Positions 1 to 64,000 of a stretch of DNA of 64,000 nucleotides are shown piece after piece. Origin of the DNA: Pseudacidovorax sp. NFM-22 (GTDB lineage: Bacteria; Pseudomonadota; Gammaproteobacteria; Burkholderiales; Burkholderiaceae_C). Each line of letters opens with the position of its first letter. Position 1 is the stretch's first letter. The notes beneath the pieces are model-generated. The model worked only from the letters and a program-made list of their open reading frames with translations. It was not told where the DNA came from and searched no databases. Position numbers and translations under genes: made by a program. The stretch spans positions 372,001-436,000 of the forward strand of contig NZ_JACBFY010000003.1 in assembly GCF_021401245.1 (NCBI RefSeq), given 5' to 3'.

Positions 1-113
1 GCGGGCTTTCTGGTAACTTGAAGTCGAATTTGGTTCCGGTATTTTTCGGGCTCCGCTGCTGTGGCGTCAGCGATTCCGCAAAGAAAAACAAGGATCAGAC
101 TTGCATATTTCAT
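1..113 (-). CDS. Exported small protein, N-terminal part only (runs off the window)
   Basis: A reverse-strand frame opens with ATG at 111-113 and stays open for 37 codons to the window edge. It begins MKYASLILVFLCGIADATAA followed by EPEK, a short basic start, a hydrophobic core and an A-x-A-like end, so a Sec signal peptide is likely and the mature protein would be periplasmic. No family can be named from so little. It is the fourth small exported protein in a row downstream of the VgrG-linked peptidoglycan-degrading effector, so a role as one of several immunity proteins is possible; that is inference from position. No good ribosome binding site is visible ahead of the ATG. Confidence 0.6.
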   Translation of the reverse strand, partial: MKYASLILVFLCGIADATAAEPEKYRNQIRLQVTRKP

Positions 114-238
114 GGTAAGCAACAGACGGCTTTGTAGACCTAGCAGTGAGGCAAAGGGCCTATATTTCGTTTGGCGTGGAGCGAGACATATGCATCAGGG
201 GGCGAGCCGAAGGGATGAGCTGAATTTCTTGTTAATTT

Positions 239-643
239 TTACCTCTTGCATTCAGCTAGGAGTGAGGCTACTGACTTGTATTTCATGATTTCTATGTGCT
301 GTTTTATTTCCATTGCTGCACCGGTCGAATCAAATCGCGTGTCAGAAGACAAATCAGATTTAAGGCGGTCAATAGCATCAATTATTTTTCTTACTTCGGC
401 TATGCACGCAGGATTTTTTATTTGCGCCTGCAATTTCGATGTTTCACTCGCTATTAGGTCCTCTGCACCCTGATAGCATTGAATATATGCCATTCCACAA
501 CCTACATTGCAGTTTTTATTCGTTTTTTCAATCTCGCTTCGACATTGATTAAAGAAATTCTTTGATATGTTTTCTACGCTTATTTCTTTTGCGTTGATTG
601 TGGAGGAAAATATAAGAACGGAAATAATTATGTGTTTTTTCAT
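239..643 (-). CDS. Small exported cysteine-rich protein, possible effector immunity protein
   Basis: 134 residues. The N-terminus MKKHIIISVLIFSSTINA is a textbook Sec signal peptide, with likely cleavage after INA. The mature part has six cysteines, three of them clustered (NCNVGC and QC), which suggests disulfides in the periplasm, and is otherwise predicted mostly helical and charged. I do not recognise a family; a remote relation to LprI/DUF1311-type lysozyme inhibitors is conceivable because of the helical, cysteine-rich, periplasmic character, but no motif proves it. The DNA is clearly AT-rich compared with the rest of the window. It lies in the same direction and downstream of the M23/GH19 effector, so an immunity function is an inference from context. 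Confidence 0.7.
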   Translation of the reverse strand: MKKHIIISVLIFSSTINAKEISVENISKNFFNQCRSEIEKTNKNCNVGCGMAYIQCYQGAEDLIASETSKLQAQIKNPACIAEVRKIIDAIDRLKSDLSSDTRFDSTGAAMEIKQHIEIMKYKSVASLLAECKR

Positions 644-882
644 GGCCGCTGAAACACGCTATCGACAATGATGGGCGTGCAGAAATTCCTCTGCTGATGG
701 CTCGATGAATTGGAGGTGGGATATCCCTATGGCGCTGCCAAAAGCTTACATGAATTGTTTTTGTATACCTGTTGGCATTTATTGTACTCAGTAGGAAAAA
801 ATCACGGGAGACTTACTTTTTTTAGTTCTGCTTATATATTCTAGATATTTTCCTTGGCGATTACCGGCCCCCGTCCTTGCCT

Positions 883-1203
883 CTAAATATTCTCTCCAGT
901 TATTTTCCCGTTGATGATTTCGACCCTCTTGATTTCATAGTTGCCTAGTTCTTCCTCCTGATCCGGAATCACCTTGGATTGCCAGACCGCAGGTATATAG
1001 CTCCCTCCCTTGTACTGGACGTTTGCGAAAAGTTCTTGCCCAGTCTTCGCGTCCCGGTAGATGTGGAGCTTTAGCGCATATTGCTTTTCTCCCGCGTTTC
1101 TAATTTGGTACGAGCAGCAGCGCTTCTCCTCCAGCACTTCTGCGTAGGTTGTACTCAGTACGAGTAACGAAATCGCCAATAGAGTGGAGTGTTTGATGAG
1201 CAT
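883..1203 (-). CDS. Small exported protein, possible effector immunity protein
   Basis: 106 residues beginning MLIKHSTLLAISLLVLSTTYA, a clear signal peptide with likely cleavage after TYA. The mature protein is about 85 residues, rich in beta-forming stretches, with an adjacent CysCys pair near its start (KRCC). I do not recognise the family. It is the second small secreted gene downstream of the T6SS effector at 1766-4024, on the same strand and in similarly AT-rich DNA. The gap to the next upstream gene (93 bases) holds no evident gene. Role as a periplasmic immunity protein or orphan immunity protein is inferred only from position and export signal. Confidence 0.7.
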   Translation of the reverse strand: MLIKHSTLLAISLLVLSTTYAEVLEEKRCCSYQIRNAGEKQYALKLHIYRDAKTGQELFANVQYKGGSYIPAVWQSKVIPDQEEELGNYEIKRVEIINGKITGENI

Positions 1204-1296
1204 TGGTTCCGATCATGTGGAGTACAGAAGCCGTTGCAGGCGTCTCTCTTTTGGATCATGCCTGAGCAGGTTTCAGTTGGCTGATACATGATTGCT

Positions 1297-1791
1297 TTAG
1301 TATTTCCGAAACGTCTGCCAACCTGCTTTGCGACATTCCTCGTGGGAGAAATTATCTAGATTTTCTTCACTTGGAACATATTGAATCTTTCCATTATCCA
1401 GATTAATTATTACAGCTGAATCGGATACTAGTAGAGCATAATTTCTATTTTTCATGAATTGGACATCCATAACTCCTTGCCCTAAAATCTTCCTCTTGGC
1501 GGCTAGTGGACTTTTGCTGTCGACAATCGTCACGAATCCAATTTGCGGAGCGTTATAATTTAGTTCATCAGGAACGCCCCAAGCCACCAGCTTCGATTTA
1601 TTACAATTCACCTCGTAGCCCCAAATCGTTCCTCTTGCATCTATGGAAATGCTGGTTCCGGCGGTGTCAGTCTCTATTTTTATTCTGTTGCCAGAAATTT
1701 TCGCGCCAATTATCTCTGCGCTTGCAGCGGAAATGTAGATGGCGATTAAGACGGATGCTGCTCGCTTAAATTTTTTCGCTAAGGTATTCAT
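1297..1791 (-). CDS. Exported protein overlapping the effector gene; best immunity candidate
   Basis: 164 residues with a basic N-terminus and hydrophobic core ending ISAASA, so a Sec signal peptide is likely and the mature protein is periplasmic. The body looks all-beta (alternating short hydrophobic strands such as NYALLVSDSAVIINL) and may be propeller- or sandwich-like; no known family is recognised. Its ATG lies 26 bases inside the 3' end of the effector gene at 1766-4024, so the two are translationally coupled. Coupling plus export fits the cognate immunity protein of a toxin that acts on peptidoglycan in the periplasm. Base composition matches the AT-rich 3' third of the effector, suggesting the two moved together. 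Confidence 0.75.
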   Translation of the reverse strand: MNTLAKKFKRAASVLIAIYISAASAEIIGAKISGNRIKIETDTAGTSISIDARGTIWGYEVNCNKSKLVAWGVPDELNYNAPQIGFVTIVDSKSPLAAKRKILGQGVMDVQFMKNRNYALLVSDSAVIINLDNGKIQYVPSEENLDNFSHEECRKAGWQTFRKY

Positions 1792-4024
1792 ACGTGGATT
1801 TCGTATAGTTCCATCTATCTGGGTTCGGGGGTACTTCGTGAGGGTTGATCAATGCAGTGACTTTATTTGAGGCCAATTCATTAACACCTTGATCGCTCGC
1901 CATTCCTATTTTTTGCATCGCAAAATAAAATCCGGCGCTGTCTAAGGCTAGATATGGATCATTTCCAATAACCTCCGGATTGTTTATGATCGGTCCTGGT
2001 TTTCCTTTATTAAACCATTGAGGGTTAAAACTACTTTTTTGCAGCCATCCATGGAAAATCCAGAATTGCGCATAATTGTACCTTCCCGTTAATTGCTTCA
2101 TACCGCGGCCACGAAATTTAAGACCGTCTCCCGGATCTGTATTTCCTAGGCTCTTTCGTCCCTCGTATCGGAGGAGATATTGAACTTGCGCGTGGTTTTG
2201 CGGAGTTTCAGTTAAAGGCCCACTTAATTCGTCTTGAATTGTCAGATGATTTTTTCGAATGGCCGCCGAAACCGCTATCGAAGTTTCTCTGGTTGCCATC
2301 AAAAAATAACTTTCTCTTGCCATCTGACCAAAAAAATGTGAAGCGCGGAGCCGATTACTGAGGCCGTATTTTCGAAGAGTTATTCCAAGGGGTATTTGAT
2401 ATAATTTGGAATAGTATTCGGCCGTTTTTCCGACCTCTAAGAAGATCTTCTTTGGATAAATCGAACTAATTTCTGATTTGTCCAGCCACATGCATTGATG
2501 AAGATGTTGGATGAAGCGCTTCGGATGCAAATGCCAATAGGCCTCCTTGTACTCCTGCGGCAGGTCATCGCAACCCAGCGCTTCGCAGTGCGCCGCGAAC
2601 TCCTCCCAGCCGTGGCCTTCGGACATCCGGAATTCCTCATCCGTCTTCAGCCATTCATAGCGCTGGGTGATCGTGGCCTTGTCCCATTCGGTCGGAAATC
2701 GGCAGATCGCGTATTCGAGCTTGGCGCGGACTTCCGGCACGTTCAGCCGTTTGGCCAGCGCGTCCCGGTCTTTGAGGGTTTCGGGTTGCGCGGGGTCGCG
2801 GATCAGGCGCTTGAGTTCGACGGAGTCGCAGCGCTGGTCCAGCGGGCTGGTGTCGTCGTCAAAGCATTGCCAGCCCCGGAATGCCGGAAAGTCCGCATCG
2901 CTGAACTTGTAGGTGCCCGGCGCATTGAGGTCGGCCCACACGTGGCCGCTGTCGGTGGGAATGGGCCGCCAGTGAGCGGCATCGGCGGGCAGGGGGTCGG
3001 GCCCCAGGTTGCGGCCAAAGCGCAGCAGCTCGTACCAGCCGCTCGGGCTGCTGCGTGCCTGGTCGGCGGCGCTCAGGTCGTTGTGTCGGCGGTTGGCCTC
3101 CTTGTACATGTCGTACTCGAAGTCCTTTTCCACATACGGCTGCCCGATGCGCTGGCCCACCTGCAAGCCGCCGGCCCCGGCGGTGGCGCGGTAGCTGGTG
3201 AGCGTGGCATCGCCGCCCTGTGACGCTGAGCCCGAGGCACCGTAGCGGATTTCGACCCACTGCGCCTCGTGCAGCGTGTCGGGCTCGAAGTAGTCCGTCG
3301 CGGCACTGGCGCCGCCCGTCGGCTTTGCGCGCAGCTGCGACTTCGGCGGGCTGGTGCGCACGGGCGTGCCGCCGGGCAGGTAGACATAGATGCTGCCGAA
3401 CACGGCGTCGGTTCTGCCGTTGTCCTTGGGTGGGGCGCCGGGGTCCGTCCAGCGCATCGGTCGGGCGGAGCCCAGCAGTTGCTGCAGGTCGCGGGCGTCC
3501 AGGCAGATCTCGAAGTGCAGCCGTCCTTCCTGGCCGAACAGGCGTCCGGCGGTGCCGATGGCGTCCTTGCGCCAGATGGGTTTGCCCGGCTGCACGGCGG
3601 CCTCGATGCGGGCCAGGTGCATGTACACGCTGTAGAAGGTGATCTGCGTCGGGGTGTCGCCGGTGGCGCCGATGTCGGTGGTGTGGCGCACGATCACGAG
3701 CCCGGTGTCGGTCCAGGCGGCGCGCTCGCCGTAGGGGTTGTAGTTGAGCGGGTGCTTCGGATCGTCGCTGTGGGGTGCGCTGTCGCGCCGGTAGATCACG
3801 GTGCCGTCGGCAATCGCCCGCACGGGCAGCCGATGCTTCTGGGCGTCGCACGGCGCGTCCAGGTGCATGCCGTTGTGCCAGGTGAGCTTGCTCACCAGCG
3901 GAAAGGAGCCCTGGGGTGCGCCTTTGGTGCCGTGGGAGGCATCGATGCATTCGGGCATGGCTGCATCGAGGAAGGCCGCTTCGTTGGCTTGCGGTGGCGG
4001 CAAAAAGGGCGGGCTGATGAGCAT
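1766..4024 (-). CDS. Type VI secretion-associated peptidoglycan hydrolase effector (M23-like + GH19-like)
   Basis: 752 residues with no signal peptide, as expected for T6SS cargo. Residues about 45-180 resemble an M23/LytM peptidase: the HNGMH motif (H50) precedes a DGTV strand, YMHLA (H136) follows, and GRLHFE (H170) closes the fold. The family Asp of HxxxD is His54, and the first His of the HxH pair is Arg168, so this domain may bind metal poorly or serve only in binding. A linker region (about 200-510) follows. Residues about 540-752 resemble GH19/lysozyme-like enzymes: FFGQMARESYF with candidate acid Glu571, Glu580 nearby, and the FRGRGMKQLTGRYNY signature at 637-651. It is 104 bases downstream of vgrG. 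Codon use changes from GC-rich to AT-rich near residue 513. Effector status is inferred from the vgrG link; the hydrolase fold is well supported. Confidence 0.85.
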   Translation of the reverse strand: MLISPPFLPPPQANEAAFLDAAMPECIDASHGTKGAPQGSFPLVSKLTWHNGMHLDAPCDAQKHRLPVRAIADGTVIYRRDSAPHSDDPKHPLNYNPYGERAAWTDTGLVIVRHTTDIGATGDTPTQITFYSVYMHLARIEAAVQPGKPIWRKDAIGTAGRLFGQEGRLHFEICLDARDLQQLLGSARPMRWTDPGAPPKDNGRTDAVFGSIYVYLPGGTPVRTSPPKSQLRAKPTGGASAATDYFEPDTLHEAQWVEIRYGASGSASQGGDATLTSYRATAGAGGLQVGQRIGQPYVEKDFEYDMYKEANRRHNDLSAADQARSSPSGWYELLRFGRNLGPDPLPADAAHWRPIPTDSGHVWADLNAPGTYKFSDADFPAFRGWQCFDDDTSPLDQRCDSVELKRLIRDPAQPETLKDRDALAKRLNVPEVRAKLEYAICRFPTEWDKATITQRYEWLKTDEEFRMSEGHGWEEFAAHCEALGCDDLPQEYKEAYWHLHPKRFIQHLHQCMWLDKSEISSIYPKKIFLEVGKTAEYYSKLYQIPLGITLRKYGLSNRLRASHFFGQMARESYFLMATRETSIAVSAAIRKNHLTIQDELSGPLTETPQNHAQVQYLLRYEGRKSLGNTDPGDGLKFRGRGMKQLTGRYNYAQFWIFHGWLQKSSFNPQWFNKGKPGPIINNPEVIGNDPYLALDSAGFYFAMQKIGMASDQGVNELASNKVTALINPHEVPPNPDRWNYTKSTYEYLSEKI

Positions 4025-4128
4025 GGTGGGCGGCGACTGGAATGGCGGCTAAGCAGGGACGGAAGGCGCGACGAAAGTGCGAAAAGAAGGCGCGTGGAGC
4101 GCGGCGCTGCGGTGTGATCGCCGCCGCG

Positions 4129-6705
4129 TCAGCTGGAGGGGCCGAAGCGGCGTCCCTGCCGCCGCTCGGGTGGGTAGTCGCCCTGCGCAAAGTCCTGGCT
4201 CTGCACGGGTCGGCTCATCGGCCCCACCTGCGCATGCAGCGCCGCATGCTCCTGCCAGGTGCCGGCGGTGCCGTGGCGGATGCCCTGGGCGCTCCACTCG
4301 GTGTAGCTGCCGCCGCCGATGACCACGACTTTCTTGCGCGCCTGGATGCGGATGCGTCCTTCGACGCTGGTGATGCGCACGTCCTTGTGCGCCAGCAGCA
4401 CCAGCTCGCCCTGGTGGGCCTGCACCTGGATGGGCCCGCGGCTGGCGATCCACTGCAGGCCGCCCTTGCGCACGAAGGTGCGCACGCCCTGGGCCGCTGC
4501 GGCCAGCCAGCGCTGCGCGGTGCTGATCGACAGGTGCTGGCCGGTGGTCACGGCGGTGTGCGTGCCGCTGTGCAGCTGGACGCTCTCGGGCGCGCTGGCC
4601 ACGATGCCCGCCGGGCTGGCCAGCACCAGGTGCGGGGCTTCGAGTGGATCGGGGCGCTTGCGCTCGCCGGTGTCGCCGGCGATCTGGTCGTTCTGCGTGC
4701 GCAGGGCCTTCTGGACATCGTCCTGGTCCTCGCCGGCCTGCTGGGCGCCGTGCACCTGTGCGGCCTCGGCCAGCGCATCGTGCTGCTCATGCGCGGCGCG
4801 CAGGCGCTGCACCGTCTCGTCCATGTCGCGCATCGCGCCCAGCGCTTCGGGCCGCCCCTCGGTGGAGATCAGCATCCCGTCCTGCGCCCGAAGCACGCCG
4901 TGCCCATCGGTGCGCAGTTCGAAGCCGTCGCCGCGCGCATCCTTGCGGCCCTGGTGGTCCTCGACGCGCGTGATCGCGCCCAGGCTCAGGCTGGAGTGCT
5001 GGTGATCGCTCTTCAGCTGCGCCTGGATCTGCCCGGCCGTGTCGTCCATCACCAGGTGGTTGCTGCGCCCGGCTGCGCTGTTGCCGCCGCCGTCGGTCAG
5101 CTCCCGGCTGCGAAAGCCGCTGAGCGCCGATTCCTGCGGCAACTGCCAGGGCGGCAGGTTCAGCTGGTTGTGCACCCGGCCTGTGCAGAGGGGCAGGTCC
5201 GGATCGCCGCCCAGGAAGTCCACGATCACCTCCTGCCCGATGCGCGGGAGGTGCACGCCGCCCAGCTGGTTGCCCGCCCATGGGCTGGAGACACGCACCC
5301 AGCAGCTGCTGTGCGGGTTCTCCTGGCCTTGCCGGTCCCAGGGGAACTGCACCTTGATGCGGCCGAGTTCGTCAGTCCACAGCTCCTGGCCCTCGGGGCC
5401 GACCACGCGTGCGGTCTGCGGGCCGTGGGTGTGGGGCTTGGTGCGGGTGAGCGCCGGGCGCAGCGGCTCGGTGATGGGGTGGGCCAGCAGGTCCACCTGC
5501 ACCTGCCAGCGTTGCTGCGCCTGGGGCCGGGCTAACGTCGCCCCCGCAGCCAGCGCCGCTTGGCTGTCCTGCCCGACGTCCTCAATGAGGAATTCAGTTT
5601 CCAGGATCAGGTATTCCGCATTGGCTGCCTCGCGCGGATGGCCCTGCAGCGTGAAGCTGAAGCCCGGCACCATGCCGCGCAGGTTGCCGCTGGCCCGTGC
5701 GCGGGCCCCGGCAGTGCGCAGCTGCTGCATGCGAAGCCGCGCAATCAGGTCGCCCTCGGCCCACGGGTCATTCGGGCCTGCGGTGCCGGCGCGCGGCTGG
5801 GCGTAGTGGGTGCCACCCAGGCTCGCGTGCCAGCTGTAGACCTCCGCCTCCGCAAAGCCGGTCGGGCGTGGATCGCTGCGGCTGACCGACACGTCGGCCC
5901 GGGGCCGGGTGTAGTCGTACTCGCGGCTGCTGTAGCGCCCGCTGGTGAGCCTGCTGGCGGGCATGAAGGCATGCAGGTACTCGGCATCGAGCTTCCAGCC
6001 GGGCGGGTGGTAGTCGACGGTGCGGTAGGCCTCGCTGGGGTTGGGGAGGAAGGCGCCCAGATGGTCCGAGAGCACCAGCCGGTGGGCGCCGGCGTCATGC
6101 TCGAAGTGGTAGCTGATGCCCCACTCCTGGCACAGCCGCTCGAAGAAGGCGAAGTCGCTTTCGTTGAACTGGGTCTGGTAGTCGCGCAGGGGGAAGGACT
6201 CGGCCAGGCGCTTGTCGACCGGGAAGGGATAGTTCGACAGCAGGGCGTCCAGGATGTCGACGACGGTGGCGTTCTGGAAGATGCGGCAATCCGCGTTCAG
6301 CGTGGCCAGATGCAGCCAGGGGCGCAGGACGAGGCGGTAGCGCAGGCGGCGGCCGTGCTCGCCCAGCAACTCTGCTTCGGTGATGAGGGCGTTGATCTGG
6401 CGGACGCCGGCGCCGATCCGATCGGAGGCGGCGCCGGTACCACCCGGCATGAAGGTGCCGGCGCCGTCGAGTTCGATCTCGCAGTGGATCTCGCGGCCGA
6501 TCAGTGCGTCCAGATCGATGTCGGCGCAGGCATCGGCCAGGGCCCCGGGGGCCAGCGCATCGGGGGTCTGCAGGATCAGCTCATAGGTGAAGAGGGCATT
6601 GACGCCCTCGTGGCCCGACAGCCGCACGGGCTGCAGCAAGGGCGTGCCGGCAAAGTCCGGCAGTGCGGGCGAATGCACCCGCAGCGTGTGTGACAGCGTA
6701 GCCAT
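4129..6705 (-). CDS. vgrG: Type VI secretion system tip protein VgrG with DUF2345 extension
   Basis: 858 residues. VgrG trimers form the spike on the Hcp tube and carry effectors. The first about 380 residues match the phage gpD/gp27-like base (for example FQNATVVDILDALL and RDYQTQFNESDFAFFERL). An OB-fold needle module follows (about 430-530) with the classic stretch DELGRIKVQFPWDR, WVRVSSPWAG and GVHLPRIGQEVIVDFLGGDP. The remainder is a DUF2345-type C-terminal needle extension. No PAAR gene is adjacent and no other T6SS structural gene is in the window, so this is an orphan vgrG island. The effector gene directly downstream is its likely cargo. Confidence 0.95.
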   Translation of the reverse strand: MATLSHTLRVHSPALPDFAGTPLLQPVRLSGHEGVNALFTYELILQTPDALAPGALADACADIDLDALIGREIHCEIELDGAGTFMPGGTGAASDRIGAGVRQINALITEAELLGEHGRRLRYRLVLRPWLHLATLNADCRIFQNATVVDILDALLSNYPFPVDKRLAESFPLRDYQTQFNESDFAFFERLCQEWGISYHFEHDAGAHRLVLSDHLGAFLPNPSEAYRTVDYHPPGWKLDAEYLHAFMPASRLTSGRYSSREYDYTRPRADVSVSRSDPRPTGFAEAEVYSWHASLGGTHYAQPRAGTAGPNDPWAEGDLIARLRMQQLRTAGARARASGNLRGMVPGFSFTLQGHPREAANAEYLILETEFLIEDVGQDSQAALAAGATLARPQAQQRWQVQVDLLAHPITEPLRPALTRTKPHTHGPQTARVVGPEGQELWTDELGRIKVQFPWDRQGQENPHSSCWVRVSSPWAGNQLGGVHLPRIGQEVIVDFLGGDPDLPLCTGRVHNQLNLPPWQLPQESALSGFRSRELTDGGGNSAAGRSNHLVMDDTAGQIQAQLKSDHQHSSLSLGAITRVEDHQGRKDARGDGFELRTDGHGVLRAQDGMLISTEGRPEALGAMRDMDETVQRLRAAHEQHDALAEAAQVHGAQQAGEDQDDVQKALRTQNDQIAGDTGERKRPDPLEAPHLVLASPAGIVASAPESVQLHSGTHTAVTTGQHLSISTAQRWLAAAAQGVRTFVRKGGLQWIASRGPIQVQAHQGELVLLAHKDVRITSVEGRIRIQARKKVVVIGGGSYTEWSAQGIRHGTAGTWQEHAALHAQVGPMSRPVQSQDFAQGDYPPERRQGRRFGPSS

Positions 6706-7000
6706 GGAACCCTCTCCCTTTGCGCCGCGCTTTCGTTTGCTTTGTTATGGGCGCGAAGGCGGCGCGGGGAGGGTAAATGCGGGTCTTGGCGGTCCGCCGC
6801 ACTCGGCGCGGAAGGCGGCAACTTTTGCCGTGATCCGTGGAATAGTTCCCCGGCTCAAACCTCCGCATCTGCGGATGGTCGGTCCTCACGCCGCTGGCAG
6901 AAAAAAGTTGTCCATTTGGAAAAAATGCGGCGCTGCCCGAGGCCTCCGGGCAATGTGCACGCTCCTTGCATCGCATGCCGAATCGCGCACAGGAGTCGGC

Positions 7001-7246
7001 ATGAGTCACGCATCAGAACAGGTCCCCGTTCCCCAACCCGATCTGGCCGCACGGCTGGATGCGATTCACGCATTCCTGCGTTTGACTTCTTTTTTCGTAT
7101 CCCGCGTGACGCTGGGCAATGCCATCGAGGGTTATGCGCGCGTGCACAAGCTCACGCCGCTCCAGGCGGCGAGCGAGGTGGAGGAGCGGCTCTCTGAATC
7201 CAGCCTGGCGCCCGCCCAACTCGTGGGCTATGCAGGGCAGGAGTGA
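7001..7246 (+). CDS. Hypothetical 81-residue protein
   Basis: Starts at the ATG at 7001, preceded by AGGAG at 6991-6995, a good ribosome binding site; the reading frame remains open far upstream but has no comparable start. The product has no signal peptide or membrane segment and is mostly helical and charged, with a hydrophobic middle (IHAFLRLTSFFVSRVTL). I do not recognise the family. It is transcribed divergently from vgrG across a 295-base gap, and converges with the small membrane protein at 7283-7567. Function unknown. Confidence 0.6.
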   Translation: MSHASEQVPVPQPDLAARLDAIHAFLRLTSFFVSRVTLGNAIEGYARVHKLTPLQAASEVEERLSESSLAPAQLVGYAGQE

Positions 7247-7282
7247 GGACGGGGCGGTGCGCGAAGCCCCGTCGCGGTGCGG

Positions 7283-7567
7283 CTAACGGTGCCTGCGGCG
7301 CGCGCGCCAGGCCAGCGTGGCGTAGTCCTTGAACAGCAGGTCGCGGTACAGCATGTACAGGCCGCGCAGCAGGAACACCACGCAGAGCAATGCGGCGGAC
7401 ACGGTGACGACGATGTAGGCGCCGCTGCCGGCGCTGGCCGGTGCCGCCACAAAGATGGCAAAAAATACGACCAGAAAAAGCAGGATGGAATAAAGCAAAA
7501 GAACCAGCCCGCGCCATTTACCCAGCCGGCGGGCCGCATATTCGGGACTGAAAATGAACTTAAGCAT
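7283..7567 (-). CDS. Small two-pass membrane protein
   Basis: About 94 residues from the ATG at 7565-7567 (MLKFIFSP); a TTG 24 bases further upstream would add eight residues and neither start has a convincing ribosome binding site. Two hydrophobic segments are obvious: VLLLYSILLFLVVFFAIFV and, after a Ser/Gly turn, YIVVTVSAALLCVVFLL. The C-terminus is strongly basic (WRARRRHR), predicting a cytoplasmic tail. It lies just downstream of the Crp/Fnr-type regulator on the same strand (36-base gap), so the two are probably cotranscribed. No family recognised. Confidence 0.65.
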   Translation of the reverse strand: MLKFIFSPEYAARRLGKWRGLVLLLYSILLFLVVFFAIFVAAPASAGSGAYIVVTVSAALLCVVFLLRGLYMLYRDLLFKDYATLAWRARRRHR

Positions 7568-7603
7568 TCGTCTTGCGCACCGGACCGGCAAAGCAATCGC
7601 AGG

Positions 7604-8374
7604 TCACGCCCATTTGGGCTTCTTGTAATTGGTAGCGCTCGATTCCTTGCTGGCTTGCTGCTGCTGTTGCTGCTGATAAATCTTGCGCAGCGATTCCTGC
7701 GTTTCTCCAAAAAGGGTGTCGTATTCGTCGGATTCCTCCAATTGAATCGAATCGCCGCTTCGGCGCAATTGGCCGCGCTGCTCCAGGTCGTTGATGACCT
7801 TGTTGACGACGCCGCGCGACAGGCCGGTGTACGACGCGATGAGCGCCTGGGAGATGCGCTTGCTGAAGGCCCGGGTGCCCTGCGGTGCGAGTTGCGTCAA
7901 TTCATGCAAGACCCGTGCCACCATCTTCTCGGCCGACAAGGTGCTGCGGCGGCGCAGCTGGCGCCGGAGCATGTTGGCGCGTTCGAGGCTGATGTCCACC
8001 AAAGCCATCGAGATCGAGGGGTACTGCGTACAAAGTCCGCGTACGATGTCCATGGGTAGCACGTAAACGGCCGAGGGCAGGGCGGCCACCAGGGTGAGTT
8101 CGGAGATGTTGGGGCGGTCGGCCTGTGCAAGGGGGCCGCTCAGGTAGATGTCGTTGACGCGCAGGAAGTTGGTGGTGATCAGTTCCGCGCGTTGAGTGGC
8201 GTCGGTGGGCAGGCCCACCCGCAGCAGCCCCGAGGCAACGCAGTACATCGAAAACGCAGGCTGGCCCGTAAGTAGAACTACGTCATTTTTGCGGTAGTGC
8301 CGGAGTTCCACGAACCGCATCAGCTGCTGGCGCACCCCTTGGGGCACTTCGGAAAGCAAAGGATGAATCAACAT
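7604..8374 (-). CDS. Crp/Fnr-family transcriptional regulator with glutamine-rich tail
   Basis: 256 residues. The N-terminal half fits a cyclic-nucleotide-binding beta-roll (LRHYRKNDVVLLTGQPAFSMYCVASGLLRV), joined by a long dimer helix (about 125-150) to a C-terminal winged helix (KRISQALIASYTGLSRGVVNKVINDLEQRG). The N-terminal [4Fe-4S] cysteines of FNR are absent, so it is not an oxygen sensor of that type; the ligand is unknown. The C-terminus carries a run of eight glutamines followed by a Lys/Ser-rich tail, which is unusual for the family. The small membrane protein downstream may be its target or partner. The actual FNR of this organism is encoded at 58347-59066. Confidence 0.85.
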   Translation of the reverse strand: MLIHPLLSEVPQGVRQQLMRFVELRHYRKNDVVLLTGQPAFSMYCVASGLLRVGLPTDATQRAELITTNFLRVNDIYLSGPLAQADRPNISELTLVAALPSAVYVLPMDIVRGLCTQYPSISMALVDISLERANMLRRQLRRRSTLSAEKMVARVLHELTQLAPQGTRAFSKRISQALIASYTGLSRGVVNKVINDLEQRGQLRRSGDSIQLEESDEYDTLFGETQESLRKIYQQQQQQQASKESSATNYKKPKWA

Positions 8375-8645
8375 GCGCGTACAAACCGGCCGCAGCCGAA
8401 ATAATGAGTAGCGCCCAATGTGACGATTCGCTGCATGCGTTGCAAGGAGGCTGAAAGTAGTAACGCATGCTAGAAGCTGGGATGTGGGCTTGTGCGCACG
8501 AAATCATCGGAATTGAAGACTTGCTGACACTTTAGGCTTAATAAAAGTGAAGGAAATGAGAAAAAATCTCTATCTCCGCAAGATTTCTACTGAATTCAGC
8601 AACGATTAGCGGTGTGGTTGTAAAGGGGTCCCGCCGGCCCCAAGA
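8375..8645. other. Gene-free stretch upstream of the Crp/Fnr-type regulator
   Basis: Together with the hairpin at 8646-8686 and the short stretch after it, this makes 377 bases without a supported gene between two minus-strand genes. It is AT-rich in its middle (about 8515-8600), which suits a promoter region, and must hold the regulator's promoter on the minus strand. On the plus strand TTGAAG (8513-8518) and TTAATAAAA further on could be a promoter reading toward the hairpin, but this is not conclusive. No open frame of quality seen. Confidence 0.4.
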
Positions 8646-8686
8646 CACAACGCCCATGGCCCTGTGAAGGGGCCATGGGCGTTGTG
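8646..8686. terminator. Long perfect hairpin, probable terminator
   Basis: A 17-base perfect inverted repeat (arms 8646-8662 and 8670-8686, containing CGCCCATGGCC and its complement) with a 7-base loop. It follows the end of the three-gene lipoprotein operon that stops at 8752. Neither side has a long T-run, although CTTT follows on the plus strand, so it may act bidirectionally or as an mRNA 3' stabiliser. Confidence 0.6.
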
Positions 8687-8751
8687 CTTTGCGGGGTGGG
8701 GGCAGGCCGTTGGATGGCTTGCCAAGGGCGGCCGCGGCGGCCGGGATGAGC

Positions 8752-9444
8752 TCAGGTGCCGCCGACGGGCACCCAGCCCTCGGGCCCATGCGTGAAGGCC
8801 TGGCGCAGCTGCAGGCTGCCCGCGCCCTGCACCACGCGCGCCACCATCGGAAACACGCGCTGTGCATCGGCATCGGCGGCCCAGGGCGCGGGCTGCACGT
8901 GGTAGGTGTAGGTGACGACCACGGAGCCGCTATCGGCCGCGGGGTGCCCGGGCTCGGGCGCCCAGCCGACGACGCGGTCGAGCGTGAGGTGGGCGGCACA
9001 GAAGTCGGCCGGCGCCGCGGCGCCGGTGGCGGTCTTGCGGGCGATGAAGTACTTCTGGCCTTCGGACGTCAGGGTGTAGCGCGTGGCGGCGGTGGCGGGC
9101 GCCTCGGCCGTGGCGGGCAGGGCGATGTCTTCGGCCTGCACCAGGCCCAGGTGCTGCAGCACGGGCATCTGCACGGCGTCGCGCGCATGGGCCCGGGCGT
9201 CGGCCTGGGTCACGTCGATGGGCCAGTGGGTCTTGCCCAGGCACAGGTCGCCGTGGCGGGCCAGGTACAGCTCGGTGGCGGCATGCAGGGCGCCGGGGTC
9301 CACGGTGGCTTCGTGCTGGCAGCCGGCCAGCAGGGCGGCGGCGCAGAGCAGCGCAGTGGCAGCGGGCACGGCCAGGCGGGTGCGCGGGGCGACGGGGCCA
9401 GGGGCGGGAAGGGGCAGGGTGGTCGGGGTCATGGGGCGCGTCAT
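8752..9444 (-). CDS. Predicted lipoprotein of unknown function
   Basis: 230 residues. A proline-rich start is followed by a hydrophobic segment ending in the lipobox LLAGC, so it should be lipidated at that cysteine. The mature protein has two further cysteines (DLCLG and DFCAAH). No catalytic motif or family is recognised. The ATG overlaps the stop of the di-haem peroxidase gene by four bases (ATGA at 9441-9444), a translational coupling that fixes the start. It is the last gene of the operon phosphoesterase - di-haem peroxidase - lipoprotein, so it probably works with those two at the cell surface. Confidence 0.75.
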   Translation of the reverse strand: MTRPMTPTTLPLPAPGPVAPRTRLAVPAATALLCAAALLAGCQHEATVDPGALHAATELYLARHGDLCLGKTHWPIDVTQADARAHARDAVQMPVLQHLGLVQAEDIALPATAEAPATAATRYTLTSEGQKYFIARKTATGAAAPADFCAAHLTLDRVVGWAPEPGHPAADSGSVVVTYTYHVQPAPWAADADAQRVFPMVARVVQGAGSLQLRQAFTHGPEGWVPVGGT

Positions 9445-10877
9445 TGGGCGCAGTCTTCGGGCTTGAGTGGTTGGGCGGCCGTGGTGTCGGCGTCGTCCAG
9501 GGTGTGCAGGAAGCAGATCAGGTCATGGATGTCCTGCTCGGACATGGGCGGCTTGGCGCCGGGCTTGCGGCCGTCCATGGGCATCTGCGGGTCGATGTTG
9601 GGCAGGTAGGCGCTGGGCAGGTCGTCGAACTTCCGGACGGTGCCGCCGGTGTACTGGGTGGTGATGAGGCCGTAGGTCGGAAAGGCCGGGTCGTTCTTGG
9701 CCTTGGGCTGGCCGCCCACGATGGGGTACCACAGCTCGGGGTTGGTGTCGCGCGTGTTGTAGAAGCGGATGACCTGCTCCAGCGTGTGCATCACCCCGTT
9801 GTGGAAGAAGGCACTGCGCGTGGCCACGTTGCGCAGCGTGGGGGCCTTGAACATGCCGCAGAAGCTGTTGGCCGCCCCGGGGCTGGCGGGCTGGTGGTCG
9901 GTGCGCAGGGGTCCGCACACGCCCATGTCGTAGTACGTGGGGTCGGCATTGGCGGCGATGGCGGCATTGCGCGGCACGCCGATGGCCTCGTACGAGAAGT
10001 CGGTGAACAGGGCCGAGCTGCCGTTGAGCCCCGCGCCCTGGTAGTGGCACGAGGCGCAGTTGCCGGTGGCGGGGTCGGTGAAGACCTTCAGGCCCCGCAC
10101 TTCCGCGGGCGAGAGGTTGCCGCCCAGCTTGTTGCTGGCGTAGCGGTCGAACTTGCTGGTGTAGGGGTGAAAGCTGGTGTCTTCCAGCTGGTAGGCCTGC
10201 AGGGCCTGCACGGCGCTGGCGAAGGCGGTGTCGGGGTTGTCGAACACATGCGCGCCGAAGGCCTGGGTGATGAGCGGTGCATAGCTGGCGGCCTGCAGCT
10301 TGCGCACCACGTCGGCCGGGCTGGCGTTGGCCATTTCGGCGGCGTTGAGCAGGGGCACGCGGGCCTGGTCGGCCAGGGTGTCGGCGCGGCCGTCCCAGGT
10401 GAAGCCGCCGCCGGGGCCGGGGGCGCTGATGCCGTCGGGGTTGTCCAGCAGGTCGGCGTAGGCGGGGGTGAATTCCTTGTAGCGCAGCGAGGGCACGGCG
10501 CGGGTGCCAGGCTGGTCCAGCTTGGGGCCGCCCAGCTGCACGGCCAGGTCGTTGGCGGGGGCGTAGGCATGGGCCGGGTCGTGGCATGAGGCGCAGCTCA
10601 TCTGGCCCGAGCCCGACAGGGCCTTGTCGAAGAACATCTTCTGGCCCACCTGGGCGGCCAGGCTGAGCGGGCCGGAGGCCGGCGCGGGGGCAGCCGCAGG
10701 CGCCGCCACCGCAGGGGCGGGCGCTGCCGCGCCGCCGCCGGCGCCCAGCCCCAGCGGCAGGGCGCTGCCGCCCCCGCCGCTGCCGCCGCCGCAGCTGGCC
10801 AGGCCCACCGCCACGGCTGCCGCCGCCGCCACCGCCAGGAGCGTGGCGCCGGCCGCCGGAGCGATGGTCCGCCTCAT
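9441..10877 (-). CDS. Di-haem cytochrome c peroxidase/MauG-family lipoprotein
   Basis: 478 residues. The lipobox LASC (Cys29) predicts a lipid anchor, followed by a long Ala/Pro/Gly-rich linker. Two CxxCH haem sites are present, CASCH at 95-99 and a second near residue 275 (NCASCHY), the hallmark of bacterial di-haem peroxidases and MauG-like oxidases. The C-terminal half keeps family stretches such as FKAPTLRNVATRSAFFHNG and RFYNTRDTNPELW. Typical members reduce peroxide using an electron donor or oxidise a partner protein. Here it sits between a secreted phosphoesterase and a lipoprotein, with 4-base overlaps at both ends, which suggests it acts on, or with, the phosphoesterase rather than in general peroxide defence; that is inference. 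Confidence 0.88.
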   Translation of the reverse strand: MRRTIAPAAGATLLAVAAAAAVAVGLASCGGGSGGGGSALPLGLGAGGGAAAPAPAVAAPAAAPAPASGPLSLAAQVGQKMFFDKALSGSGQMSCASCHDPAHAYAPANDLAVQLGGPKLDQPGTRAVPSLRYKEFTPAYADLLDNPDGISAPGPGGGFTWDGRADTLADQARVPLLNAAEMANASPADVVRKLQAASYAPLITQAFGAHVFDNPDTAFASAVQALQAYQLEDTSFHPYTSKFDRYASNKLGGNLSPAEVRGLKVFTDPATGNCASCHYQGAGLNGSSALFTDFSYEAIGVPRNAAIAANADPTYYDMGVCGPLRTDHQPASPGAANSFCGMFKAPTLRNVATRSAFFHNGVMHTLEQVIRFYNTRDTNPELWYPIVGGQPKAKNDPAFPTYGLITTQYTGGTVRKFDDLPSAYLPNIDPQMPMDGRKPGAKPPMSEQDIHDLICFLHTLDDADTTAAQPLKPEDCAQ

Positions 10878-13255
10878 GGCTTGACGGCCCAGACGTTGGT
10901 CTGGTTGGCGTCGGGGCCGGTCTGCGCGGCCAGGGTTGCGTCGGCGGACTGCTTCTGCGTGTAGCCGGCGGGCGCCACGAAGGCGTGGTTGATGGGCCGC
11001 ACGCTGTCGAAGTGCGTGTCGGCGCTGCCGGCGTACTCGGGCAGGTTCAGGATGTTGGCGGCGATGAAGGCCTCGGTGTACTTGGAGCGGTTCATGTACG
11101 AGGCATCGTTGCCCGGGTCGGCCAGGCCGAACATGTCCTGCAGCGTGCGCACGAAGGCGAAGTGGCTGTAGGCGTCACTGTCGACCACGCCCTTGGGTGC
11201 GTTGGGCTGGTTGGTCAGGATGCCGAAGATGCTCTCGCCGTGGCCGCGGTTGCCCATCTGGTAGTTGTTGATGGTGGTGTCCTGCGACCAGCTGCCGTCC
11301 GCGTTCTGCTGCAGCGGGTTGGGCATGTTGGTGGTCTGCTTGACCTTCAGCGGGTTCCAGCCGCAGCACGAGTTGAAGCCGGCGGTGGCATTGCCCTCGT
11401 CGAACATCAGCACGATGGCGACGCGCTTGTTGGGGTTCTGCCAGAGCGGCGAGGCCTGGATCTTCTTGACGACGTAGTCCACGTAGTTGTCGCCGCGCGT
11501 GATGATGGGTGACACGGCGCTGGTGGCCACGTTGTTGGCCACGCTGCTGCAGTCGCTGGCCGATGCGGTGGTGCCGCCGCCGTTGGTGCCCTTGACCGTG
11601 ATGCCGTGCATGTCGTCGCACTGGTCGGGCATCAAAAAGTTGAGGTTGCCCACGTTGCCGCTGGCCAGGTCGGTGCCCAGCTGGTCGATGTCGTAGCCGG
11701 TGGGTGTGGCGTAGGCGCTGGCCTTGCCGAGTGCCGCATCCCACTGGCCGCCGCCCATGGTGCGGTTGCTGTACTTCCACTCGGGCGCGCTGCGCACGTT
11801 CTGGTAAGCCATGCCGGGGTGGTGCTTGGTCTTGTACAGGCCGGCGGGCATGGGCAACGTGAGCGTCGAGTCGCCGATGGTGCTGGTGTTGGGGCCCAGG
11901 GTGCCGGGCGGGTAGACATGGTCCTGCGCGGTGACGGCGGCGTCGGCCACGCTGTCGGTGCGGAAGTCCTGGCCCGGGTTCATCGACTCGCTGTAGGTGC
12001 GCCAGGTCATGCCGGCGGCGGTGATGGCGTTGAACAGGTTGGGCCGGCCCACGATGTTGTGGCTGACGGCGGCGGTCTGCGTGCAGGTGGTCTTGAAGGG
12101 CGAGCTGGCCAGGCCGGGCTGGGTGTTGTCGGGCACGGGCAGGTCCTGCACGGCGGTGGGGCCGGTGGCGTCGCAGTTCCACTGGCTGTCGTCGGTGATG
12201 CCGAAGTCGTCGGCGCCGCCCAGGGCGGTGTAGTTGGGCTCGCTGGGATTGCCGGTGGCGTAGTAGCTCACCAGCTGGTTGCCGGCCTGCAGGTAGGCGT
12301 TGATCTTGGGCGCGTAGGGCGAGTTGACGATCGACGAGGTCGCCTTGTTCTCCAGCATCACGATGAAGATGTTGTCGTAGCGCGGGATGCCCTCGACGTT
12401 GAAGGCGGCCTGCTGGGCCTGCGCAAAGGTGATGGGCTTGCGCGTGTCGGCCGTGTTGGCGGTCAGGGCGGTGACGCCGTTCTTGCCCGTCAGGCGCGGG
12501 TCGCCGCCGGGCACGGCCAGCGCGTCGGGGTACAGGTCGCCGCGGTCGAGCTTGGCGGTGGCGTAGACATAGCGGTTGTTCAGCGCATTGGCCTCGGCCA
12601 GCAGGGCGGCCTGGGCCTTGCCGCTGGCCTGGTTGAAGTCGCCCAGCACGGCGGTCTCGGCCACGCCCAGGCGGCTGGCGACGTTCTTGCGCTCGGTGGC
12701 ATAGCTGCTGCCGTTGGCGTCGATCAGGCGGGCCACCTCGGCCGACAGCGGGCTGATGACGACCTGCGCGGCCTGCTGGTCGCTGACCTGGCCGGCGCTG
12801 ATGCGCAGCGCCTCGCGGGTGGCCACGGCCTGGCCGGTGGCGGTGTTCTTGGCGCTGGTGCCAATGTCGGCCAGCAGGGCCGAGCCAGCGGGCACCGACA
12901 GGCTGAACTTGCCGCTGGCGTCGGTGGTGGTGGCGGTCTCGCCGTCGTCGCAGCGGCCGTTGTTGTTGCTGTCCACGCAGACCTTGGCGCCCGCGAAGTA
13001 GCCGGCCGAGAAGACCGGGTCGGTGGCGCTGCCGGACTTGAAGGCCGTGGCCGCGACCACGCCGTTCACGGCCACGGTGTTGGCCGTGCTGCCGGTCTGG
13101 CCGCCGTTGTTGCTGTTGCTGCCGCTGCTGGTCGATGCCGGCAGGAAGGCGATGCCGTCGTTGCCACCGCCGCCGCAGGCGGTCAGGGCCGCAGCGGCCA
13201 GCACGGTGAGGGCCGGGAGAAGAAGACGTGAAGTCGAAGGGGCGGTGGGTTTCAA
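10874..13255 (-). CDS. Lipoprotein phosphoesterase (acid phosphatase/phospholipase C-like)
   Basis: 793 residues. The signal peptide ends LTAC with Cys27 followed by a GGGG stretch, a lipoprotein signature. After a Ser/Asn/Gly linker, residues about 60-125 look like a carboxypeptidase-regulatory/SdrD-like beta domain with a calcium-loop-like DSNNNGRCDDGE. From about residue 295 the sequence matches the phosphoesterase family that includes acid phosphatases and phospholipase C: YDNIFIVMLENK, later VLMFDEGNATAGF and HGESIFGIL, giving the metal-binding Glu, Asp and His expected of this fold. Substrate cannot be deduced; a role in phosphate release from organic phosphate or phospholipid is likely. 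First gene of a coupled three-gene operon (ATGA overlap at 10874-10877). Confidence 0.85.
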   Translation of the reverse strand: MKPTAPSTSRLLLPALTVLAAAALTACGGGGNDGIAFLPASTSSGSNSNNGGQTGSTANTVAVNGVVAATAFKSGSATDPVFSAGYFAGAKVCVDSNNNGRCDDGETATTTDASGKFSLSVPAGSALLADIGTSAKNTATGQAVATREALRISAGQVSDQQAAQVVISPLSAEVARLIDANGSSYATERKNVASRLGVAETAVLGDFNQASGKAQAALLAEANALNNRYVYATAKLDRGDLYPDALAVPGGDPRLTGKNGVTALTANTADTRKPITFAQAQQAAFNVEGIPRYDNIFIVMLENKATSSIVNSPYAPKINAYLQAGNQLVSYYATGNPSEPNYTALGGADDFGITDDSQWNCDATGPTAVQDLPVPDNTQPGLASSPFKTTCTQTAAVSHNIVGRPNLFNAITAAGMTWRTYSESMNPGQDFRTDSVADAAVTAQDHVYPPGTLGPNTSTIGDSTLTLPMPAGLYKTKHHPGMAYQNVRSAPEWKYSNRTMGGGQWDAALGKASAYATPTGYDIDQLGTDLASGNVGNLNFLMPDQCDDMHGITVKGTNGGGTTASASDCSSVANNVATSAVSPIITRGDNYVDYVVKKIQASPLWQNPNKRVAIVLMFDEGNATAGFNSCCGWNPLKVKQTTNMPNPLQQNADGSWSQDTTINNYQMGNRGHGESIFGILTNQPNAPKGVVDSDAYSHFAFVRTLQDMFGLADPGNDASYMNRSKYTEAFIAANILNLPEYAGSADTHFDSVRPINHAFVAPAGYTQKQSADATLAAQTGPDANQTNVWAVKP

Positions 13256-13312
13256 GATGACCTCTTGATCGTGGGCTGGAAATGCAAACCCGCTGAATGT
13301 TGGTCAATGGCG

Positions 13313-13352
13313 GTGTCACGCCCGTGAAGGAAAGCTGAAACGATGCTGACTT
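13313..13352. promoter_or_regulatory. Candidate PhoB-type box array between two phosphoesterase genes
   Basis: Four heptamers GTGTCAC, GTGAAGG, CTGAAAC and CTGACTT start at 13313, 13324, 13335 and 13346, exactly 11 bases apart, each separated by four bases. PhoB boxes are direct repeats of CTGTCAT with the same 7+4 spacing. The spacing fits well, the sequence match only partly. The site lies between two divergent secreted phosphoesterase genes, where phosphate-starvation control would make sense. The alternative is chance. Confidence 0.3.
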
Positions 13353-13530
13353 CTGGCGCGTGCAGTGGCGGCATTTCGTGGCCGCGCGCGAATCCTTGTT
13401 TTTGCTTAAACCAAGCTGACCAAGGCTGGGAAATATTCAGGTGGACTTGTCACTTGAATGTAAAGACGCGTCCCGATCATTTCGCCTTTTTCCGGCGCGC
13501 TGCATTGCGCCGTTCCATCGAGGGTTCGAA

Positions 13531-15834
13531 ATGAGTGAATACCAAAATACGCGCATTCCCGCGACGTTGAATATCGACGAGCTCGCGCGCGTCAACGAGA
13601 TCCAGCGCCGGCGCCTGCTCCAGCTGATGCTGGCGGGCTCGGCCGTGGGCGTGTCGGGGGTGCTGGCGGGCTGTGGTGGCGATGGCAGCACGCTGTTGCC
13701 GGCGTCTTCTTCCTTGGGCGGTGGCAGTGCCGCAGCACCTGCGCCGGCCGCCGCACCGGCGCCCGCTGCCGCGCCGCAGACGCAACCCACGCAGGATGTG
13801 CCGACGTCGTCGTTTTCGGTGATGGTGCTGCCCGACACGCAGTTCTATTCGCGCTATGCGTCGCAAAAAATGGGCATGCTCTACCAGAAGCTCTATGCCG
13901 ATATCGATCCGCGCTACAACAATCCCTTCAAGGCGCAGACGCAATGGATCGCCAGCAATGCGCAGCAATTGAAGACCGCCTTCACCATGCATCTGGGTGA
14001 CGTGGTGGACCAATCCTGGTATTACTCGTCAGAAAAATCCGCGCCCTGGAGCGCCTCCACCGACCTGGTGGGCAATGGGCAGATTGCGGCCAATACGGTT
14101 CAAAAGGAATGGGAATTGGCCAGCCAGGCCATGCAGGTGCTGGAGCAGGCCAAATGCCCCTATTCCATCTGCGCCGGCAACCATGACGTGGGCGCCATCG
14201 GCTCCGACATGCAATGGGGCCCCGACTGGGGCGTGGGCGTGACCGGCTTCGACAACACCGACGGCTACCAGGACGGCGGCAGCCACCGCGTGAAGCTGTT
14301 CGAGCCCTACCTGCAGGTGTTTCCCACCGCGCGGGCTCAGCAGCAGTCCACCTTCGGCGGGCGGCATTCCTCCGGCTTTCACGAGTACCACGTGTTCCAG
14401 GCCGAGGGAAACCGCTTTTTGGTGCTCTCGATGTCGTGGCGCGCGTCCGACGACGCCATCGCCTGGGCCAATCAGGTGATCCAGAAGAACCCGACGCTGC
14501 CGGTCATCCTGATCAACCACCAGCTGATGGGCATCGGCCAGGACGGCGTGACCGCCGTCGACACGGCGTATTCCAACTACATGTGGGACAGGCTCATCAA
14601 GAACAACGACCAGATCTTCATGGCCGTGAACGGCCATTACCACGGCTCTTGCACCGTGACGAAGAAGAACGCCTTCGGCCATGACGTGTTCCTGATGGTG
14701 GTGGACTACCAGATGGCCTACATGGGCGGCAACGGCCTGATGCGCATGTACGAGTTCGACCTGACCCACAAGAAGATCGTGGCCAGCTCCTTCTCGCCGT
14801 GGGTGCCGGTCAAGCCGCAGGCCGAGCTGAACAACTTCGACTCGGCTTGGCTCACGGAGGCCAACCAGGGCTTCACCCTCGACATCGACTTCGCGGCGCG
14901 CTTCGGCGGCTTCAACCCCGGCTTTGTCGTGCCGGCCGGCACGCGCACCAAGGCCATCACGCAGCAGGCCAAGGAGACGATCCTCACCAACTTCAAGAGC
15001 CCCACCGTGGCCGCGAGCCGGCCGGCGTCGGGCCCCGACGACTATCCCAAGGTGGCCAACACGCTGGCGCACTGGCGCTTCTACAGCAGCACCGCGGCCG
15101 AGGGCGACAAGTTTCCGTACCAGAACGGCCAGCAGATCGCCGACGTGTCCCCCGCGGGCGCCAACCCCATCTCGGTCAACACCTGGATGGGCAAGGACGG
15201 CGACCTGGTCTGGTCCAAAAGCCACCACCCGCTGTCGGCCGCGCCGGGCAGCCTGCGCTTTCTGAATGCCACCGGCAGCCGGGCCTCGTACTTCACCACC
15301 GACAAGACCTCGAAGCTCAACACCGAGCAGTTCCTGAGCGGCTACACGGTCGAGGCCTTCGTCTACATCGACCCGGCCTTCGACGCCAACGTCAACGGCT
15401 GGATGGGCATCCTGTACCGGCTGGGCGCGCGTTCGCACCTGCAGGGCTTCGGCAGCGGCGAGGGCGACACCCCCATGATGTTCGCGCTGTCGAACCTGAT
15501 GGAGTTCCAGTGGGAGATCGTGCCCACCGACCAGGCGACCAACCTGACCTGCTGGTCGGGCAGCATCTCGGCGGGCCAGTGGCTGCACGTGGCCATCGTC
15601 AACGACCCGGCGGATGGCTACGCGACCACGATGTACGTGGAAGGTGCGCCGGTGCTGCGCAACAACAGCAACATGCACGGCATCCAGTACGTGGCCGCCC
15701 AGCAGCAGATGGCCATCGGCTGCGGCCAGTGGGCCGACGGCATGTCCACCGGCTTCCTCGGCAGCCTGGGCGAGATCCGCATCGTCGGCGCGCCCCTGCC
15801 ACCGAGCCAGTGGCTGACGGCGCGGGCGAGCTGA
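13531..15834 (+). CDS. Tat-exported metallophosphoesterase lipoprotein with C-terminal LamG-like domain
   Basis: 767 residues from the ATG at 13531. RRR at 26-28 before a hydrophobic stretch and lipobox LAGC (Cys48) predict a Tat-type signal and lipidation. A Pro/Ala linker leads into a calcineurin-like metallophosphoesterase core with its metal motifs in order: VLPDTQF, HLGDVVD, CAGNHDVG, ILINHQL and VNGHYHG. The last about 230 residues, including WRFYSS, LNTEQFLSGYTVEAFVYID and GEIRIVG, fit a LamG/concanavalin-like jelly roll used for binding sugars or surfaces. It is divergent from the phosphoesterase-peroxidase operon, and both sides encode surface-anchored phosphoesterases with similar Cys-Gly-Gly lipidation sites, suggesting a common phosphate-scavenging or surface-remodelling task. 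Confidence 0.85.
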   Translation: MSEYQNTRIPATLNIDELARVNEIQRRRLLQLMLAGSAVGVSGVLAGCGGDGSTLLPASSSLGGGSAAAPAPAAAPAPAAAPQTQPTQDVPTSSFSVMVLPDTQFYSRYASQKMGMLYQKLYADIDPRYNNPFKAQTQWIASNAQQLKTAFTMHLGDVVDQSWYYSSEKSAPWSASTDLVGNGQIAANTVQKEWELASQAMQVLEQAKCPYSICAGNHDVGAIGSDMQWGPDWGVGVTGFDNTDGYQDGGSHRVKLFEPYLQVFPTARAQQQSTFGGRHSSGFHEYHVFQAEGNRFLVLSMSWRASDDAIAWANQVIQKNPTLPVILINHQLMGIGQDGVTAVDTAYSNYMWDRLIKNNDQIFMAVNGHYHGSCTVTKKNAFGHDVFLMVVDYQMAYMGGNGLMRMYEFDLTHKKIVASSFSPWVPVKPQAELNNFDSAWLTEANQGFTLDIDFAARFGGFNPGFVVPAGTRTKAITQQAKETILTNFKSPTVAASRPASGPDDYPKVANTLAHWRFYSSTAAEGDKFPYQNGQQIADVSPAGANPISVNTWMGKDGDLVWSKSHHPLSAAPGSLRFLNATGSRASYFTTDKTSKLNTEQFLSGYTVEAFVYIDPAFDANVNGWMGILYRLGARSHLQGFGSGEGDTPMMFALSNLMEFQWEIVPTDQATNLTCWSGSISAGQWLHVAIVNDPADGYATTMYVEGAPVLRNNSNMHGIQYVAAQQQMAIGCGQWADGMSTGFLGSLGEIRIVGAPLPPSQWLTARAS

Positions 15835-15842
15835 GGCCCTGC

Positions 15843-15880
15843 TCCCTCTCCCCTTGCGGGAGAGGGTTGGGGAGAGGGGG
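15843..15880. repeat. Intergenic CTCTCCC/GGGAGAG hairpin repeat, copy 1
   Basis: CCCTCTCCCCTTGCGGGAGA continued by GGGTTGGGGAGAGGG. The first part folds into a short hairpin around TTGC. The same element recurs at 31693, 31770 (inverted), 38551 and 38629 (inverted). Here it lies just after the metallophosphoesterase gene and may help terminate it. Confidence 0.8.
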
Positions 15881-15952
15881 CGGCCCCCGCAACTGCCCTC
15901 TCCCCCTCAGGCGGGCCTCAGCACGCGCGAGCGGAGGCTGTTCATGTAAAGA

Positions 15953-15985
15953 AAAGCCCGCCTGACTTTCGCCGAGGCGGGCTTT
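15953..15985 (-). terminator. Rho-independent-like terminator of the yqhA-like gene
   Basis: Perfect arms AAAGCCCGCC (15953-15962) and GGCGGGCTTT (15976-15985) around a 13-base loop; on the minus strand the stem ends in TTTTC. It sits between two convergent genes and can serve the minus-strand one best. Confidence 0.8.
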
Positions 15986-16015
15986 GGGAACTGGGGCAGT
16001 GCCGTGGGGCGACGC

Positions 16016-16654
16016 TCAGTGCCCGCCGTTCTTCTTCCCATGCCCTCCCGTCGTGCTCATCAGCTTGTCGGTATAGGCAATCGCCATCGCCGAGAACAGG
16101 AAGGCGACGTGGATCACCGTCTGGGCGATCAGCACCTTCTCGGTGTAGTTGTCGGCGTTGATGAAGGTCTTGAGCAGGTGGATCGAGCTGATGCCGATGA
16201 TCGACATCGCCAGCTTGACCTTGAGCACCGAGGCATTGACGTGGCTCAGCCACTCGGGCTGGTCGCGGTGGCCTTCGAGGTTCATGCGGCTCACGAAGGT
16301 CTCGTAGCCGCCCACGATCACCATGATCAGCAGGTTGCTGATCATCACCACGTCGATCAGTGCCAGCACCACCAGCATGATCACCGTCTCGTTCAGGGTG
16401 GTGATGGGCGCGGTGGTCTTGTAGCCGATGCTGTTGATCAGGGCCTGCAGCGCGTTCTGGTTGCCGAAGGCGGCCTCCACCAGGTGCAGCAGCTCGACCA
16501 GGAAATGCACCACGTACACCGCCTGCGCCACGATCAGGCCCAGGTACAGGGGCAGCTGCAGCCAGCGGCTGGCGAAGATCAGGTTGGGCAGGGGGCGCAG
16601 GGGAGAGGTGCGCTTGACGGGCGCGGGCGGAGTCGGGTCGTTCAGGTCGGCCAT
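16016..16654 (-). CDS. yqhA: YqhA/UPF0114-family membrane protein
   Basis: 212 residues with four hydrophobic segments: [19 protein letters not shown], a long one around [20 protein letters not shown], one around [18 protein letters not shown], and [15 protein letters not shown]. The stretch [11 protein letters not shown] and the length match the YqhA (UPF0114/TIGR00645) family of inner-membrane proteins, whose role is not established. The N-terminal Pro-rich tail and the C-terminal [10 protein letters not shown] are probably cytoplasmic. It is followed by a strong terminator and preceded by the VapBC-like genes 63 bases upstream; they may share a transcript. Confidence 0.85.
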
Positions 16655-16717
16655 GGAGATCGGACGGAGAGGAAAAGGAAAGGGGTAAGGGGTGCGGGTG
16701 CAAGCCCCGGGACGGCG

Positions 16718-17134
16718 CTAGTGCGAGCCGGGGCGCAGACAGCGAATCTGCACGTTCAATGTGTCAGCCAGCGCAAGCCAGGGCCGGTCCGCCGTGAGCA
16801 CGGGCGCCTGCAGTCGGGCGGCCACGGCCAGGCACAGGCGGTCTCCGAGGCTGAGGCCGTGCGCGCGGGTCAGGCTGCGCCAGTGACCGGCGCGCGTGCC
16901 ATCTTCGGCGGTGACGTCCACCACCTGATAGCCCAGGTCGGCCACCACGGCATCGATGACCTCCGGCGGCATCTGGCGGTCGAGCAGCTTGGCCACGACT
17001 TCGCACTGGTTGGCGGCGGTCACCAGGCAGGGGCGGTCGTGCAGGGCCTCTTCCACTTCGAGATGGCCGGGCTCTTCCTGCAGAAAGGCCAGGATCGCCG
17101 AGGCGTCCAGCACGATGGGCGATGGCGTGCTCAT
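16718..17134 (-). CDS. vapC: PIN-domain toxin of a VapBC-type module
   Basis: 138 residues from the ATG at 17132-17134. PIN-domain ribonucleases coordinate Mg with four acidic residues: here Asp10 (IVLDASAIL), Glu45 (NQCEVVAK), Asp98 (LSLGDRLCLA) and Asp116 (LTADRPW) are all present, so the enzyme should be active. Known VapC proteins cleave tRNA or rRNA and stop translation until bound by VapB. The start overlaps the stop of the antitoxin gene by four bases (ATGA at 17131-17134), the usual arrangement. The same frame is open further upstream, but the overlap and the family N-terminus fix this start. Confidence 0.88.
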   Translation of the reverse strand: MSTPSPIVLDASAILAFLQEEPGHLEVEEALHDRPCLVTAANQCEVVAKLLDRQMPPEVIDAVVADLGYQVVDVTAEDGTRAGHWRSLTRAHGLSLGDRLCLAVAARLQAPVLTADRPWLALADTLNVQIRCLRPGSH

Positions 17135-17376
17135 TCGGTGTCGGCGGCGCGACGGCGGTCGGCCGCGAGTTCTTCGGACAGCGACGGGGAATCCTTGGCC
17201 ACGGTTTGCTGAAAGCGTTGCTGGGCGCGATGCAGCTGGGCGCGGCGGGTAGTGGCGACCAGTTCGCCATCGCGCACCTGCCAGATCAACTGGTCGCCGT
17301 CGTGCAGGCCCAGCTGCTCGCGCAAGGCGGCAGGAATGACGGCTCTGCCATGGTGGATGTTGGAGGTGGCTTGCAT
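17131..17376 (-). CDS. vapB: AbrB/SpoVT-type antitoxin of a VapBC module
   Basis: 81 residues. The N-terminal half is a swapped-hairpin AbrB-like DNA-binding fold (RAVIPAALREQLGLHDGDQLIW, close to the family core IPxxxRxxLGLxxGD). The C-terminal half is charged and helical (LHRAQQRFQQTV and LSEELAADRRR), suitable for wrapping around the PIN toxin. It is translationally coupled to the downstream toxin. Such pairs normally repress their own promoter, which would lie in 17377-17604, a region shared with the divergent acs gene. Confidence 0.85.
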   Translation of the reverse strand: MQATSNIHHGRAVIPAALREQLGLHDGDQLIWQVRDGELVATTRRAQLHRAQQRFQQTVAKDSPSLSEELAADRRRAADTE

Positions 17377-17604
17377 GGCAAATGGGGCAATCTGCGGCGG
17401 GGTCTGGCATTTTCACTGGATTGCTCCGACTTTGCCATACACCATGGGTTGGTGGGGCGCATGGCAGGTTGATTAGCATGCTCGGGCTCGTCCGGCCGCC
17501 GGACCCCTGCGTCAGAGCCTCGTAAGACGCCCGCGGGACAGTACACCGCGTTCCCCTTTTCGCCATCAAGATCGGGCCCATCCAGCCCTCCAGGAGACAA
17601 GACC

Positions 17605-19605
<2,001 letters not shown>

Positions 19606-19619
19606 GCGCGGCCGGCGGG

Positions 19620-19639
19620 GGGCGGCCGCTGCGCCGCCC
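19620..19639. terminator. GC-rich hairpin after acs, weak terminator candidate
   Basis: Arms GGGCGGC (19620-19626) and GCCGCCC (19633-19639) with a 6-base loop, 14 bases after the acs stop. There is no T-run, so termination efficiency is doubtful. Confidence 0.35.
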
Positions 19640-19792
19640 GCCGCTGCAACACAGCGACTGCAAAGATTTGTCACCGTGCTTACAACCAAAGTGCGGGTAG
19701 ATGCGTATTGCGCGTCAGTTGGTCAGGAGCTGTTTAAGATCGGGTGCCACCGCATTACCTTTCGGTAGCGATTTTTCACAAAGCCCCGACCC

Positions 19793-20797
19793 ATGATCCT
19801 CGTCACCGGCGGCGCCGGCTTCATCGGCTCCCACACCTGCGTCGCGCTGGCGGCGGCGAACCGTCCCTTCGTCGTCCTCGACAACTTCGACAACAGCCGG
19901 CCCGATGTGCTGACGCGCGTGGGCCAGATCATCGGCCGCGAGGTGCCCTTCGTGGAGGGCGACGTGCGCGACGAGGCGCTGGTGCGGCGGGTGCTGGCGG
20001 AGCACGGCATCACGGCCGTCATCCACTTCGCGGCATTGAAGGCGGTGGGCGAGTCCATGGCGCAGCCGCTGCGCTACTACGACAACAACGTCGCAGGCAC
20101 CGTGACGCTGCTGCGGGCCATGCAGGCCTCGGGCGTGCGGCAGATGGTGTTCTCGTCCTCTGCCACCGTGTACGGCGACCCGGACACCGTGCCCGTGCGC
20201 GAGGACTTTCCCTTCCGTCCCGCCAACGTCTATGGCCACACCAAGGCCATGATGGAGCAGATGCTGGCCGACCTGTGCGCGGCCGAGCCCGACTGGCGGG
20301 TGGCGCGCCTGCGCTACTTCAACCCGGTGGGCGCGCACGAGAGCGGCCTCATTGGCGAAGACCCGCAGGGCATTCCCAACAACCTGATGCCCTATGTGGC
20401 CCAGGTGGCCGTGGGCCAGCGCGCCGAGCTGAGCGTGTTCGGCAACGACTACCCCACGCCCGACGGCACCGGCGTGCGCGACTACATCCATGTGATGGAC
20501 CTGGCCGAAGGCCATGTCGCCGCGCTCGACCACCTGGACCGCCAGGCCGGCCTGCTGACTGTGAACCTGGGCACCGGCCGCCCGGCCTCGGTGCTCGATC
20601 TGGTCAAGGCCTTCGAGCGGGCCTGCGGCAAGCCGATTCCGTACAAGGTGGCGCCGCGCCGCGCGGGCGACGTGGCCGAATACTGGGCCGACCCGGCGCT
20701 GGCAAGCCAATTGCTGGGCTGGCAGACCCGCCGCGACCTCGACACCATGTGCGCCGATGTCTGGCGCTGGCAAAGCGGCCGCGCGGCTGCCGCCTGA
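19793..20797 (+). CDS. galE: UDP-glucose 4-epimerase
   Basis: 334 residues, typical length. It interconverts UDP-glucose and UDP-galactose with bound NAD for exopolysaccharide or LPS sugar supply. The NAD-binding GGAGFIGSH is at the N-terminus, the Ser of FSSSATVYG and the Tyr-x3-Lys of NVYGHTK are the catalytic pair, and later YFNPVGAHESG and PDGTGVRDYIHVMDLA are GalE signatures. It lies 30 bases upstream of a mannose-1-phosphate guanylyltransferase gene on the same strand, so the two form a nucleotide-sugar operon. Confidence 0.95.
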   Translation: MILVTGGAGFIGSHTCVALAAANRPFVVLDNFDNSRPDVLTRVGQIIGREVPFVEGDVRDEALVRRVLAEHGITAVIHFAALKAVGESMAQPLRYYDNNVAGTVTLLRAMQASGVRQMVFSSSATVYGDPDTVPVREDFPFRPANVYGHTKAMMEQMLADLCAAEPDWRVARLRYFNPVGAHESGLIGEDPQGIPNNLMPYVAQVAVGQRAELSVFGNDYPTPDGTGVRDYIHVMDLAEGHVAALDHLDRQAGLLTVNLGTGRPASVLDLVKAFERACGKPIPYKVAPRRAGDVAEYWADPALASQLLGWQTRRDLDTMCADVWRWQSGRAAAA

Positions 20798-20827
20798 TCC
20801 TTTCTCGCTATCTACGCCTCTGCCGCC

Positions 20828-22255
20828 GTGATGCCCGTCATCCTCTCCGGTGGCTCCGGCACGCGGCTGTGGCCTCTGTCGAGGGCTGGCTGCCCCAAGC
20901 AGTTCCTGGGTCTCACCGAAGAGCAGACGCTGTTCCAGCTCACCGCGGCGCGCCTGGCGGGCCTGAACGGCAACGCGCCGGTGCGGCCGCTGGTGGTGTG
21001 CAACGACGGCCACCGCTTCATCGTGGCCGAGCAGCTCCGCGAGAAGGGTCTGAGCGCCCATGCGATCGTGCTGGAGCCCGTGGCGCGCAACACGGCGCCG
21101 GCCATTGCGGCGGCGGCCGTGACCGCGATGGCCGACGGCCAGGACCCGGTGCTGCTGGTGTTGGCCGCCGACCATGCCATTCCCGACACCGCCGCCTTCC
21201 ACGAGACCGTGCGCGCCGGCCTGTCCGCTGCCGAGGCGGGCAAGCTGGTCACCTTCGGCATCGTGCCGACGGCACCCGAGACGGGCTACGGCTACATCAG
21301 CGTCGCCAACCGCATCGACGCCGCGGCGCCGGTGGCGCCCATGGCCGTGCAGGCCTTCGTCGAGAAGCCCGACCTGCAGACCGCCCAGGGCTACCTGGAG
21401 GGTGGCCGGCACCTGTGGAACAGCGGCATGTTCCTGTTCAAGGCCTCGGCCTACCTGCAGGAGCTGGAGCGCTTCGCGCCCGCCATCGCCCGCGCTGCGC
21501 GCGAGGCCGTCGAGAAGGGCAAGAAGGACCTGGATTTCGTGCGCCTGGACGCCGAGGCCTTCGCCACCTCGCCCGAGGACTCCATCGACTACGCCGTGAT
21601 GGAGAAGACCGACAAGGCCGTGGTCGTGCCGCTGCGCGCCGGCTGGAGCGACGTGGGCGCCTGGAACGCCGTGTGGGAAGTCAGCGCCAAGGACGCGCAG
21701 GGCAACGCCTTCCGCGGCGATGTGGTGGCGCACGAGGTGCGCAACAGCCACGTGCATGCCGAGCACCGCCTGGTGTCGGTGCTGGGCATCCAGGACGTGG
21801 TGGTCGTCGAGACGGCCGACGCCGTGCTGGTGGCCAGCAAATCCAGGGTGCAGGACGTCAAGAAGATCGTCGAGAAGCTCAAGGCCGACGGCCGCTCCGA
21901 GGCCTCGGCGCACCGCAAGGTCTACCGGCCCTGGGGCGCCTACGACTCCATCGACCATGGCGACCGCTACCAGGTCAAGTGCATCACGGTGAAGCCCGGC
22001 GAGAAGCTGTCGGTGCAGATGCACCACCACCGCGCCGAGCACTGGATCGTGGTGTCGGGCACGGCCAAGGTGCAGATCGGCGACAAGGAGATCCTGCTCT
22101 CCGAAAACCAGTCCACCTACATCCCGCTGGGCGTGATCCACGCGCTGGAGAACCCCGGCAAGATCCCGCTGGAGCTGATCGAGGTGCAGTCGGGCGCCTA
22201 CCTGGGCGAGGACGACATCGTCCGCTTCTCCGACCGCTACGGCCGCGTGGGCTGA
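20828..22255 (+). CDS. manC: Mannose-1-phosphate guanylyltransferase/mannose-6-phosphate isomerase
   Basis: About 475 residues; start is GTG at 20828 or, more likely, the ATG immediately after it at 20831 (MPVILSGGSGTRLWPLSR). The N-terminal two-thirds is the GDP-mannose pyrophosphorylase with the nucleotide signature GGSGTRLWPLSR and FVEKPD. The C-terminal about 130 residues are a cupin-type isomerase domain (KVYRPWGAYDSID, SVQMHHHRAEHW). Such bifunctional enzymes (ManC/AlgA/XanB) make GDP-mannose for O-antigen, alginate or capsule. With galE upstream it supplies sugar nucleotides; no glycosyltransferase gene is in the window. Confidence 0.93.
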   Translation: MMPVILSGGSGTRLWPLSRAGCPKQFLGLTEEQTLFQLTAARLAGLNGNAPVRPLVVCNDGHRFIVAEQLREKGLSAHAIVLEPVARNTAPAIAAAAVTAMADGQDPVLLVLAADHAIPDTAAFHETVRAGLSAAEAGKLVTFGIVPTAPETGYGYISVANRIDAAAPVAPMAVQAFVEKPDLQTAQGYLEGGRHLWNSGMFLFKASAYLQELERFAPAIARAAREAVEKGKKDLDFVRLDAEAFATSPEDSIDYAVMEKTDKAVVVPLRAGWSDVGAWNAVWEVSAKDAQGNAFRGDVVAHEVRNSHVHAEHRLVSVLGIQDVVVVETADAVLVASKSRVQDVKKIVEKLKADGRSEASAHRKVYRPWGAYDSIDHGDRYQVKCITVKPGEKLSVQMHHHRAEHWIVVSGTAKVQIGDKEILLSENQSTYIPLGVIHALENPGKIPLELIEVQSGAYLGEDDIVRFSDRYGRVG

Positions 22256-22391
22256 GCGTCGCGCCTTCGCCGACCGCGGCCACCTGTTGCGCGGCCGACC
22301 CACAGCGGGCGGCGCCCGTGGCCGACACGGCCGCGCGGCCTGGCCGATGTACAACCCGGGGCTTTCCACATCGAAAAAGAGAGGAAGCCCC

Positions 22392-22946
22392 ATGGGTGTG
22401 CGCTCCATCGTCCTGTTCGTCATCGCCATCGTCATCGCGGCCCTTGCCGCGCTGAACTGGGGCACGCTGTCGGCGCCCACCGCCATGTCGCTGGGTGTCA
22501 CCACGGTCACGGCACCGCTGGGTCTGGTCATGCTGGGCCTGACCGTGCTGCTGGCCGCCTTCTTCCTGGCCTATGTGCTGTGGCTGCAGGGCACGGTGCT
22601 GCTCGACGCCCGCCGTCACACCAAGGAACTGCAGGCCCAGCGCGAGCTGGCCGACAAGGCCGAGGCCAGCCGCTTCACCGAGCTGCGCACCTTCCTCGAA
22701 ACACAGGAAAACGCCCACATGGCCCGCAATGGCGAGCGCCATGCGGCCCTGCTGGCCCGCATCGAACAGCTCGAAACCGCCCTGCGCCAACGTGCGGAGC
22801 AGGCGGACAACACGCTGGCCGCGCACATCGGCCAGCTGGAAGACCGGCTGGATCGACGGGCCGCTGCCGCGACCGCGTCGACGCCCGTGGCCGTGACGCC
22901 GCTCAGCGCCGCGCCGGCGCCCGTGGCCTTCGACCCGCGTCCCTGA
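22392..22946 (+). CDS. LapA-like two-pass membrane protein with coiled coil
   Basis: 184 residues from the ATG at 22392, preceded by a purine-rich GAGAGGAAG. Two membrane segments (SIVLFVIAIVIAALAALNW and LGLVMLGLTVLLAAFFLAYVLW) are followed by an approximately 85-residue charged helical region with heptad character (ELQAQRELADKAEASRF, LARIEQLETALRQRAEQA) and an Ala/Pro/Thr-rich tail. This is the plan of LapA/DUF1049 proteins, which in gammaproteobacteria act with LapB in LPS control. No lapB gene is adjacent here, so function is uncertain. Confidence 0.7.
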   Translation: MGVRSIVLFVIAIVIAALAALNWGTLSAPTAMSLGVTTVTAPLGLVMLGLTVLLAAFFLAYVLWLQGTVLLDARRHTKELQAQRELADKAEASRFTELRTFLETQENAHMARNGERHAALLARIEQLETALRQRAEQADNTLAAHIGQLEDRLDRRAAAATASTPVAVTPLSAAPAPVAFDPRP

Positions 22947-23063
22947 GGGCGCACATTCGGCCGCCGACCGCGGCCACCGCCTCGGAGACAGGGGCGGACC
23001 GGAGGGGCCGGTACAGTGCTCGTTTCGCATTTCCGACGAGACAGCCCCGAAAGGACGCCCGCA

Positions 23064-23981
23064 ATGACCACCCCCTCCCTCGACTTCAACGGCCGTGTGG
23101 CCATCGTGACCGGCGCCGGCGGCGGCCTGGGCCGGCAGCATGCGCTGGCCCTGGCGCGTCGCGGCGCCAAGGTGCTGATCAACGACCTGGGCGGCGCGGT
23201 GGACGGGCAGGGCGGCTCGCCCACGGCGGCGGAGCGCGTGGCGCAGGAGATCCGCGACATGGGCGGCGAGGCGCTGGCCAATGGCGCTTCGGTGACCGAC
23301 TTCGCCGCCGTGCAGGCGATGGTGCAGCAGGCGGTGGACGCCTGGGGCCGTGTCGACGTGCTGGTCAACAACGCCGGCATCCTGCGGGACAAGAGCTTCA
23401 GCAAGATGGAGCTCGACGACTTCCGCCTGGTGGTGGACGTGCACCTGATGGGCGCCGTGCACTGCACCAAGGCCGTGTGGCCGATCATGAATGCGCAGAA
23501 GTACGGCCGCATCGTCATGACCAGCTCCTCCTCGGGCCTGTACGGCAACTTCGGCCAGAGCAACTACGGCGCCGCCAAGATGGCGCTGGTCGGCCTGATG
23601 CAGACGCTGAGCCTGGAAGGCGCCAAGAACAACATCCACGTCAACTGCCTGGCGCCCACGGCCGCCACGCGCATGACCGAGGGCCTGATGCCGCAGGAAG
23701 TGCTGGACGCCCTCAAGCCCGAGGCCGTGGTGCCGGCCATGCTGGTGCTGGCGCACGAATCGGCGCCCACGCGCACGGTGCTGTGCGCCGGCGCCGGCAC
23801 CTTCGAGGCCGCGCACATCACGCTGACGCAGGGCGTGCACCTGGGCCTGGGCGACACGGTGCCCGAGCAGCTCGCCGCGCGCCTGGCCGAGGTGACTGAC
23901 CGCAACGGCGAGCAGGTGCCCCAGAGCGGCTCGGCCCAGGGCACCAACGAAGTCAGCCAGGCGATGGCGGCACAGCGCTGA
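23064..23981 (+). CDS. Short-chain dehydrogenase/reductase, 3-hydroxyacyl-CoA dehydrogenase type
   Basis: 305 residues from the ATG at 23064, with AAAGGA upstream. The NAD(P) loop TGAGGGLGRQHA, the NNAG motif (VLVNNAGILRD), the catalytic Ser in MTSSSSGLYGNFGQ and Tyr-x3-Lys (SNYGAAK) are all in place. The insertion LINDLGGAVDGQGGSPTAAE and the length above 300 are typical of the SDR half of peroxisomal multifunctional enzyme type 2, so the likely substrate is a (3R)-hydroxyacyl-CoA. It stands alone; a REP-type repeat cluster follows. Confidence 0.85.
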   Translation: MTTPSLDFNGRVAIVTGAGGGLGRQHALALARRGAKVLINDLGGAVDGQGGSPTAAERVAQEIRDMGGEALANGASVTDFAAVQAMVQQAVDAWGRVDVLVNNAGILRDKSFSKMELDDFRLVVDVHLMGAVHCTKAVWPIMNAQKYGRIVMTSSSSGLYGNFGQSNYGAAKMALVGLMQTLSLEGAKNNIHVNCLAPTAATRMTEGLMPQEVLDALKPEAVVPAMLVLAHESAPTRTVLCAGAGTFEAAHITLTQGVHLGLGDTVPEQLAARLAEVTDRNGEQVPQSGSAQGTNEVSQAMAAQR

Positions 23982-23998
23982 GGCCGGCGGACGTTCCG

Positions 23999-24327
23999 CA
24001 CCGTTCGCGCGGAGTTCAGTTGAAGCGCTGCGCCCCGGCTTCGACAGGCTCAGCCCGAACGGGTGGGGTGGGTGGCTTGACCGTTTCACATACCCACATA
24101 CCCACATACCCACATACCGTTCGCGCTGAGCTTGTCGAAGCGCTGCGCCTCGGCTTCGACAGGCTCAGCCCGAACGGATGGGGTGGGCGGCTCGACCGTT
24201 CCACAGACCGTTCGCGTGGAGCTTGGTCGGAGCGCTGGGCCCCGGCTTCGACAGGCTCAGCCCGAACGGTTGGGATGGGTGGCTCGACCTTCCCACATAC
24301 CGTTCGCGCTGAGCTTGTCGAAGCGCC
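23999..24327. repeat. REP-type repeat cluster (TTCGACAGGCTCAG family), first cluster
   Basis: The 384 bases between the SDR gene and the EF-hand gene hold no gene but at least three tandem units of about 60-100 bases. Each is an imperfect inverted repeat: CCGTTCGCGCTGAGCTTGTC on one arm, GGCTTCGACAGGCTCAGCCC on the other. Units start near 23999, 24117 and 24208, with a half unit at 24299. The same element recurs at 30829-30990. Such elements are often found between convergent genes in Comamonadaceae-like genomes. Confidence 0.85.
24087..24118. repeat. Octamer tandem repeat (CACATACC)4
   Basis: Four perfect copies of CACATACC back to back inside the REP cluster; one more isolated copy lies at 24294-24301, at the equivalent place of another unit. 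Slippage-prone intergenic microsatellite. Confidence 0.85.
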
Positions 24328-24365
24328 TCCCTAATCCCCTAACGAACCGCGCGCGCAGGGGCGCA

Positions 24366-26603
24366 TCACCCCCCTGGCGTCTGCACCGTGGCCGGCGCCG
24401 CGCCGCCCGGCATCGTCGCCGCCGGCTGCACGGCCTGCGGCAGATGCCGCTCGAGCCAGCCCGTGCGCCAGCCCCACACCACCAGCGCGCCGGCGACCAC
24501 CAGCACGCCCAGCCCCACCAGCCAGCCGCTGCTGCGGTCGGCATAAGGGTCCTGCAGCACACGCTTGGCGCCCGGCGGCAGTTTGGCCATCCGCGACAAC
24601 GATCCGCCCAGCCGTACGCTCACCTTCATCCGCCCGTTGATGGCCCAGCCGCTCGCATCCAGGATCGGGCCCAGGCTGCGCTGGCGCAGCTTGATCCAGG
24701 CGATCAGCATGCTCGGCCCCGAGATGGCCACCACCACGCCGACCAGCGCAATGGGAATCCACGGCCCCAGGTCGACGAACTTGGTGAACATGGCCACGAG
24801 CACCGCGCTGATGCTGCCCATGGCCACGCCCAGCGCGGCCACGGTGCCCACGTCGATGCGGCCGGGCAGCTTGGGCAGGGCGGCCGGCTGCCCGGCGGTG
24901 GCCGGCGGCACGGCCTTGTCGGCCGTGGCCACGGTGGTCGCCACGCTGCTCAGGCTGGCCTGGGCCGTGGCCTCGCTGGCGGCGGCGCGCTTGGCCACCT
25001 GCTCCTCGACCAGTCGGATGAACTTCTTGTAGGGCGCCACGAAGGCCTGCGCCACGCTGGTCGGGTTGTCGATCAGCTGGGTGATGGTGGCGTCCCAGTC
25101 CTTGCCCTCGCGGTCGTAGAACACGCCGTTGCGGCCGACGAACAGGAAGTCGGTGTCGCCCGCGGTGAAGGCGGCCACGATGGTCTGCTTGTCCTTGCCG
25201 CGGGTGCATTCGCAGTAGGCCAGGCAGGTCTTGGCCAAACCGGCCAGCATGGCGTGCTTCTTGGCGTCGGCGACCCGCACCACCAGGTCGCAGCTGCGGC
25301 CGTCCAGGTACAGGCGCCCGGCCTGGAAGATGGCGCCCCGCCGGGCGTAGAAGTCCTCGAACGAGACGAAGTTGCGCAGCAGCCGGTACAGGTCGCGCTT
25401 GAAGCGCAGCAGCCGTTCCAGGTCGACGAGGCGCTGGTTGTGGGCCTCTTCCGCCTCGTCCTGGGTGAGCAGGGCCAGCACGGCGGCTTCGGCTGCGAGC
25501 CAGGTTTCGAGTTTGTCGGGCGGTGTATCGGCCGCGCTGCCCAGCCGGGTCGGCGGGCGGCTGGCCAGCCAGCGGCGGCAGGGCGCCAGCCGCTCGCGCA
25601 GCAACGCCCACTGCCCCTCGTCGATGGCTTCGAGTGCCTCGCCCAGCAGCGGTGCGACGGCGCGCTCGCGCAGCTGGGTCAGCGCGCCGGCCCAGGCCGG
25701 ATTGACGCGGCCCGCCATCGGCAGCGTACGGCCGGGCGCCACCGGTGCCAGCGGCAGGGCGGCCAGCGCGGGCGAGTGTGTGTCGATGGCGCTGCCCGCC
25801 AGCGCGTCGTAGGCCGCCGAGGCCGGGTTGAGGGCCGGGACGGCCTGCGGATCGAAGGCCGCCACGCTGCAGCGGGCGAAGAAGTCGTCCACCTTGGCTT
25901 CGACGGCATCGAGTGCCGCCGCGGCCGCCAGCGTGGCCTCGCCCAGCGGCATGGTGGCGTCGTCGCTCACGGCCTTGGCCTGCCAGTCCGCCAGCGCGTG
26001 CGCCTGCTGGAAGAAGGCCTCGGCCTGGGCCCGCTGGATGCCCATGGCGCCGCTGCGATCCGCGACGCCGCCCTGGGTCTGGATGATCCGCTCGATGACG
26101 GCGCGGACGCCGTCGTCCTCCGCGGTCGCAGGGGTGATGACGCCGTCGCCGTTGAACCGCAGGGATGCGAGCAGTTCGCTGCGTCCCGTCACATCCTCCA
26201 GCGTGAGCGCGGCGGCTTCTTCCTTGCCGACGATGCGCAGGATGCGCCGGGCCTCGGCATGCAGCGCGCTGCGGTCGGCAATGTCGTCGGGGGAGAGGGT
26301 GTCGCCGCCCGTGATGAGCAACTGCGCGTCGCGCAATTCGCCGCAGGCCCATTCGCAGGCGGCGATCAGCTCGGGCGGACGGATGCGCCCGTCGTTGTTG
26401 GTGTCGATGAGGGCGAGGGTGCGGCTGTCGAATTCCAGGCCCTGCACCGGGCAGGCCAGGGCGACCCACAGCTTGCGGTCCAGCTGGCCGATGTAGGCGA
26501 TGTCCTCGCCCCGGCGGATCAGCACCTGGTCGACGCCGCCGGTGCGGGCGAATTCCCAGACGTGGCGCCCGGGGGGGGCCACGTCCGGCGTATCAGCGCT
26601 CAA
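24366..26603 (-). CDS. EF-hand domain membrane protein of unknown function
   Basis: About 745 residues if translation begins at TTG 26601-26603, which overlaps the TGA of the upstream HPF-like gene (TTGA). The frame is open further upstream, but there it runs antisense or out of frame to the HPF-like gene and is not credible. A canonical EF-hand loop lies at 67-78 (DTNNDGRI...E) and a degenerate one at about 149-156 (RFNGDGVI). The middle is long and helical. The C-terminal third has three hydrophobic stretches (VAALGVAMGSISAVLVAMF, WIPIALVGVVVAISGPSML, GWLVGLGVLVVAGALVVWGW). A calcium-responsive membrane protein is plausible; the family is not recognised and no reaction can be assigned. Confidence 0.75.
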   Translation of the reverse strand: MSADTPDVAPPGRHVWEFARTGGVDQVLIRRGEDIAYIGQLDRKLWVALACPVQGLEFDSRTLALIDTNNDGRIRPPELIAACEWACGELRDAQLLITGGDTLSPDDIADRSALHAEARRILRIVGKEEAAALTLEDVTGRSELLASLRFNGDGVITPATAEDDGVRAVIERIIQTQGGVADRSGAMGIQRAQAEAFFQQAHALADWQAKAVSDDATMPLGEATLAAAAALDAVEAKVDDFFARCSVAAFDPQAVPALNPASAAYDALAGSAIDTHSPALAALPLAPVAPGRTLPMAGRVNPAWAGALTQLRERAVAPLLGEALEAIDEGQWALLRERLAPCRRWLASRPPTRLGSAADTPPDKLETWLAAEAAVLALLTQDEAEEAHNQRLVDLERLLRFKRDLYRLLRNFVSFEDFYARRGAIFQAGRLYLDGRSCDLVVRVADAKKHAMLAGLAKTCLAYCECTRGKDKQTIVAAFTAGDTDFLFVGRNGVFYDREGKDWDATITQLIDNPTSVAQAFVAPYKKFIRLVEEQVAKRAAASEATAQASLSSVATTVATADKAVPPATAGQPAALPKLPGRIDVGTVAALGVAMGSISAVLVAMFTKFVDLGPWIPIALVGVVVAISGPSMLIAWIKLRQRSLGPILDASGWAINGRMKVSVRLGGSLSRMAKLPPGAKRVLQDPYADRSSGWLVGLGVLVVAGALVVWGWRTGWLERHLPQAVQPAATMPGGAAPATVQTPGG

Positions 26604-26965
26604 TCGCCCAGGCCGGCGTCGATGCCGGCCGTGCGGATGGTGGTGCGGTCGCGGTGGTCGGTGCGCTTGCCGATGGCGGTGTCCAGCGCGCGCTTGAGCT
26701 TGTCGAGGGCGCAGCGGAAGGCCTCGTCCTGGGTGGGCGCGTCCTGCGAGGTGGCGATCGGCGCATGGCCTGCGAGCCGGGCTTCCATGGTGCAGCGCTT
26801 GTCGGCCTGACCGCCGCGGGCGGCGTTCTCGTCGCTCAGGTGCACCTCGACGCGGGTGACTTCCTCGGCAAAGCGGTGCAGTTGCTGACGCAGTTCGGCG
26901 TCGGCCCAGCGCTCCAGCGACTCCTTGTTCTCGATGCCGTTGCCGGTGTTGACCTGGATCTGCAT
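26600..26965 (-). CDS. HPF/RaiA-like ribosome-associated protein
   Basis: 121 residues from the ATG at 26963-26965, preceded by AAGGAG with good spacing. Proteins of this family bind the 30S subunit and help stall or dimerise ribosomes in stationary phase. Features that fit are the starting strand MQIQVNTGNGI, the helix KESLERWADAELRQQLHRF, the strand VTRVEVHLSDEN and the acidic/basic second helix ending EAFRCALDKLKRALDTAIGK. It is less canonical than the main HPF and may be a diverged stress paralogue. It is coupled by TTGA overlap to the EF-hand membrane protein gene. Confidence 0.75.
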   Translation of the reverse strand: MQIQVNTGNGIENKESLERWADAELRQQLHRFAEEVTRVEVHLSDENAARGGQADKRCTMEARLAGHAPIATSQDAPTQDEAFRCALDKLKRALDTAIGKRTDHRDRTTIRTAGIDAGLGD

Positions 26966-27237
26966 GAAATGGGCTCCTTTGTCGGTGAGGGCCGGTCGGC
27001 AGGGATGCTGTGCCGGCCATGGGGACGAGCTTGCACTGTGCCCCAGCCCGCGGCGGGCCGGCGTAGGCCAAGGCCAATGCGTGCTTGCAGGCGAGGCCGG
27101 CGGCGAGCGGCGACAATCCGGCCCCTTCGCCGCCGTGGTGCGCTGCCGCGCCATGCCCCACGGCCCCGCCCCTGCGGCGGGCCGACGCGCCCTTCCCGCG
27201 CGCTTTCCTTCCCCTGTCTCCTCGCCCGACTGCTGCC

Positions 27238-28242
27238 ATGACGATCCAATGGTTTCCCGGCCACATGCATGCCACCCGAAAGGCCATCACCGAGCGGATG
27301 AAGACCACCGACGTCGTGATCGAGCTGCTGGACGCGCGCCTGCCCGGCTCCAGCGCCAACCCGGCGCTGGCGGCCATCACGGCCAAGAAGCCGCGGCTGA
27401 AGATCCTGAACAAGCAGGACCTGGCCGACCCGGCCCGCACCGCCGAATGGCTGGCCCACTACCAGGCGCAGGAGGCCACCGGTGCCATCGCGCTGGACGC
27501 CAGCCAGACGCCGCCGGCCCAGCGCGCGGCCATCATCGAGGCCTGCCACCGCCTGTCACCCAACCGCGGCGGGCTGGCCAAGCCGATGCGGGTGCTGATC
27601 TGCGGCGTGCCCAACGTGGGCAAGTCCACGCTGATCAACACCCTGAGCCTGAAGCGTCAGGCCAAGGCCGCCGACGAGGCCGGCGTGACCAAGCAGGAGC
27701 AGCGCATCCTGCTGGCCGACGACTTCTACCTGTACGACACGCCGGGCATGCTGTGGCCCAAGATCATCGTGCCCGAGAGCGGCACCCGCCTGGCCGCCAC
27801 CGGCGCCGTGGGCCGCAATGCGTACGACGACGAATCGGTGGCGCTGGACGTGCTGGCCTACCTCAAGGCCCAGTACACCGAGCCGCTGCGCGCCCGCTAC
27901 AAGCTGCCGGCCGACAACGCCCAACTGGCGCTGTGCACCCAGCCCGACGAGGACATCCTGGGCGCCATCGGCCGCAAGCGCGGCGCGCTGCTGGGCGGCG
28001 GCCGCATCGACACCCAGAAGGCCGCCGAGGCGGTGCTCACCGACCTGCGCAGCGGCGTGATCGGCCGCATCACGCTGGAGACGGTCAACCAGTTCCTGGG
28101 CTGGCTGGCGGCGGGGCGCAAGGCCGAGGCCGAGCTCAAGCGCCAGCGCGCCGCGGCCCTGCGCGCCCGGGGGCGCGGGCGCGATGCGGATGCCATCGAG
28201 CAGGACGAGAACTGGGGCGGTCCTTCCGAAGAAGAGGGCTGA
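27238..28242 (+). CDS. ylqF: Ribosome biogenesis GTPase YlqF/RbgA family
   Basis: 334 residues from the ATG at 27238 (MTIQWFPGHM, the conserved family start). The GTP motifs are circularly permuted, as in YlqF: G4 NKQD at 58-61 comes before G1 GVPNVGKST at 123-131 and G3 DTPG at 167-170. The family assists late assembly of the 50S subunit. The C-terminus is rich in Arg/Ala and ends acidic. No strong ribosome binding site is seen before the ATG. The gene is divergent from the HPF-like gene, so both flank a common 272-base control region; a ribosome theme on both sides may be coincidence. Confidence 0.92.
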   Translation: MTIQWFPGHMHATRKAITERMKTTDVVIELLDARLPGSSANPALAAITAKKPRLKILNKQDLADPARTAEWLAHYQAQEATGAIALDASQTPPAQRAAIIEACHRLSPNRGGLAKPMRVLICGVPNVGKSTLINTLSLKRQAKAADEAGVTKQEQRILLADDFYLYDTPGMLWPKIIVPESGTRLAATGAVGRNAYDDESVALDVLAYLKAQYTEPLRARYKLPADNAQLALCTQPDEDILGAIGRKRGALLGGGRIDTQKAAEAVLTDLRSGVIGRITLETVNQFLGWLAAGRKAEAELKRQRAAALRARGRGRDADAIEQDENWGGPSEEEG

Positions 28243-28313
28243 ACGCCTGTCCCTCCGCCGCGGCCCCGCCGTTCGACACCGGCGGCGCCCCGCCTTTCCT
28301 TGCCAGATACGCC

Positions 28314-29768
28314 ATGTCCCGACACCCCCATCCCTTCCGCGCCGAATGGGCGCCCAGCATTCCGCGCGAGCTCATGGCCGGTGCCGTCGCCACCTTCGCG
28401 CTGATTCCGGAAGTCATCGCCTTCTCCTTCGTGGCCGGCGTGGACCCGGCCGTGGGCCTGTTCGCCTCCTTCGTCATCAGCATCGTGATCGCCTTCGCGG
28501 GCGGGCGGCCGGCCATGGTGTCGGCGGCCGCCGGCTCGGTGGCGCTGGTGGCGGCGCCGCTGGTGCATTCGCACGGCGTGCAGTACCTGTTCGCGGCCGG
28601 CGTGCTGGCGGGGCTGGTGCAGATGCTCTTCGGCTGGCTGCGGCTGGGCACGCTGATGCGCTACGTGTCGGGCTCGGTGCGCACTGGCTTCGTCAATGCG
28701 CTGGCGATCCTGATCTTCTCGGCGCAGATGCCGCACCTGGTGGGCGCCAACCTGGCGACCTGGGCCACGGTGGGCGCCGGGCTGCTCATCATCTACGGCC
28801 TGCCGCGCCTGACCACCGTCGTGCCGTCGCCGCTGGTGAGCATCGTGGTGCTCACGCTGGCGGCCCAATGGCTGAACCTGCCGCTCAAGACCGTGGCCGA
28901 CCTGGGCCTGCTGCCCGAGGGCCTGCCCAGCTTCGGCGTGCCGCAGGTGCCGCTGTCGTGGCAGACGCTGCAGCTGATTGCGCTGCCGGCCCTGGCCATC
29001 GCCATGGTGGGCCTGCTGGAGTCGCTGATGACCGCCAGCGTGGTGGACGAACTGACCGACACGCCCAGCGCCAAGAACCGCGAGGCCACCGGCCTGGGCC
29101 TGGCCAACGTCGCGGCCAGTTTCTTCGGCGGCATCGCCGGCTGCGGGATGATCGGCCAGACCGTCAGCAACGTGCGCTACGGCGGGCGCGGCCGGCTGTC
29201 CACGCTGTTCGCGGGCGCCTTCCTGCTGGTGCTGATGGTGCTGCTCAAGCCCTGGGTGTCCAAGGTGCCGGTGGCGGCGCTGGTGGCCGTGATGGTCATG
29301 GTGTCGGCCTCCACCTTCGACTGGGGCTCGGCGCGGGCGCTGTGGCGGCATCCCAAGCTGTCCAGCGTGGTCATGCTGGCGACGGTGGTGGTCACGGTGC
29401 TCACCGACAACCTGGCCGCGGGCGTGGCGGTGGGCGTGCTGCTGAGCGGCGTGTTCTTCACCTTCAAGGTGGCGCGGCTGATCGCGGTCGAGCCGGCGGA
29501 GGAGGGCGGGGCGCTGGTCTACCGTGTGTCGGGCCAGGTCTTCTTCGCCTCGGCCGACATGCTGGTGGAAGCCTTCGACATCCGCGACATCGAGGGCCGG
29601 CCGGTGCGCATCGACCTCGCCGACGCGCATTTCTGGGACATCACGGCCGTCAACGCGCTGGACAAGGTCTGCCAGCGCCTGCGCAAGCATGGCAGCGCCG
29701 TGGAGGTGGTGGGCATGAACGCGCAGACCCGTGCGCTGGTCTCGCGGCTGGACCTGGCCATCGAGTGA
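28314..29768 (+). CDS. SulP/SLC26-family anion transporter with STAS domain
   Basis: 484 residues from the ATG at 28314. About ten or more hydrophobic segments make up the first 370 residues, beginning with ELMAGAVATFALIPEVIAFSF, which matches the SulP entry helix, and including ATGLGLANVAASFFGGIAGCG, a SulP signature. The last about 100 residues form a STAS domain (VSGQVFFASADMLVEAFD, DLADAHFWDITAVNALDKV). SulP carriers move sulfate, bicarbonate or dicarboxylates; the ion cannot be told here. Shorter than sulfate-specific members. It follows ylqF by 71 bases. Confidence 0.9.
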   Translation: MSRHPHPFRAEWAPSIPRELMAGAVATFALIPEVIAFSFVAGVDPAVGLFASFVISIVIAFAGGRPAMVSAAAGSVALVAAPLVHSHGVQYLFAAGVLAGLVQMLFGWLRLGTLMRYVSGSVRTGFVNALAILIFSAQMPHLVGANLATWATVGAGLLIIYGLPRLTTVVPSPLVSIVVLTLAAQWLNLPLKTVADLGLLPEGLPSFGVPQVPLSWQTLQLIALPALAIAMVGLLESLMTASVVDELTDTPSAKNREATGLGLANVAASFFGGIAGCGMIGQTVSNVRYGGRGRLSTLFAGAFLLVLMVLLKPWVSKVPVAALVAVMVMVSASTFDWGSARALWRHPKLSSVVMLATVVVTVLTDNLAAGVAVGVLLSGVFFTFKVARLIAVEPAEEGGALVYRVSGQVFFASADMLVEAFDIRDIEGRPVRIDLADAHFWDITAVNALDKVCQRLRKHGSAVEVVGMNAQTRALVSRLDLAIE

Positions 29769-29826
29769 GCGGCCGCGGGCCCTGCGGCGCCGAGCAGGCT
29801 TTGGCCTGCTCGCCCACAATGCCCCG

Positions 29827-30768
29827 ATGACCGCCCCACATCCCACCTTCGAGGTCCTGCCGCGCGACCTTTCCGCCTATCGGCAGGGCAACACCGGCAT
29901 CGACTATGTGCACCGCTTCGACTCGGGCCAGCCCGGGCCGCACGTGCTGGTCAATGCCCTGACCCACGGCAACGAGATCTGCGGCATGGTGGCGGCCACG
30001 CACCTGCTCGACAGCGGCGTTCGGCCGGTGAAGGGCGTGCTGACCATCAGCTTCTCCAACGTCGCGGCCTACGAGAGCTTCGACATCGAGCGGCCCTTCG
30101 ACAGCCGCCAGCTGGTGCACAACATGAACCGCATCTGGTCGGCCGAGATGCTCGACGGCAGCGAGGACAGCCCCGAGCTGCGCCGCGCCCGCGAGCTGCG
30201 CGCCGTGGTGGACGCGGCCGACCATGTGCTGGACATCCACTCCACCAGCCAGGACGTGCAGCCCTTCTGGGTCTATCCGGCCTATGCGCGCAATGCGGCC
30301 GTGGCCGTGGCGCTGGGCCTGCCGCCGGTGCACCTGGTGATGCCGCAGGGCCTGGGCTCGGGCACGCCGCTGATCCAGTACGGCCGGCATGGCGTGGACG
30401 GCGACGGTCCGCAGACGGCGTTGGTGGTGGAGTGCGGCCAGCATTTCGCGCAATCCGCGGCGGACCTGGCCACGAAGGTGGCGCACGACTTCATCGCCCA
30501 CTTCGGCCTGATCGCGCCGCGCGAGGACCGCCAGCCGCCGGCGTCGCAACGCCGCTTCGAGCTGCTGCAGACGCACATGGTGCACACCAAGGAATTCCGC
30601 TTCGAGCGGCCGCTGGTCGGCTTCGAGACCTTCGCCAAGGACGAGCTGATCGCCACCGACGGCGAGCGGCGCATCGTCTCGCCCTGCGACGGCTGCACCG
30701 TCTTCATGCCCACGCGCGACGCCATCGTGGGGCGCGAGGCGGTGTACCTCACGCGGCCGCTGGGCTGA
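29827..30768 (+). CDS. Succinylglutamate desuccinylase/aspartoacylase-family hydrolase
   Basis: 313 residues from the ATG at 29827. M14-type zinc deacylases of the AstE/AspA family use His-x2-Glu and a later His: here THGNE gives His and Glu, and LDIHSTSQ the third ligand. NRIW and the C-terminal beta domain (VGFETFAKDELIATDGERRI) are as expected for the family. The substrate could be an N-acyl amino acid. No arginine succinyltransferase genes are nearby, so AST-pathway membership is unlikely. It follows the SulP transporter by 58 bases and may share its transcript. Confidence 0.85.
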   Translation: MTAPHPTFEVLPRDLSAYRQGNTGIDYVHRFDSGQPGPHVLVNALTHGNEICGMVAATHLLDSGVRPVKGVLTISFSNVAAYESFDIERPFDSRQLVHNMNRIWSAEMLDGSEDSPELRRARELRAVVDAADHVLDIHSTSQDVQPFWVYPAYARNAAVAVALGLPPVHLVMPQGLGSGTPLIQYGRHGVDGDGPQTALVVECGQHFAQSAADLATKVAHDFIAHFGLIAPREDRQPPASQRRFELLQTHMVHTKEFRFERPLVGFETFAKDELIATDGERRIVSPCDGCTVFMPTRDAIVGREAVYLTRPLG

Positions 30769-30828
30769 GCGGCAGGGCCGGACGGGGTGCTGCGGCGGAC
30801 CGTTCTTCCCGCCGAATTCCCCCCAAAC

Positions 30829-30990
30829 CGTTCGGGCTGAGCTTGTCGAAGCCGGGCGCCGCGCTTCGACCGCTCAGCGAGAACGGTGCAGGGGCCGGCG
30901 CTTCGACAGGCTCAGCGCGAACGGTGCAGGGGCCGGCGCTTCGACAGGCTCAGCGCGAACGGGGAGGAGTCGGCTTCGGCAGGTTCAGCC
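30829..30990. repeat. REP-type repeat cluster, second cluster
   Basis: Between two convergent genes lies a group of the TTCGACAGGCTCAG elements seen at 23999-24327. Two nearly identical 38-base units follow each other at 30888-30925 and 30926-30963, each beginning GCAGGGGCCGGCG and differing only in the last base. A more diverged half unit ends at about 30990. No gene is seen in 30769-31018. Confidence 0.85.
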
Positions 30991-31018
30991 CAAACGAGAA
31001 GGGGCCTGCGCCGCCCGG

Positions 31019-31345
31019 TTACTTGAGCGTCAGCACCCAGGCCGCCAGCTTCTTCGCATCGGCCTCGCTGACCTGCGTGTTGGCCGGCATGGGCACCGGC
31101 CCCCAGGCGCCCGCGCCACCCTTGCGGATCTTGTTGGCCAGCATGTCCGCGGCGCCTTTCTGGTCCTTGTAGCGGGCGGCCACGTCCTTGAAGGCGGGGC
31201 CGATCACCTTGCGGTCCACCGTGTGGCAGGCCATGCAGGCCTTGCTGGTGGCCAGGGCCAGGTCGGCATGGGCGGCAGGCAGCAGGCCGGCCAGCGCCGC
31301 GGTGGCGATCAGCCCGGCGCGCAGCGCAGACGCGGAAGCTGCCAT
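31019..31345 (-). CDS. Class I cytochrome c (c-551/c-552 type), periplasmic
   Basis: 108 residues from the ATG at 31343-31345 (MAASASALRAG); an upstream ATG in the same frame at 31426 would give an untypical long leader. The signal peptide ends in AAHA. The mature protein has the haem site CMACH (Cys37, Cys40, His41) and a distal Met ligand in PVPMPANTQVSE, followed by the C-terminal helix KKLAAWVLTL. Such small cytochromes shuttle electrons to terminal oxidases; the cbb3 oxidase encoded at 52822-56034 is a possible acceptor. It is divergent from the small Trp-rich gene. Confidence 0.92.
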   Translation of the reverse strand: MAASASALRAGLIATAALAGLLPAAHADLALATSKACMACHTVDRKVIGPAFKDVAARYKDQKGAADMLANKIRKGGAGAWGPVPMPANTQVSEADAKKLAAWVLTLK

Positions 31346-31424
31346 TCGCCCGGCGGCGGCGTTACAGTCGTTTGCAATGTGGCTCGTGCGTCGCGCGGCG
31401 GGCTGTTGGAACGAGGAGCGGAAC

Positions 31425-31685
31425 ATGTGGCTGTTGGTCGTGGGGTTGGTGGCAATCGGGTTGAAGTACTTCGCGGTCGGCTTCTTCGCCGGGCTCGCGT
31501 GGTGGATCGTACTGTTGCCCTTTCCGGCCGCGGTGCTGTGGTGGGCTTTTGCCGATTGGTCTGGCTACACCGCGCGCCGGGCCATGGAACGCGACGACGC
31601 GCGCAAGCAGGCACGGATCGACCGCCAGCGCGATGTGCTGGGTCTCACGACGCGCGCACGTAGCGCCGCGCGCCGCAAGCCCTGA
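31425..31685 (+). CDS. Small Trp-rich membrane protein (TIGR04438-like)
   Basis: 86 residues from the ATG at 31425, preceded by GAGGAGCGGA. It has two hydrophobic helices (MWLLVVGLVAIGLKYFAVGF and WWIVLLPFPAAVLWWAF) with six tryptophans in the first half, then a basic helical tail (RRAMERDDARKQARIDRQRD). This matches the short tryptophan-rich family common in Burkholderiales, of unknown role. The frame extends further upstream, but only this start has a ribosome binding site and gives the family's N-terminus. It is divergent from the cytochrome c gene, separated by 79 bases. Confidence 0.85.
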   Translation: MWLLVVGLVAIGLKYFAVGFFAGLAWWIVLLPFPAAVLWWAFADWSGYTARRAMERDDARKQARIDRQRDVLGLTTRARSAARRKP

Positions 31686-31692
31686 TACGAAG

Positions 31693-31808
31693 CCCCTCTG
31701 CCCTTGCGGGAGAGGGGTGGGGGGAGAGGGGGCTGCAGCGCTCGCGCAACCCATCAGCCCGCCGCCGCGCTCCCCCTCGCCCCAACCCTCTCCCGCAAGG
31801 GGAGAGGA
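31693..31808. repeat. Inverted pair of CTCTCCC/GGGAGAG hairpin repeats (copies 2 and 3)
   Basis: Copy 2 (31693-31732) and copy 3 (31770-31808) are in opposite orientation, 37 bases apart, between the convergent small Trp-rich gene and ilvD. Core CCCTTGCGGGAGAGGGG and its complement CCCTCTCCCGCAAGGGG. The pair can form a large stem and probably terminates both genes. Confidence 0.85.
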
Positions 31809-31831
31809 AGCCGGGCACTGGCTGGCGGCAC

Positions 31832-33523
31832 TCAGAACCGGTCGAGCACCGCGCCCAGGCTCGCGCTCGACGCATTGAAGGCGAACTTGGCCTGCACGCC
31901 GCGGGTGTAGCGCGGCGCCGGCGCCTTCCAGGCGGCGCGGCGGCGGACGATCTCGTCTTCGGGCACGTTCAGCTCCAGGCGCAGCGTGGTGGCGTCGATG
32001 GTGATGGAGTCGCCCTCGTGCACCAGCGCGATGGTGCCGCCGGCCGCGGCCTCGGGCGCCACGTGGCCCACCACCATGCCCCAGGTGCCGCCGGAGAAGC
32101 GGCCGTCGGTGATCAGGCCCACGCTCTCGCCCAGGCCGGCGCCGATCAGCGCGCCCGTGGGCGCCAGCATCTCGGGCATGCCGGGGCCGCCCTTGGGGCC
32201 CAGGTAGCGCAGCACCATCACGTCGCCCGCCTTGATCTTGCCGGCCAGGATGGCCTGCAGCGCCGACTGCTCGTCCTCGAACACGCGGGCCGGGCCGGTG
32301 ATGGCAGGGTTCTTCAGGCCGGTGATCTTGGCCACGGCGCCCTCGGGGCTCAGGTTGCCCTTGAGGATGGCCAGGTGGCCCTGGGCGTACAGCGGCTGGT
32401 CGATGGGGCGGATCACCTCGGGGTTGGGCGGCACGTCGGGCACGTCCTTGAGCGTCTCGGCGATGGTCTTGCCGGTGATGGTGATGCAGTCGCCATGCAG
32501 CAGGCCGGCGTTGAGCAGCAGCTTCATCACCTGCGGGATGCCGCCCGCGCGGTGCAGGTCGACCGCCAGCCAGCGGCCGCTGGGCTTGAGGTCGCAGATG
32601 ACCGGCACGCGCTGGCGGATGCGCTCGAAGTCGTCGATGGTCCATTCGACGCCGGCCGCATGTGCGATGGCCAGGAAGTGCAGCACGGCGTTGGTCGAGC
32701 CGCCCGTGGCCATGATGACCGACACGGCGTTCTCGATGGCCTTGCGGGTGACGATGTCGCGCGGCTTGAGGTCGCGCTTGATGGCCTCGATCAGCACCTT
32801 GGCCGATTCCTTGGCCGAGTTCTGCGTCTCGTCGTGCGGGTTGGCCATGGTCGACGAGTAGGGCAGGCTCATGCCCAGCGCCTCGAAGGACGAACTCATG
32901 GTGTTGGCCGTGTACATGCCGCCGCAGGAGCCGGTGCCGGGGATGGCGCGGCGCTCGATCTGCAGCAGGTCCTCGTCGCTCAGGTTGCCGGCGGCGTTCT
33001 GGCCCACGGCCTCGAAGACGCTGACGATGTTCAGGTCCTGGCCCTTGTAGTGGCCCGGCAGGATGGTGCCGCCGTAGACGTAGATGGCGGGCACGTTGGC
33101 GCGCAGCATGCCCATCATGCCGCCGGGCATGTTCTTGTCGCAGCCACCGACCACCAGCACGCCGTCCATCCACTGGCCCTGCACGCAGGTCTCGATGCAG
33201 TCGCTGATGACCTCGCGGCTGACCAGCGAGTACTTCATGCCTTCGGTGCCCATGGCCATGCCGTCGGAGATGGTGGGCGTGCCGAAGATCTGGGCGTTGC
33301 CGCCGGCTTCCTCGATCCCGGCCACCGCCGCATCGGCCAGCTTCTGCAGGCCGGCATTGCAGGGCGTGATGGTGCTGTGGCCGTTGGCCACGCCGACCAT
33401 GGGCTTGGCGAAGTCGTCCGCCTCGTAGCCGATGGCGTAGTACATCGAGCGGTTGGGCGCGCGGCTCTTGCCTTCGGTGATGTTGGCGCTGCGGCGGTTG
33501 ATCTTGATCGGTTGGGTGGCCAT
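31832..33523 (-). CDS. ilvD: Dihydroxy-acid dehydratase
   Basis: 563 residues from the ATG at 33521-33523 ([18 protein letters not shown]). It makes the 2-keto acid precursors of valine, leucine and isoleucine by dehydrating dihydroxy acids. Cluster ligands are conserved: Cys55 (TITPCNAG), Cys128 ([12 protein letters not shown]) and Cys200 ([16 protein letters not shown]). Later GRFSGGTWG contains the catalytic serine region. It is divergent from a LysR-type gene with 97 bases between, an arrangement common in Burkholderiales. Confidence 0.96.
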
Positions 33524-33574
33524 GGGGCGTGTCTCCGCGGTTCGTGGGTGGCGGCGATTCTCGACCGGGCGTCT

Positions 33575-33588
33575 GATTGCCTCCAATC
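33575..33588. promoter_or_regulatory. Palindrome in the ilvD-LysR intergenic region, candidate operator
   Basis: GATTG-CCTC-CAATC is a perfect 5+4+5 inverted repeat in the 97-base gap between ilvD and the divergent LysR-type gene. LysR regulators usually bind interrupted dyads (often T-N11-A) here; T33574 and A33586 satisfy T-N11-A but off-centre. Plausible but unproven. Confidence 0.4.
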
Positions 33589-33620
33589 CTATTTGGCGGG
33601 CGGATTGATATGCTGGCCGA

Positions 33621-34568
33621 ATGAAGGAAGAGGCCCCGATCGAGTTGCGCGCCTGGCGGCAGTTCCTGGCCGTGGCCGAGGAACTGCACTTCGGCCGCGC
33701 GGCGCAGCGGCTGCACATGACGCAGCCGCCCGTCACCCAGGCCATCGCCCAGCTGGAGCGCACGCTGGGCGTGCAGCTCTTCGACCGCACGCGCCGGCGC
33801 GTGGCCCTTACGGCCGCGGGCGAGGCGCTGGTGCCCGAGGTGCGGGCCCTGCTGGCCCAGGCGCGGTCCTTGCCCGCCCGGGCGCGCGCGGCCGATTCGG
33901 GCGAGGCCGGCCGGGTGCGCCTGGCCTTCGTCTCCACCATCGGCTTCGACCGGCTGCCGGGCTGGGTGCGCGACTTCCGCGAGCACAGCCCGCAGGTGGC
34001 GCTGGAACTGGTCGAGGCCACCGGCGACGTGCAGCTGGAATCCCTGGCCCGTGGGGACATCGATGCCGGCCTGCTGCTGCATCCGCCCGGCGCCGCGCCG
34101 GCCGGCCTGGCCCGGCTGGCGGTGGCGCAGGAGCCGCTGGTGCTGGCGCTGCCGGCCGCGCATGCGCTGGCGCAACAGGTGCGCCCGGCCCTGGCCGAGG
34201 TGATGGACGAGCCGCTGGTGCTGTACCCACGCCGCATCCTGCCCGGCGTGCACGATGCGGTGATGCAGCTCTATGCCGCCCACGGCCGGCGCCCGCGCGT
34301 GGCGCAGGAGGCGATCCAGATGCAGACCATCGTCAACCTGGTGTCGGGCGGCCTCGGCGTGGCCTGGGTGCCGGCCAGCGTGACGGCCTTCAGCCGCGCC
34401 GGCGTGGTCTACCGGCGGGCGGAGGAACTGAAGGAGCGGGGAGGGAAGAAGGTGACGCTGCCGTCCTGCGAAACCAGCCTGGTGTGGCTGGCGGAGCGGC
34501 AGCCGCCGGCCCTGGCGCGCTTCGTCCGCTTTCTGCGGACGCGGGCCGAGGCTGGCGAGGCGGGCTGA
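33621..34568 (+). CDS. LysR-family transcriptional regulator
   Basis: 315 residues. The N-terminal winged helix is canonical: [61 protein letters not shown]. The effector domain follows ([19 protein letters not shown] and [14 protein letters not shown]). It probably controls the divergent ilvD; the coinducer is unknown. Its stop codon is directly adjacent to the stop of the convergent bfr gene within a 20-base palindrome. Confidence 0.93.
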
Positions 34569-34578
34569 TCAGCCCGCC
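34559..34578. terminator. Palindrome containing both convergent stop codons
   Basis: GGCGGGCTGATCAGCCCGCC is a perfect 20-base palindrome. Its centre is formed by the TGA of the LysR gene (34566-34568) and the complement of the TGA of bfr (34569-34571). It may act as a compact bidirectional terminator although no T-run follows. Confidence 0.5.
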
Positions 34579-35063
34579 GAGGTGGCGGAGTCGCCTTCGC
34601 CCATCTGCGACTGCAGATAGTTGGGCAGGCCGATCTTGGCGATCAGGCCCAGCTGCTTTTCGAGCCAGTAGGCATGGTCTTCCTCGGTGTCGTGCAGTTG
34701 CGAGACCAGGATGTCGCGGCTGACGTAGTCGCCCACGCTCTCGCACAGGGCGGCACCCTTGCGCAGGGCGTCGCGCACCTCGTACTCGGTGTCGAGGTCC
34801 TTGCGCAGCATCTCCTCGACGGTCAGGCCGGGGGTGAAGGCCTTGGGGCTCATGTCGGGCCGGCCGCCGAGCATCAGGATGCGGCGCATCAGCGCGTCGG
34901 CATGCTCGGTCTCTTCCTGCATCTCGTGGTTGATGCGCTCGTAAAGCCGGCCGAACCCCTGGTCTTCGTAGTTGCGGGAGTGGATGAAGTACTGGTCGCG
35001 GGCGGCGAGCTCGCCGCGCAGCAGGTCCTTCAGGTAGTCGATGACTTGGGGGTTGCCCTGCAT
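34569..35063 (-). CDS. bfr: Bacterioferritin (ferroxidase site intact, haem Met52 replaced)
   Basis: 164 residues from the ATG at 35061-35063 ([11 protein letters not shown]); usual bacterioferritin length. Four-helix ferritin-like iron store. Ferroxidase residues are recognisable: Glu18, Glu51, His54, Glu93 and the TEEDH pair near the C-terminus. The axial haem ligand at position 52, Met in E. coli Bfr, is Thr here (EETEH), so this subunit probably does not bind haem by itself; such subunits occur in hetero-oligomeric bacterioferritins. The sequence otherwise has the family ends DYVSRDIL and LPNYLQSQM. It stands between the LysR gene and lgt. Confidence 0.9.
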
Positions 35064-35240
35064 GGTGTGATTCTTCGAAGACAAAAACGCCGCGAGTATC
35101 CGTCCGGCCCCCGCTTTGGCGAAACGCCCGCGGCCAATGCCCCCCACGCCGCGTTCTGCATGCGGATGCGGCAGCCGATCAGACGCATTCGCAACGGCGC
35201 GTCACTGCCTCGCCATGGGGCGGCGGGCACAATGCGCGCC

Positions 35241-36062
35241 ATGCTGATGTACCCCCATATCGACCCGGTCGCCCTGCAGATCGGCCCGCTTGCCGTGCAC
35301 TGGTACGGCCTGACCTACCTCGCGGCATTCGGCCTGTTCTTCTTCCTGGGTACGCGCCGGCTGCGGCACGAGCCCTTCGCCTCGATGACCGGCAGCGCGG
35401 CCTGGACGCGCAAGGACGTGGAGGACATCCTCTTCTTCGGCGTGCTGGGCGTGATCGTCGGTGGCCGGCTGGGCTACTGCCTGTTCTACAAGCCGGGCTA
35501 TTACCTGTCGAACCCGCTGGAGATCTTCATGGTCTGGCGCGGCGGCATGAGCTTCCATGGCGGGCTGATCGGCGTGATCACCGCCATGGCCTGGTTCGCG
35601 CGGGCGCGCGGACGGCGCTTCTGGCAGTTGATGGACTTCGTGGCGCCCTGCGTGCCGACGGGCCTGGCGGCGGGCCGCGTGGGCAACTTCATCAACGGCG
35701 AGCTGTGGGGCCGCTTCTCATCGCCGGATCTGCCATGGGGCATGGTGTTTCCGCAGAGCGGCTCGATGCTGCCGCGGCACCCGTCGCAGGTCTACCAGTT
35801 CCTGCTCGAAGGGCTGCTGCTGTTCGTGATCCTGTGGCTGTATGCGCGCAAGCCGCGGCTGGAGCGCCGGGTGTCGGCCGTCTTCCTGATGGGCTATGGC
35901 GTGATGCGCTTCGTGGCCGAGTACTTCCGCGAGCCGGACGACTTCCTGGGCCTGCTGGCGCTGAACATGAGCATGGGCCAGTGGCTGTGCGTGCCCATGA
36001 TCCTGGCCGGCATCGTGCTGTACGCCACGGCGCCCAAGCAGCCGCGCGTGACCCACGCCTGA
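35241..36062 (+). CDS. lgt: Prolipoprotein diacylglyceryl transferase
   Basis: 273 residues from the ATG at 35241; ATG codons at 35232 and 35247 are alternatives. It transfers diacylglycerol from phosphatidylglycerol to the lipobox cysteine of prolipoproteins in the inner membrane. Family motifs: [33 protein letters not shown] with the essential His, [13 protein letters not shown] (the Lgt signature) and [13 protein letters not shown]. Seven membrane helices are visible. Its products would include the four lipoproteins encoded at 8752-15834. It converges with the MFS gene with only six bases between stops. Confidence 0.96.
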
Positions 36063-36068
36063 GCCGGT

Positions 36069-37253
36069 TCAGGCCGCGCGAAGCAGCGCCGGCCGGGTCG
36101 ACCACAGCAGCCAGGCGGCCCCGGCCAGCATGGGCAGCATCGCGGCATTGATCGCCGTCCAGCCGATGCCCGACTGCAGCGCGCCCGAGGCGAAGGACAT
36201 CGCCGCCGCCGTGCCGCCGTTGGCGAATTCCATCAGCGACTGGGCGCCGGCCCGCTCGGCAGGCGCATGCGCCTCGGTCAACAGCGTGGTGCCGGCCACG
36301 ATCATCAGGCTCCAGCCGATGCCCAGCAGCAGCGAGCTGGCCGCGAACTGCACCAGGGCCACGCCCGACAGGGCCAGCGCCGCACTGGCCACCAGCACGG
36401 CGATGCCCACGGCGGCCACCCGGCGGCTGCCATGCCGGTCCACCAGGGCGCCGGCGAAGAACGCGGGCAGGAACATGCCCAGCACATGCCACTGGATCAC
36501 CCGCGCCGACGATTCGACGGCGAAGCCGCAGTCCGCCATGGCCAGCGGCGTGGCGTTCATCACCAGGATCATCAGCCCATGGCCGACGCCGGTCATGACG
36601 ATGGCGGCGCGCAGCGCGGGGCGGGCCAGCAGCATGCGCCAGCGGGTGGCGGGCGCCTGCCCGGTCGCGGGGACGGCAGCTGCGCCTTCGGGCAAGCGGG
36701 TCAGCAGCAGGGCGGCGACGGCGGCCAGGCCGGCGATGGCCAGGTAGGCGCCGGCAAAGGGCGTGATCAGCCACTGGCGCGCCGCTAGCGCCAGCGAAGG
36801 CGCGAACAGGGCGGCGCACACGCCCCCGGCCAGCACGCAGGCGGCGGCCCGGCCGCGCCATTGGGCCTCGACGGCCTCCAGCGCCACATAGCGGTAATAG
36901 GCCGACGAAGCCTGGTACACGCCCACGCCGGCGATGCCCAGGCCGAAGAGCGCGAAGCTATCCGCCACGATGGCGAGGCAGGCCGTGAGGCCACCCGCCA
37001 CGCCGACCAGCGCCCCAGCCACCAGCACCCGCCGCCGGCCATGGCGCTGCATGGCCGCCGCCAGCGGTCGCACGGCGACCAGGTTGCCGGCCACCAGCAG
37101 CGCGAGCGGCAGCGTCGCCAGCCAGGGCAGCGGCGCCAGCCGGGCGCCGACCAGCGCGGTCAGGGCGATGCCGATGATGGAGCAGGACCAGTAGAGCGCC
37201 TGGCCGACGAAGAGCAGGCGCAGGCTGGCGTGGGTGCGGAGCAGGGTGAGCAT
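36069..37253 (-). CDS. Major facilitator superfamily transporter
   Basis: 394 residues from the ATG at 37251-37253 (MLTLLRTHASLRLLFVGQALYW). Twelve hydrophobic segments, with the MFS A-like loop between helices 2 and 3 (AAMQRHGRRRVLVAGAL) and a repeat in the second half (ALVDRHGSRRVAAVGIAVL). The pattern fits a drug- or metabolite-export type but the substrate cannot be deduced. A hairpin (37336-37354) separates it from the upstream GlxA-type regulator gene; same strand, so the regulator may or may not read into it. Confidence 0.85.
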   Translation of the reverse strand: MLTLLRTHASLRLLFVGQALYWSCSIIGIALTALVGARLAPLPWLATLPLALLVAGNLVAVRPLAAAMQRHGRRRVLVAGALVGVAGGLTACLAIVADSFALFGLGIAGVGVYQASSAYYRYVALEAVEAQWRGRAAACVLAGGVCAALFAPSLALAARQWLITPFAGAYLAIAGLAAVAALLLTRLPEGAAAVPATGQAPATRWRMLLARPALRAAIVMTGVGHGLMILVMNATPLAMADCGFAVESSARVIQWHVLGMFLPAFFAGALVDRHGSRRVAAVGIAVLVASAALALSGVALVQFAASSLLLGIGWSLMIVAGTTLLTEAHAPAERAGAQSLMEFANGGTAAAMSFASGALQSGIGWTAINAAMLPMLAGAAWLLWSTRPALLRAA

Positions 37254-37335
37254 GGCGAGTGGTGGCTGCGATGGTGGGTTCGGTCGGTTGGGACGGTTGG
37301 TGGGGACGTCGTGAGCGCGCGCGGCCCCCACCCAG

Positions 37336-37354
37336 CCTCCCCCAGAGGGGGAGG
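37336..37354 (-). terminator. Hairpin between GlxA-type regulator and MFS gene
   Basis: CCTCCCCC (37336-37343), AGA loop, GGGGGAGG (37347-37354), perfect 8-base stem with a 3-base loop, 30 bases after the regulator stop on the minus strand. No T-run, so a partial terminator at most. Confidence 0.45.
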
Positions 37355-37383
37355 GGCCATAGCCGACAAGGCCGAGAGACGGG

Positions 37384-38421
37384 TCAGGCGCTGGATTGCG
37401 CCGAATCCGCGACGCCGCTGCCGAAGCGCTCCGCCCAGGCCTGCGGCCCCACGCCGTAGTGTTTGTGGAAGCTGCGCCGCAGGTTCTCCGGATGGCCGAA
37501 GCCGCACAACCGGGCCACCGTGGCGACCGAGGCCTGGCCCTGGGCCATCAGGGCGCTGGCCGTCTCCACCCGCAGCCGCTCGATGTAGCGGGCGGGCGAG
37601 GTGCCCAGCTCCTTCTGGAAGGCGCGGGTGAGCGTGCGCGGCGGCAGGCAGGCCTGGGCCGCGAGCCGCTCCAGCGACAGGTCGCCGCCGAGCTGGCCCG
37701 GCAGCCAGTCGAGCAGCGCGGCCAGCCGGGGCGTGCGGCGCGGCTCGGGCGCGAGCAGGGCGCTGAACTGCGCCTGCCCGCCCGGCCGACGCAGGAACAT
37801 CACCAGTTGCCGCGCCACGGCCAATGCCATCGGCCGGCCCAGGTCGGCCTCGACCAGGGCCAGCGCAAGGTCGATGCCCGCCGTGACGCCGGCCGAGGTG
37901 AAGACATGGCCGTCCTGCGCGCTGCCGGGGTCGAAGGTGTGCAGGCAGTCGGGCTCCACCTGCACGGCGGGATGTCGCTCGCGCAGCTGGTCCAGCCGCG
38001 ACCAGTGCGAAGTGGCGCGGCGGCCGTCGAGCAGGCCCGCCTCGGCCAGCAGCAGCGCACCTGAGCAGACCGAGCCCAGGCGCCGAACCTCGGGCTCGGC
38101 GCGGCTCAGCCAGTCCAGCAGCGCCGCGTTACCGCGCTGGGCAATCACGCCGTCGCCGCCGGGCACGAGCAGGGTGTCGATGTCGCCGGCCGTCACGGTG
38201 GGCCAGGCGGCGTCGGGCACGAGGCGCATGCCGGCGGACGTGGCGACGGGCGCAAGCGTCTCGGCGAGCAATTGCAGCCGGTACGGCGCCGCCCTGCGGT
38301 GGCCGTGCTGCGCCACGTCGTTCGCGGTGGCGAAGACCTGCATCGGGCCGGTGACGTCCAGGCTCATGCAGTCGGCGTAGAGCAGGCAGGCGATGGTGCG
38401 GGGCGGGGCGGCGGTGGGCAT
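37384..38421 (-). CDS. GlxA-family transcriptional regulator (DJ-1/PfpI + AraC HTH)
   Basis: 345 residues from the ATG at 38419-38421 (MPTAAPPRTIACLLYADC); an ATG 42 bases upstream is an alternative. The N-terminal about 200 residues are a DJ-1/PfpI-like domain with the nucleophile-elbow region GSVCSGALLLAEAGLLDG. The C-terminal about 100 residues are an AraC-type double HTH (LSLERLAAQACLPPRTLTRA, SVATVARLCGFGHPENLRR). GlxA-like regulators often control nearby transport or amine metabolism genes; the MFS gene downstream is the natural candidate. Confidence 0.88.
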   Translation of the reverse strand: MPTAAPPRTIACLLYADCMSLDVTGPMQVFATANDVAQHGHRRAAPYRLQLLAETLAPVATSAGMRLVPDAAWPTVTAGDIDTLLVPGGDGVIAQRGNAALLDWLSRAEPEVRRLGSVCSGALLLAEAGLLDGRRATSHWSRLDQLRERHPAVQVEPDCLHTFDPGSAQDGHVFTSAGVTAGIDLALALVEADLGRPMALAVARQLVMFLRRPGGQAQFSALLAPEPRRTPRLAALLDWLPGQLGGDLSLERLAAQACLPPRTLTRAFQKELGTSPARYIERLRVETASALMAQGQASVATVARLCGFGHPENLRRSFHKHYGVGPQAWAERFGSGVADSAQSSA

Positions 38422-38550
38422 GGTGGGGAGTGTGGGTCCCAGGGCGCGTGGCCGCAAGGACAATCAGTCCACGGATCTGGCCACTTTCTGGCGTGTCCGC
38501 GCGGGCAGCCACGGAGGCCGCCAAGGTGCTGGGGCGGACCTCGTCGTGAG

Positions 38551-38665
38551 CCCCTCTCCCCTCGCGGGAGAGGGGTTGGGGAGAGGGGGCGCGTACCCCA
38601 AAACGCTCGCCCTTGCGACGGCCGTCGACCCCTCTCCCCAGCCCTCTCCCGCAAGGGGAGAGGGA
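38551..38665. repeat. Inverted pair of CTCTCCC/GGGAGAG hairpin repeats (copies 4 and 5)
   Basis: Copy 4 (38551-38589) and copy 5 (38629-38665) in opposite orientation, 39 bases apart, in the 276-base gap between the pseudouridine synthase gene and the GlxA-type gene. The core CTCTCCCCTCGCGGGAGAGG is the same as in copies at 15843 and 31693-31808. Confidence 0.85.
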
Positions 38666-38697
38666 GCCGAGCCGCGGGGTTCGGACGGCGGGCGGTA

Positions 38698-39660
38698 CTA
38701 GATCTGGCCGTCTGCCGAACCGCCTTCCGGCCACGCCAGCGACAGCGCACTTCGGAACACCCGTGCCTCCCCCGTCACCGGATCGTCGAAGGCGATGCCG
38801 CGCGCCAGCAGCCGCAGCGGGTTCTGCCAGTCGTCCGCCCCTTCCGGCCGCAGCACCGGATAGATGCCGTCGCCCACGATCGGCACGCCCAGCGCCTCGC
38901 AATGCGCGCGCAGCTGGTGCTTGCGGCCGGTGTGCGGCGCCAAGTCGAGCAGGGCGACGTCGCCGCGCACCTCGCGCACGGCGATGGCGGTCTCGGCGTT
39001 GGGCTCGCCGGCCACCGTCTCGCTGCGCATGAAGACGTCGGCCAGCCGGCTGCGGTAGACCGCCGGCAGCGGCGCCGGGGGCGGCCAGTGAACGATGGCC
39101 TCGTACTGCTTGCGCACCGCCCGTTCGGCGAACAGCCGCTGATAGGCGCCCCGCGTGGCCGGCTGCACGCTGAAGACCACCAGCCCGGCGGTCTCGCGGT
39201 CGATGCGGTGGATGGGCACCAGCGTGTCCAGGCCCAGGCGCTGCTTCAGGCGCACCAGCAGCGTCTCGCGCACATGGCGGCCGCTGGGCATCACGGGCAG
39301 GAAGTGCGGCTTGTCGGCCACCACCAGTTGCTCGTCCTGGAAGAGCACCGTCTCCTGGAAGGGGACGGGCGCCTCGTCTGCCCATTCGCGGTAGTACCAG
39401 ACGCGCAGGTCCTTGCGGAAGGGTGTCTGCGCGGCGAGCCGGCTGCCGTCGCCGGCCACCACGCGGCCGGCGGCCATGCGGGCCTGCCAGTCGGCACGCG
39501 GCACCATCGGAAAGCGCTCGGTCAGGAAGTCCAGCACCGTCGCCCAGTCGCCGGGCGGCAGCGCCACGCAGCTCGGGCCCAGGCCACCGTCCACGGGCAG
39601 CGGGCGGGGCTGGGCGGCTCGGCGGGCGCTGCCGGATTTGCGGGCGGGACGGTCGGACAT
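38698..39660 (-). CDS. RluA-family pseudouridine synthase
   Basis: 320 residues from the ATG at 39658-39660. The catalytic Asp154 is in HRIDRETAGLVVFS, the RluA signature; FQDEQLVVADKPHFLPV and LAPHTGRKHQLRAH are further family motifs. The enzyme isomerises specific uridines in rRNA or tRNA; which site cannot be told. The N-terminus is Arg-rich and lacks a clear S4 domain, like RluA/RluC-related short forms. Confidence 0.9.
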   Translation of the reverse strand: MSDRPARKSGSARRAAQPRPLPVDGGLGPSCVALPPGDWATVLDFLTERFPMVPRADWQARMAAGRVVAGDGSRLAAQTPFRKDLRVWYYREWADEAPVPFQETVLFQDEQLVVADKPHFLPVMPSGRHVRETLLVRLKQRLGLDTLVPIHRIDRETAGLVVFSVQPATRGAYQRLFAERAVRKQYEAIVHWPPPAPLPAVYRSRLADVFMRSETVAGEPNAETAIAVREVRGDVALLDLAPHTGRKHQLRAHCEALGVPIVGDGIYPVLRPEGADDWQNPLRLLARGIAFDDPVTGEARVFRSALSLAWPEGGSADGQI

Positions 39661-39822
39661 GGGCGGCGATTGTCGTGATGGGTCGGGGCGCGCCCGGCGA
39701 GGCGGCGCCACACGGCTGAAGCGCCTTCGCCGGGCCCGTGCCCGGAGATATCGAGGCGCTTGCAGCCCACGCAGCCACGGCGTGTGGTGCACGGTCGCCC
39801 TTCGCGCGCGGGCTGACCGCCC

Positions 39823-41316
39823 TCAACGCGGGGGCGGCGCCGCCTGCAGCACCTTGGCCGCCAGGTCCTCGTAGTTCTCGCCCAGGTGGTGGCCGCCCGG
39901 CATGGGCAGGATCTTCGCCTGGGCCGCGTCCAGCTGCGGGCAGAGCGAGTCGGCCTTTTCCTCGGTGCCGTAGACGCACAGCGCCAGGCCCGCGGGCAGG
40001 CGCTTGGCCTCGGGCGCGATCGGCTGGTCGCCGCTCTTGCCGATCCAGTGGCTGACGTGGAATTCGAAGGCGGCCTTCTCGCCGGGGCCCAGCAGGCCCA
40101 GCAGCTTGACGCTGGCGCGGGTGCGCTCGGGCAGGCGGTTGTAGGCGAAGGGCAGCACGTCGGCGCCCTGCGAATAGCCCAGCAGCAGCACCTCGCTGCG
40201 GCCCCAGCGGGCTGCGTAGTAGCGGATCAGCCGGTCCACATCCGCCGCCACGCCCTCCGGCGTGCGGCGGGTCCAGAAGTAGCGCAGCGAATCCAGGCCG
40301 GCGACGGGAATGCCGTCCTTGGCCAGGGCCGCGGCCAGGCGCTTGTCGATGCTGGCCCAGCCGCCGTCGCCCGACACCAGCACGGCGAAGCGCTTGCCGG
40401 GGCCCTGCACCGGCACTTCGGTCACGGGCAGGTCGGCCAGCTGGCTGGGCGGCAGGGCGAGGCCGGCGCGCTGGGCGGCCATCTGCGCGAAGGCGGCGCC
40501 GAAGCCCGGCGGCGGCGCGTCGGCCGAGCCGGCCGCGGCAGGCGCGATCCAGCGGGCGTTGGGCACCTGGGCGGTGAAGGCGGCCGGTGCCTGCGGGCCC
40601 GCAGCGCAGGCTGCGTCATGCGGGTCGGCGCCCATGGCCGTCCAGGCGCCGGCCAGGCGCTTGGCGGGTTGCAGGTCGAAGGCGGGCTCCAGCGGCCGCA
40701 GCGTCTGCGCAGGCCGGCCGGGCTGCGCGGACTCGCCAGCGACCGGGCGGCTGCGGAAGTTCTCGTCGCCGCACATCGGCAGCGGCAGGGCCACGCGCGG
40801 GCAGAAGTCCAGCGAGAGCGCGCCGGTGTAGGTGTCGGCAGGCGACTGTGCGAGCAGGCCGTAGGCCAGCGCACCGGCCTGGCCGGTGCCGACCAGGATC
40901 GGCTCGATGTAGGTGGGCAGCTTCTCGCCGGCCTGCACGAAGCGGGCGAAGTTCTCCAGCGCGCCGGGGCCGTGCACGCACTGCTGGCTGACCGCCGCGA
41001 GGCTGCGGTAGAAGCCCAGGCCGGGCACGGCGATCACCATGGCGCCCTGGGCGGTCATGGCCTGTACCAGGCGCAGGTCGCGCGGCGTGGGCGCGTCGCT
41101 GCCGGTCAGCAGCACCACGAACTGCTGCACGGCACCGTCGGGGCGGTACAGCGGCACGTCCTTGAAGATCTCGCGCGTGATGCGCTTGGCGGGCTGGGGC
41201 AGGGCTGTCGCGCCGGCCACGGGGGCGGCCGGTTGGGCGATGGCTGCGCAGGCCAGCCACAGGCCCGAGGCCCCGGCCACCAGGGCGCGGCGCGAAAAGG
41301 AGGTCGGCAATGTCAT
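39823..41316 (-). CDS. acvB: AcvB/VirJ-family exported hydrolase
   Basis: 497 residues. The N-terminus SRRALVAGASGLWLACAAIA is a signal peptide (twin-Arg-like SRRAL), ending near AQPA. Two alpha/beta-hydrolase-like halves are seen. The second carries the nucleophile elbow GYSQGAD, the strand VLVSGDGGWASIDKRLA and the end PGGHHLGENY with a candidate catalytic His. In Agrobacterium AcvB is a periplasmic hydrolase of lysyl-phosphatidylglycerol. Here it is 31 bases downstream of an mprF homologue on the same strand, which supports that role: it would reset membrane charge after MprF adds lysine or another amino acid. Confidence 0.88.
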   Translation of the reverse strand: MTLPTSFSRRALVAGASGLWLACAAIAQPAAPVAGATALPQPAKRITREIFKDVPLYRPDGAVQQFVVLLTGSDAPTPRDLRLVQAMTAQGAMVIAVPGLGFYRSLAAVSQQCVHGPGALENFARFVQAGEKLPTYIEPILVGTGQAGALAYGLLAQSPADTYTGALSLDFCPRVALPLPMCGDENFRSRPVAGESAQPGRPAQTLRPLEPAFDLQPAKRLAGAWTAMGADPHDAACAAGPQAPAAFTAQVPNARWIAPAAAGSADAPPPGFGAAFAQMAAQRAGLALPPSQLADLPVTEVPVQGPGKRFAVLVSGDGGWASIDKRLAAALAKDGIPVAGLDSLRYFWTRRTPEGVAADVDRLIRYYAARWGRSEVLLLGYSQGADVLPFAYNRLPERTRASVKLLGLLGPGEKAAFEFHVSHWIGKSGDQPIAPEAKRLPAGLALCVYGTEEKADSLCPQLDAAQAKILPMPGGHHLGENYEDLAAKVLQAAPPPR

Positions 41317-41347
41317 GCGAAGGAAGTCGAAAGCGGGCCGCGCGGCA

Positions 41348-43963
41348 TCACTTGCCGATCACGCCCTTAGTGCCGCCGCCGATCAGCGCGGCCAGGTCCA
41401 GCAGCACCCACAGCGGTGCCACGCCGCCGGGTGCGGCCAGGTAGCGCGGCTCCCAGACGGGCTCGAACTTGTCCTTGAAGCTGCGCAGCCCGCGGAAGTT
41501 GTAGAAGCGCTCGCCATGCTCGTAGAGCAGACGGCCCAGCCGCTGCCAGCGCGGCGCATGGCGGCGCTCGGCCATGCCGGCCATGGGCGCCATGCCCAGG
41601 GCAAAGCGCTGGAAGCCGCGGTCCTTCAGGTGCAGCAGCACCTTGGCGAAAAGGAAATCCATGGTGCCGGGCGGCGCATCGGGCAGGTGGCGCATCAGGT
41701 CGACGGCGGCCTCTTCGGCGGGCGCGGTGACCAGCAGGTTGGCGAAGGCCAGGATGCGGCCCTCGCGCCGGGCCACGGCCACGGGCAGGCGGCGCAGGTA
41801 GGCCTCGTCGAAGCGGCCGACCGAGAAGCCCTTCTCGCGCGTCTTCTGGCGCGAAAGCCAGGCGTCCGACACGGCGCGCAGCTCGGGCAGGGCGGCCTCC
41901 AGCGCCTCGCCCTCGATCACCTCGAACACCAGGCCCTCGCGCTCGCCGCGGTTCATGCCCGAGCGCAGGTTGGCCCGCTTGGCGCCCTTGAGGTCGAACT
42001 GCGGTAGCTCGATGTGGGCATGCTCGCCCAGCTTGAAGGCCTGCAGGCCGCAGTCCAGGTACAGCGGCAGGCTGGCCGGTCGAACCTGGTAGAAGGCCGG
42101 CCGGCCACCATGGGTGCGGGCCATCTCGACGAAGCGCCAAGCCAGCTCGGCCCATTCGGCCTTGTCGCCCGCGGGGCCGTACAGCGCGATCCAGGAGCGG
42201 TTCTGCTTGCCGTACATGAGGAAGCTGCGACCCGAGGGCGAGAACAGCAGGTGCTTGTCGCCGGTGAGCGCGAAGCAGGCGTCGGCGCGCGGGTTGGCCG
42301 CCACGATGGCGGCGGCCCGGTCCAGGTCCTCGGTGGTGGGCGCCGCCGCCTGGCCCACGGGCGGGCGCAGCAGCTGCCACAGGCCATAGGCCATGCCGGC
42401 CAGCGCCACGCCCAGCAGCGCGCGCAGCGAGCGCGGCGCCTGCGCGTCCAGCTCGAATTGCCACCACAGGCGGTGGGTGTAGGCCACTTCCTGGTAGGCG
42501 AAGAACAGCAGCCACAGCGAGCCCGCCAGCACCGCGCCCAGGCCGATCAGCCAGCCGGGCTCCAGCCGCATCGACAGCAGCGAGGAGCGGCGGTCGAACT
42601 GCTTGCGCGAGACGACCAGCAGCACTGCCAGCGTGGCCAGCAGGCCGGCCTCGTGCAGCGCGATGCCCTTGGGCAGGGCCAGCACGGCCGAGACCACGGC
42701 CAGCACCAGCGCCGCCCACCAGGCGGCATCGAGCCGGTGAAACAGTCCCCGCGCCACCAGCAGCAGGCCCAGCCCGGCCACGCTGCCCAGGAAGTGCGAG
42801 GCCTCCACCAGCGGCAGCGGCACATTGAGCGTGGCCAGCATCTCGCGCGCGTCCTCGGTGAAGGGCGTCACGCCCGAGGCGATGAGCCACAGGCCCGCCA
42901 CCAGCGTCAGGGCGGCCAGCAGACGCGGGCTCAGCCGCGTGGCCGCCCGCGCGATGGGCGTGCCCACGCCGCTCTTGAGTTCCCAGCCCAGCACCAGGGC
43001 CGTGGCCGCTACCAGCGGCACGATGTAGTAGATGCCGCGGTAGAGCACCAGCGCGGCCAGCATGGACTCGGCCGGAACGTCGTTGCGGGTGGCCATCAGC
43101 ATCACCGCCTCGAACACGCCCACGCCGCCGGGCACGTGGCTGATGATGCCGGCCACGATGGCGATGGCATAGAAGGCGGTGAAGGCCGGCAGGTCGATGC
43201 GCTCGCCCGGCAGCAGGAACCACAGCGCCGCCGCCGAGGCCGTCAGCTCGAAGGCCGAGATGACCAGCTGCCGCACCGCCAGGCCCGCCGGCGGTAGCCG
43301 CAGTCGCCAGCGGCCGGCGATCTGCAGATTGCGCTGGCGCCGGCACAGCGCCAGGAACACGCCCACGCCCACCAGCAGCAGGCCCGAGCCCAACTGGAGC
43401 AGTTCCGGCGGCAGGCCGACCAGCCCCGCCACGTCGGGCGCGCCCCACAGCAGTGCCACCGCACCGAAGGCGGTGATGCCCAGGCCGAAGGCCGCGGCAT
43501 TGAAGACCACCACCTGCGCCACCTGGTGCGCCTTGAGCCCGGCCGCTGTGTACAGCCGGGTGCGTACCGCGCCGCCGGTCAGCGGGCCGAGGCCGATGGT
43601 GTTGGACAGCGCATAGGCCGTGAAGGAGGTCAGCAGCACCGTGCCTCGGTTCACGCGGGCATGGGCATAGGCGAGTGCGGAGAAGTCGTAGCCCGAGAGG
43701 ATCAGGTAGCTGGCGGCGGTGGCCATCAGCGCCAGCACGATGTCCATCTCGTGCGTGCCGGCGATGGCCCGCATCACGTCGTCGTAGCGCACCTCGCCGG
43801 CCAGGCCGTGCAGAGCGGCGGCGAGCAGCAGGCACAGCAGGAGCGCGGCGGCGGCGATCAGCCAGGGTTTGAGGCGCTGCCAGCCGAGGGCGACGGCTTC
43901 TGTAGGAACAGGGCGCGTCCCCGTCGAGGCGGAGTCGGGGGAGGGGTGGGAAAGCTCGGTCAC
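41348..43963 (-). CDS. mprF: Bifunctional phosphatidylglycerol lysyltransferase/flippase MprF
   Basis: About 871 residues from GTG at 43961-43963 (VTELSHPS); the frame is open further upstream but overlaps the start of the divergent malonyl-CoA decarboxylase gene, so the shorter start is preferred. The first about 530 residues hold around 14 membrane helices, including a UPF0104-like flippase (SGYDFSALAYAHARVNRGTV, TAYALSNTIGLGPLTGGAVR). The C-terminal about 300 residues are the GNAT-like synthetase domain (SFLMYGKQNRSWIALYGP, PAFYQVRPASLPLYLDCGLQ, VDLMRHLPDAPPGTMDFLF). MprF adds an amino acid to phosphatidylglycerol and flips it, protecting from cationic peptides and acid. AcvB downstream completes the cycle. 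Confidence 0.9.
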   Translation of the reverse strand: MTELSHPSPDSASTGTRPVPTEAVALGWQRLKPWLIAAAALLLCLLLAAALHGLAGEVRYDDVMRAIAGTHEMDIVLALMATAASYLILSGYDFSALAYAHARVNRGTVLLTSFTAYALSNTIGLGPLTGGAVRTRLYTAAGLKAHQVAQVVVFNAAAFGLGITAFGAVALLWGAPDVAGLVGLPPELLQLGSGLLLVGVGVFLALCRRQRNLQIAGRWRLRLPPAGLAVRQLVISAFELTASAAALWFLLPGERIDLPAFTAFYAIAIVAGIISHVPGGVGVFEAVMLMATRNDVPAESMLAALVLYRGIYYIVPLVAATALVLGWELKSGVGTPIARAATRLSPRLLAALTLVAGLWLIASGVTPFTEDAREMLATLNVPLPLVEASHFLGSVAGLGLLLVARGLFHRLDAAWWAALVLAVVSAVLALPKGIALHEAGLLATLAVLLVVSRKQFDRRSSLLSMRLEPGWLIGLGAVLAGSLWLLFFAYQEVAYTHRLWWQFELDAQAPRSLRALLGVALAGMAYGLWQLLRPPVGQAAAPTTEDLDRAAAIVAANPRADACFALTGDKHLLFSPSGRSFLMYGKQNRSWIALYGPAGDKAEWAELAWRFVEMARTHGGRPAFYQVRPASLPLYLDCGLQAFKLGEHAHIELPQFDLKGAKRANLRSGMNRGEREGLVFEVIEGEALEAALPELRAVSDAWLSRQKTREKGFSVGRFDEAYLRRLPVAVARREGRILAFANLLVTAPAEEAAVDLMRHLPDAPPGTMDFLFAKVLLHLKDRGFQRFALGMAPMAGMAERRHAPRWQRLGRLLYEHGERFYNFRGLRSFKDKFEPVWEPRYLAAPGGVAPLWVLLDLAALIGGGTKGVIGK

Positions 43964-44064
43964 GGTGTACAAAGAGGGGGCATGCCGGCATGCGCCGACG
44001 GCCTCAAGCCACAACGCAGGCCCCGGCCCTCGCGTTGGCCCGGTCCCGAAATTTTGTTGATTCC

Positions 44065-45531
44065 ATGAGCAAAACTCCCCCCGACTGGTTGTCCAAGGGC
44101 GTCTCGCTGCTGCGCCCGGGCGCGTCGGCCGACGCCGCGGGCGCCCCCAAATCGGCCCCCGCCGCCACCGGCGATGCGCGCCCGCCCCGCACCCTGGCCG
44201 AACGCATGGCCGCCACCCTGCGCCGCCATGGCGAGGCACTGCCGCCCCGCGCGCTGCGCCGCATGCTCGAAGACCTGCAGGGCGTCACCGACAGCCGCAC
44301 CAGCGAGGTCGAGGCCGGCCGCCGCGCCCATGCCGTGATGACCGCCTACCAGGCGCTGACGGCCGAGGAGCGCCGTGACGTCTGGCTGCTGATGGCCGAA
44401 TGCTTCGCCCCGGATGGCGCCAAGCTGCGCACCGCGCGCGAGCAATACGAAGCCGCCGAGCCCGGCTCGCCCGAGCAGGCCCAGGCCGAGGCCAAGCTGC
44501 GCCGCGCCTCGGCGTCGCCCCGGGCTCGTCTGCTGCAGCGCTTCGCCATTCCCGAGGAAGGGCTGCGCTTCCTGGTCGGGCTGCGGGCCGAGCTGCTGCC
44601 CGTGGTGCGCAAGGACCGTCGCCTGGCCGCGCTGGACGCCGAGCTGGAGCAGCTGTTCTCGACCTGGTTCGACGTCGCCTTCCTCGACCTCAAGCGCATC
44701 AGCTGGGATTCGCCCGCCTCGCTGATCGAGAAGCTGATCGAGTACGAGGCGGTGCACGACATCAAGAGCTGGTCCGACGTCAAGAACCGGCTGGACGACA
44801 CCGACCGCCGCTGCTACGGCTTCTTCCATCCGAGGCTGCCCGGCGTGCCGCTGATCTTCGTGGAGGTGGCGCTGACCGACGCCATCAGCGAAGCCATCGC
44901 GCCGCTGCTCGACGAGGCCGCCACCGCAGCGCCCGCGCACAAGGCCTCCACGGCGATCTTCTATTCGATCAGCAACACGCAGACCGGCCTGCGTGGCGTG
45001 AGCTTCGGCGATTCGCTGATCAAGCGCGTGGTGGAGACGCTGCGCGAGGAATTCCCCAAGCTCAAGAACTTCGCCACGCTTTCGCCCATCCCGGGCCTGC
45101 GCCAATGGCTGGGCGGCCAGGCCGGGGCCCTGCTGCCGCGGCTGCCCGACAAGCAGGCCCAGGCGCTGGGCCGGCACCTGGGCAGCCTGCCACCCACGGC
45201 CGACCGGCTGCTGGCGGCGCTGGACGATGCGCCTTCGCTGGGCGAGCGCTCGCCGCTGCGGCAGGCGCTGCTGCACCTCGCGGCCGAGTACCTGGGTCGG
45301 GTCGGCCAGGATGGCAAGCCCGCCGACCCGGTGGCACGCTTCCACCTCGGCAACGGCGCGCGGGTCGAGCGGCTCAACTGGGCCGCCGACCTGTCGCCCA
45401 AGGGCATCAAGCAGTCTTGGGGCCTGATGGTCAACTACCTGTACGACCTCAAGCGCCTGGACAAGCACCGCGCCCTGCTGGCCGACGGCAAGGTGCCGGT
45501 GTCGGGCGACATCGAGGGGCTACTCCTTTGA
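44065..45531 (+). CDS. Malonyl-CoA decarboxylase
   Basis: 488 residues from the ATG at 44065 (MSKTPPDWLSKG). The N-terminal half is the helical domain of the family, the C-terminal half the GNAT-like catalytic domain: YGFFHPRLPGVPLIFVEVAL, TAIFYSISNTQTGLRGVSFG, ending FHLGNGARVERLNWAADLSP followed by a QSWGLMVNYLYD motif that holds the family's conserved region. The enzyme turns malonyl-CoA into acetyl-CoA and CO2. With malonyl-CoA synthetase at 47463-49010 it forms a MatA/MatB-type route malonate to acetyl-CoA. Divergent from mprF. Confidence 0.93.
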   Translation: MSKTPPDWLSKGVSLLRPGASADAAGAPKSAPAATGDARPPRTLAERMAATLRRHGEALPPRALRRMLEDLQGVTDSRTSEVEAGRRAHAVMTAYQALTAEERRDVWLLMAECFAPDGAKLRTAREQYEAAEPGSPEQAQAEAKLRRASASPRARLLQRFAIPEEGLRFLVGLRAELLPVVRKDRRLAALDAELEQLFSTWFDVAFLDLKRISWDSPASLIEKLIEYEAVHDIKSWSDVKNRLDDTDRRCYGFFHPRLPGVPLIFVEVALTDAISEAIAPLLDEAATAAPAHKASTAIFYSISNTQTGLRGVSFGDSLIKRVVETLREEFPKLKNFATLSPIPGLRQWLGGQAGALLPRLPDKQAQALGRHLGSLPPTADRLLAALDDAPSLGERSPLRQALLHLAAEYLGRVGQDGKPADPVARFHLGNGARVERLNWAADLSPKGIKQSWGLMVNYLYDLKRLDKHRALLADGKVPVSGDIEGLLL

Positions 45532-45615
45532 GCGCCTGCTGAATCCCCGGGCCGATTCCATCCCACAAGCGCCGCCGGCCCCGGCGCATCCAAAGACGAG
45601 AGACGGAGACAAGCC

Positions 45616-46605
45616 ATGACCCCCCCACCGATCCATCGGCGCAGTCTGCTGCGCCTGGCCGCGGCCGGCGCCGCTGCCGCCTGCGCCGGCGTGCGCGCCC
45701 AGAGCACCTGGCCCAGCCGGCCCGTGACGCTGGTCGTGCCCTTTCCGGCCGGCGGCGGCACCGACGCCTTCGCGCGGCCGCTGGCCGCGCAGTTCACCAA
45801 GGCGACCGGCCACACGCTGGTGATCGACAACCGCGGCGGCGCGGGCGGCACCGTTGGCGCCAGCATCGCGGCCAAGGGCGCACCGGACGGCCACACGCTG
45901 TTCATGGGGGCCGTGCACCATGCCATCGCGCCGGCCATCTACCCCAGGCTCGACTACGACATCGAGCGCGACTTCGTGCCGCTGATGCTGCTGGCCAACG
46001 TGCCGCAGGTGGTGGTGGTCAACCCGCGGCGCGTCACCCAGCCGGGCATCAAGGAATTCATCGCCTACGCCAAGCAGAACCCCGGCAAGCTCAACTACGC
46101 CTCGGCCGGCGCGGGAACCTCGCACCACCTGGCGGGCGAGCTGTTCAAGCTGCAGACCGGCACCTTCATCACGCACATTCCCTACCGCGGCGCGGGCCCC
46201 ATGCTGCAGGACCTGATCGCCGGCAACGTGGACTGCGGCTTCGACGGGCTGGGCTCGTCGGCCCAGCACATCAAGGCCGGCCGCATCAAGGCGCTGATGG
46301 TCTCGGGCGCGCAGCGCAAGGCGGCCTTCCCCGACGTGCCCAGCGCCAGCGAATCGGGCCTGCCCGACTACACCGTTACCACCTGGTACGGCCTGTGGGC
46401 GCCCAAGGGCACGCCGCCCGAGCTGGCGGCGCGCATCACCGAGGACATGCGCCGCACGCTGGCCGCCGACGAGCTCAAGACCATCTGGGCCAACAACGGC
46501 TCGGAGATCCCCAACCTCACCGGCCCGGCCTACGGCCAGTTCGTCTCGGCCGAGGTCAAGCGCTGGGCGGCGGTGGTCAAGGCCTCGGGGGCCAAACTCG
46601 AATAG
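45616..46605 (+). CDS. Bug-family periplasmic substrate-binding protein
   Basis: 329 residues. The N-terminus IHRRSLLRLAAAGAAAACAG with a twin-Arg ends in RAQS, so it is exported. Mature sequence opens WPSRPVTLVVPFPAGGGTD, the Bug/TctC signature, and has further family motifs (VIDNRGGAGG, GAVHHAIAP, PGKLNYASAGAGTSHH, GTPPELAAR). Bug proteins bind carboxylates; here, inside a malonate operon, malonate or a related diacid is the likely ligand. No TctA/TctB membrane subunits are nearby, so it must cooperate with another carrier or act in sensing. Typical Burkholderiales expansion. Confidence 0.92.
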   Translation: MTPPPIHRRSLLRLAAAGAAAACAGVRAQSTWPSRPVTLVVPFPAGGGTDAFARPLAAQFTKATGHTLVIDNRGGAGGTVGASIAAKGAPDGHTLFMGAVHHAIAPAIYPRLDYDIERDFVPLMLLANVPQVVVVNPRRVTQPGIKEFIAYAKQNPGKLNYASAGAGTSHHLAGELFKLQTGTFITHIPYRGAGPMLQDLIAGNVDCGFDGLGSSAQHIKAGRIKALMVSGAQRKAAFPDVPSASESGLPDYTVTTWYGLWAPKGTPPELAARITEDMRRTLAADELKTIWANNGSEIPNLTGPAYGQFVSAEVKRWAAVVKASGAKLE

Positions 46606-46616
46606 ATTCGCCCTCC

Positions 46617-47393
46617 ATGAGCGACAAGAACGATGCGATCGACCTGGCGCGCGACGGCGCCATCGCCACCCTGACGCTGCGCAACACTGGCCGGCTCAAC
46701 GCCATGACCCGCGGCATGTGGCACGCCCTGCGGGCCGCCGCCGAGGGCCTGGCAGCCGACGCCAGCCTGCGCTGCGTGGTCGTGCGGGGGGAGGGCGGCG
46801 CCTTCTGCGCCGGCGGCGACATCTCCGAATACCCGGCCTTCCGCTACGACGTGGCCAGCCTGCGGCACTTCCACGAGGAAGAGGTCTGGGGCGCCCTGGC
46901 GGCGCTGCTGGCCTGCCCGGTGCCGCTGGTGGCGCAGATCGAGGGCGCCTGCATGGGTGCGGGGCTGGAGATCGCCAGCTGCTGCGACATCCGCCTGGCC
47001 GGCGCCTCGGCCCGTTTCGGTGCGCCCATCGCCAAGCTGGGCTTTCCCATGGCGCCGCGCGAGGCCGCGCTGGTGCGCAGCCAGATCGGCGATGCGCTGG
47101 CGCGCGACATGCTGCTGGCCGCCGGCCTGCACCCGGCGCCACGGCTGCTGGCGGCCGGCTTTCTGCTCGACGTGCTGCCCGATGCCGAGGTGCCCGACGC
47201 CGCCTGGCGCCATGCGCAGCGCATCGCTGCCCTGGCGCCGCAGGCCGCCCGGCTGCACAAGGCCACCTTCCGCGCCCTGGCTGCGGGCGAGATGCAGCAA
47301 CTCCTGTCCGGCGCCTACGACTATGCGGATTCGGCCGAGCACCGCGAGGGCATCGATGCCTTTCTCGCCAAAAGGCCGCCCCGCTTCGGCTGA
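46617..47393 (+). CDS. Enoyl-CoA hydratase/isomerase-family protein
   Basis: 258 residues from the ATG at 46617, 11 bases after the Bug gene, so translationally close. Crotonase-fold motifs: LTLRNTGRLNAMTRGM, oxyanion-hole GEGGAFCAGGDISEYPAF, and EGACMGAGLEIASCCDIRLA. The second catalytic Glu region is GAPIAKLGFPMAPREAAL, where the usual Glu-Gly of hydratases is not evident, so it may have a different reaction. Its task in malonate or short-chain acyl-CoA use is unknown. Confidence 0.88.
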   Translation: MSDKNDAIDLARDGAIATLTLRNTGRLNAMTRGMWHALRAAAEGLAADASLRCVVVRGEGGAFCAGGDISEYPAFRYDVASLRHFHEEEVWGALAALLACPVPLVAQIEGACMGAGLEIASCCDIRLAGASARFGAPIAKLGFPMAPREAALVRSQIGDALARDMLLAAGLHPAPRLLAAGFLLDVLPDAEVPDAAWRHAQRIAALAPQAARLHKATFRALAAGEMQQLLSGAYDYADSAEHREGIDAFLAKRPPRFG

Positions 47394-47462
47394 ATCCGTG
47401 AATACTCGGCGCCTGCCCAAGAACCCCTCCCCATCCAACTGCCCTTTCGTCTTCCGCCCTTC

Positions 47463-49010
47463 ATGAGCTCCACGCCCAACGCCAACCTCTTTGCCGCGCT
47501 GCGCGCCGCCTTCCCGCACGACCTGGACGAGATCGCCGTCGAAACCGATGACGGCCTGGCCTATTCCTGGCGCGACCTGGAGCGGGCCAGCGCCATGATC
47601 GCCAACCTGCTGGGCAGCCTGGGCCTGAAGCCGGGGGCGCGGGTGGCGGTGCAGGTCGAGAAGTCGGTCGAGGCCATGCTGCTGTACCTGGCCACGCTGC
47701 GCGCGGGCTATGTGTTCCTGCCGCTCAACACCGCCTACCAGCGCGCCGAGATGGAGTACTTCATCGGCAACGCCGAGCCCGAGGTGGTGGTGTGCACCAG
47801 CGCCAACCTCGACTGGGTGGAGCCCATCGCCAAGGCGGCCGGCACGCGCTGGGTGTTCACGCTGGACGACAACCGCACCGGCACGCTGCTGGGCCATGCG
47901 GCCACCTGCAGCGCCGAGCACGAGATCGTGACCAAGGCCGACGACGACCTGGCGGCCATCCTCTACACCAGCGGCACCACCGGCCGGAGCAAGGGCGCGA
48001 TGCTGTCGCACCGCAACCTGCGCAGCAATGCCGAGGTGCTCAAGACCTACTGGGGCTGGACGCACGGCGACGTGCTGCTGCACGCGCTGCCCATCTTCCA
48101 TGTGCACGGTCTGTTCGTGGCCATCCACGGCGCGCTGCTCAACGGCAGCAAGATGCTCTGGTTCGGCAAGTTCGACCCCAAGCGCGTCATCGCCAAGCTG
48201 CCCGAGGCGACGGTTTTCATGGGCGTGCCCACGCTCTATGTGCGGATGCTGGCCGAACCCACGCTGAGCCTGGCGGCCTGCGACAACATGCGCCTCTTCA
48301 TCAGCGGCTCGGCGCCGCTGCTCATCGAAACCTTCAACGACTGGCAGACGCGCACCGGACACACCATCCTGGAGCGCTACGGCATGAGCGAGACCATCAT
48401 GCTGACCTCCAACCCCTACACCTCGGTGCAGGGCGCGCGGCGCGGCGGCACGGTGGGCTTTCCGCTGCCGGGCGTCAAGCTGCGGGTGCGGGCCTACGAA
48501 GACGGCAAGCCGCCGCGCGACTGCGAGCGCGACGAGATCGGCAACATCGAGGTGGCCGGCCCCAACGTCTTCGCCGGCTACTGGCGCATGCCCGAGAAGA
48601 CCAAGGAGGAGTTCACGCCCGACGGCTTCTTCAAGACCGGCGACGTGGGCAAGGTCGACACCCTCGGCTACGTGACCATCGTGGGCCGCAGCAAGGACCT
48701 GATCATCAGCGGCGGCTACAACGTCTACCCGGCCGAGATCGAGGGCTACATCAACGAGATGCCCGGCGTGGCCGAGAGCGCGGTGGTGGGTGTGCCGCAT
48801 CCCGACTTCGGCGAGGTGGGCGTGGCGGTGGTGGTGGGCAAGCCGGGCGCATCGCCCGATGCCGACGCCATCGTGGCCGAGCTCAAGGCCAAGCTGGCCA
48901 ACTTCAAGATTCCCAAGCGCTGTTTCGTGGTCGACGAGTTGCCGCGCAACCAGATGGGCAAGGTGCAGAAGGCCTTGCTGCGCGAGCAGCACAAGGCCCT
49001 GTTCACCTGA
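47463..49010 (+). CDS. matB: Malonyl-CoA synthetase (malonate-CoA ligase)
   Basis: 515 residues. An AMP-forming ligase: P-loop YTSGTTGRSKGAMLSHRN, LPIFHVHGLFVA, GSAPLLIETFNDWQ, YGMSETIMLTSNPY, FKTGDVGKVDTLGYVTIVGR and a C-terminal Lys in NQMGKVQKALLRE. The histidine- and arginine-rich pocket and overall sequence fit MatB-type malonyl-CoA synthetases. Malonate + CoA + ATP gives malonyl-CoA, which the decarboxylase at 44065-45531 converts to acetyl-CoA. Last gene of the malonate module; a convergent hairpin (49125-49158) follows. No matR-like regulator is adjacent. Confidence 0.9.
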   Translation: MSSTPNANLFAALRAAFPHDLDEIAVETDDGLAYSWRDLERASAMIANLLGSLGLKPGARVAVQVEKSVEAMLLYLATLRAGYVFLPLNTAYQRAEMEYFIGNAEPEVVVCTSANLDWVEPIAKAAGTRWVFTLDDNRTGTLLGHAATCSAEHEIVTKADDDLAAILYTSGTTGRSKGAMLSHRNLRSNAEVLKTYWGWTHGDVLLHALPIFHVHGLFVAIHGALLNGSKMLWFGKFDPKRVIAKLPEATVFMGVPTLYVRMLAEPTLSLAACDNMRLFISGSAPLLIETFNDWQTRTGHTILERYGMSETIMLTSNPYTSVQGARRGGTVGFPLPGVKLRVRAYEDGKPPRDCERDEIGNIEVAGPNVFAGYWRMPEKTKEEFTPDGFFKTGDVGKVDTLGYVTIVGRSKDLIISGGYNVYPAEIEGYINEMPGVAESAVVGVPHPDFGEVGVAVVVGKPGASPDADAIVAELKAKLANFKIPKRCFVVDELPRNQMGKVQKALLREQHKALFT

Positions 49011-49124
49011 TTCGGCAAGCGGCCCGCCCAGCATGAAACCGGCGCAGCCCGATTGATCGAAGGGCCGCGGAGCAGGCCATGCGAGAGCACCCGAGGAACT
49101 GGCTTTGCCAGGCCTCCGGGTGCG

Positions 49125-49158
49125 CCCCCCTCCAAGCCGAAGGCGCCAGAGAGGGGGG
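49125..49158. terminator. Hairpin between convergent matB and usp genes
   Basis: CCCCCCTC (49125-49132) pairs with GAGGGGGG (49151-49158); the loop itself is GC-rich and may form an inner stem (GCCGAAGGC). Located midway between two stop codons, so a bidirectional terminator is likely. Confidence 0.45.
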
Positions 49159-49190
49159 AGCCGCGAAGCGGCATGGGGGGTGGCGCAGGT

Positions 49191-49616
49191 TCACTGCACC
49201 AGCAGCACCGGCAGGTCGCTTTCGGCGATGACCTTGGTGGCCACCGAACCCATCAGTGCGCGGCCCAGCGCACCCTGACCGCGGGTGCCCATCACGATCA
49301 GGCCCGCACCGCTCTCCTTGGCGGCGCGCACGATCTCCTCGGCGGCCTGCCCGTGGCGGGTCTGCACCGAGGCGTTGGCGATGCCCAGGCCCTGCAGCTG
49401 CTGCTTCACCGGGTCGATCACCTTGGCGCCTTCTTCGTTGTAGTACTCGGCCAGGGTCTCCTTCGCGATGTGGCGGCTGGCATGCGGCGGGACGGCCGGG
49501 CACACATGCACCAGCACCAGCTCATGGCCATCGACGAACATGCTTCGCTGGGCGGCGATGTAGTCCAGTGCCTTGCGGGTGAACTCACTGCCATCCACGG
49601 CGACGACGATCTTCAT
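49191..49616 (-). CDS. Universal stress protein, ATP-binding type
   Basis: 141 residues from the ATG at 49614-49616, with AAAGGAG in good position. The UspA fold starts MKIVVAVDGSE. The ATP-binding motif G-x2-G-x9-GS is complete (GTRGQGALGRALMGS), so nucleotide binding is expected. Second of two Usp genes in tandem (74-base gap); the upstream one has an FNR-type box at its promoter, so both may be induced when oxygen falls. Confidence 0.9.
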   Translation of the reverse strand: MKIVVAVDGSEFTRKALDYIAAQRSMFVDGHELVLVHVCPAVPPHASRHIAKETLAEYYNEEGAKVIDPVKQQLQGLGIANASVQTRHGQAAEEIVRAAKESGAGLIVMGTRGQGALGRALMGSVATKVIAESDLPVLLVQ

Positions 49617-49690
49617 TGCTCTTGCTCCTTTTCTAGGGTGAGGACATGCGCCGCGAGGGCGCAGCCCAGTGTGGCGGCAGCGGCCCGCGC

Positions 49691-50134
49691 TCAGCGCAAT
49701 ACCAGCACGGGCAATGTGGAATGGGTGAGCACGTGCTGCGTCTCGCTGCCCAGCAGCAGCCGCTTGATGCCCTTGCGGCCGTGCGAGGCCATCACGATCA
49801 GATCGGCCTTGTGCTTGCGCGCGGCGCTGATGATCGACTCGGCCACCAGGTCCGACTTGACCACCGCGGCCCGGGCCTTCACGCCCTTGGCCTGCACCTG
49901 GGCCACCGCCTTGTCGACCAGCTCGCGGGCCTGCTCGGACCATTGCTTCTCGATGCGCGCGACGTCCTGCGTCTCGAACACCACGGCGCCTTCCAGGTAG
50001 CTCACCGGGTAGCGCGGCACCACGTTCAGCACCACGATCTCGGCGCCGCAGGTCTGGGCGAGCGCGGTGGCGTGCTGGACGGCTTTCTTCGACAGGCTGG
50101 AGCTGTCGGTGGGGACGAGGATGCGCTGGTACAT
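49691..50134 (-). CDS. Universal stress protein, probably induced at low oxygen
   Basis: 147 residues from the ATG at 50132-50134 (MYQRILVPTDSSSLS, the typical Usp opening). The C-terminal loop is MASHGRKGIKRLLLGSET, an ATP-loop-like variant. The FNR-type box TTGAC-CGAG-GTCAA at 50192-50205 is centred 41-42 bases ahead of a predicted start near 50157. TATGCT on the minus strand (about 50163-50169) is at the place of a -10 box. That is the classic class II FNR geometry, so activation by FNR/Anr is likely. It is divergent from ccoI. Confidence 0.88.
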   Translation of the reverse strand: MYQRILVPTDSSSLSKKAVQHATALAQTCGAEIVVLNVVPRYPVSYLEGAVVFETQDVARIEKQWSEQARELVDKAVAQVQAKGVKARAAVVKSDLVAESIISAARKHKADLIVMASHGRKGIKRLLLGSETQHVLTHSTLPVLVLR

Positions 50135-50191
50135 GGTCTGAGGCTCCGTGTTGATGTGGCGCCAGCATAGGCAGCCCGGCACAGCCGAAAC

Positions 50192-50205
50192 TTGACCGAG
50201 GTCAA
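50192..50205. promoter_or_regulatory. FNR/Anr box between usp and ccoI
   Basis: TTGAC-CGAG-GTCAA, perfect 5+4+5 inverted repeat, 8 of 10 matches to TTGAT-N4-ATCAA. Geometry fits the minus-strand usp gene better than ccoI, whose ATG at 50240 is only 35 bases beyond the box. Confidence 0.8.
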
Positions 50206-50239
50206 GGCCTGCGAGGGTGCGTGCGCGCAGCATCGACCC

Positions 50240-52603
50240 ATGCAAGCTGCCCTTCCTCTAGGCTCCGCCAGCGCACCGACGGAAGCCGACGTCCAGGCCC
50301 GCACGGCCCTCGACGACCCGGCCGAATGGCCGGCCTTCGGCCATGAACTGCGCGCGGGCGGTGACTGGGAGTCGCAGGTCTGCGTGGAAGGCATCCACTG
50401 CGCGGCCTGCGCCTTCACCATCGAGGACGCGCTGCTGCGCCTGCCTGGCGTGCGCAAGGTGACGGTCAATGCCGCGAGCCGCCGCGCGCGCATCGTGTGG
50501 TCGCCCACGCAGGTGCAGCCCTCGCGCTGGTTCGCGGCCGTGGCCGAGGCCGGCTACCGCTTCGCGCCCGCCGCCGATGCCTCGCTGCGCATCGAACGGC
50601 AGAAGGACGCAAGGCGCGCGCTCTTCCGCTGGCTGGTCGCGGGCCTGTGCATGATGCAGGTGATGATGTATGCGCTGCCGGCCTACGTGGCCGGCCCGGG
50701 CGAGATGACGCCCGACATCGAGCGCCTGCTGCGCTGGGCCTCGTGGGTGCTCACGCTGCCCGTCATGGCCTTCGCATGCGGACCCTTCTTCGGCAGCGCC
50801 TGGCGCGATCTGCGCCATGGCCGCATCGGCATGGACGTGCCGGTGGCGCTGGGCATGGCCATCGCCTTCGTGGTGAGCACGGCGGGCACCTTCGACCCCG
50901 AAGGGCCGTTGGGCCACGAGGTGTATTTCGACTCCCTCACCATGTTCGTGTTCTTCCTGCTCACCGGCCGCTGGCTGGAGTCGCGGCTGCGCGACCGCAC
51001 GGCGGGTGCGCTCGATGCGCTGGCCGGCCGGCTGCCGGAGACGGCCGAGCGGCGGCAGATCCACGGCGGCTTCGAGCGCGTGCCGCTGCGCCGCGTGCAG
51101 GTGGGCGACGTGCTGCGCGTGCGGCCGGGCGAGGCCTTTCCCGCGGACGGCGTCGTGGTCGACGGCGACACACTGGCCGACGAGGCGCTGCTCACCGGCG
51201 AGTCGCGCCCCGTCGCCAAGCCCTATGGCGAGACGGTGCACGCCGGCAGCCACAACCTGTCGGCGCCAGTGCTGGTGCTCGTGCGTCAGGTGGGCAGCGG
51301 CACGCGCTTTGCGCAGATCGTGGCGCTCATGGAGAGCGCGGCCATGCAGCGCCCGCGGTTGGCCGCGATGGCCGACCGCATCGCGCGGCCCTTCCTGCTG
51401 GCGGTGGTGCTTGCGGCGGGCGGCGCGGCGCTGTGGTGGTGGCCGGTGGACCCGGGGCATGCGCTGATGGTCGCGGTCTCGGTGCTGATCGTGACCTGTC
51501 CCTGCGCGCTCTCGCTGGCCACGCCCGCGGCCATGCTGGCCAGCGCAGGCGCCCTCGCACGGCGAGGCGTGCTGGTGGCCCACATGCAGGCGCTGGAATC
51601 GCTGGCCACGGCGCAGACGGTGGTCTTCGACAAGACCGGCACGCTCACGCGCGGCACGCCGCGGCTGGACCGGGTCTACAGCCGCCGCGGCACGCTGCCC
51701 GGCGACGCGCTCGAACTCGCGGTGGCGCTGGCCGAAGGCTCGCTGCACCCGGCCGCACGGGCGCTGCGCCAGGCCTGGGACGCGCAGCATCGCGTGCCGC
51801 CCGCGTGGCGTGCCGAGGCGGTGCAGGAACAGCATGGCCAGGGCGTGCAGGGCCTCCTGTGGCCGCAGCAGGGCGATGCGCCCGCGCGCCATGTGCGGCT
51901 GGGCAGTGCGGCCTTCTGCGAGGCCCGTGCGCTGCAGACCGACGCCATGCAGGTCCACCTCAGTGACGACGAGGGCTGGGTGGCCAGCTTCGCGCTGGCC
52001 GAAGACCTGCGGCCCGAAGCGCCGGAGGCGATCGCGCGACTCAAGGCCCTGGGCCTGGTGCCACGCCTGCTTTCCGGCGACCGCGAGGCGGCGGCGCAGC
52101 GGCTGGCGGCCAGCGCCGGCATCGACACGGCACGCGGCGGCTGCAGCCCCGAGGACAAGCTGCACGAGGTGCGCCGCCTGCAGGCGCAGGGCAGGGCAGT
52201 GGCCATGGTGGGTGATGGCCTGAACGACGGGCCGGTGATCGCACAGGCCGATGCCTCGTTCGCCTTCGGCGACGCCGTGCCGCTGACGCAGGCGCGGGCC
52301 GACTTCGTGGTACTGGCCGGTTCGCTGCAGGCGGTGCCCGACACCGTCGCGCAGGCGCGGCGCACGCTGCGCATCGTGCGACAGAACCTGGCCTGGTCCG
52401 CGGCCTACAACGCGCTGTGCGTGCCCCTGGCGCTGGCAGGCTGGCTGCCGGCCTGGCTGGCGGGCCTGGGCATGGCGCTCAGCTCGCTGGTGGTGGTGCT
52501 CAACAGTGCACGCCTGTCTCGCATGGATTCCGCCGAAAGACAACAGGCAGTGGCCTCGGCGGAGCACGTGCCTGCGGATGCCACGCTGGTGCCGCAAGGC
52601 TGA
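50240..52603 (+). CDS. ccoI: Copper P1B-type ATPase for cbb3 oxidase assembly
   Basis: 787 residues from the ATG at 50240; a TTG at 50192 would lie inside the FNR box and is rejected. Exports or delivers copper for maturation of cytochrome cbb3 oxidase. An N-terminal heavy-metal domain has CVEGIHCAAC (Cys54, Cys57). Eight membrane helices, the CPC motif (LIVTCPCALSLATP), the phosphorylation site FDKTGTLTRG and hinge MVGDGLNDGPVIAQA follow. VDGDTLADEALLTGES is the actuator TGES. CcoI-type is inferred from its place directly upstream of ccoS and ccoN. A 12-base gap separates it from ccoS. Confidence 0.93.
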   Translation: MQAALPLGSASAPTEADVQARTALDDPAEWPAFGHELRAGGDWESQVCVEGIHCAACAFTIEDALLRLPGVRKVTVNAASRRARIVWSPTQVQPSRWFAAVAEAGYRFAPAADASLRIERQKDARRALFRWLVAGLCMMQVMMYALPAYVAGPGEMTPDIERLLRWASWVLTLPVMAFACGPFFGSAWRDLRHGRIGMDVPVALGMAIAFVVSTAGTFDPEGPLGHEVYFDSLTMFVFFLLTGRWLESRLRDRTAGALDALAGRLPETAERRQIHGGFERVPLRRVQVGDVLRVRPGEAFPADGVVVDGDTLADEALLTGESRPVAKPYGETVHAGSHNLSAPVLVLVRQVGSGTRFAQIVALMESAAMQRPRLAAMADRIARPFLLAVVLAAGGAALWWWPVDPGHALMVAVSVLIVTCPCALSLATPAAMLASAGALARRGVLVAHMQALESLATAQTVVFDKTGTLTRGTPRLDRVYSRRGTLPGDALELAVALAEGSLHPAARALRQAWDAQHRVPPAWRAEAVQEQHGQGVQGLLWPQQGDAPARHVRLGSAAFCEARALQTDAMQVHLSDDEGWVASFALAEDLRPEAPEAIARLKALGLVPRLLSGDREAAAQRLAASAGIDTARGGCSPEDKLHEVRRLQAQGRAVAMVGDGLNDGPVIAQADASFAFGDAVPLTQARADFVVLAGSLQAVPDTVAQARRTLRIVRQNLAWSAAYNALCVPLALAGWLPAWLAGLGMALSSLVVVLNSARLSRMDSAERQQAVASAEHVPADATLVPQG

Positions 52604-52615
52604 AGGGGAGCGGCC

Positions 52616-52753
52616 ATGGACATCCTCTTCGTGCTCGTGCCGCTGTCGGTGCTGCTGGTGCTGCTGATCATCGCGGGCCTGTGGTGGGCCGTGGAGCGCG
52701 GCCAGTTCGATGACGTGGAACAGGAAGGCGCGCGCATTCTGCAAAGCGATTGA
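52616..52753 (+). CDS. ccoS: Cytochrome oxidase maturation protein CcoS
   Basis: 45 residues: ATG at 52616, stop TGA at 52751-52753, preceded by GAAGGGGAG. One membrane helix ([20 protein letters not shown]) near the N-terminus, then [19 protein letters not shown], the conserved CcoS tail (GQFDDLE-type). CcoS is required for insertion of redox cofactors into cbb3 oxidase. Its last codons overlap the FNR box (52750-52763) that controls ccoN. Confidence 0.92.
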
Positions 52754-52763
52754 TCTCCGTCAA
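52750..52763 (+). promoter_or_regulatory. FNR/Anr box upstream of ccoN
   Basis: TTGAT-CTCC-GTCAA, 9 of 10 matches to TTGAT-N4-ATCAA. It overlaps the ccoS stop. With the ccoN ATG at 52822, a class II promoter would start near 52798, 24 bases before the ATG. Confidence 0.88.
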
Positions 52764-52821
52764 TCGACCGGCGGGAACCGAGTCGGACACTGCCTACAAG
52801 TTCCTCAACCTGGTTCCCAAG

Positions 52822-54261
52822 ATGCAGTCCTCCCACTCACCTGCGGCGCTCTACAACGACACGGTCGTGCGCCAGTTCTCGCTGATGGCCGTGGTCTGGG
52901 GCGTGGTCGGCATGCTCGTCGGCGTAATCATCGCCGCCCAGCTGACCTGGCCCGATCTCAACCTCGGCATCCCCTGGCTGAGCTACGGGCGCCTGCGTCC
53001 GCTGCACACCAACGCCGTCATCTTCGCCTTCGGCGGCTGTGCGCTCTTTGCCACCAGCTACCACGTGGTGCAGCGCACCTGCCAGACGCGCCTGTTCGCG
53101 CCGGGCCTCGCGGCCTTCACCTTCTGGGGCTGGCAGGCCGTCATCGTGGCCGCGGCCGTCAGCCTGCCGCTGGGCTACACCACCGGCAAGGAATACGCCG
53201 AGCTCGAATGGCCCATCGACATCCTGATCACGCTGGTGTGGGTGTCGTATGCCATCGTGTTCTTCGGCACGGTGGGCACGCGCAAGGTCAAGCACATCTA
53301 CGTGGCCAACTGGTTCTACGGTGCCTTCATCATCGCCGTGGCCCTGCTGCATGTGGTCAACAGCGCCGAGGTGCCGGCGGGCTGGATGAAGAGCTACTCG
53401 GCCTATGCCGGCGTGCAGGACGCCATGGTGCAGTGGTGGTACGGCCATAACGCGGTGGGCTTCTTCCTCACCGCCGGCTTCCTGGGGATGATGTATTACT
53501 ACATCCCCAAGCAGGCCGAGCGCCCGGTCTACAGCTACCGCCTGTCGATCGTGCACTTCTGGGCGCTGATCTTCACCTACATGTGGGCGGGTCCGCACCA
53601 CCTGCACTACACCGCGCTGCCGGACTGGACGCAGTCGCTGGGCATGCTGTTCTCGCTCATCCTGCTGGCGCCCAGCTGGGGCGGCATGATCAACGGCGTG
53701 ATGACCCTGTCGGGTGCCTGGCACAAGCTGCGCACCGACCCGATCCTGCGCTTCCTGATCGTGGCCCTGTCCTTCTACGGCATGTCCACCTTCGAGGGCC
53801 CGATGATGTCCATCAAGACCGTCAACGCCCTCAGCCACTACACCGACTGGACCATCGGCCACGTGCACTCCGGCGCGCTCGGCTGGGTGGGCCTGATCTC
53901 GATGGGCTCGCTGTACTACCTGATCCCGCGCATGTGGGGCCGCACCACGATGCACAGCATCAAGGCCATCGAGCTGCACTTCTGGATGGCCACCATCGGC
54001 ATCGTGCTCTACATCGCCGCCATGTGGATCGCCGGCGTGATGCAGGGCCTGATGTGGCGCGCCATCAACCCCGACGGCACGCTCACCTACACCTTCGCCG
54101 AAGGCGTGAAGGCCACCTTCCCCTTCTACGTGGTGCGCCTGCTGGGCGGCCTGCTGTACCTGGGCGGCATGCTGGTCATGGCCTGGAACGTGTGGATGAC
54201 CGTGATCTCGGGCCGTGCGGTGCGCGCCACCATCCCGGCCCCGCAAGCGGCCCATGCCTGA
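52822..54261 (+). CDS. ccoN: cbb3-type cytochrome c oxidase subunit I
   Basis: 479 residues from the ATG at 52822 ([13 protein letters not shown]); an upstream TTG lies in the FNR box. It is the catalytic subunit with about 12 helices, reducing O2 at the haem b3-CuB centre. Conserved stretches: [16 protein letters not shown] with a low-spin haem His, [20 protein letters not shown] with CuB His/Tyr region, [15 protein letters not shown] with the two-His CuB ligands, and [16 protein letters not shown]. High oxygen affinity fits the FNR box upstream. Operon order ccoN-O-Q-P-G-H. Confidence 0.97.
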
Positions 54262-54280
54262 ACGAACGGAGCACAAGAAC

Positions 54281-54913
54281 ATGAGCCAGACGACGCCCTC
54301 CACGTCCACCGGCTTCTCGCATGAGAAGGTCGAGACCAACAACTTTTTGATGATCGTGCTGATCCTGCTGGTCGTCGCCGTCGGCGGCCTGGTGGAGATC
54401 GTGCCGCTGTTCTTCCAGAAGTCCACCACCGAGCCCATCGCCGGCCTCAAGCCCTACACGGCGCTGCAGCTGGCCGGCCGCGACATCTACCTGCGCGAGG
54501 GTTGCTACAACTGCCACTCGCAGATGATCCGCCCCTTCCGCGCCGAGACGCTGCGCTATGGCCACTACTCGGTGGCCGGCGAGTTCGTGTACGACCACCC
54601 CTTCCAGTGGGGCAGCAAGCGCACCGGGCCCGACCTGCAGCGCGTGGGCGGCAAGTACAGCGACGAGTGGCACCGCATCCACCTGAACAACCCGCGCGAC
54701 GTGGTGCCCGAATCCAACATGCCGGCCTACACCTGGCTGGAGAAGAACACCGTCGACGCCGCGGCCCTGCCGGCCCACATGCGGGCCCTGCGCAAGGTGG
54801 GCGTGCCCTACACCGACGAGGACATCGCCGGCGCGCAGGCCGCCGTCGAGGGCAAGACCGAGATGGAAGCCACCATCGCCTACCTGCAGTCGCTGGGTCG
54901 GGCCCTGAAGTAA
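54281..54913 (+). CDS. ccoO: cbb3-type cytochrome c oxidase subunit II (mono-haem)
   Basis: 210 residues from the ATG at 54281. It has one N-terminal membrane anchor ([20 protein letters not shown]) and a periplasmic cytochrome c domain with CYNCH (Cys75, Cys78, His79); the distal Met lies in [10 protein letters not shown]. The stretch [12 protein letters not shown]-like [16 protein letters not shown] is nearly invariant in CcoO. Transfers electrons from CcoP to CcoN. The 19-base gap after ccoN holds a good ACGGAG ribosome binding site. Confidence 0.96.
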
Positions 54914-54935
54914 GCGAACGAGGAGTACCCACATC

Positions 54936-55073
54936 ATGGACCTGACCACCCTGCGTTCCATCGCCACCGTCGTGTGCTTCGTGCTCTTCCTGGGCATCGT
55001 GGCCTGGGCATACGCGCGGCGCAACCGTGCCGGCTTCGAGGAGGCAGCACGGCTGCCCTTCGAGCAGGACTGA
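54936..55073 (+). CDS. ccoQ: cbb3-type oxidase subunit CcoQ
   Basis: 45 residues: ATG at 54936, TGA at 55071-55073, preceded by GAGGAGTACCC. One membrane helix (SIATVVCFVLFLGIVAWAYA) and a short charged tail ending EEAARLPFEQD, the normal CcoQ plan. CcoQ stabilises the assembled oxidase. It lies between ccoO and ccoP. Confidence 0.92.
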   Translation: MDLTTLRSIATVVCFVLFLGIVAWAYARRNRAGFEEAARLPFEQD

Positions 55074-55110
55074 GCGCCCCGCGCCAACGCATCGAACGAG
55101 AGAGATCACG

Positions 55111-56034
55111 ATGAGCGACTTCATCAACAACTTCTGGTCGAACTACGTCATCGCCGCCACGGTGCTGAGCATCCTGGGCTGCGCCATCCTGCTGTGGATG
55201 ACGGCGCGCAAGCGCGTCGTCGGCGACAAGGACAACACCACGGGCCACGTCTGGGACGAGGACCTGCGCGAGGCCAACAACCCGCTGCCGCTGTGGTGGG
55301 TGGGCCTGTTCATCATCACCATCGTGTTCGCGGTGGGCTACCTGGCCTTCTTCCCGGGCCTGGGCAGCGTGCAGGGCAAGCTGGGCTGGAGCTCGGCCGG
55401 TGAGTACAAGGCCGAGGTCGAGAAGGCCAATGCCGAGCTGGCCCCGGTCTATGCGCGCTTTGCCAGCGCACCGGTGGAGCAGGTGGCGGCCGACCCGGCT
55501 GCGCACGCCATCGGCGAGCGGCTCTTCATGAACAACTGCGCCCAGTGCCACGGCTCCGACGCGCGCGGCAGCAAGGGCTTTCCCAACCTCACGGACAACG
55601 ACTGGCTGCATGGCGGCACGCCCGAGAAGATCATCGAGACCATCACCGGTGGGCGGGTCGGCGTGATGCCGCCCATGGCCGCGGCCGTGGGCAGCGCGGA
55701 CGACGTGAAGAACGTGGCCAACTACGTGCTCAGCCTGTCGGGCAGCCCGCACGACTCGGTGCGCGCCGGCCTGGGCAAGGCCAAGTTCGCGGTCTGTGCC
55801 GCCTGCCACGGTGCAGACGGTGGTGGCAACCAGGCGTTGGGTGCGCCGCGGCTCAACGACAACATCTGGCTGCACGGCTACGGCGAGGCCGCCATCATCG
55901 CCATGGTCAACAACGGCAAGCAGAACGTGATGCCGGCGCAGAACGAGCGGCTGACCGAGGCGCAGATCCGCGTGCTCGCGAGCTACGTCTGGGGCCTGTC
56001 CCACAACGCCACCACCGCGTCGGCCAAGCCTTGA
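55111..56034 (+). CDS. ccoP: cbb3-type cytochrome c oxidase subunit III (di-haem)
   Basis: 307 residues from the ATG at 55111. Two membrane helices (AATVLSILGCAILLWM and LWWVGLFIITIVFAVGYLAF) are followed by two cytochrome c domains with CAQCH (143-147) and CAACH (229-233). Distal Met residues are in VMPPMAA and NVMPAQNE. NPLPLWWVGLF is a CcoP family hallmark. It accepts electrons from soluble cytochrome c, possibly that of 31019-31345. Confidence 0.96.
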   Translation: MSDFINNFWSNYVIAATVLSILGCAILLWMTARKRVVGDKDNTTGHVWDEDLREANNPLPLWWVGLFIITIVFAVGYLAFFPGLGSVQGKLGWSSAGEYKAEVEKANAELAPVYARFASAPVEQVAADPAAHAIGERLFMNNCAQCHGSDARGSKGFPNLTDNDWLHGGTPEKIIETITGGRVGVMPPMAAAVGSADDVKNVANYVLSLSGSPHDSVRAGLGKAKFAVCAACHGADGGGNQALGAPRLNDNIWLHGYGEAAIIAMVNNGKQNVMPAQNERLTEAQIRVLASYVWGLSHNATTASAKP

Positions 56035-56098
56035 GTGGCTTCATGACCCTCCGAGCCTGATCCCCACGAACGAAGGCGCCCGCGGGCGCCCCAACGCC

Positions 56099-57547
56099 AT
56101 GTCCGCATCCTCCAACGCGCCCACGCCCAACCCTCGGCGCGTCATCCCCATCGCCGCGGAGCCGCCGGCCGAAGAGCCCGTGTCGCTGTATGCCGCCAGC
56201 AAGAAGATCTACCCGCGTGCGGTGCAGGGCATGTTCGCGCGCTGGCGCTGGGCCATGGTGTTCGCCACGCAGCTCGTGTTCTACGGCCTGCCGTGGCTCA
56301 GCTGGGGCGAGCGGCAGGCGGTGCTCTTCGACCTGGCATCGCGGCGCTTCTACCTGTTCGGGCTGGTGCTCTATCCGCAGGACCTGATCTACCTGTCGGG
56401 GCTGCTGGTCATCTCGGCGCTGTCGCTTTTCCTCTTCACCGCAGTGGCGGGGCGGCTGTGGTGCGGCTATGCCTGCCCGCAGACGGTGTACTCCGAGATC
56501 TTCATGTGGGTGGAGCAGAAGATCGAAGGCAGCCGAACGGCGCGCATGCGGCTGGACGGCGAGTCGCTCTCGATGGAGAAGCTGGTCAAGAAGGCCTACA
56601 AGCACATCGTGTGGATCGCCATCGCCATGTGGACCGGCTTCACCTTCGTGGGCTACTTCACGCCGGTGCGCGAGCTGGGGCTGGCCTTCCTGCAGACGCA
56701 GATGGGCTCGTGGGAAGTGTTCTGGGTCTTCTTCTATGCCTTCGCCACCTATGGCAACGCGGGATTCATGCGCGAGCAGGTGTGCAAGTACATGTGCCCC
56801 TATGCGCGCTTCCAGAGCGCCATGTTCGACCGCGACACCCTGATCGTCACCTATGACCCGGGCCGAGGCGAGCCGCGCGCGCCGCGGGGCCGCAGCGTGG
56901 ACTACAAGGCCCGCGGCCTGGGCGAGTGCATCGACTGCGACCTGTGCGTGCAGGTCTGCCCCACGGGCATCGACATCCGCAAGGGGCTGCAGTACGAATG
57001 CATCGGCTGCGGTCAGTGCGTGGATGCCTGCAACACCGTGATGGAGAAGATGAACTACCCGAAGGGTCTCATCCGCTACGACACGGTCAACGGCATGGCC
57101 GGCCACTGGAGCCGCGCGCAGCTGTGGCGCCGGGTGCTGCGGCCGCGTGTGCTCATCTACGCCTCGGTGCTCATGCTGCTGGTGGTGGGCATGCTGGTGA
57201 GCCTGGTGGCCCGCACACCCCTGAAGGTGGACGTGGTGCGCGACCGCGCCTCGCTGGCCCGCATCGCCGAAGGTGGCCGGCTGGAGAACGTCTACCGCCT
57301 GCAGATCATGAACGCCACCGAGCGGCCGCAGAAGTACCGCCTGGCCGCGCAGGGGCTGGAGGGCATCGCCGTCTCGCCCGACACGCCGGTGGAAGTCGGT
57401 CCGGCCGAGGCCCGCTGGGTGGCCGTGCGGCTGAGCATTCCCTATGGCAGTGCCGCCCCCGGTTCGCACAGCGTGCGCATTGAGGTGGGCGAGGAGGGCG
57501 GCGGCGCCCATGTGGCCGAGAAGGCCGCGTTCCTGGTACCACGCTGA
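56099..57547 (+). CDS. ccoG: Cytochrome oxidase accessory protein CcoG (RdxA/FixG)
   Basis: 482 residues. A membrane-bound ferredoxin-like protein that is believed to help copper reduction for cbb3 assembly. Five or so helices in the first half (VFATQLVFYGLPWLSWGERQ, the family stretch CGYACPQTVYSEIFMWVEQ) and a further CKYMCPYARFQ. Two [4Fe-4S] sites: CIDCDLCVQVCPTG and CIGCGQCVDACNT. The C-terminal IG-like domain (LVSLVARTPLKVDVVRDR onward) is periplasmic. It follows ccoP by 64 bases. Confidence 0.95.
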   Translation: MSASSNAPTPNPRRVIPIAAEPPAEEPVSLYAASKKIYPRAVQGMFARWRWAMVFATQLVFYGLPWLSWGERQAVLFDLASRRFYLFGLVLYPQDLIYLSGLLVISALSLFLFTAVAGRLWCGYACPQTVYSEIFMWVEQKIEGSRTARMRLDGESLSMEKLVKKAYKHIVWIAIAMWTGFTFVGYFTPVRELGLAFLQTQMGSWEVFWVFFYAFATYGNAGFMREQVCKYMCPYARFQSAMFDRDTLIVTYDPGRGEPRAPRGRSVDYKARGLGECIDCDLCVQVCPTGIDIRKGLQYECIGCGQCVDACNTVMEKMNYPKGLIRYDTVNGMAGHWSRAQLWRRVLRPRVLIYASVLMLLVVGMLVSLVARTPLKVDVVRDRASLARIAEGGRLENVYRLQIMNATERPQKYRLAAQGLEGIAVSPDTPVEVGPAEARWVAVRLSIPYGSAAPGSHSVRIEVGEEGGGAHVAEKAAFLVPR

Positions 57548-57590
57548 TGGCCCGGCCCATCGACTTCGCATCCATCACGACGAGGACCCC

Positions 57591-57887
57591 ATGACGAACC
57601 CGACGACGCTTGCTTCCGCCCCCCTGGTCGAGCCCTCCAGCGGTCCCTGGTGGCGCCATCCGCTGATGTGGATGGTGGTGGGCGGTCCCGCGGTGGTGGT
57701 GGTGGCCGGTTTTGCCACGCTGTGGCTGGCGGTGAACCGCCCCGATCCGGTGATCGAGGCCGACTACTACCGCCGCGGCATCGAGATCAACCGCACGCTG
57801 GAGGCCCAGCGCGCGCTGACGCCGGCGCAGCAGGCCCGCAACCACGTCACCACGCCCACCCGGAACCTGCCTCCCGCGCAGCCTTGA
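57591..57887 (+). CDS. ccoH: FixH/CcoH-family cbb3 oxidase assembly protein
   Basis: 98 residues from the ATG at 57591, preceded by GACGAGGACC. A single membrane helix (MVVGGPAVVVVAGFATLWLA) is followed by VNRPDPVIEADYYRRGIEIN, the FixH/CcoH signature (DPVV-DYYKKG-like). The long periplasmic beta domain of full-length FixH is missing, leaving a short CcoH as in many betaproteobacteria. Part of the ccoNOQPGH unit; needed for stable subunit assembly. Confidence 0.9.
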   Translation: MTNPTTLASAPLVEPSSGPWWRHPLMWMVVGGPAVVVVAGFATLWLAVNRPDPVIEADYYRRGIEINRTLEAQRALTPAQQARNHVTTPTRNLPPAQP

Positions 57888-57987
57888 CATGGCGCGTCGC
57901 TCACCGGCACGGCCTTCCGCGGCCAAACATGCCCCGCTGCGGCGGGGTCGTCGGCGCCCCGCAAACCAGAAGACGGAGACCTCCCGC

Positions 57988-58254
57988 ATGCTGCGCCAGC
58001 CTCACTGCCTGATGGCCATCGCCTGGCCGGCCTTTCTGGCGGCCTGCCTGATGGAGTTCCTGGTCTTCGGCTTCGTCGATCCGGCGGAACTGCGCTGGTT
58101 CGGCCATGTACTGGAGATGCCGCGGCAGGCCATCTATGCGCTGGGCTTCTTCGGCTTCTGGGTCGTGACCATGGTGTGCAGCGCGACGACGGCGCTGCTG
58201 ATGCGCACGCCGGCCCAGGTCAATGCGCAGCCGGGGCCAGGCGGCCCGGCCTGA
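57988..58254 (+). CDS. Small membrane protein of the cbb3 oxidase cluster
   Basis: 88 residues from the ATG at 57988 (MLRQPHCLMAIAWPAF), with GGAG about ten bases before it. Two membrane segments: MAIAWPAFLAACLMEFLVFGFV and AIYALGFFGFWVVTMVCSAT, joined by DPAELRWFGHVLEMPRQ, with a Pro/Gly tail. I do not recognise a named family. Its place, directly after ccoH and ending 16 bases before a terminator, suggests it is the last gene of the cco operon and an accessory of the oxidase. Confidence 0.75.
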   Translation: MLRQPHCLMAIAWPAFLAACLMEFLVFGFVDPAELRWFGHVLEMPRQAIYALGFFGFWVVTMVCSATTALLMRTPAQVNAQPGPGGPA

Positions 58255-58270
58255 ATACCTCGACAACGAA

Positions 58271-58295
58271 AAAAGGGACGCGGCAAGCGTCCCTT
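58271..58295 (-). terminator. Rho-independent terminator of fnr, between convergent operons
   Basis: AAGGGACGC (58273-58281), loop GGCAA, GCGTCCCTT (58287-58295). On the minus strand the stem runs into TTTTTT, so it ends fnr; it may also slow transcription from the cco side. Confidence 0.88.
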
Positions 58296-58346
58296 CGGTC
58301 TGTCGATGCTGCGGCCGGCTCGAGCGAGCCGGCCACCGTCCGCGCC

Positions 58347-59066
58347 TCAGGCGCAGACCGTCGGATTCACCATTCGCCGCAGCGCCTCCGCATCGAGGAT
58401 GCGCACATGCCGCTGGTTCACCTCCACGATGCCGTCGTCGACGAACTTGGAGAGGGTGCGGCTCACCGTTTCGAGCTTGAGGCCGAGGTAGCTGCCGATC
58501 TCCTCGCGGGTCATGCGCAGCACCAGCTCGGAGGCCGAGAAGCCGCGCGCATGCAGGCGCTGCACCAGGTTCAGCAGGAAGGCGGCCAGGCGCTCCTCGG
58601 CGCGCATGCTGCCCAGCAGCAGCATCACGCCGTGCTCGCGCACGATCTCGCGGCTCATGATCTGGTGCACATGGCGCTGCAGCGCCGACACCTCGCGCGA
58701 GAGCTCCTCGATGCGGTCGAAGGGCATCACGCAGACCTCGGAATCCTCCAGCGCCACGGCGTCGCAGGTATGGCGGTCGTTGACGATGCCGTCCAGGCCG
58801 ATGATCTCGCCGGCCATCTGGAAGCCGGTGACCTGGTCGCGGCCGTCCTCGGAGGTGATGCGGGTCTTGAACACGCCGGTGCGGATGGCGTAGAGCGAGA
58901 CGAACTGCTCGCCGTTGTGGAACAGCAATTCCTTGCGGCGGACCTTGCGGCGCGTGGCCACGAGCGAATCCAGGCGCTGCAGTTCCTCCGGCGAGAGGCC
59001 TACGGGCATGCACAGCTCGCGCAGGTTGCAGTTGGAGCAGGCGACTTTGATGGATTCTGGGGTCAT
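58347..59066 (-). CDS. fnr: FNR-type oxygen-sensing transcriptional regulator
   Basis: 239 residues from the ATG at 59064-59066 (MTPESIKVACSNCNLRELC). [4Fe-4S] ligands Cys10, Cys13, Cys19 and Cys112 (SEVCVMPF) match FNR's four cysteines. The beta-roll has SLYAIRTGVFKTRITSEDG and GFQMAGEIIGLDGI; the HTH has MTREEIGSYLGLKLETVSRTL, in which the recognition residues E-SR are the FNR type reading TTGAT. It should activate ccoNOQP, hemN and usp under low oxygen. A box at 59178-59191 with a GAGAAT -10 in class II spacing suggests autoregulation. Confidence 0.95.
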   Translation of the reverse strand: MTPESIKVACSNCNLRELCMPVGLSPEELQRLDSLVATRRKVRRKELLFHNGEQFVSLYAIRTGVFKTRITSEDGRDQVTGFQMAGEIIGLDGIVNDRHTCDAVALEDSEVCVMPFDRIEELSREVSALQRHVHQIMSREIVREHGVMLLLGSMRAEERLAAFLLNLVQRLHARGFSASELVLRMTREEIGSYLGLKLETVSRTLSKFVDDGIVEVNQRHVRILDAEALRRMVNPTVCA

Positions 59067-59177
59067 GATGTGTCCGACTCTGTAGGCTGGGAGGACGGCC
59101 CGACGCTTCACTCGCGGGGTCTGTGGCGTCCTAGGGCTCCCTTGTCGGTCATTCTCCGACAGCGATCAACTTTCTGT

Positions 59178-59191
59178 TTGACGTGGATCAA
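59178..59191. promoter_or_regulatory. FNR/Anr box shared by fnr and hemN
   Basis: TTGAC-GTGG-ATCAA, 9 of 10 matches to the consensus, in the 193-base gap between divergent fnr and hemN. For fnr, GAGAAT at 59151-59156 (minus strand) stands where a -10 should be with the box at -41.5. For hemN, a start near 59226 would leave a 34-base leader. Confidence 0.85.
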
Positions 59192-59259
59192 GCGCCGATC
59201 ATGACTTCGAACGCACATTAGAGGCAACAACCCTGGCGCTGCTGTGCCCTCTTGCTGCG

Positions 59260-60681
59260 ATGAGTTCCCTGCCCATCCCGTCCTCCTGCGCGGCCGAGCC
59301 CGCGGTGCTGTCGACGTCGCTGCTGCGGCGTTTCGACGTGCCGGGCCCGCGCTACACCTCCTATCCCACCGCCGACCGCTTCGTGGAGGCCTTCGGCCCT
59401 GCGGAGTATGCGCAGGCCCTGATCCAGCGCCGCGAGGCGGCGGGCGCGCGGGCACTGCCGCTGTCGCTGTACGTGCACATCCCGTTCTGCGAGTCGCTGT
59501 GCTACTACTGCGCCTGCAACAAGATCATCACGCGTCATCACGAGCGCGCGGCGGAATACCTGCAGGACCTGCTCGGCGAGCTGCGGTTGCAGGTGGCCGA
59601 ACTGGGCCGGGGTGAGCCGGTGAGCCAGTTGCACCTGGGGGGCGGCACGCCCACCTTCTTCAGCGACGAGGAGCTCTCGACCCTGATGACGGCGCTGCGC
59701 GAGTCCTTCGACTTCCTGCCCGGCGCCGAATGCTCCATCGAGGTCGACCCGCGCACGGTCGATGAGGCCCGCCTCGCGCACCTGGCGGCGCTGGGCTTCA
59801 ACCGCCTCAGCTTCGGCATCCAGGACTTCGATGCGCAGGTGCAGAAGGCGGTGCACCGCATCCAGCCCGCGGCCGAGGTCTTCGCGCTGATGGCGGCGGC
59901 ACGGCGGCTGGGATTCGCCTCGATCAATGCCGACCTGATCTACGGTCTGCCGCGGCAGAACAGCACGTCCTTCGAGCGCACGCTGGCGCAGGTGGTGGAG
60001 CTGCGGCCCGACCGCATCGCCCTGTACGCCTACGCCCATCTGCCCGAGCGCTTCAAGCCGCAGCGTCGCATCCTGTCGCAGGAGTTGCCCGACGGCCCCA
60101 CCAAGATCGACATGCTCTCGCGCGCCATCGGCGTGTTTGGCGAGGCGGGCTACGTCTACATCGGCATGGACCATTTCGCGGTGCCGGAGGACGCCCTGGC
60201 CGTGGCCAAGCGCCAGGGCCGGCTGCACCGCAACTTCCAGGGCTACAGCACCCAGCCCGACTGCGACATCATCGGCCTGGGCGTCTCGGCCATCGGCCGC
60301 GTCGGCGCCAGCTACAGCCAGAACGCCAAGACGCTGGAGGACTACCGCGACCGGCTGCAGCAGGGCCAACTGCCCGTGGTGCGCGGCCTGGCCCTGGGCC
60401 GCGACGACGTGGTGCGCCGCGCGGTCATCATGGCCATCATGTGCCAGGGCCGCATCGACTTCGAGGCCATGGGCGCCGCCAATCTGGTGGACTTCCGCCA
60501 GTACTTCGCGGCCGAGCTGCAGGCGTTGCAGCCCCTGGCGGAGCAGGGGCTCGTGCGCCTGGATGCGCGCGAACTCGAGGTCACGCCGGCCGGCTGGTAC
60601 GTGGTGCGCGCCATCGCCATGGTGTTCGACCGCTACCTGCAGGCCGACCGGGCGCGCACGCGCTTCTCGCGCATCATCTGA
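59260..60681 (+). CDS. hemN: Oxygen-independent coproporphyrinogen III oxidase
   Basis: 473 residues. A radical-SAM enzyme for haem synthesis without oxygen. Cys77, Cys81, Cys84 and Cys86 (HIPFCESLCYYCACNKI) fit HemN's C-x3-C-x2-C-x-C. Family stretches: VPGPRYTSYPTADRF, QLHLGGGTPTFF, LSFGIQDFDAQVQKAVHRIQ, NADLIYGLPRQ and YIGMDHFAVPEDALA. Start at 59260 (MSSLPIPSS) is downstream of the FNR box, so haem supply increases with cbb3 oxidase at low oxygen. Confidence 0.96.
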   Translation: MSSLPIPSSCAAEPAVLSTSLLRRFDVPGPRYTSYPTADRFVEAFGPAEYAQALIQRREAAGARALPLSLYVHIPFCESLCYYCACNKIITRHHERAAEYLQDLLGELRLQVAELGRGEPVSQLHLGGGTPTFFSDEELSTLMTALRESFDFLPGAECSIEVDPRTVDEARLAHLAALGFNRLSFGIQDFDAQVQKAVHRIQPAAEVFALMAAARRLGFASINADLIYGLPRQNSTSFERTLAQVVELRPDRIALYAYAHLPERFKPQRRILSQELPDGPTKIDMLSRAIGVFGEAGYVYIGMDHFAVPEDALAVAKRQGRLHRNFQGYSTQPDCDIIGLGVSAIGRVGASYSQNAKTLEDYRDRLQQGQLPVVRGLALGRDDVVRRAVIMAIMCQGRIDFEAMGAANLVDFRQYFAAELQALQPLAEQGLVRLDARELEVTPAGWYVVRAIAMVFDRYLQADRARTRFSRII

Positions 60682-60691
60682 AGGAACCGGC

Positions 60692-61432
60692 ATGACCGGC
60701 GGCCTGGCGCTCTCTGCCCTGCTGATGGGACTGGCCGGTGCGCCGCACTGCGTGGCGATGTGCGGCGCAGCCTGCGGCGGGCTGCTGCAGCAGTCCTCGT
60801 CCGCGCCGCCGGAGGGTGGCGCGATGGCCCTCACCCGGCCGGTGCGGCTGGTGCGGGCCGGCGCGGTCACGGCCTGGGCGGGCCCGGCGGCTTTCCACCT
60901 GGGCCGCATCGGTGGCTATTCCACGGCCGGCGCCGTGGTGGCGACGGCCTTTGGCGCTCTTGTTTCGCTCGGAAGCCATGCCGAGGCGCTGCGGCCCCTG
61001 TGGGGGCTGATGCATGGCTTCATCCTGGCCTGGGGGCTGATGCTGGCGGTGGCGGGCCGGCAGCCTTTGTGGGCAGCGCGGCTGGGCCACACCGCCGCGC
61101 GGCGGCTGCGGCCGTGGTCAGCCACGGCCCCCCGGCTGCTGGTGCTGGGAGCGGCCTGGGCGCTGATGCCCTGCGGCTTGCTCTATTCGGCGCTCATGCT
61201 GGCTGCGCTGGCGGCGGGGCCGGTCGAGGGCGCGGGGGTGATGGCGCTGTTTGCCGCAGCCTCGGCGCCAGCACTGTGGGTCGCGCCCTGGCTGTGGTCG
61301 CAGATGCGTGGGCGACTCGACGGCCTGCGACGCGAGCTGGGCACCCGGATCGCCGGCGTGCTGCTCGCCGCCGTCGCAGGCCAGGCCTTGTGGATGGACA
61401 TGCAGGCGCAGATCGCCCGCTGGTGCGCGTGA
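60692..61432 (+). CDS. TauE/SafE-type (UreH-like) membrane protein of the cco cluster
   Basis: 246 residues from the ATG at 60692, with GAAGGA before it. Six hydrophobic segments. The N-terminal motif GLAGAPHCVAMCGAACGG with two to three cysteines and a His in the first helix pair, and MPCGLLYSALMLAAL in the second half, are the pattern of the 'sulfite exporter TauE/SafE/UreH-like' proteins often found next to cco genes and thought to handle copper or thiols. Ten-base gap after hemN, same transcript. Confidence 0.85.
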   Translation: MTGGLALSALLMGLAGAPHCVAMCGAACGGLLQQSSSAPPEGGAMALTRPVRLVRAGAVTAWAGPAAFHLGRIGGYSTAGAVVATAFGALVSLGSHAEALRPLWGLMHGFILAWGLMLAVAGRQPLWAARLGHTAARRLRPWSATAPRLLVLGAAWALMPCGLLYSALMLAALAAGPVEGAGVMALFAAASAPALWVAPWLWSQMRGRLDGLRRELGTRIAGVLLAAVAGQALWMDMQAQIARWCA

Positions 61433-61450
61433 GCGGCGGGCGCCTGCCGG

Positions 61451-62266
61451 TCAGGCGCTCAGCCCCTTCCACAGCATGTAGGCCGCCAGCACATAAAGCA
61501 CGCTGGCGAAGACGCGCTTGAGCTTCTTCACGGGCAGCGCATGGGCGGCGCGCGCGCCCAGGGGGGCCATCAGCACGCTGCACACGGCAATGACCACCAG
61601 CGCCGGCAGCCAGATGTAGCCGAAGGCGCCCTGCGGCAGTCCCTGCACCGACCAGCCGCTGGCGATGTAGCCCACCACGTTGGCCACGGCAATGGGAAAG
61701 CCCAGCGCCGCGCTCGTCGCCACCGCCGCATGGATCGCCACGTTGCACCAGGTCATGAAAGGCACGCTGATGAAGCCGCCGCCCGCGCCCACCAGGCCCG
61801 AGATGAAGCCGATCAGCCCGCCCGCCGCCAGCTGGCCGCCCGTGCCGGGCATCTGCCGGCTGGGGGCCGGCTTCTTGTCCAGGAACATCTGCGTGGCCGA
61901 GAAGCCGACGAAGACCGCAAAGAAGATGGCCAGCACCGAGCCCTTGAGCAGCGCGAACACACCGAGGCTGCCCACCAGGCTGCCGATGACGATGCCGGGC
62001 GCCAGGTGCCGCACGATGTCCCATCGCACCGCACCGCGCTTGTGGTGCGCGCGCACGCTGCTGATGGAGGTGAACATGATGGTCGCCATCGAGGTGGCGA
62101 TGGCCATCTTGACCGCCAGGTCGGCCGAGGCGCCGCGCGTGCTCATGATGTAGGTGAGGAAGGGCACCATCAGCATGCCGCCGCCGATGCCCAGCAGGCC
62201 GGCCAGGAAGCCGGCGCCCAGCCCGAGCAGGCCGAGTTCGACGATCAGCAGGGGTTCGATGCTCAT
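61451..62266 (-). CDS. TSUP (TauE/SafE) family permease
   Basis: 271 residues from the ATG at 62264-62266 (MSIEPLLIVELGLLGLG). Eight hydrophobic segments with the family repeat: GFLAGLLGIGGGMLMVPFLT in the first half and GFISGLVGAGGGFISVPFMTW in the second. TSUP carriers move sulfite, sulfonates or other sulfur anions; no sulfur metabolism gene is adjacent. Convergent with the UreH-like gene, 18 bases apart, and downstream of 6S RNA and zapA on the same strand. Confidence 0.9.
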   Translation of the reverse strand: MSIEPLLIVELGLLGLGAGFLAGLLGIGGGMLMVPFLTYIMSTRGASADLAVKMAIATSMATIMFTSISSVRAHHKRGAVRWDIVRHLAPGIVIGSLVGSLGVFALLKGSVLAIFFAVFVGFSATQMFLDKKPAPSRQMPGTGGQLAAGGLIGFISGLVGAGGGFISVPFMTWCNVAIHAAVATSAALGFPIAVANVVGYIASGWSVQGLPQGAFGYIWLPALVVIAVCSVLMAPLGARAAHALPVKKLKRVFASVLYVLAAYMLWKGLSA

Positions 62267-62334
62267 GGAGTCTCCGGGTGTCGTGATGGGTGCGGTGCAG
62301 GGCCCGCGTGTGCGTCGGGGAAGGGCACACATGA

Positions 62335-62359
62335 CAACGGCCCCATGGAGGGGCCGTTG
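62335..62359 (-). terminator. Perfect hairpin after 6S RNA
   Basis: CAACGGCCCC (62335-62344), loop ATGGA, GGGGCCGTTG (62350-62359): a 10-base perfect stem directly after the 3' end of the 6S RNA. No T-run, so perhaps a processing or pause site. Confidence 0.65.
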
Positions 62360-62362
62360 AAG

Positions 62363-62543
62363 GAAGAGGTGTCTGCGAATGCGACCGGACCGTCATCCTG
62401 AACGCAGGGTTCAGGTGGGCGAGGGCAGCAAGGCATTGGGTTCATCTGACGCGAGATGATCACGCTTGCCAGGCGATGTACCAAGCCCGGGCTCCATAGA
62501 GCATTGGTTCAAGGAAATATAAAGCCCGGCGGCACCGCAGACG
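62363..62543 (-). ncRNA. ssrS: 6S RNA
   Basis: About 180 bases on the minus strand. A good -10 (TAGAAT, 62549-62554 on the minus strand) precedes a start near 62543. The 5' part CCTCGTCTGCGG pairs with the 3' part (CGCAGACACC), giving the closing stem; then GGGCTTTATATTTCCTTG and GGAGCCCGGGCTTGGTAC resemble the conserved 6S core (GAUAUUU...GCUCCGCGGUUGGU in E. coli). It is downstream of zapA on the same strand, the usual location. 6S RNA binds sigma-70 RNA polymerase in stationary phase. Exact ends are estimated. Confidence 0.8.
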
Positions 62544-62653
62544 AGGCCATTCTATGCGTCGGTTGCGACCGGTCTGCAGTGTCCCATGCGCCGTGTTGGC
62601 CTTGTTGTGCGGGGCTTGCAAGGCAGCCCGAGACGTGCGTAAACGCCGCCGCG

Positions 62654-62971
62654 CTACAGCAGCAATCCGTCGCCGGCCAGGGCCTGGTCGAGGCGGCGGA
62701 GGAGCTGGGCTGCGCGCTCGGGATCGCCTTCGTCCATCGCGGCCGGAGCGGGTGTAGGCGCAGGCGCCGATTCGTGCTGGATCAGGTCGTACGCCAGGTT
62801 GAGGGCGGCCAGCACCGCGATGCGTTCGCGCGCCTTCACCTTGCCCGCGTCGCGGATGCTGCACATGGCCGCGTCCACCCGCGCCACGGCTTCGCGCAGG
62901 GCGTGCTCGCCATCGTCGGGGCTGGCCAGCAGGTAGCTCTGGCCCATGATCCGGACTTCGATCTGATTCAT
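62654..62971 (-). CDS. zapA: Cell division protein ZapA
   Basis: 105 residues. The start MNQIEVRIMGQSYLLASPDD is the ZapA fold opening (strand, then MGQ/YLLA turn), followed by the helix LREAVARVDAAMCSIRDAGK and VKARERIAVLAALNLAYDLI. The C-terminal helix is after an Ala/Pro linker. ZapA bundles FtsZ at midcell. Overlaps the stop of the ZapB-like gene by four bases (ATGA at 62968-62971), and 6S RNA follows about 100 bases downstream. Confidence 0.93.
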   Translation of the reverse strand: MNQIEVRIMGQSYLLASPDDGEHALREAVARVDAAMCSIRDAGKVKARERIAVLAALNLAYDLIQHESAPAPTPAPAAMDEGDPERAAQLLRRLDQALAGDGLLL

Positions 62972-63213
62972 GGCGTGGCGGGCGTGGAAGTGGAGGCGTC
63001 GGCATCGGCGCCCGGCTCGGCGGGCAGCCGTTCCAGCATGGCGTCGATGCGGGTGCGGGCCGTCGTCAGCCTGGCCCGCAGCGCGTCGCGCTCGCGGGTG
63101 AGTGCATCGACCTGCTGCACAAGCAGCGCATTGGTGCGCCGCATTTCCTCGTGGCGGACGAGCAGCCGTTCCACGCGCTCGGCGATCTGATCGATGGGGC
63201 TCGGTGCAGACAT
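62968..63213 (-). CDS. ZapB-like/TIGR02449-like small coiled-coil protein
   Basis: 81 residues from the ATG at 63211-63213 (MSAPSPIDQIAERVERLL). It is one continuous coiled coil (LLVRHEEMRRTNALLVQQV, LTRERDALRARLTTARTRI) with a short acidic Ala/Thr tail. Such a gene commonly precedes zapA in beta- and gammaproteobacteria and is thought to be linked to the Z-ring layer. Four-base overlap with zapA shows coupling. The frame is open further upstream into the riboswitch region, but that is antisense noise. Confidence 0.8.
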   Translation of the reverse strand: MSAPSPIDQIAERVERLLVRHEEMRRTNALLVQQVDALTRERDALRARLTTARTRIDAMLERLPAEPGADADASTSTPATP

Positions 63214-63263
63214 GGGCGGCGATTGTAGGGGCCGGCCTGTCGGCGTCTGCCTACAATGCGCGC

Positions 63264-63600
63264 CGTTGTTGGTGCTCGCGGCGCGGTTCGCGCGTCGCAG
63301 TTCAACGGGAAGCAGGAGCCCGCGCGCATGCCAGCGCGCACGGCCGGCACTGGGACCGAACCCTTCCGCCCCTCGGCAGGAAGCAGGATCGGACCCGGCG
63401 CCGGCCACCGGCAGGCCTGCGCTGCCCCCGCAACGGTGAAGCAGCCGGCGCATGTCTCGCACATGCGCCACGTCGTCCAAGCAAGCCACTGGAGATCGTC
63501 GACACGCGATCCCTGGGAAGGCGGCCGGCGCGTGCTGCCAGCCCGGATACCGGCCAACACAGGCGGCGGCCACGCGCCCTCCACAGGAGCGCGGCTGCCA
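63264..63600 (+). promoter_or_regulatory. Cobalamin (B12) riboswitch
   Basis: A TACAAT -10 at 63252-63257 predicts a start near 63264. The leader has TTGGTGC, then AACGGGAAGCAGG (63303 on), the hallmark GCTGCCCCCGCAACGGTGA (63420 on), CAAGCCACTGG, CTGGGAAGGCGG and finally the B12 box GCCAGCCCGGATACCGGCC (about 63537-63555). The segment between the GGGAA motif and the CCCCGCAAC motif is unusually long (about 105 bases) and has a second GGAAGCAGGA. It leads into a TonB-dependent receptor gene, the usual target, which it should repress when B12 is plentiful. Confidence 0.92.
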
Positions 63601-63666
63601 TGACGTCCCATCGCCGGCGGGGAGGCCGGCCAGGGACATGCTTCACGGAGCTTCGGCTTCCACACC

Positions 63667-64000
63667 ATGATCACCCGCGTTGGTTCTTCCGCGCGCGCCT
63701 TGTCGCGCACCTGTCCCCTGTCGCCGCTGGCTGCGGCCGTCGCCCTTCTGGCACCTTTGGGCGCACTGGCCCAGACCTCCACCCTCCAGGAAACCGTGGT
63801 CACCGCCACCCGTGTCGAGCAGCCGCTGTCCGAGCTGGTCTCCGATGTGTCGGTGATCGACCGCCAGGCCATCGAGAACAGCGGCGCCACCGGCGTGGCC
63901 GACCTGCTGGCGCGCCTGCCCGGCGTGCAGATCTCGCGCAACGGCGGCATCGGCAACACCACCAGCGTGTTCCTGCGTGGCGCCGAGACGCGCTTCACCG
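63667..64000 (+). CDS. btuB: TonB-dependent receptor, BtuB-like (partial, continues beyond window)
   Basis: The first 111 residues are visible. Start ATG at 63667; the signal peptide ends in GALAQ. QETVVTATR is the TonB box, then a plug domain: LVSDVSVIDRQAIENSGATG, VADLLARLPGVQISRNGG and SVFLRGAETRFT. BtuB takes up cobalamin across the outer membrane. The name rests on the B12 riboswitch directly upstream and plug similarity to BtuB. No strong ribosome binding site near the ATG, which may be hidden as part of the switch. Confidence 0.88.
   Translation, partial: MITRVGSSARALSRTCPLSPLAAAVALLAPLGALAQTSTLQETVVTATRVEQPLSELVSDVSVIDRQAIENSGATGVADLLARLPGVQISRNGGIGNTTSVFLRGAETRFT

Follow-up and report, generated by a model that had tools for sequence, protein, structure and literature searches.

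Our analysis points to a three-protein envelope module in which a lipoprotein of no named family (LP3) would be a subunit of a peroxide-using di-haem protein (DH), the pair serving an exported phosphoesterase (PE). We hold this reading tentatively, at a probability of roughly 0.45: families, residues, gene order, co-occurrence, fusion and joint anchoring are read from sequence, and from them we infer the complex, the enzyme activities, and the service and its direction. New here are LP3 and the recurring PE-DH-LP3 trio, the fusion of DH to LP3, the all-or-none lipid anchoring, and phosphatase partners from two superfamilies beside related di-haem proteins. In the window, by which we mean the whole 64,000-nucleotide stretch of DNA analysed, the three genes form a minus-strand operon joined by two 4-base overlaps, as seen in the ORF list and the sequence. 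The features discussed are as follows.

13255..10874, minus strand: PE, exported lipidated PF04185 phosphoesterase, 793 aa (ORF, Pfam, lipobox)
11363..11368, minus strand: codons of the vicinal C630-C631 of PE, 10 residues past D619-E620 (sequence, alignment)
10874-10877, minus strand: ATGA overlap of PE stop and DH start (sequence)
10877..9441, minus strand: DH, MauG/BthA-type di-haem c peroxidase-like lipoprotein, 478 aa (ORF, Pfam, alignment, lipobox)
10581..10595, minus strand: first CXXCH of DH (CASCH, residues 95-99; sequence)
10044..10058, minus strand: second CXXCH of DH (CASCH, residues 274-278; sequence)
9441-9444, minus strand: ATGA overlap of DH stop and LP3 start (sequence)
9444..8752, minus strand: LP3, lipoprotein of no named family, 230 aa (ORF, lipobox)
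13447..13464, plus strand: weak, uncertain Pho-box-like repeat between PE and a divergent phosphoesterase gene (pattern search)
13531..15834, plus strand: that divergent gene, calcineurin-like phosphoesterase (sub-cut-off PF00149) plus Laminin_G_3, which looks exported (Pfam)

The original prediction had described three genes with 4-base overlaps encoding a phosphoesterase, a MauG/CCP-type di-haem protein and an unknown protein. ORFs, ATGA junctions and Pfam all agree, and the lipobox it placed on each protein was found (LTAC at C27 of PE, LASC at C29 of DH and LAGC at C42 of LP3). PE begins with a TTG codon, has an AAGAGG-like stretch a few bases upstream as read from the sequence, and belongs to PF04185, scoring 31.7 bits where the cut-off is 23; at E<=0.1 the only other Pfam match is a sub-cut-off one to CarboxypepD_reg, with none to PF00149, the family of phosA-type metallophosphatases. 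A PF03150 score of 132.5 bits (cut-off 25.6) and two CXXCH motifs place DH in the CCP/MauG di-haem superfamily. LP3 had no match in Pfam or NCBIfam at E<=0.1.

The search for the trio in other genomes that had been suggested as a check found it together outside the window's lineage: 20 fetched loci from several bacterial families carry PE, then DH, then LP3, all on the same strand. Hosts include Variovorax, Cupriavidus, Silvimonas and Solimonas, and finding this arrangement again in other families argues that the trio is not a product of chance. Scanning genome contigs with LP3 gave at least seven named loci (three Variovorax, Solimonas terrae, two Silvimonas and Cupriavidus agavae), and a plasmid record of Variovorax sp. 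PDNC026 contributed one more. In whole-genome searches at E<=1e-8, and with the own genome counted, LP3 turned up in 12 of the 299 genomes searched from the family and in 3 of the 369 from the class. Twenty of the 22 loci with an LP3 score of at least 100 hold the trio. At one of the other two, L133 (genome G790, about 8713-9788, minus strand), an intact LP3 stands beside a C-terminal DH remnant with PE missing, seemingly a decayed trio; at the second, L140, LP3 is alone. Weaker LP3 relatives have neither PE nor DH nearby (L141, L142 and L144) or a weak DH about 4 kb off (L143). Seen from the other end, a full-length trio-type PE (E<=1e-80) is present in 8 of the 299 genomes, and all eight have LP3 and a DH above 420 bits. 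The exceptions among the 299 are G790 with its LP3 and DH remnant, G708, G718 and G926 with LP3 only, and G814, which has a DH above 420 bits and no PE or LP3 hit; there the trio-like DH adjoins a PF04185-like protein of another subclass (44 bits to the PE profile), and the contig ends about 300 bases past DH. Variants within the set include a PE split over two frames (L110) and two tandem LP3 copies in four loci (L113, L136, L138 and L173). The DH of Solimonas, a gammaproteobacterium, groups with one from the window's family in the tree (99/90), which suggests horizontal transfer.

Within the trio, the closest link is that of LP3 with DH. The two are a single ORF in two genomes of two genera (L137, 4919-6748; L139, 4762-6447), an arrangement that points to joint function, and a start at -4 is available for LP3 in 10 of the 17 unfused loci. 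The corresponding start for DH, which gives the 4-base PE/DH overlap, is found in 3 of 19 loci, only in the window's genus, and we therefore rejected that overlap as an ancestral coupling. As far as lipobox patterns can tell, lipid anchoring of the trio is all-or-none: across 19 loci (L173 left out), a regular expression found boxes on all three proteins in 16, counting one of the two LP3 copies of L113, and on none of the three in L072, L137 and L139. These last form one clade (99/91), and their lipobox-free state may come from one event. Among 24 other PE-DH pairs the same expression found boxes on both proteins in 11, on PE only in 5, on DH only in 3 and on neither in 5, a count we do not rely on because LYGC, LYAC and LPAC boxes read by eye were missed; mixed states there would speak against joint anchoring as a general rule beyond the trio. 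The surface complex originally proposed thus stands as a co-located unit, well supported by the trio outside the lineage, the fusion and the anchoring, while physical association of the proteins is our interpretation.

The closest solved relatives of DH are 6nx0, which we take to be BthA, and 6v59 (E 2.4e-72), with MauG next. This assignment is consistent with 6v59 having Met at the position of Tyr463, a BthA variant named in the available text of PMC6405878. Aligned with the BthA chain, DH retains Q267, P271, E277, H449 and Y463, and the peroxide-site residues Q267, P271 and E277 and the haem ligand Tyr463 are kept in 19/19 trio DHs, as in the BthA class. The position of BthA Lys444 is Arg in DH and in all 19; according to the same text, Lys444 takes the place of calcium in BthA, and the K444R variant behaves like wild type (PMC6405878). 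The inter-haem Trp (W161 in DH) is present in 17 of the 19; the other two, L072 and L137, have Q there. In a 65-row tree, which left out L106, L133 and DH frames under 300 bits and took in L143 (summed over pieces), the trio DHs form one clade (100/100) separate from BthA, which groups with L066 and L062. Elsewhere in the tree, another DH clade (L073, L076 and L087) has two genes after DH, the first for a protein of about 430-480 aa and the second for one of 179 aa; in L073 the latter matches FMN_bind (PF04205) and the former, of 478 aa, has no Pfam match, and this gene set is possibly a different redox unit. L089 (7931-10672, plus strand) encodes a 913 aa protein with a di-haem domain in its C-terminal part and no Pfam match at E<=0.01 within its first 550 residues.

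The pairing of a phosphatase with a haem peroxidase, which the original prediction took for non-standard, has a published precedent; what stands as new is the trio with LP3. In the available text of Rizzolo et al. 2019 (PMC6405878), bthA always lies downstream of a putative phosphatase gene, the two are both up in anaerobic growth (+5 and +14), BthA is proposed as a possible oxidant of its phosphatase, and BthA-like di-haem enzymes, on which much spectroscopy has been done, are described as having no known physiological role; since pairing and oxidation are both there, neither is claimed as new here. Our search of the available literature on di-haem peroxidases with phosphatases found nothing besides this paper. 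The gene upstream of L066, whose DH is nearest BthA in the tree, and that upstream of L062 encode PF00149 metallophosphatases, whereas the partners at eight other di-haem loci scanned are of PF04185, like the window's PE. Across the order, 44 DH places (E<=1e-60) in 32 of 300 genomes have as immediate neighbour a PF04185-type PE in 24, a PF00149 protein in 2 and neither in 18; of these 18, L075 has a PE about 3.3 kb away and some lie near contig ends. Twenty further DH places picked from the family list had PE adjacent in 5, 4.2 kb away in 1 and none in 14. With no adjacent phosphatase found at 18/44 and 14/20 places, DH relatives can evidently work without one. PF04185 proteins are uncommon in their own right: a search of 120 genomes from the order at E<=1e-10 gave 65 places, spread over 31 genomes, and the window's trio-type PE falls short of that threshold. 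By family assignment, then, the phosphatases next to related di-haem proteins come from two unrelated superfamilies, which speaks for a service of a more general kind to metal-dependent phosphatases. One more phosphatase close to a di-haem gene is the 5'-nucleotidase-like protein (PF02872 and PF00149) encoded at L103 (2769-4751, plus strand), not far from a divergent PE-DH pair of the window's genus.

In the module we propose, PE, exported and lipidated, would hydrolyse phosphate esters outside the inner membrane. DH, as a BthA-like protein, would react with H2O2 and store oxidising equivalents on its haems, and LP3 would be its accessory or docking subunit. With all three anchored in the same place, the DH-LP3 pair could clear peroxide from the metal-dependent active-site region of PE or set its redox state. 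We prefer such a service to maturation of a single residue mainly because the pairing recurs with unrelated phosphatase folds. A search for literature on redox inactivation of purple acid phosphatase found none.

The divergent gene beside PE scores 20.3 bits against PF00149 (cut-off 21.5) and, by phmmer, a like gene adjoins PE in 3 of 4 same-genus PE loci (L099, L100 and L102), the exception being L101, where the contig stops inside PE; phmmer found none at the remaining loci searched, and the gene is probably outside the trio. Also near the trio are a gene for VgrG, the type VI secretion tip, with a DUF2345 domain (window 4129-6705, minus strand) and, about 380 bases past the trio on the same strand, a CRP/FNR-like regulator gene (window 7604-8374, minus strand), which follows LP3 in L100 too. 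With up to one mismatch allowed, the Pho-box-like repeat at 13447-13464 is the sole match to that pattern in its genome; a better repeat can be seen by eye upstream of the pstS of that genome. Scanning with Pho-box weights reached p<=0.05 at 8 of the 19 trio loci, which are not independent, since several are near copies. We rejected a clear Pho regulon on these grounds; the signs of phosphate control are weak and no more than suggestive. Joint scavenging of phosphate and peroxide, the other option in the original prediction, is possible. Such a site, the shared operon and the joint anaerobic rise of BthA and its phosphatase (PMC6405878, available text) would all fit co-regulated yet independent lipoproteins, a phosphatase and a peroxidase made under the same stress without acting on each other. 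This is possible, though clearly less probable than the module, as the DH-LP3 fusion, the all-or-none anchoring and the re-pairing with unrelated phosphatases suggest more than shared timing.

PE looks catalytically able from its alignment. Its candidate catalytic residues E302, N303, S338, H478, H550, D619 and E620, whose roles we presume from AcpA, are kept in 18/18 trio PEs, and E302, N303, H550 and D619 also in 25/25 other PEs. A search of solved structures by sequence with PE led nowhere. The loop with C630-C631 is present in 15/15 trio PEs of one alignment, has counterparts in L059 (CC) and L079 (CPGC), both paired with DHs of another clade, and is absent from six PE relatives with no DH found nearby (L147-L149 and L201-L203, the last three checked over about 1.5 kb each side). 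Ancestry confounds this contrast between trio PEs and DH-less relatives, which counts against a redox switch. In 17 of the 25 other PEs paired with a DH, moreover, the PE alignment shows a gap in place of the loop; that alignment was built without L106 (the second of two like-protein loci, represented by L105), L133, whose DH is a remnant, and L110, whose PE is split over two frames. We rejected a dithiol target common to all DH-paired phosphatases. A parallel dithiol test in the divergent class also failed, with a CAC motif in 14 of 15 paired members yet also in 4 unpaired ones.

These observations weigh on the suggestion, part of the original prediction, that DH and H2O2 oxidise a residue of PE and thereby activate it, much as MauG acts on its substrate. 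The idea gains from the conservation of W633, W789 and C630-C631 in trio PEs, from the inter-haem Trp that DH has in common with MauG and BthA lacks, and from the proposal already made for BthA and its phosphatase (PMC6405878, available text). It is weakened to the point of being unlikely: partners from two unrelated superfamilies would have no homologous target residue in common, and the Cys-Cys loop is missing from most other DH-paired PEs, so that service is favoured over one-residue maturation. A bolder version of the service, in which peroxide-charged DH, docked through LP3, would toggle C630-C631 or metal valence so that peroxide switches phosphate scavenging at the surface, with each of two unrelated phosphatase folds having acquired the same kind of service on its own, strikes us as improbable.

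In LP3, C68, C149 and W188 are invariant among 27 homologues. The structure predicted with these homologues has a mean pLDDT of 84.8, and 145 of its 230 residues reach 90 or more. Foldseek returned 0 matches at E<=0.001 for this model; the best structural match, NTF2-like, has a VIA-align Z of 7.2 over 85 residues (rmsd 3.6), and a Z under 8 may reflect mere common arrangement. The first half is winged-helix-like by eye, with weak Pfam hits to PadR and others that involve few members and come alongside unrelated ones such as Prp18. No fold match stands out in structure searches with the LP3 models, and a profile search of solved structures led nowhere. A further reading takes LP3 instead of PE as the protein on which DH acts, in the manner of MbnH/MbnP, and the phosphatase as a passenger. 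It would suit a small exported protein that adjoins or is fused with DH and has an invariant W188, but is the least probable reading, given that W188 is also present in LP3 relatives with no DH nearby (L140-L142 and L144) and so looks structural, that PE is as constant a member of the trio as DH, and that DH scores 105.6 bits against the curated MbnH cut-off of 362.85 (TIGR04039), on which we rejected an identification with MbnH.

The three-protein module has several implications. First, the trio gives a handle on the role of BthA-like di-haem enzymes through a constant third component, fused in some species. Second, it adds a partner phosphatase of a different superfamily from that beside the nearest BthA relative. 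Finally, Variovorax and Silvimonas are hosts in which the role of DH for the phosphatase could be tested.

Comparison with known systems places the trio near several of them. PE resembles AcpA/PlcH-type PF04185 phosphatases and phospholipases in passing the family cut-off and in its Glu-Asn, Ser and Asp-Glu signature, with roles presumed as above; it differs in the weakness of the match, an extra N-terminal domain, the Cys-Cys loop past Asp-Glu and the tie to DH and LP3. In the MbnH/MbnP pair a MauG-type di-haem protein is tied to a small exported protein, and DH is likewise of MauG type and tied to small exported LP3, but it falls far under the MbnH cut-off, and LP3 has no Pfam match at E<=0.1. 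MauG, which matures tryptophan tryptophylquinone, has two haems, a Tyr ligand and an inter-haem Trp at positions that align with those of DH; its calcium-site Thr/Pro are Arg/Ala in DH, and we rejected DH as a MauG since it scores 108.6 bits, far below the curated cut-off of 443.85 (TIGR03791). Closest is BthA/phosA of Burkholderia thailandensis (Rizzolo et al. 2019, PMC6405878), where, in the available text, which does not mention LP3, a di-haem protein of the same superfamily is encoded directly downstream of an exported phosphatase. The peroxide-site residues of BthA are kept in DH, whereas DH lies in another clade, has Trp161 where BthA has Ser257 and Arg in place of Lys444, and is partnered by a PF04185 protein where the nearest BthA relative has one of PF00149.
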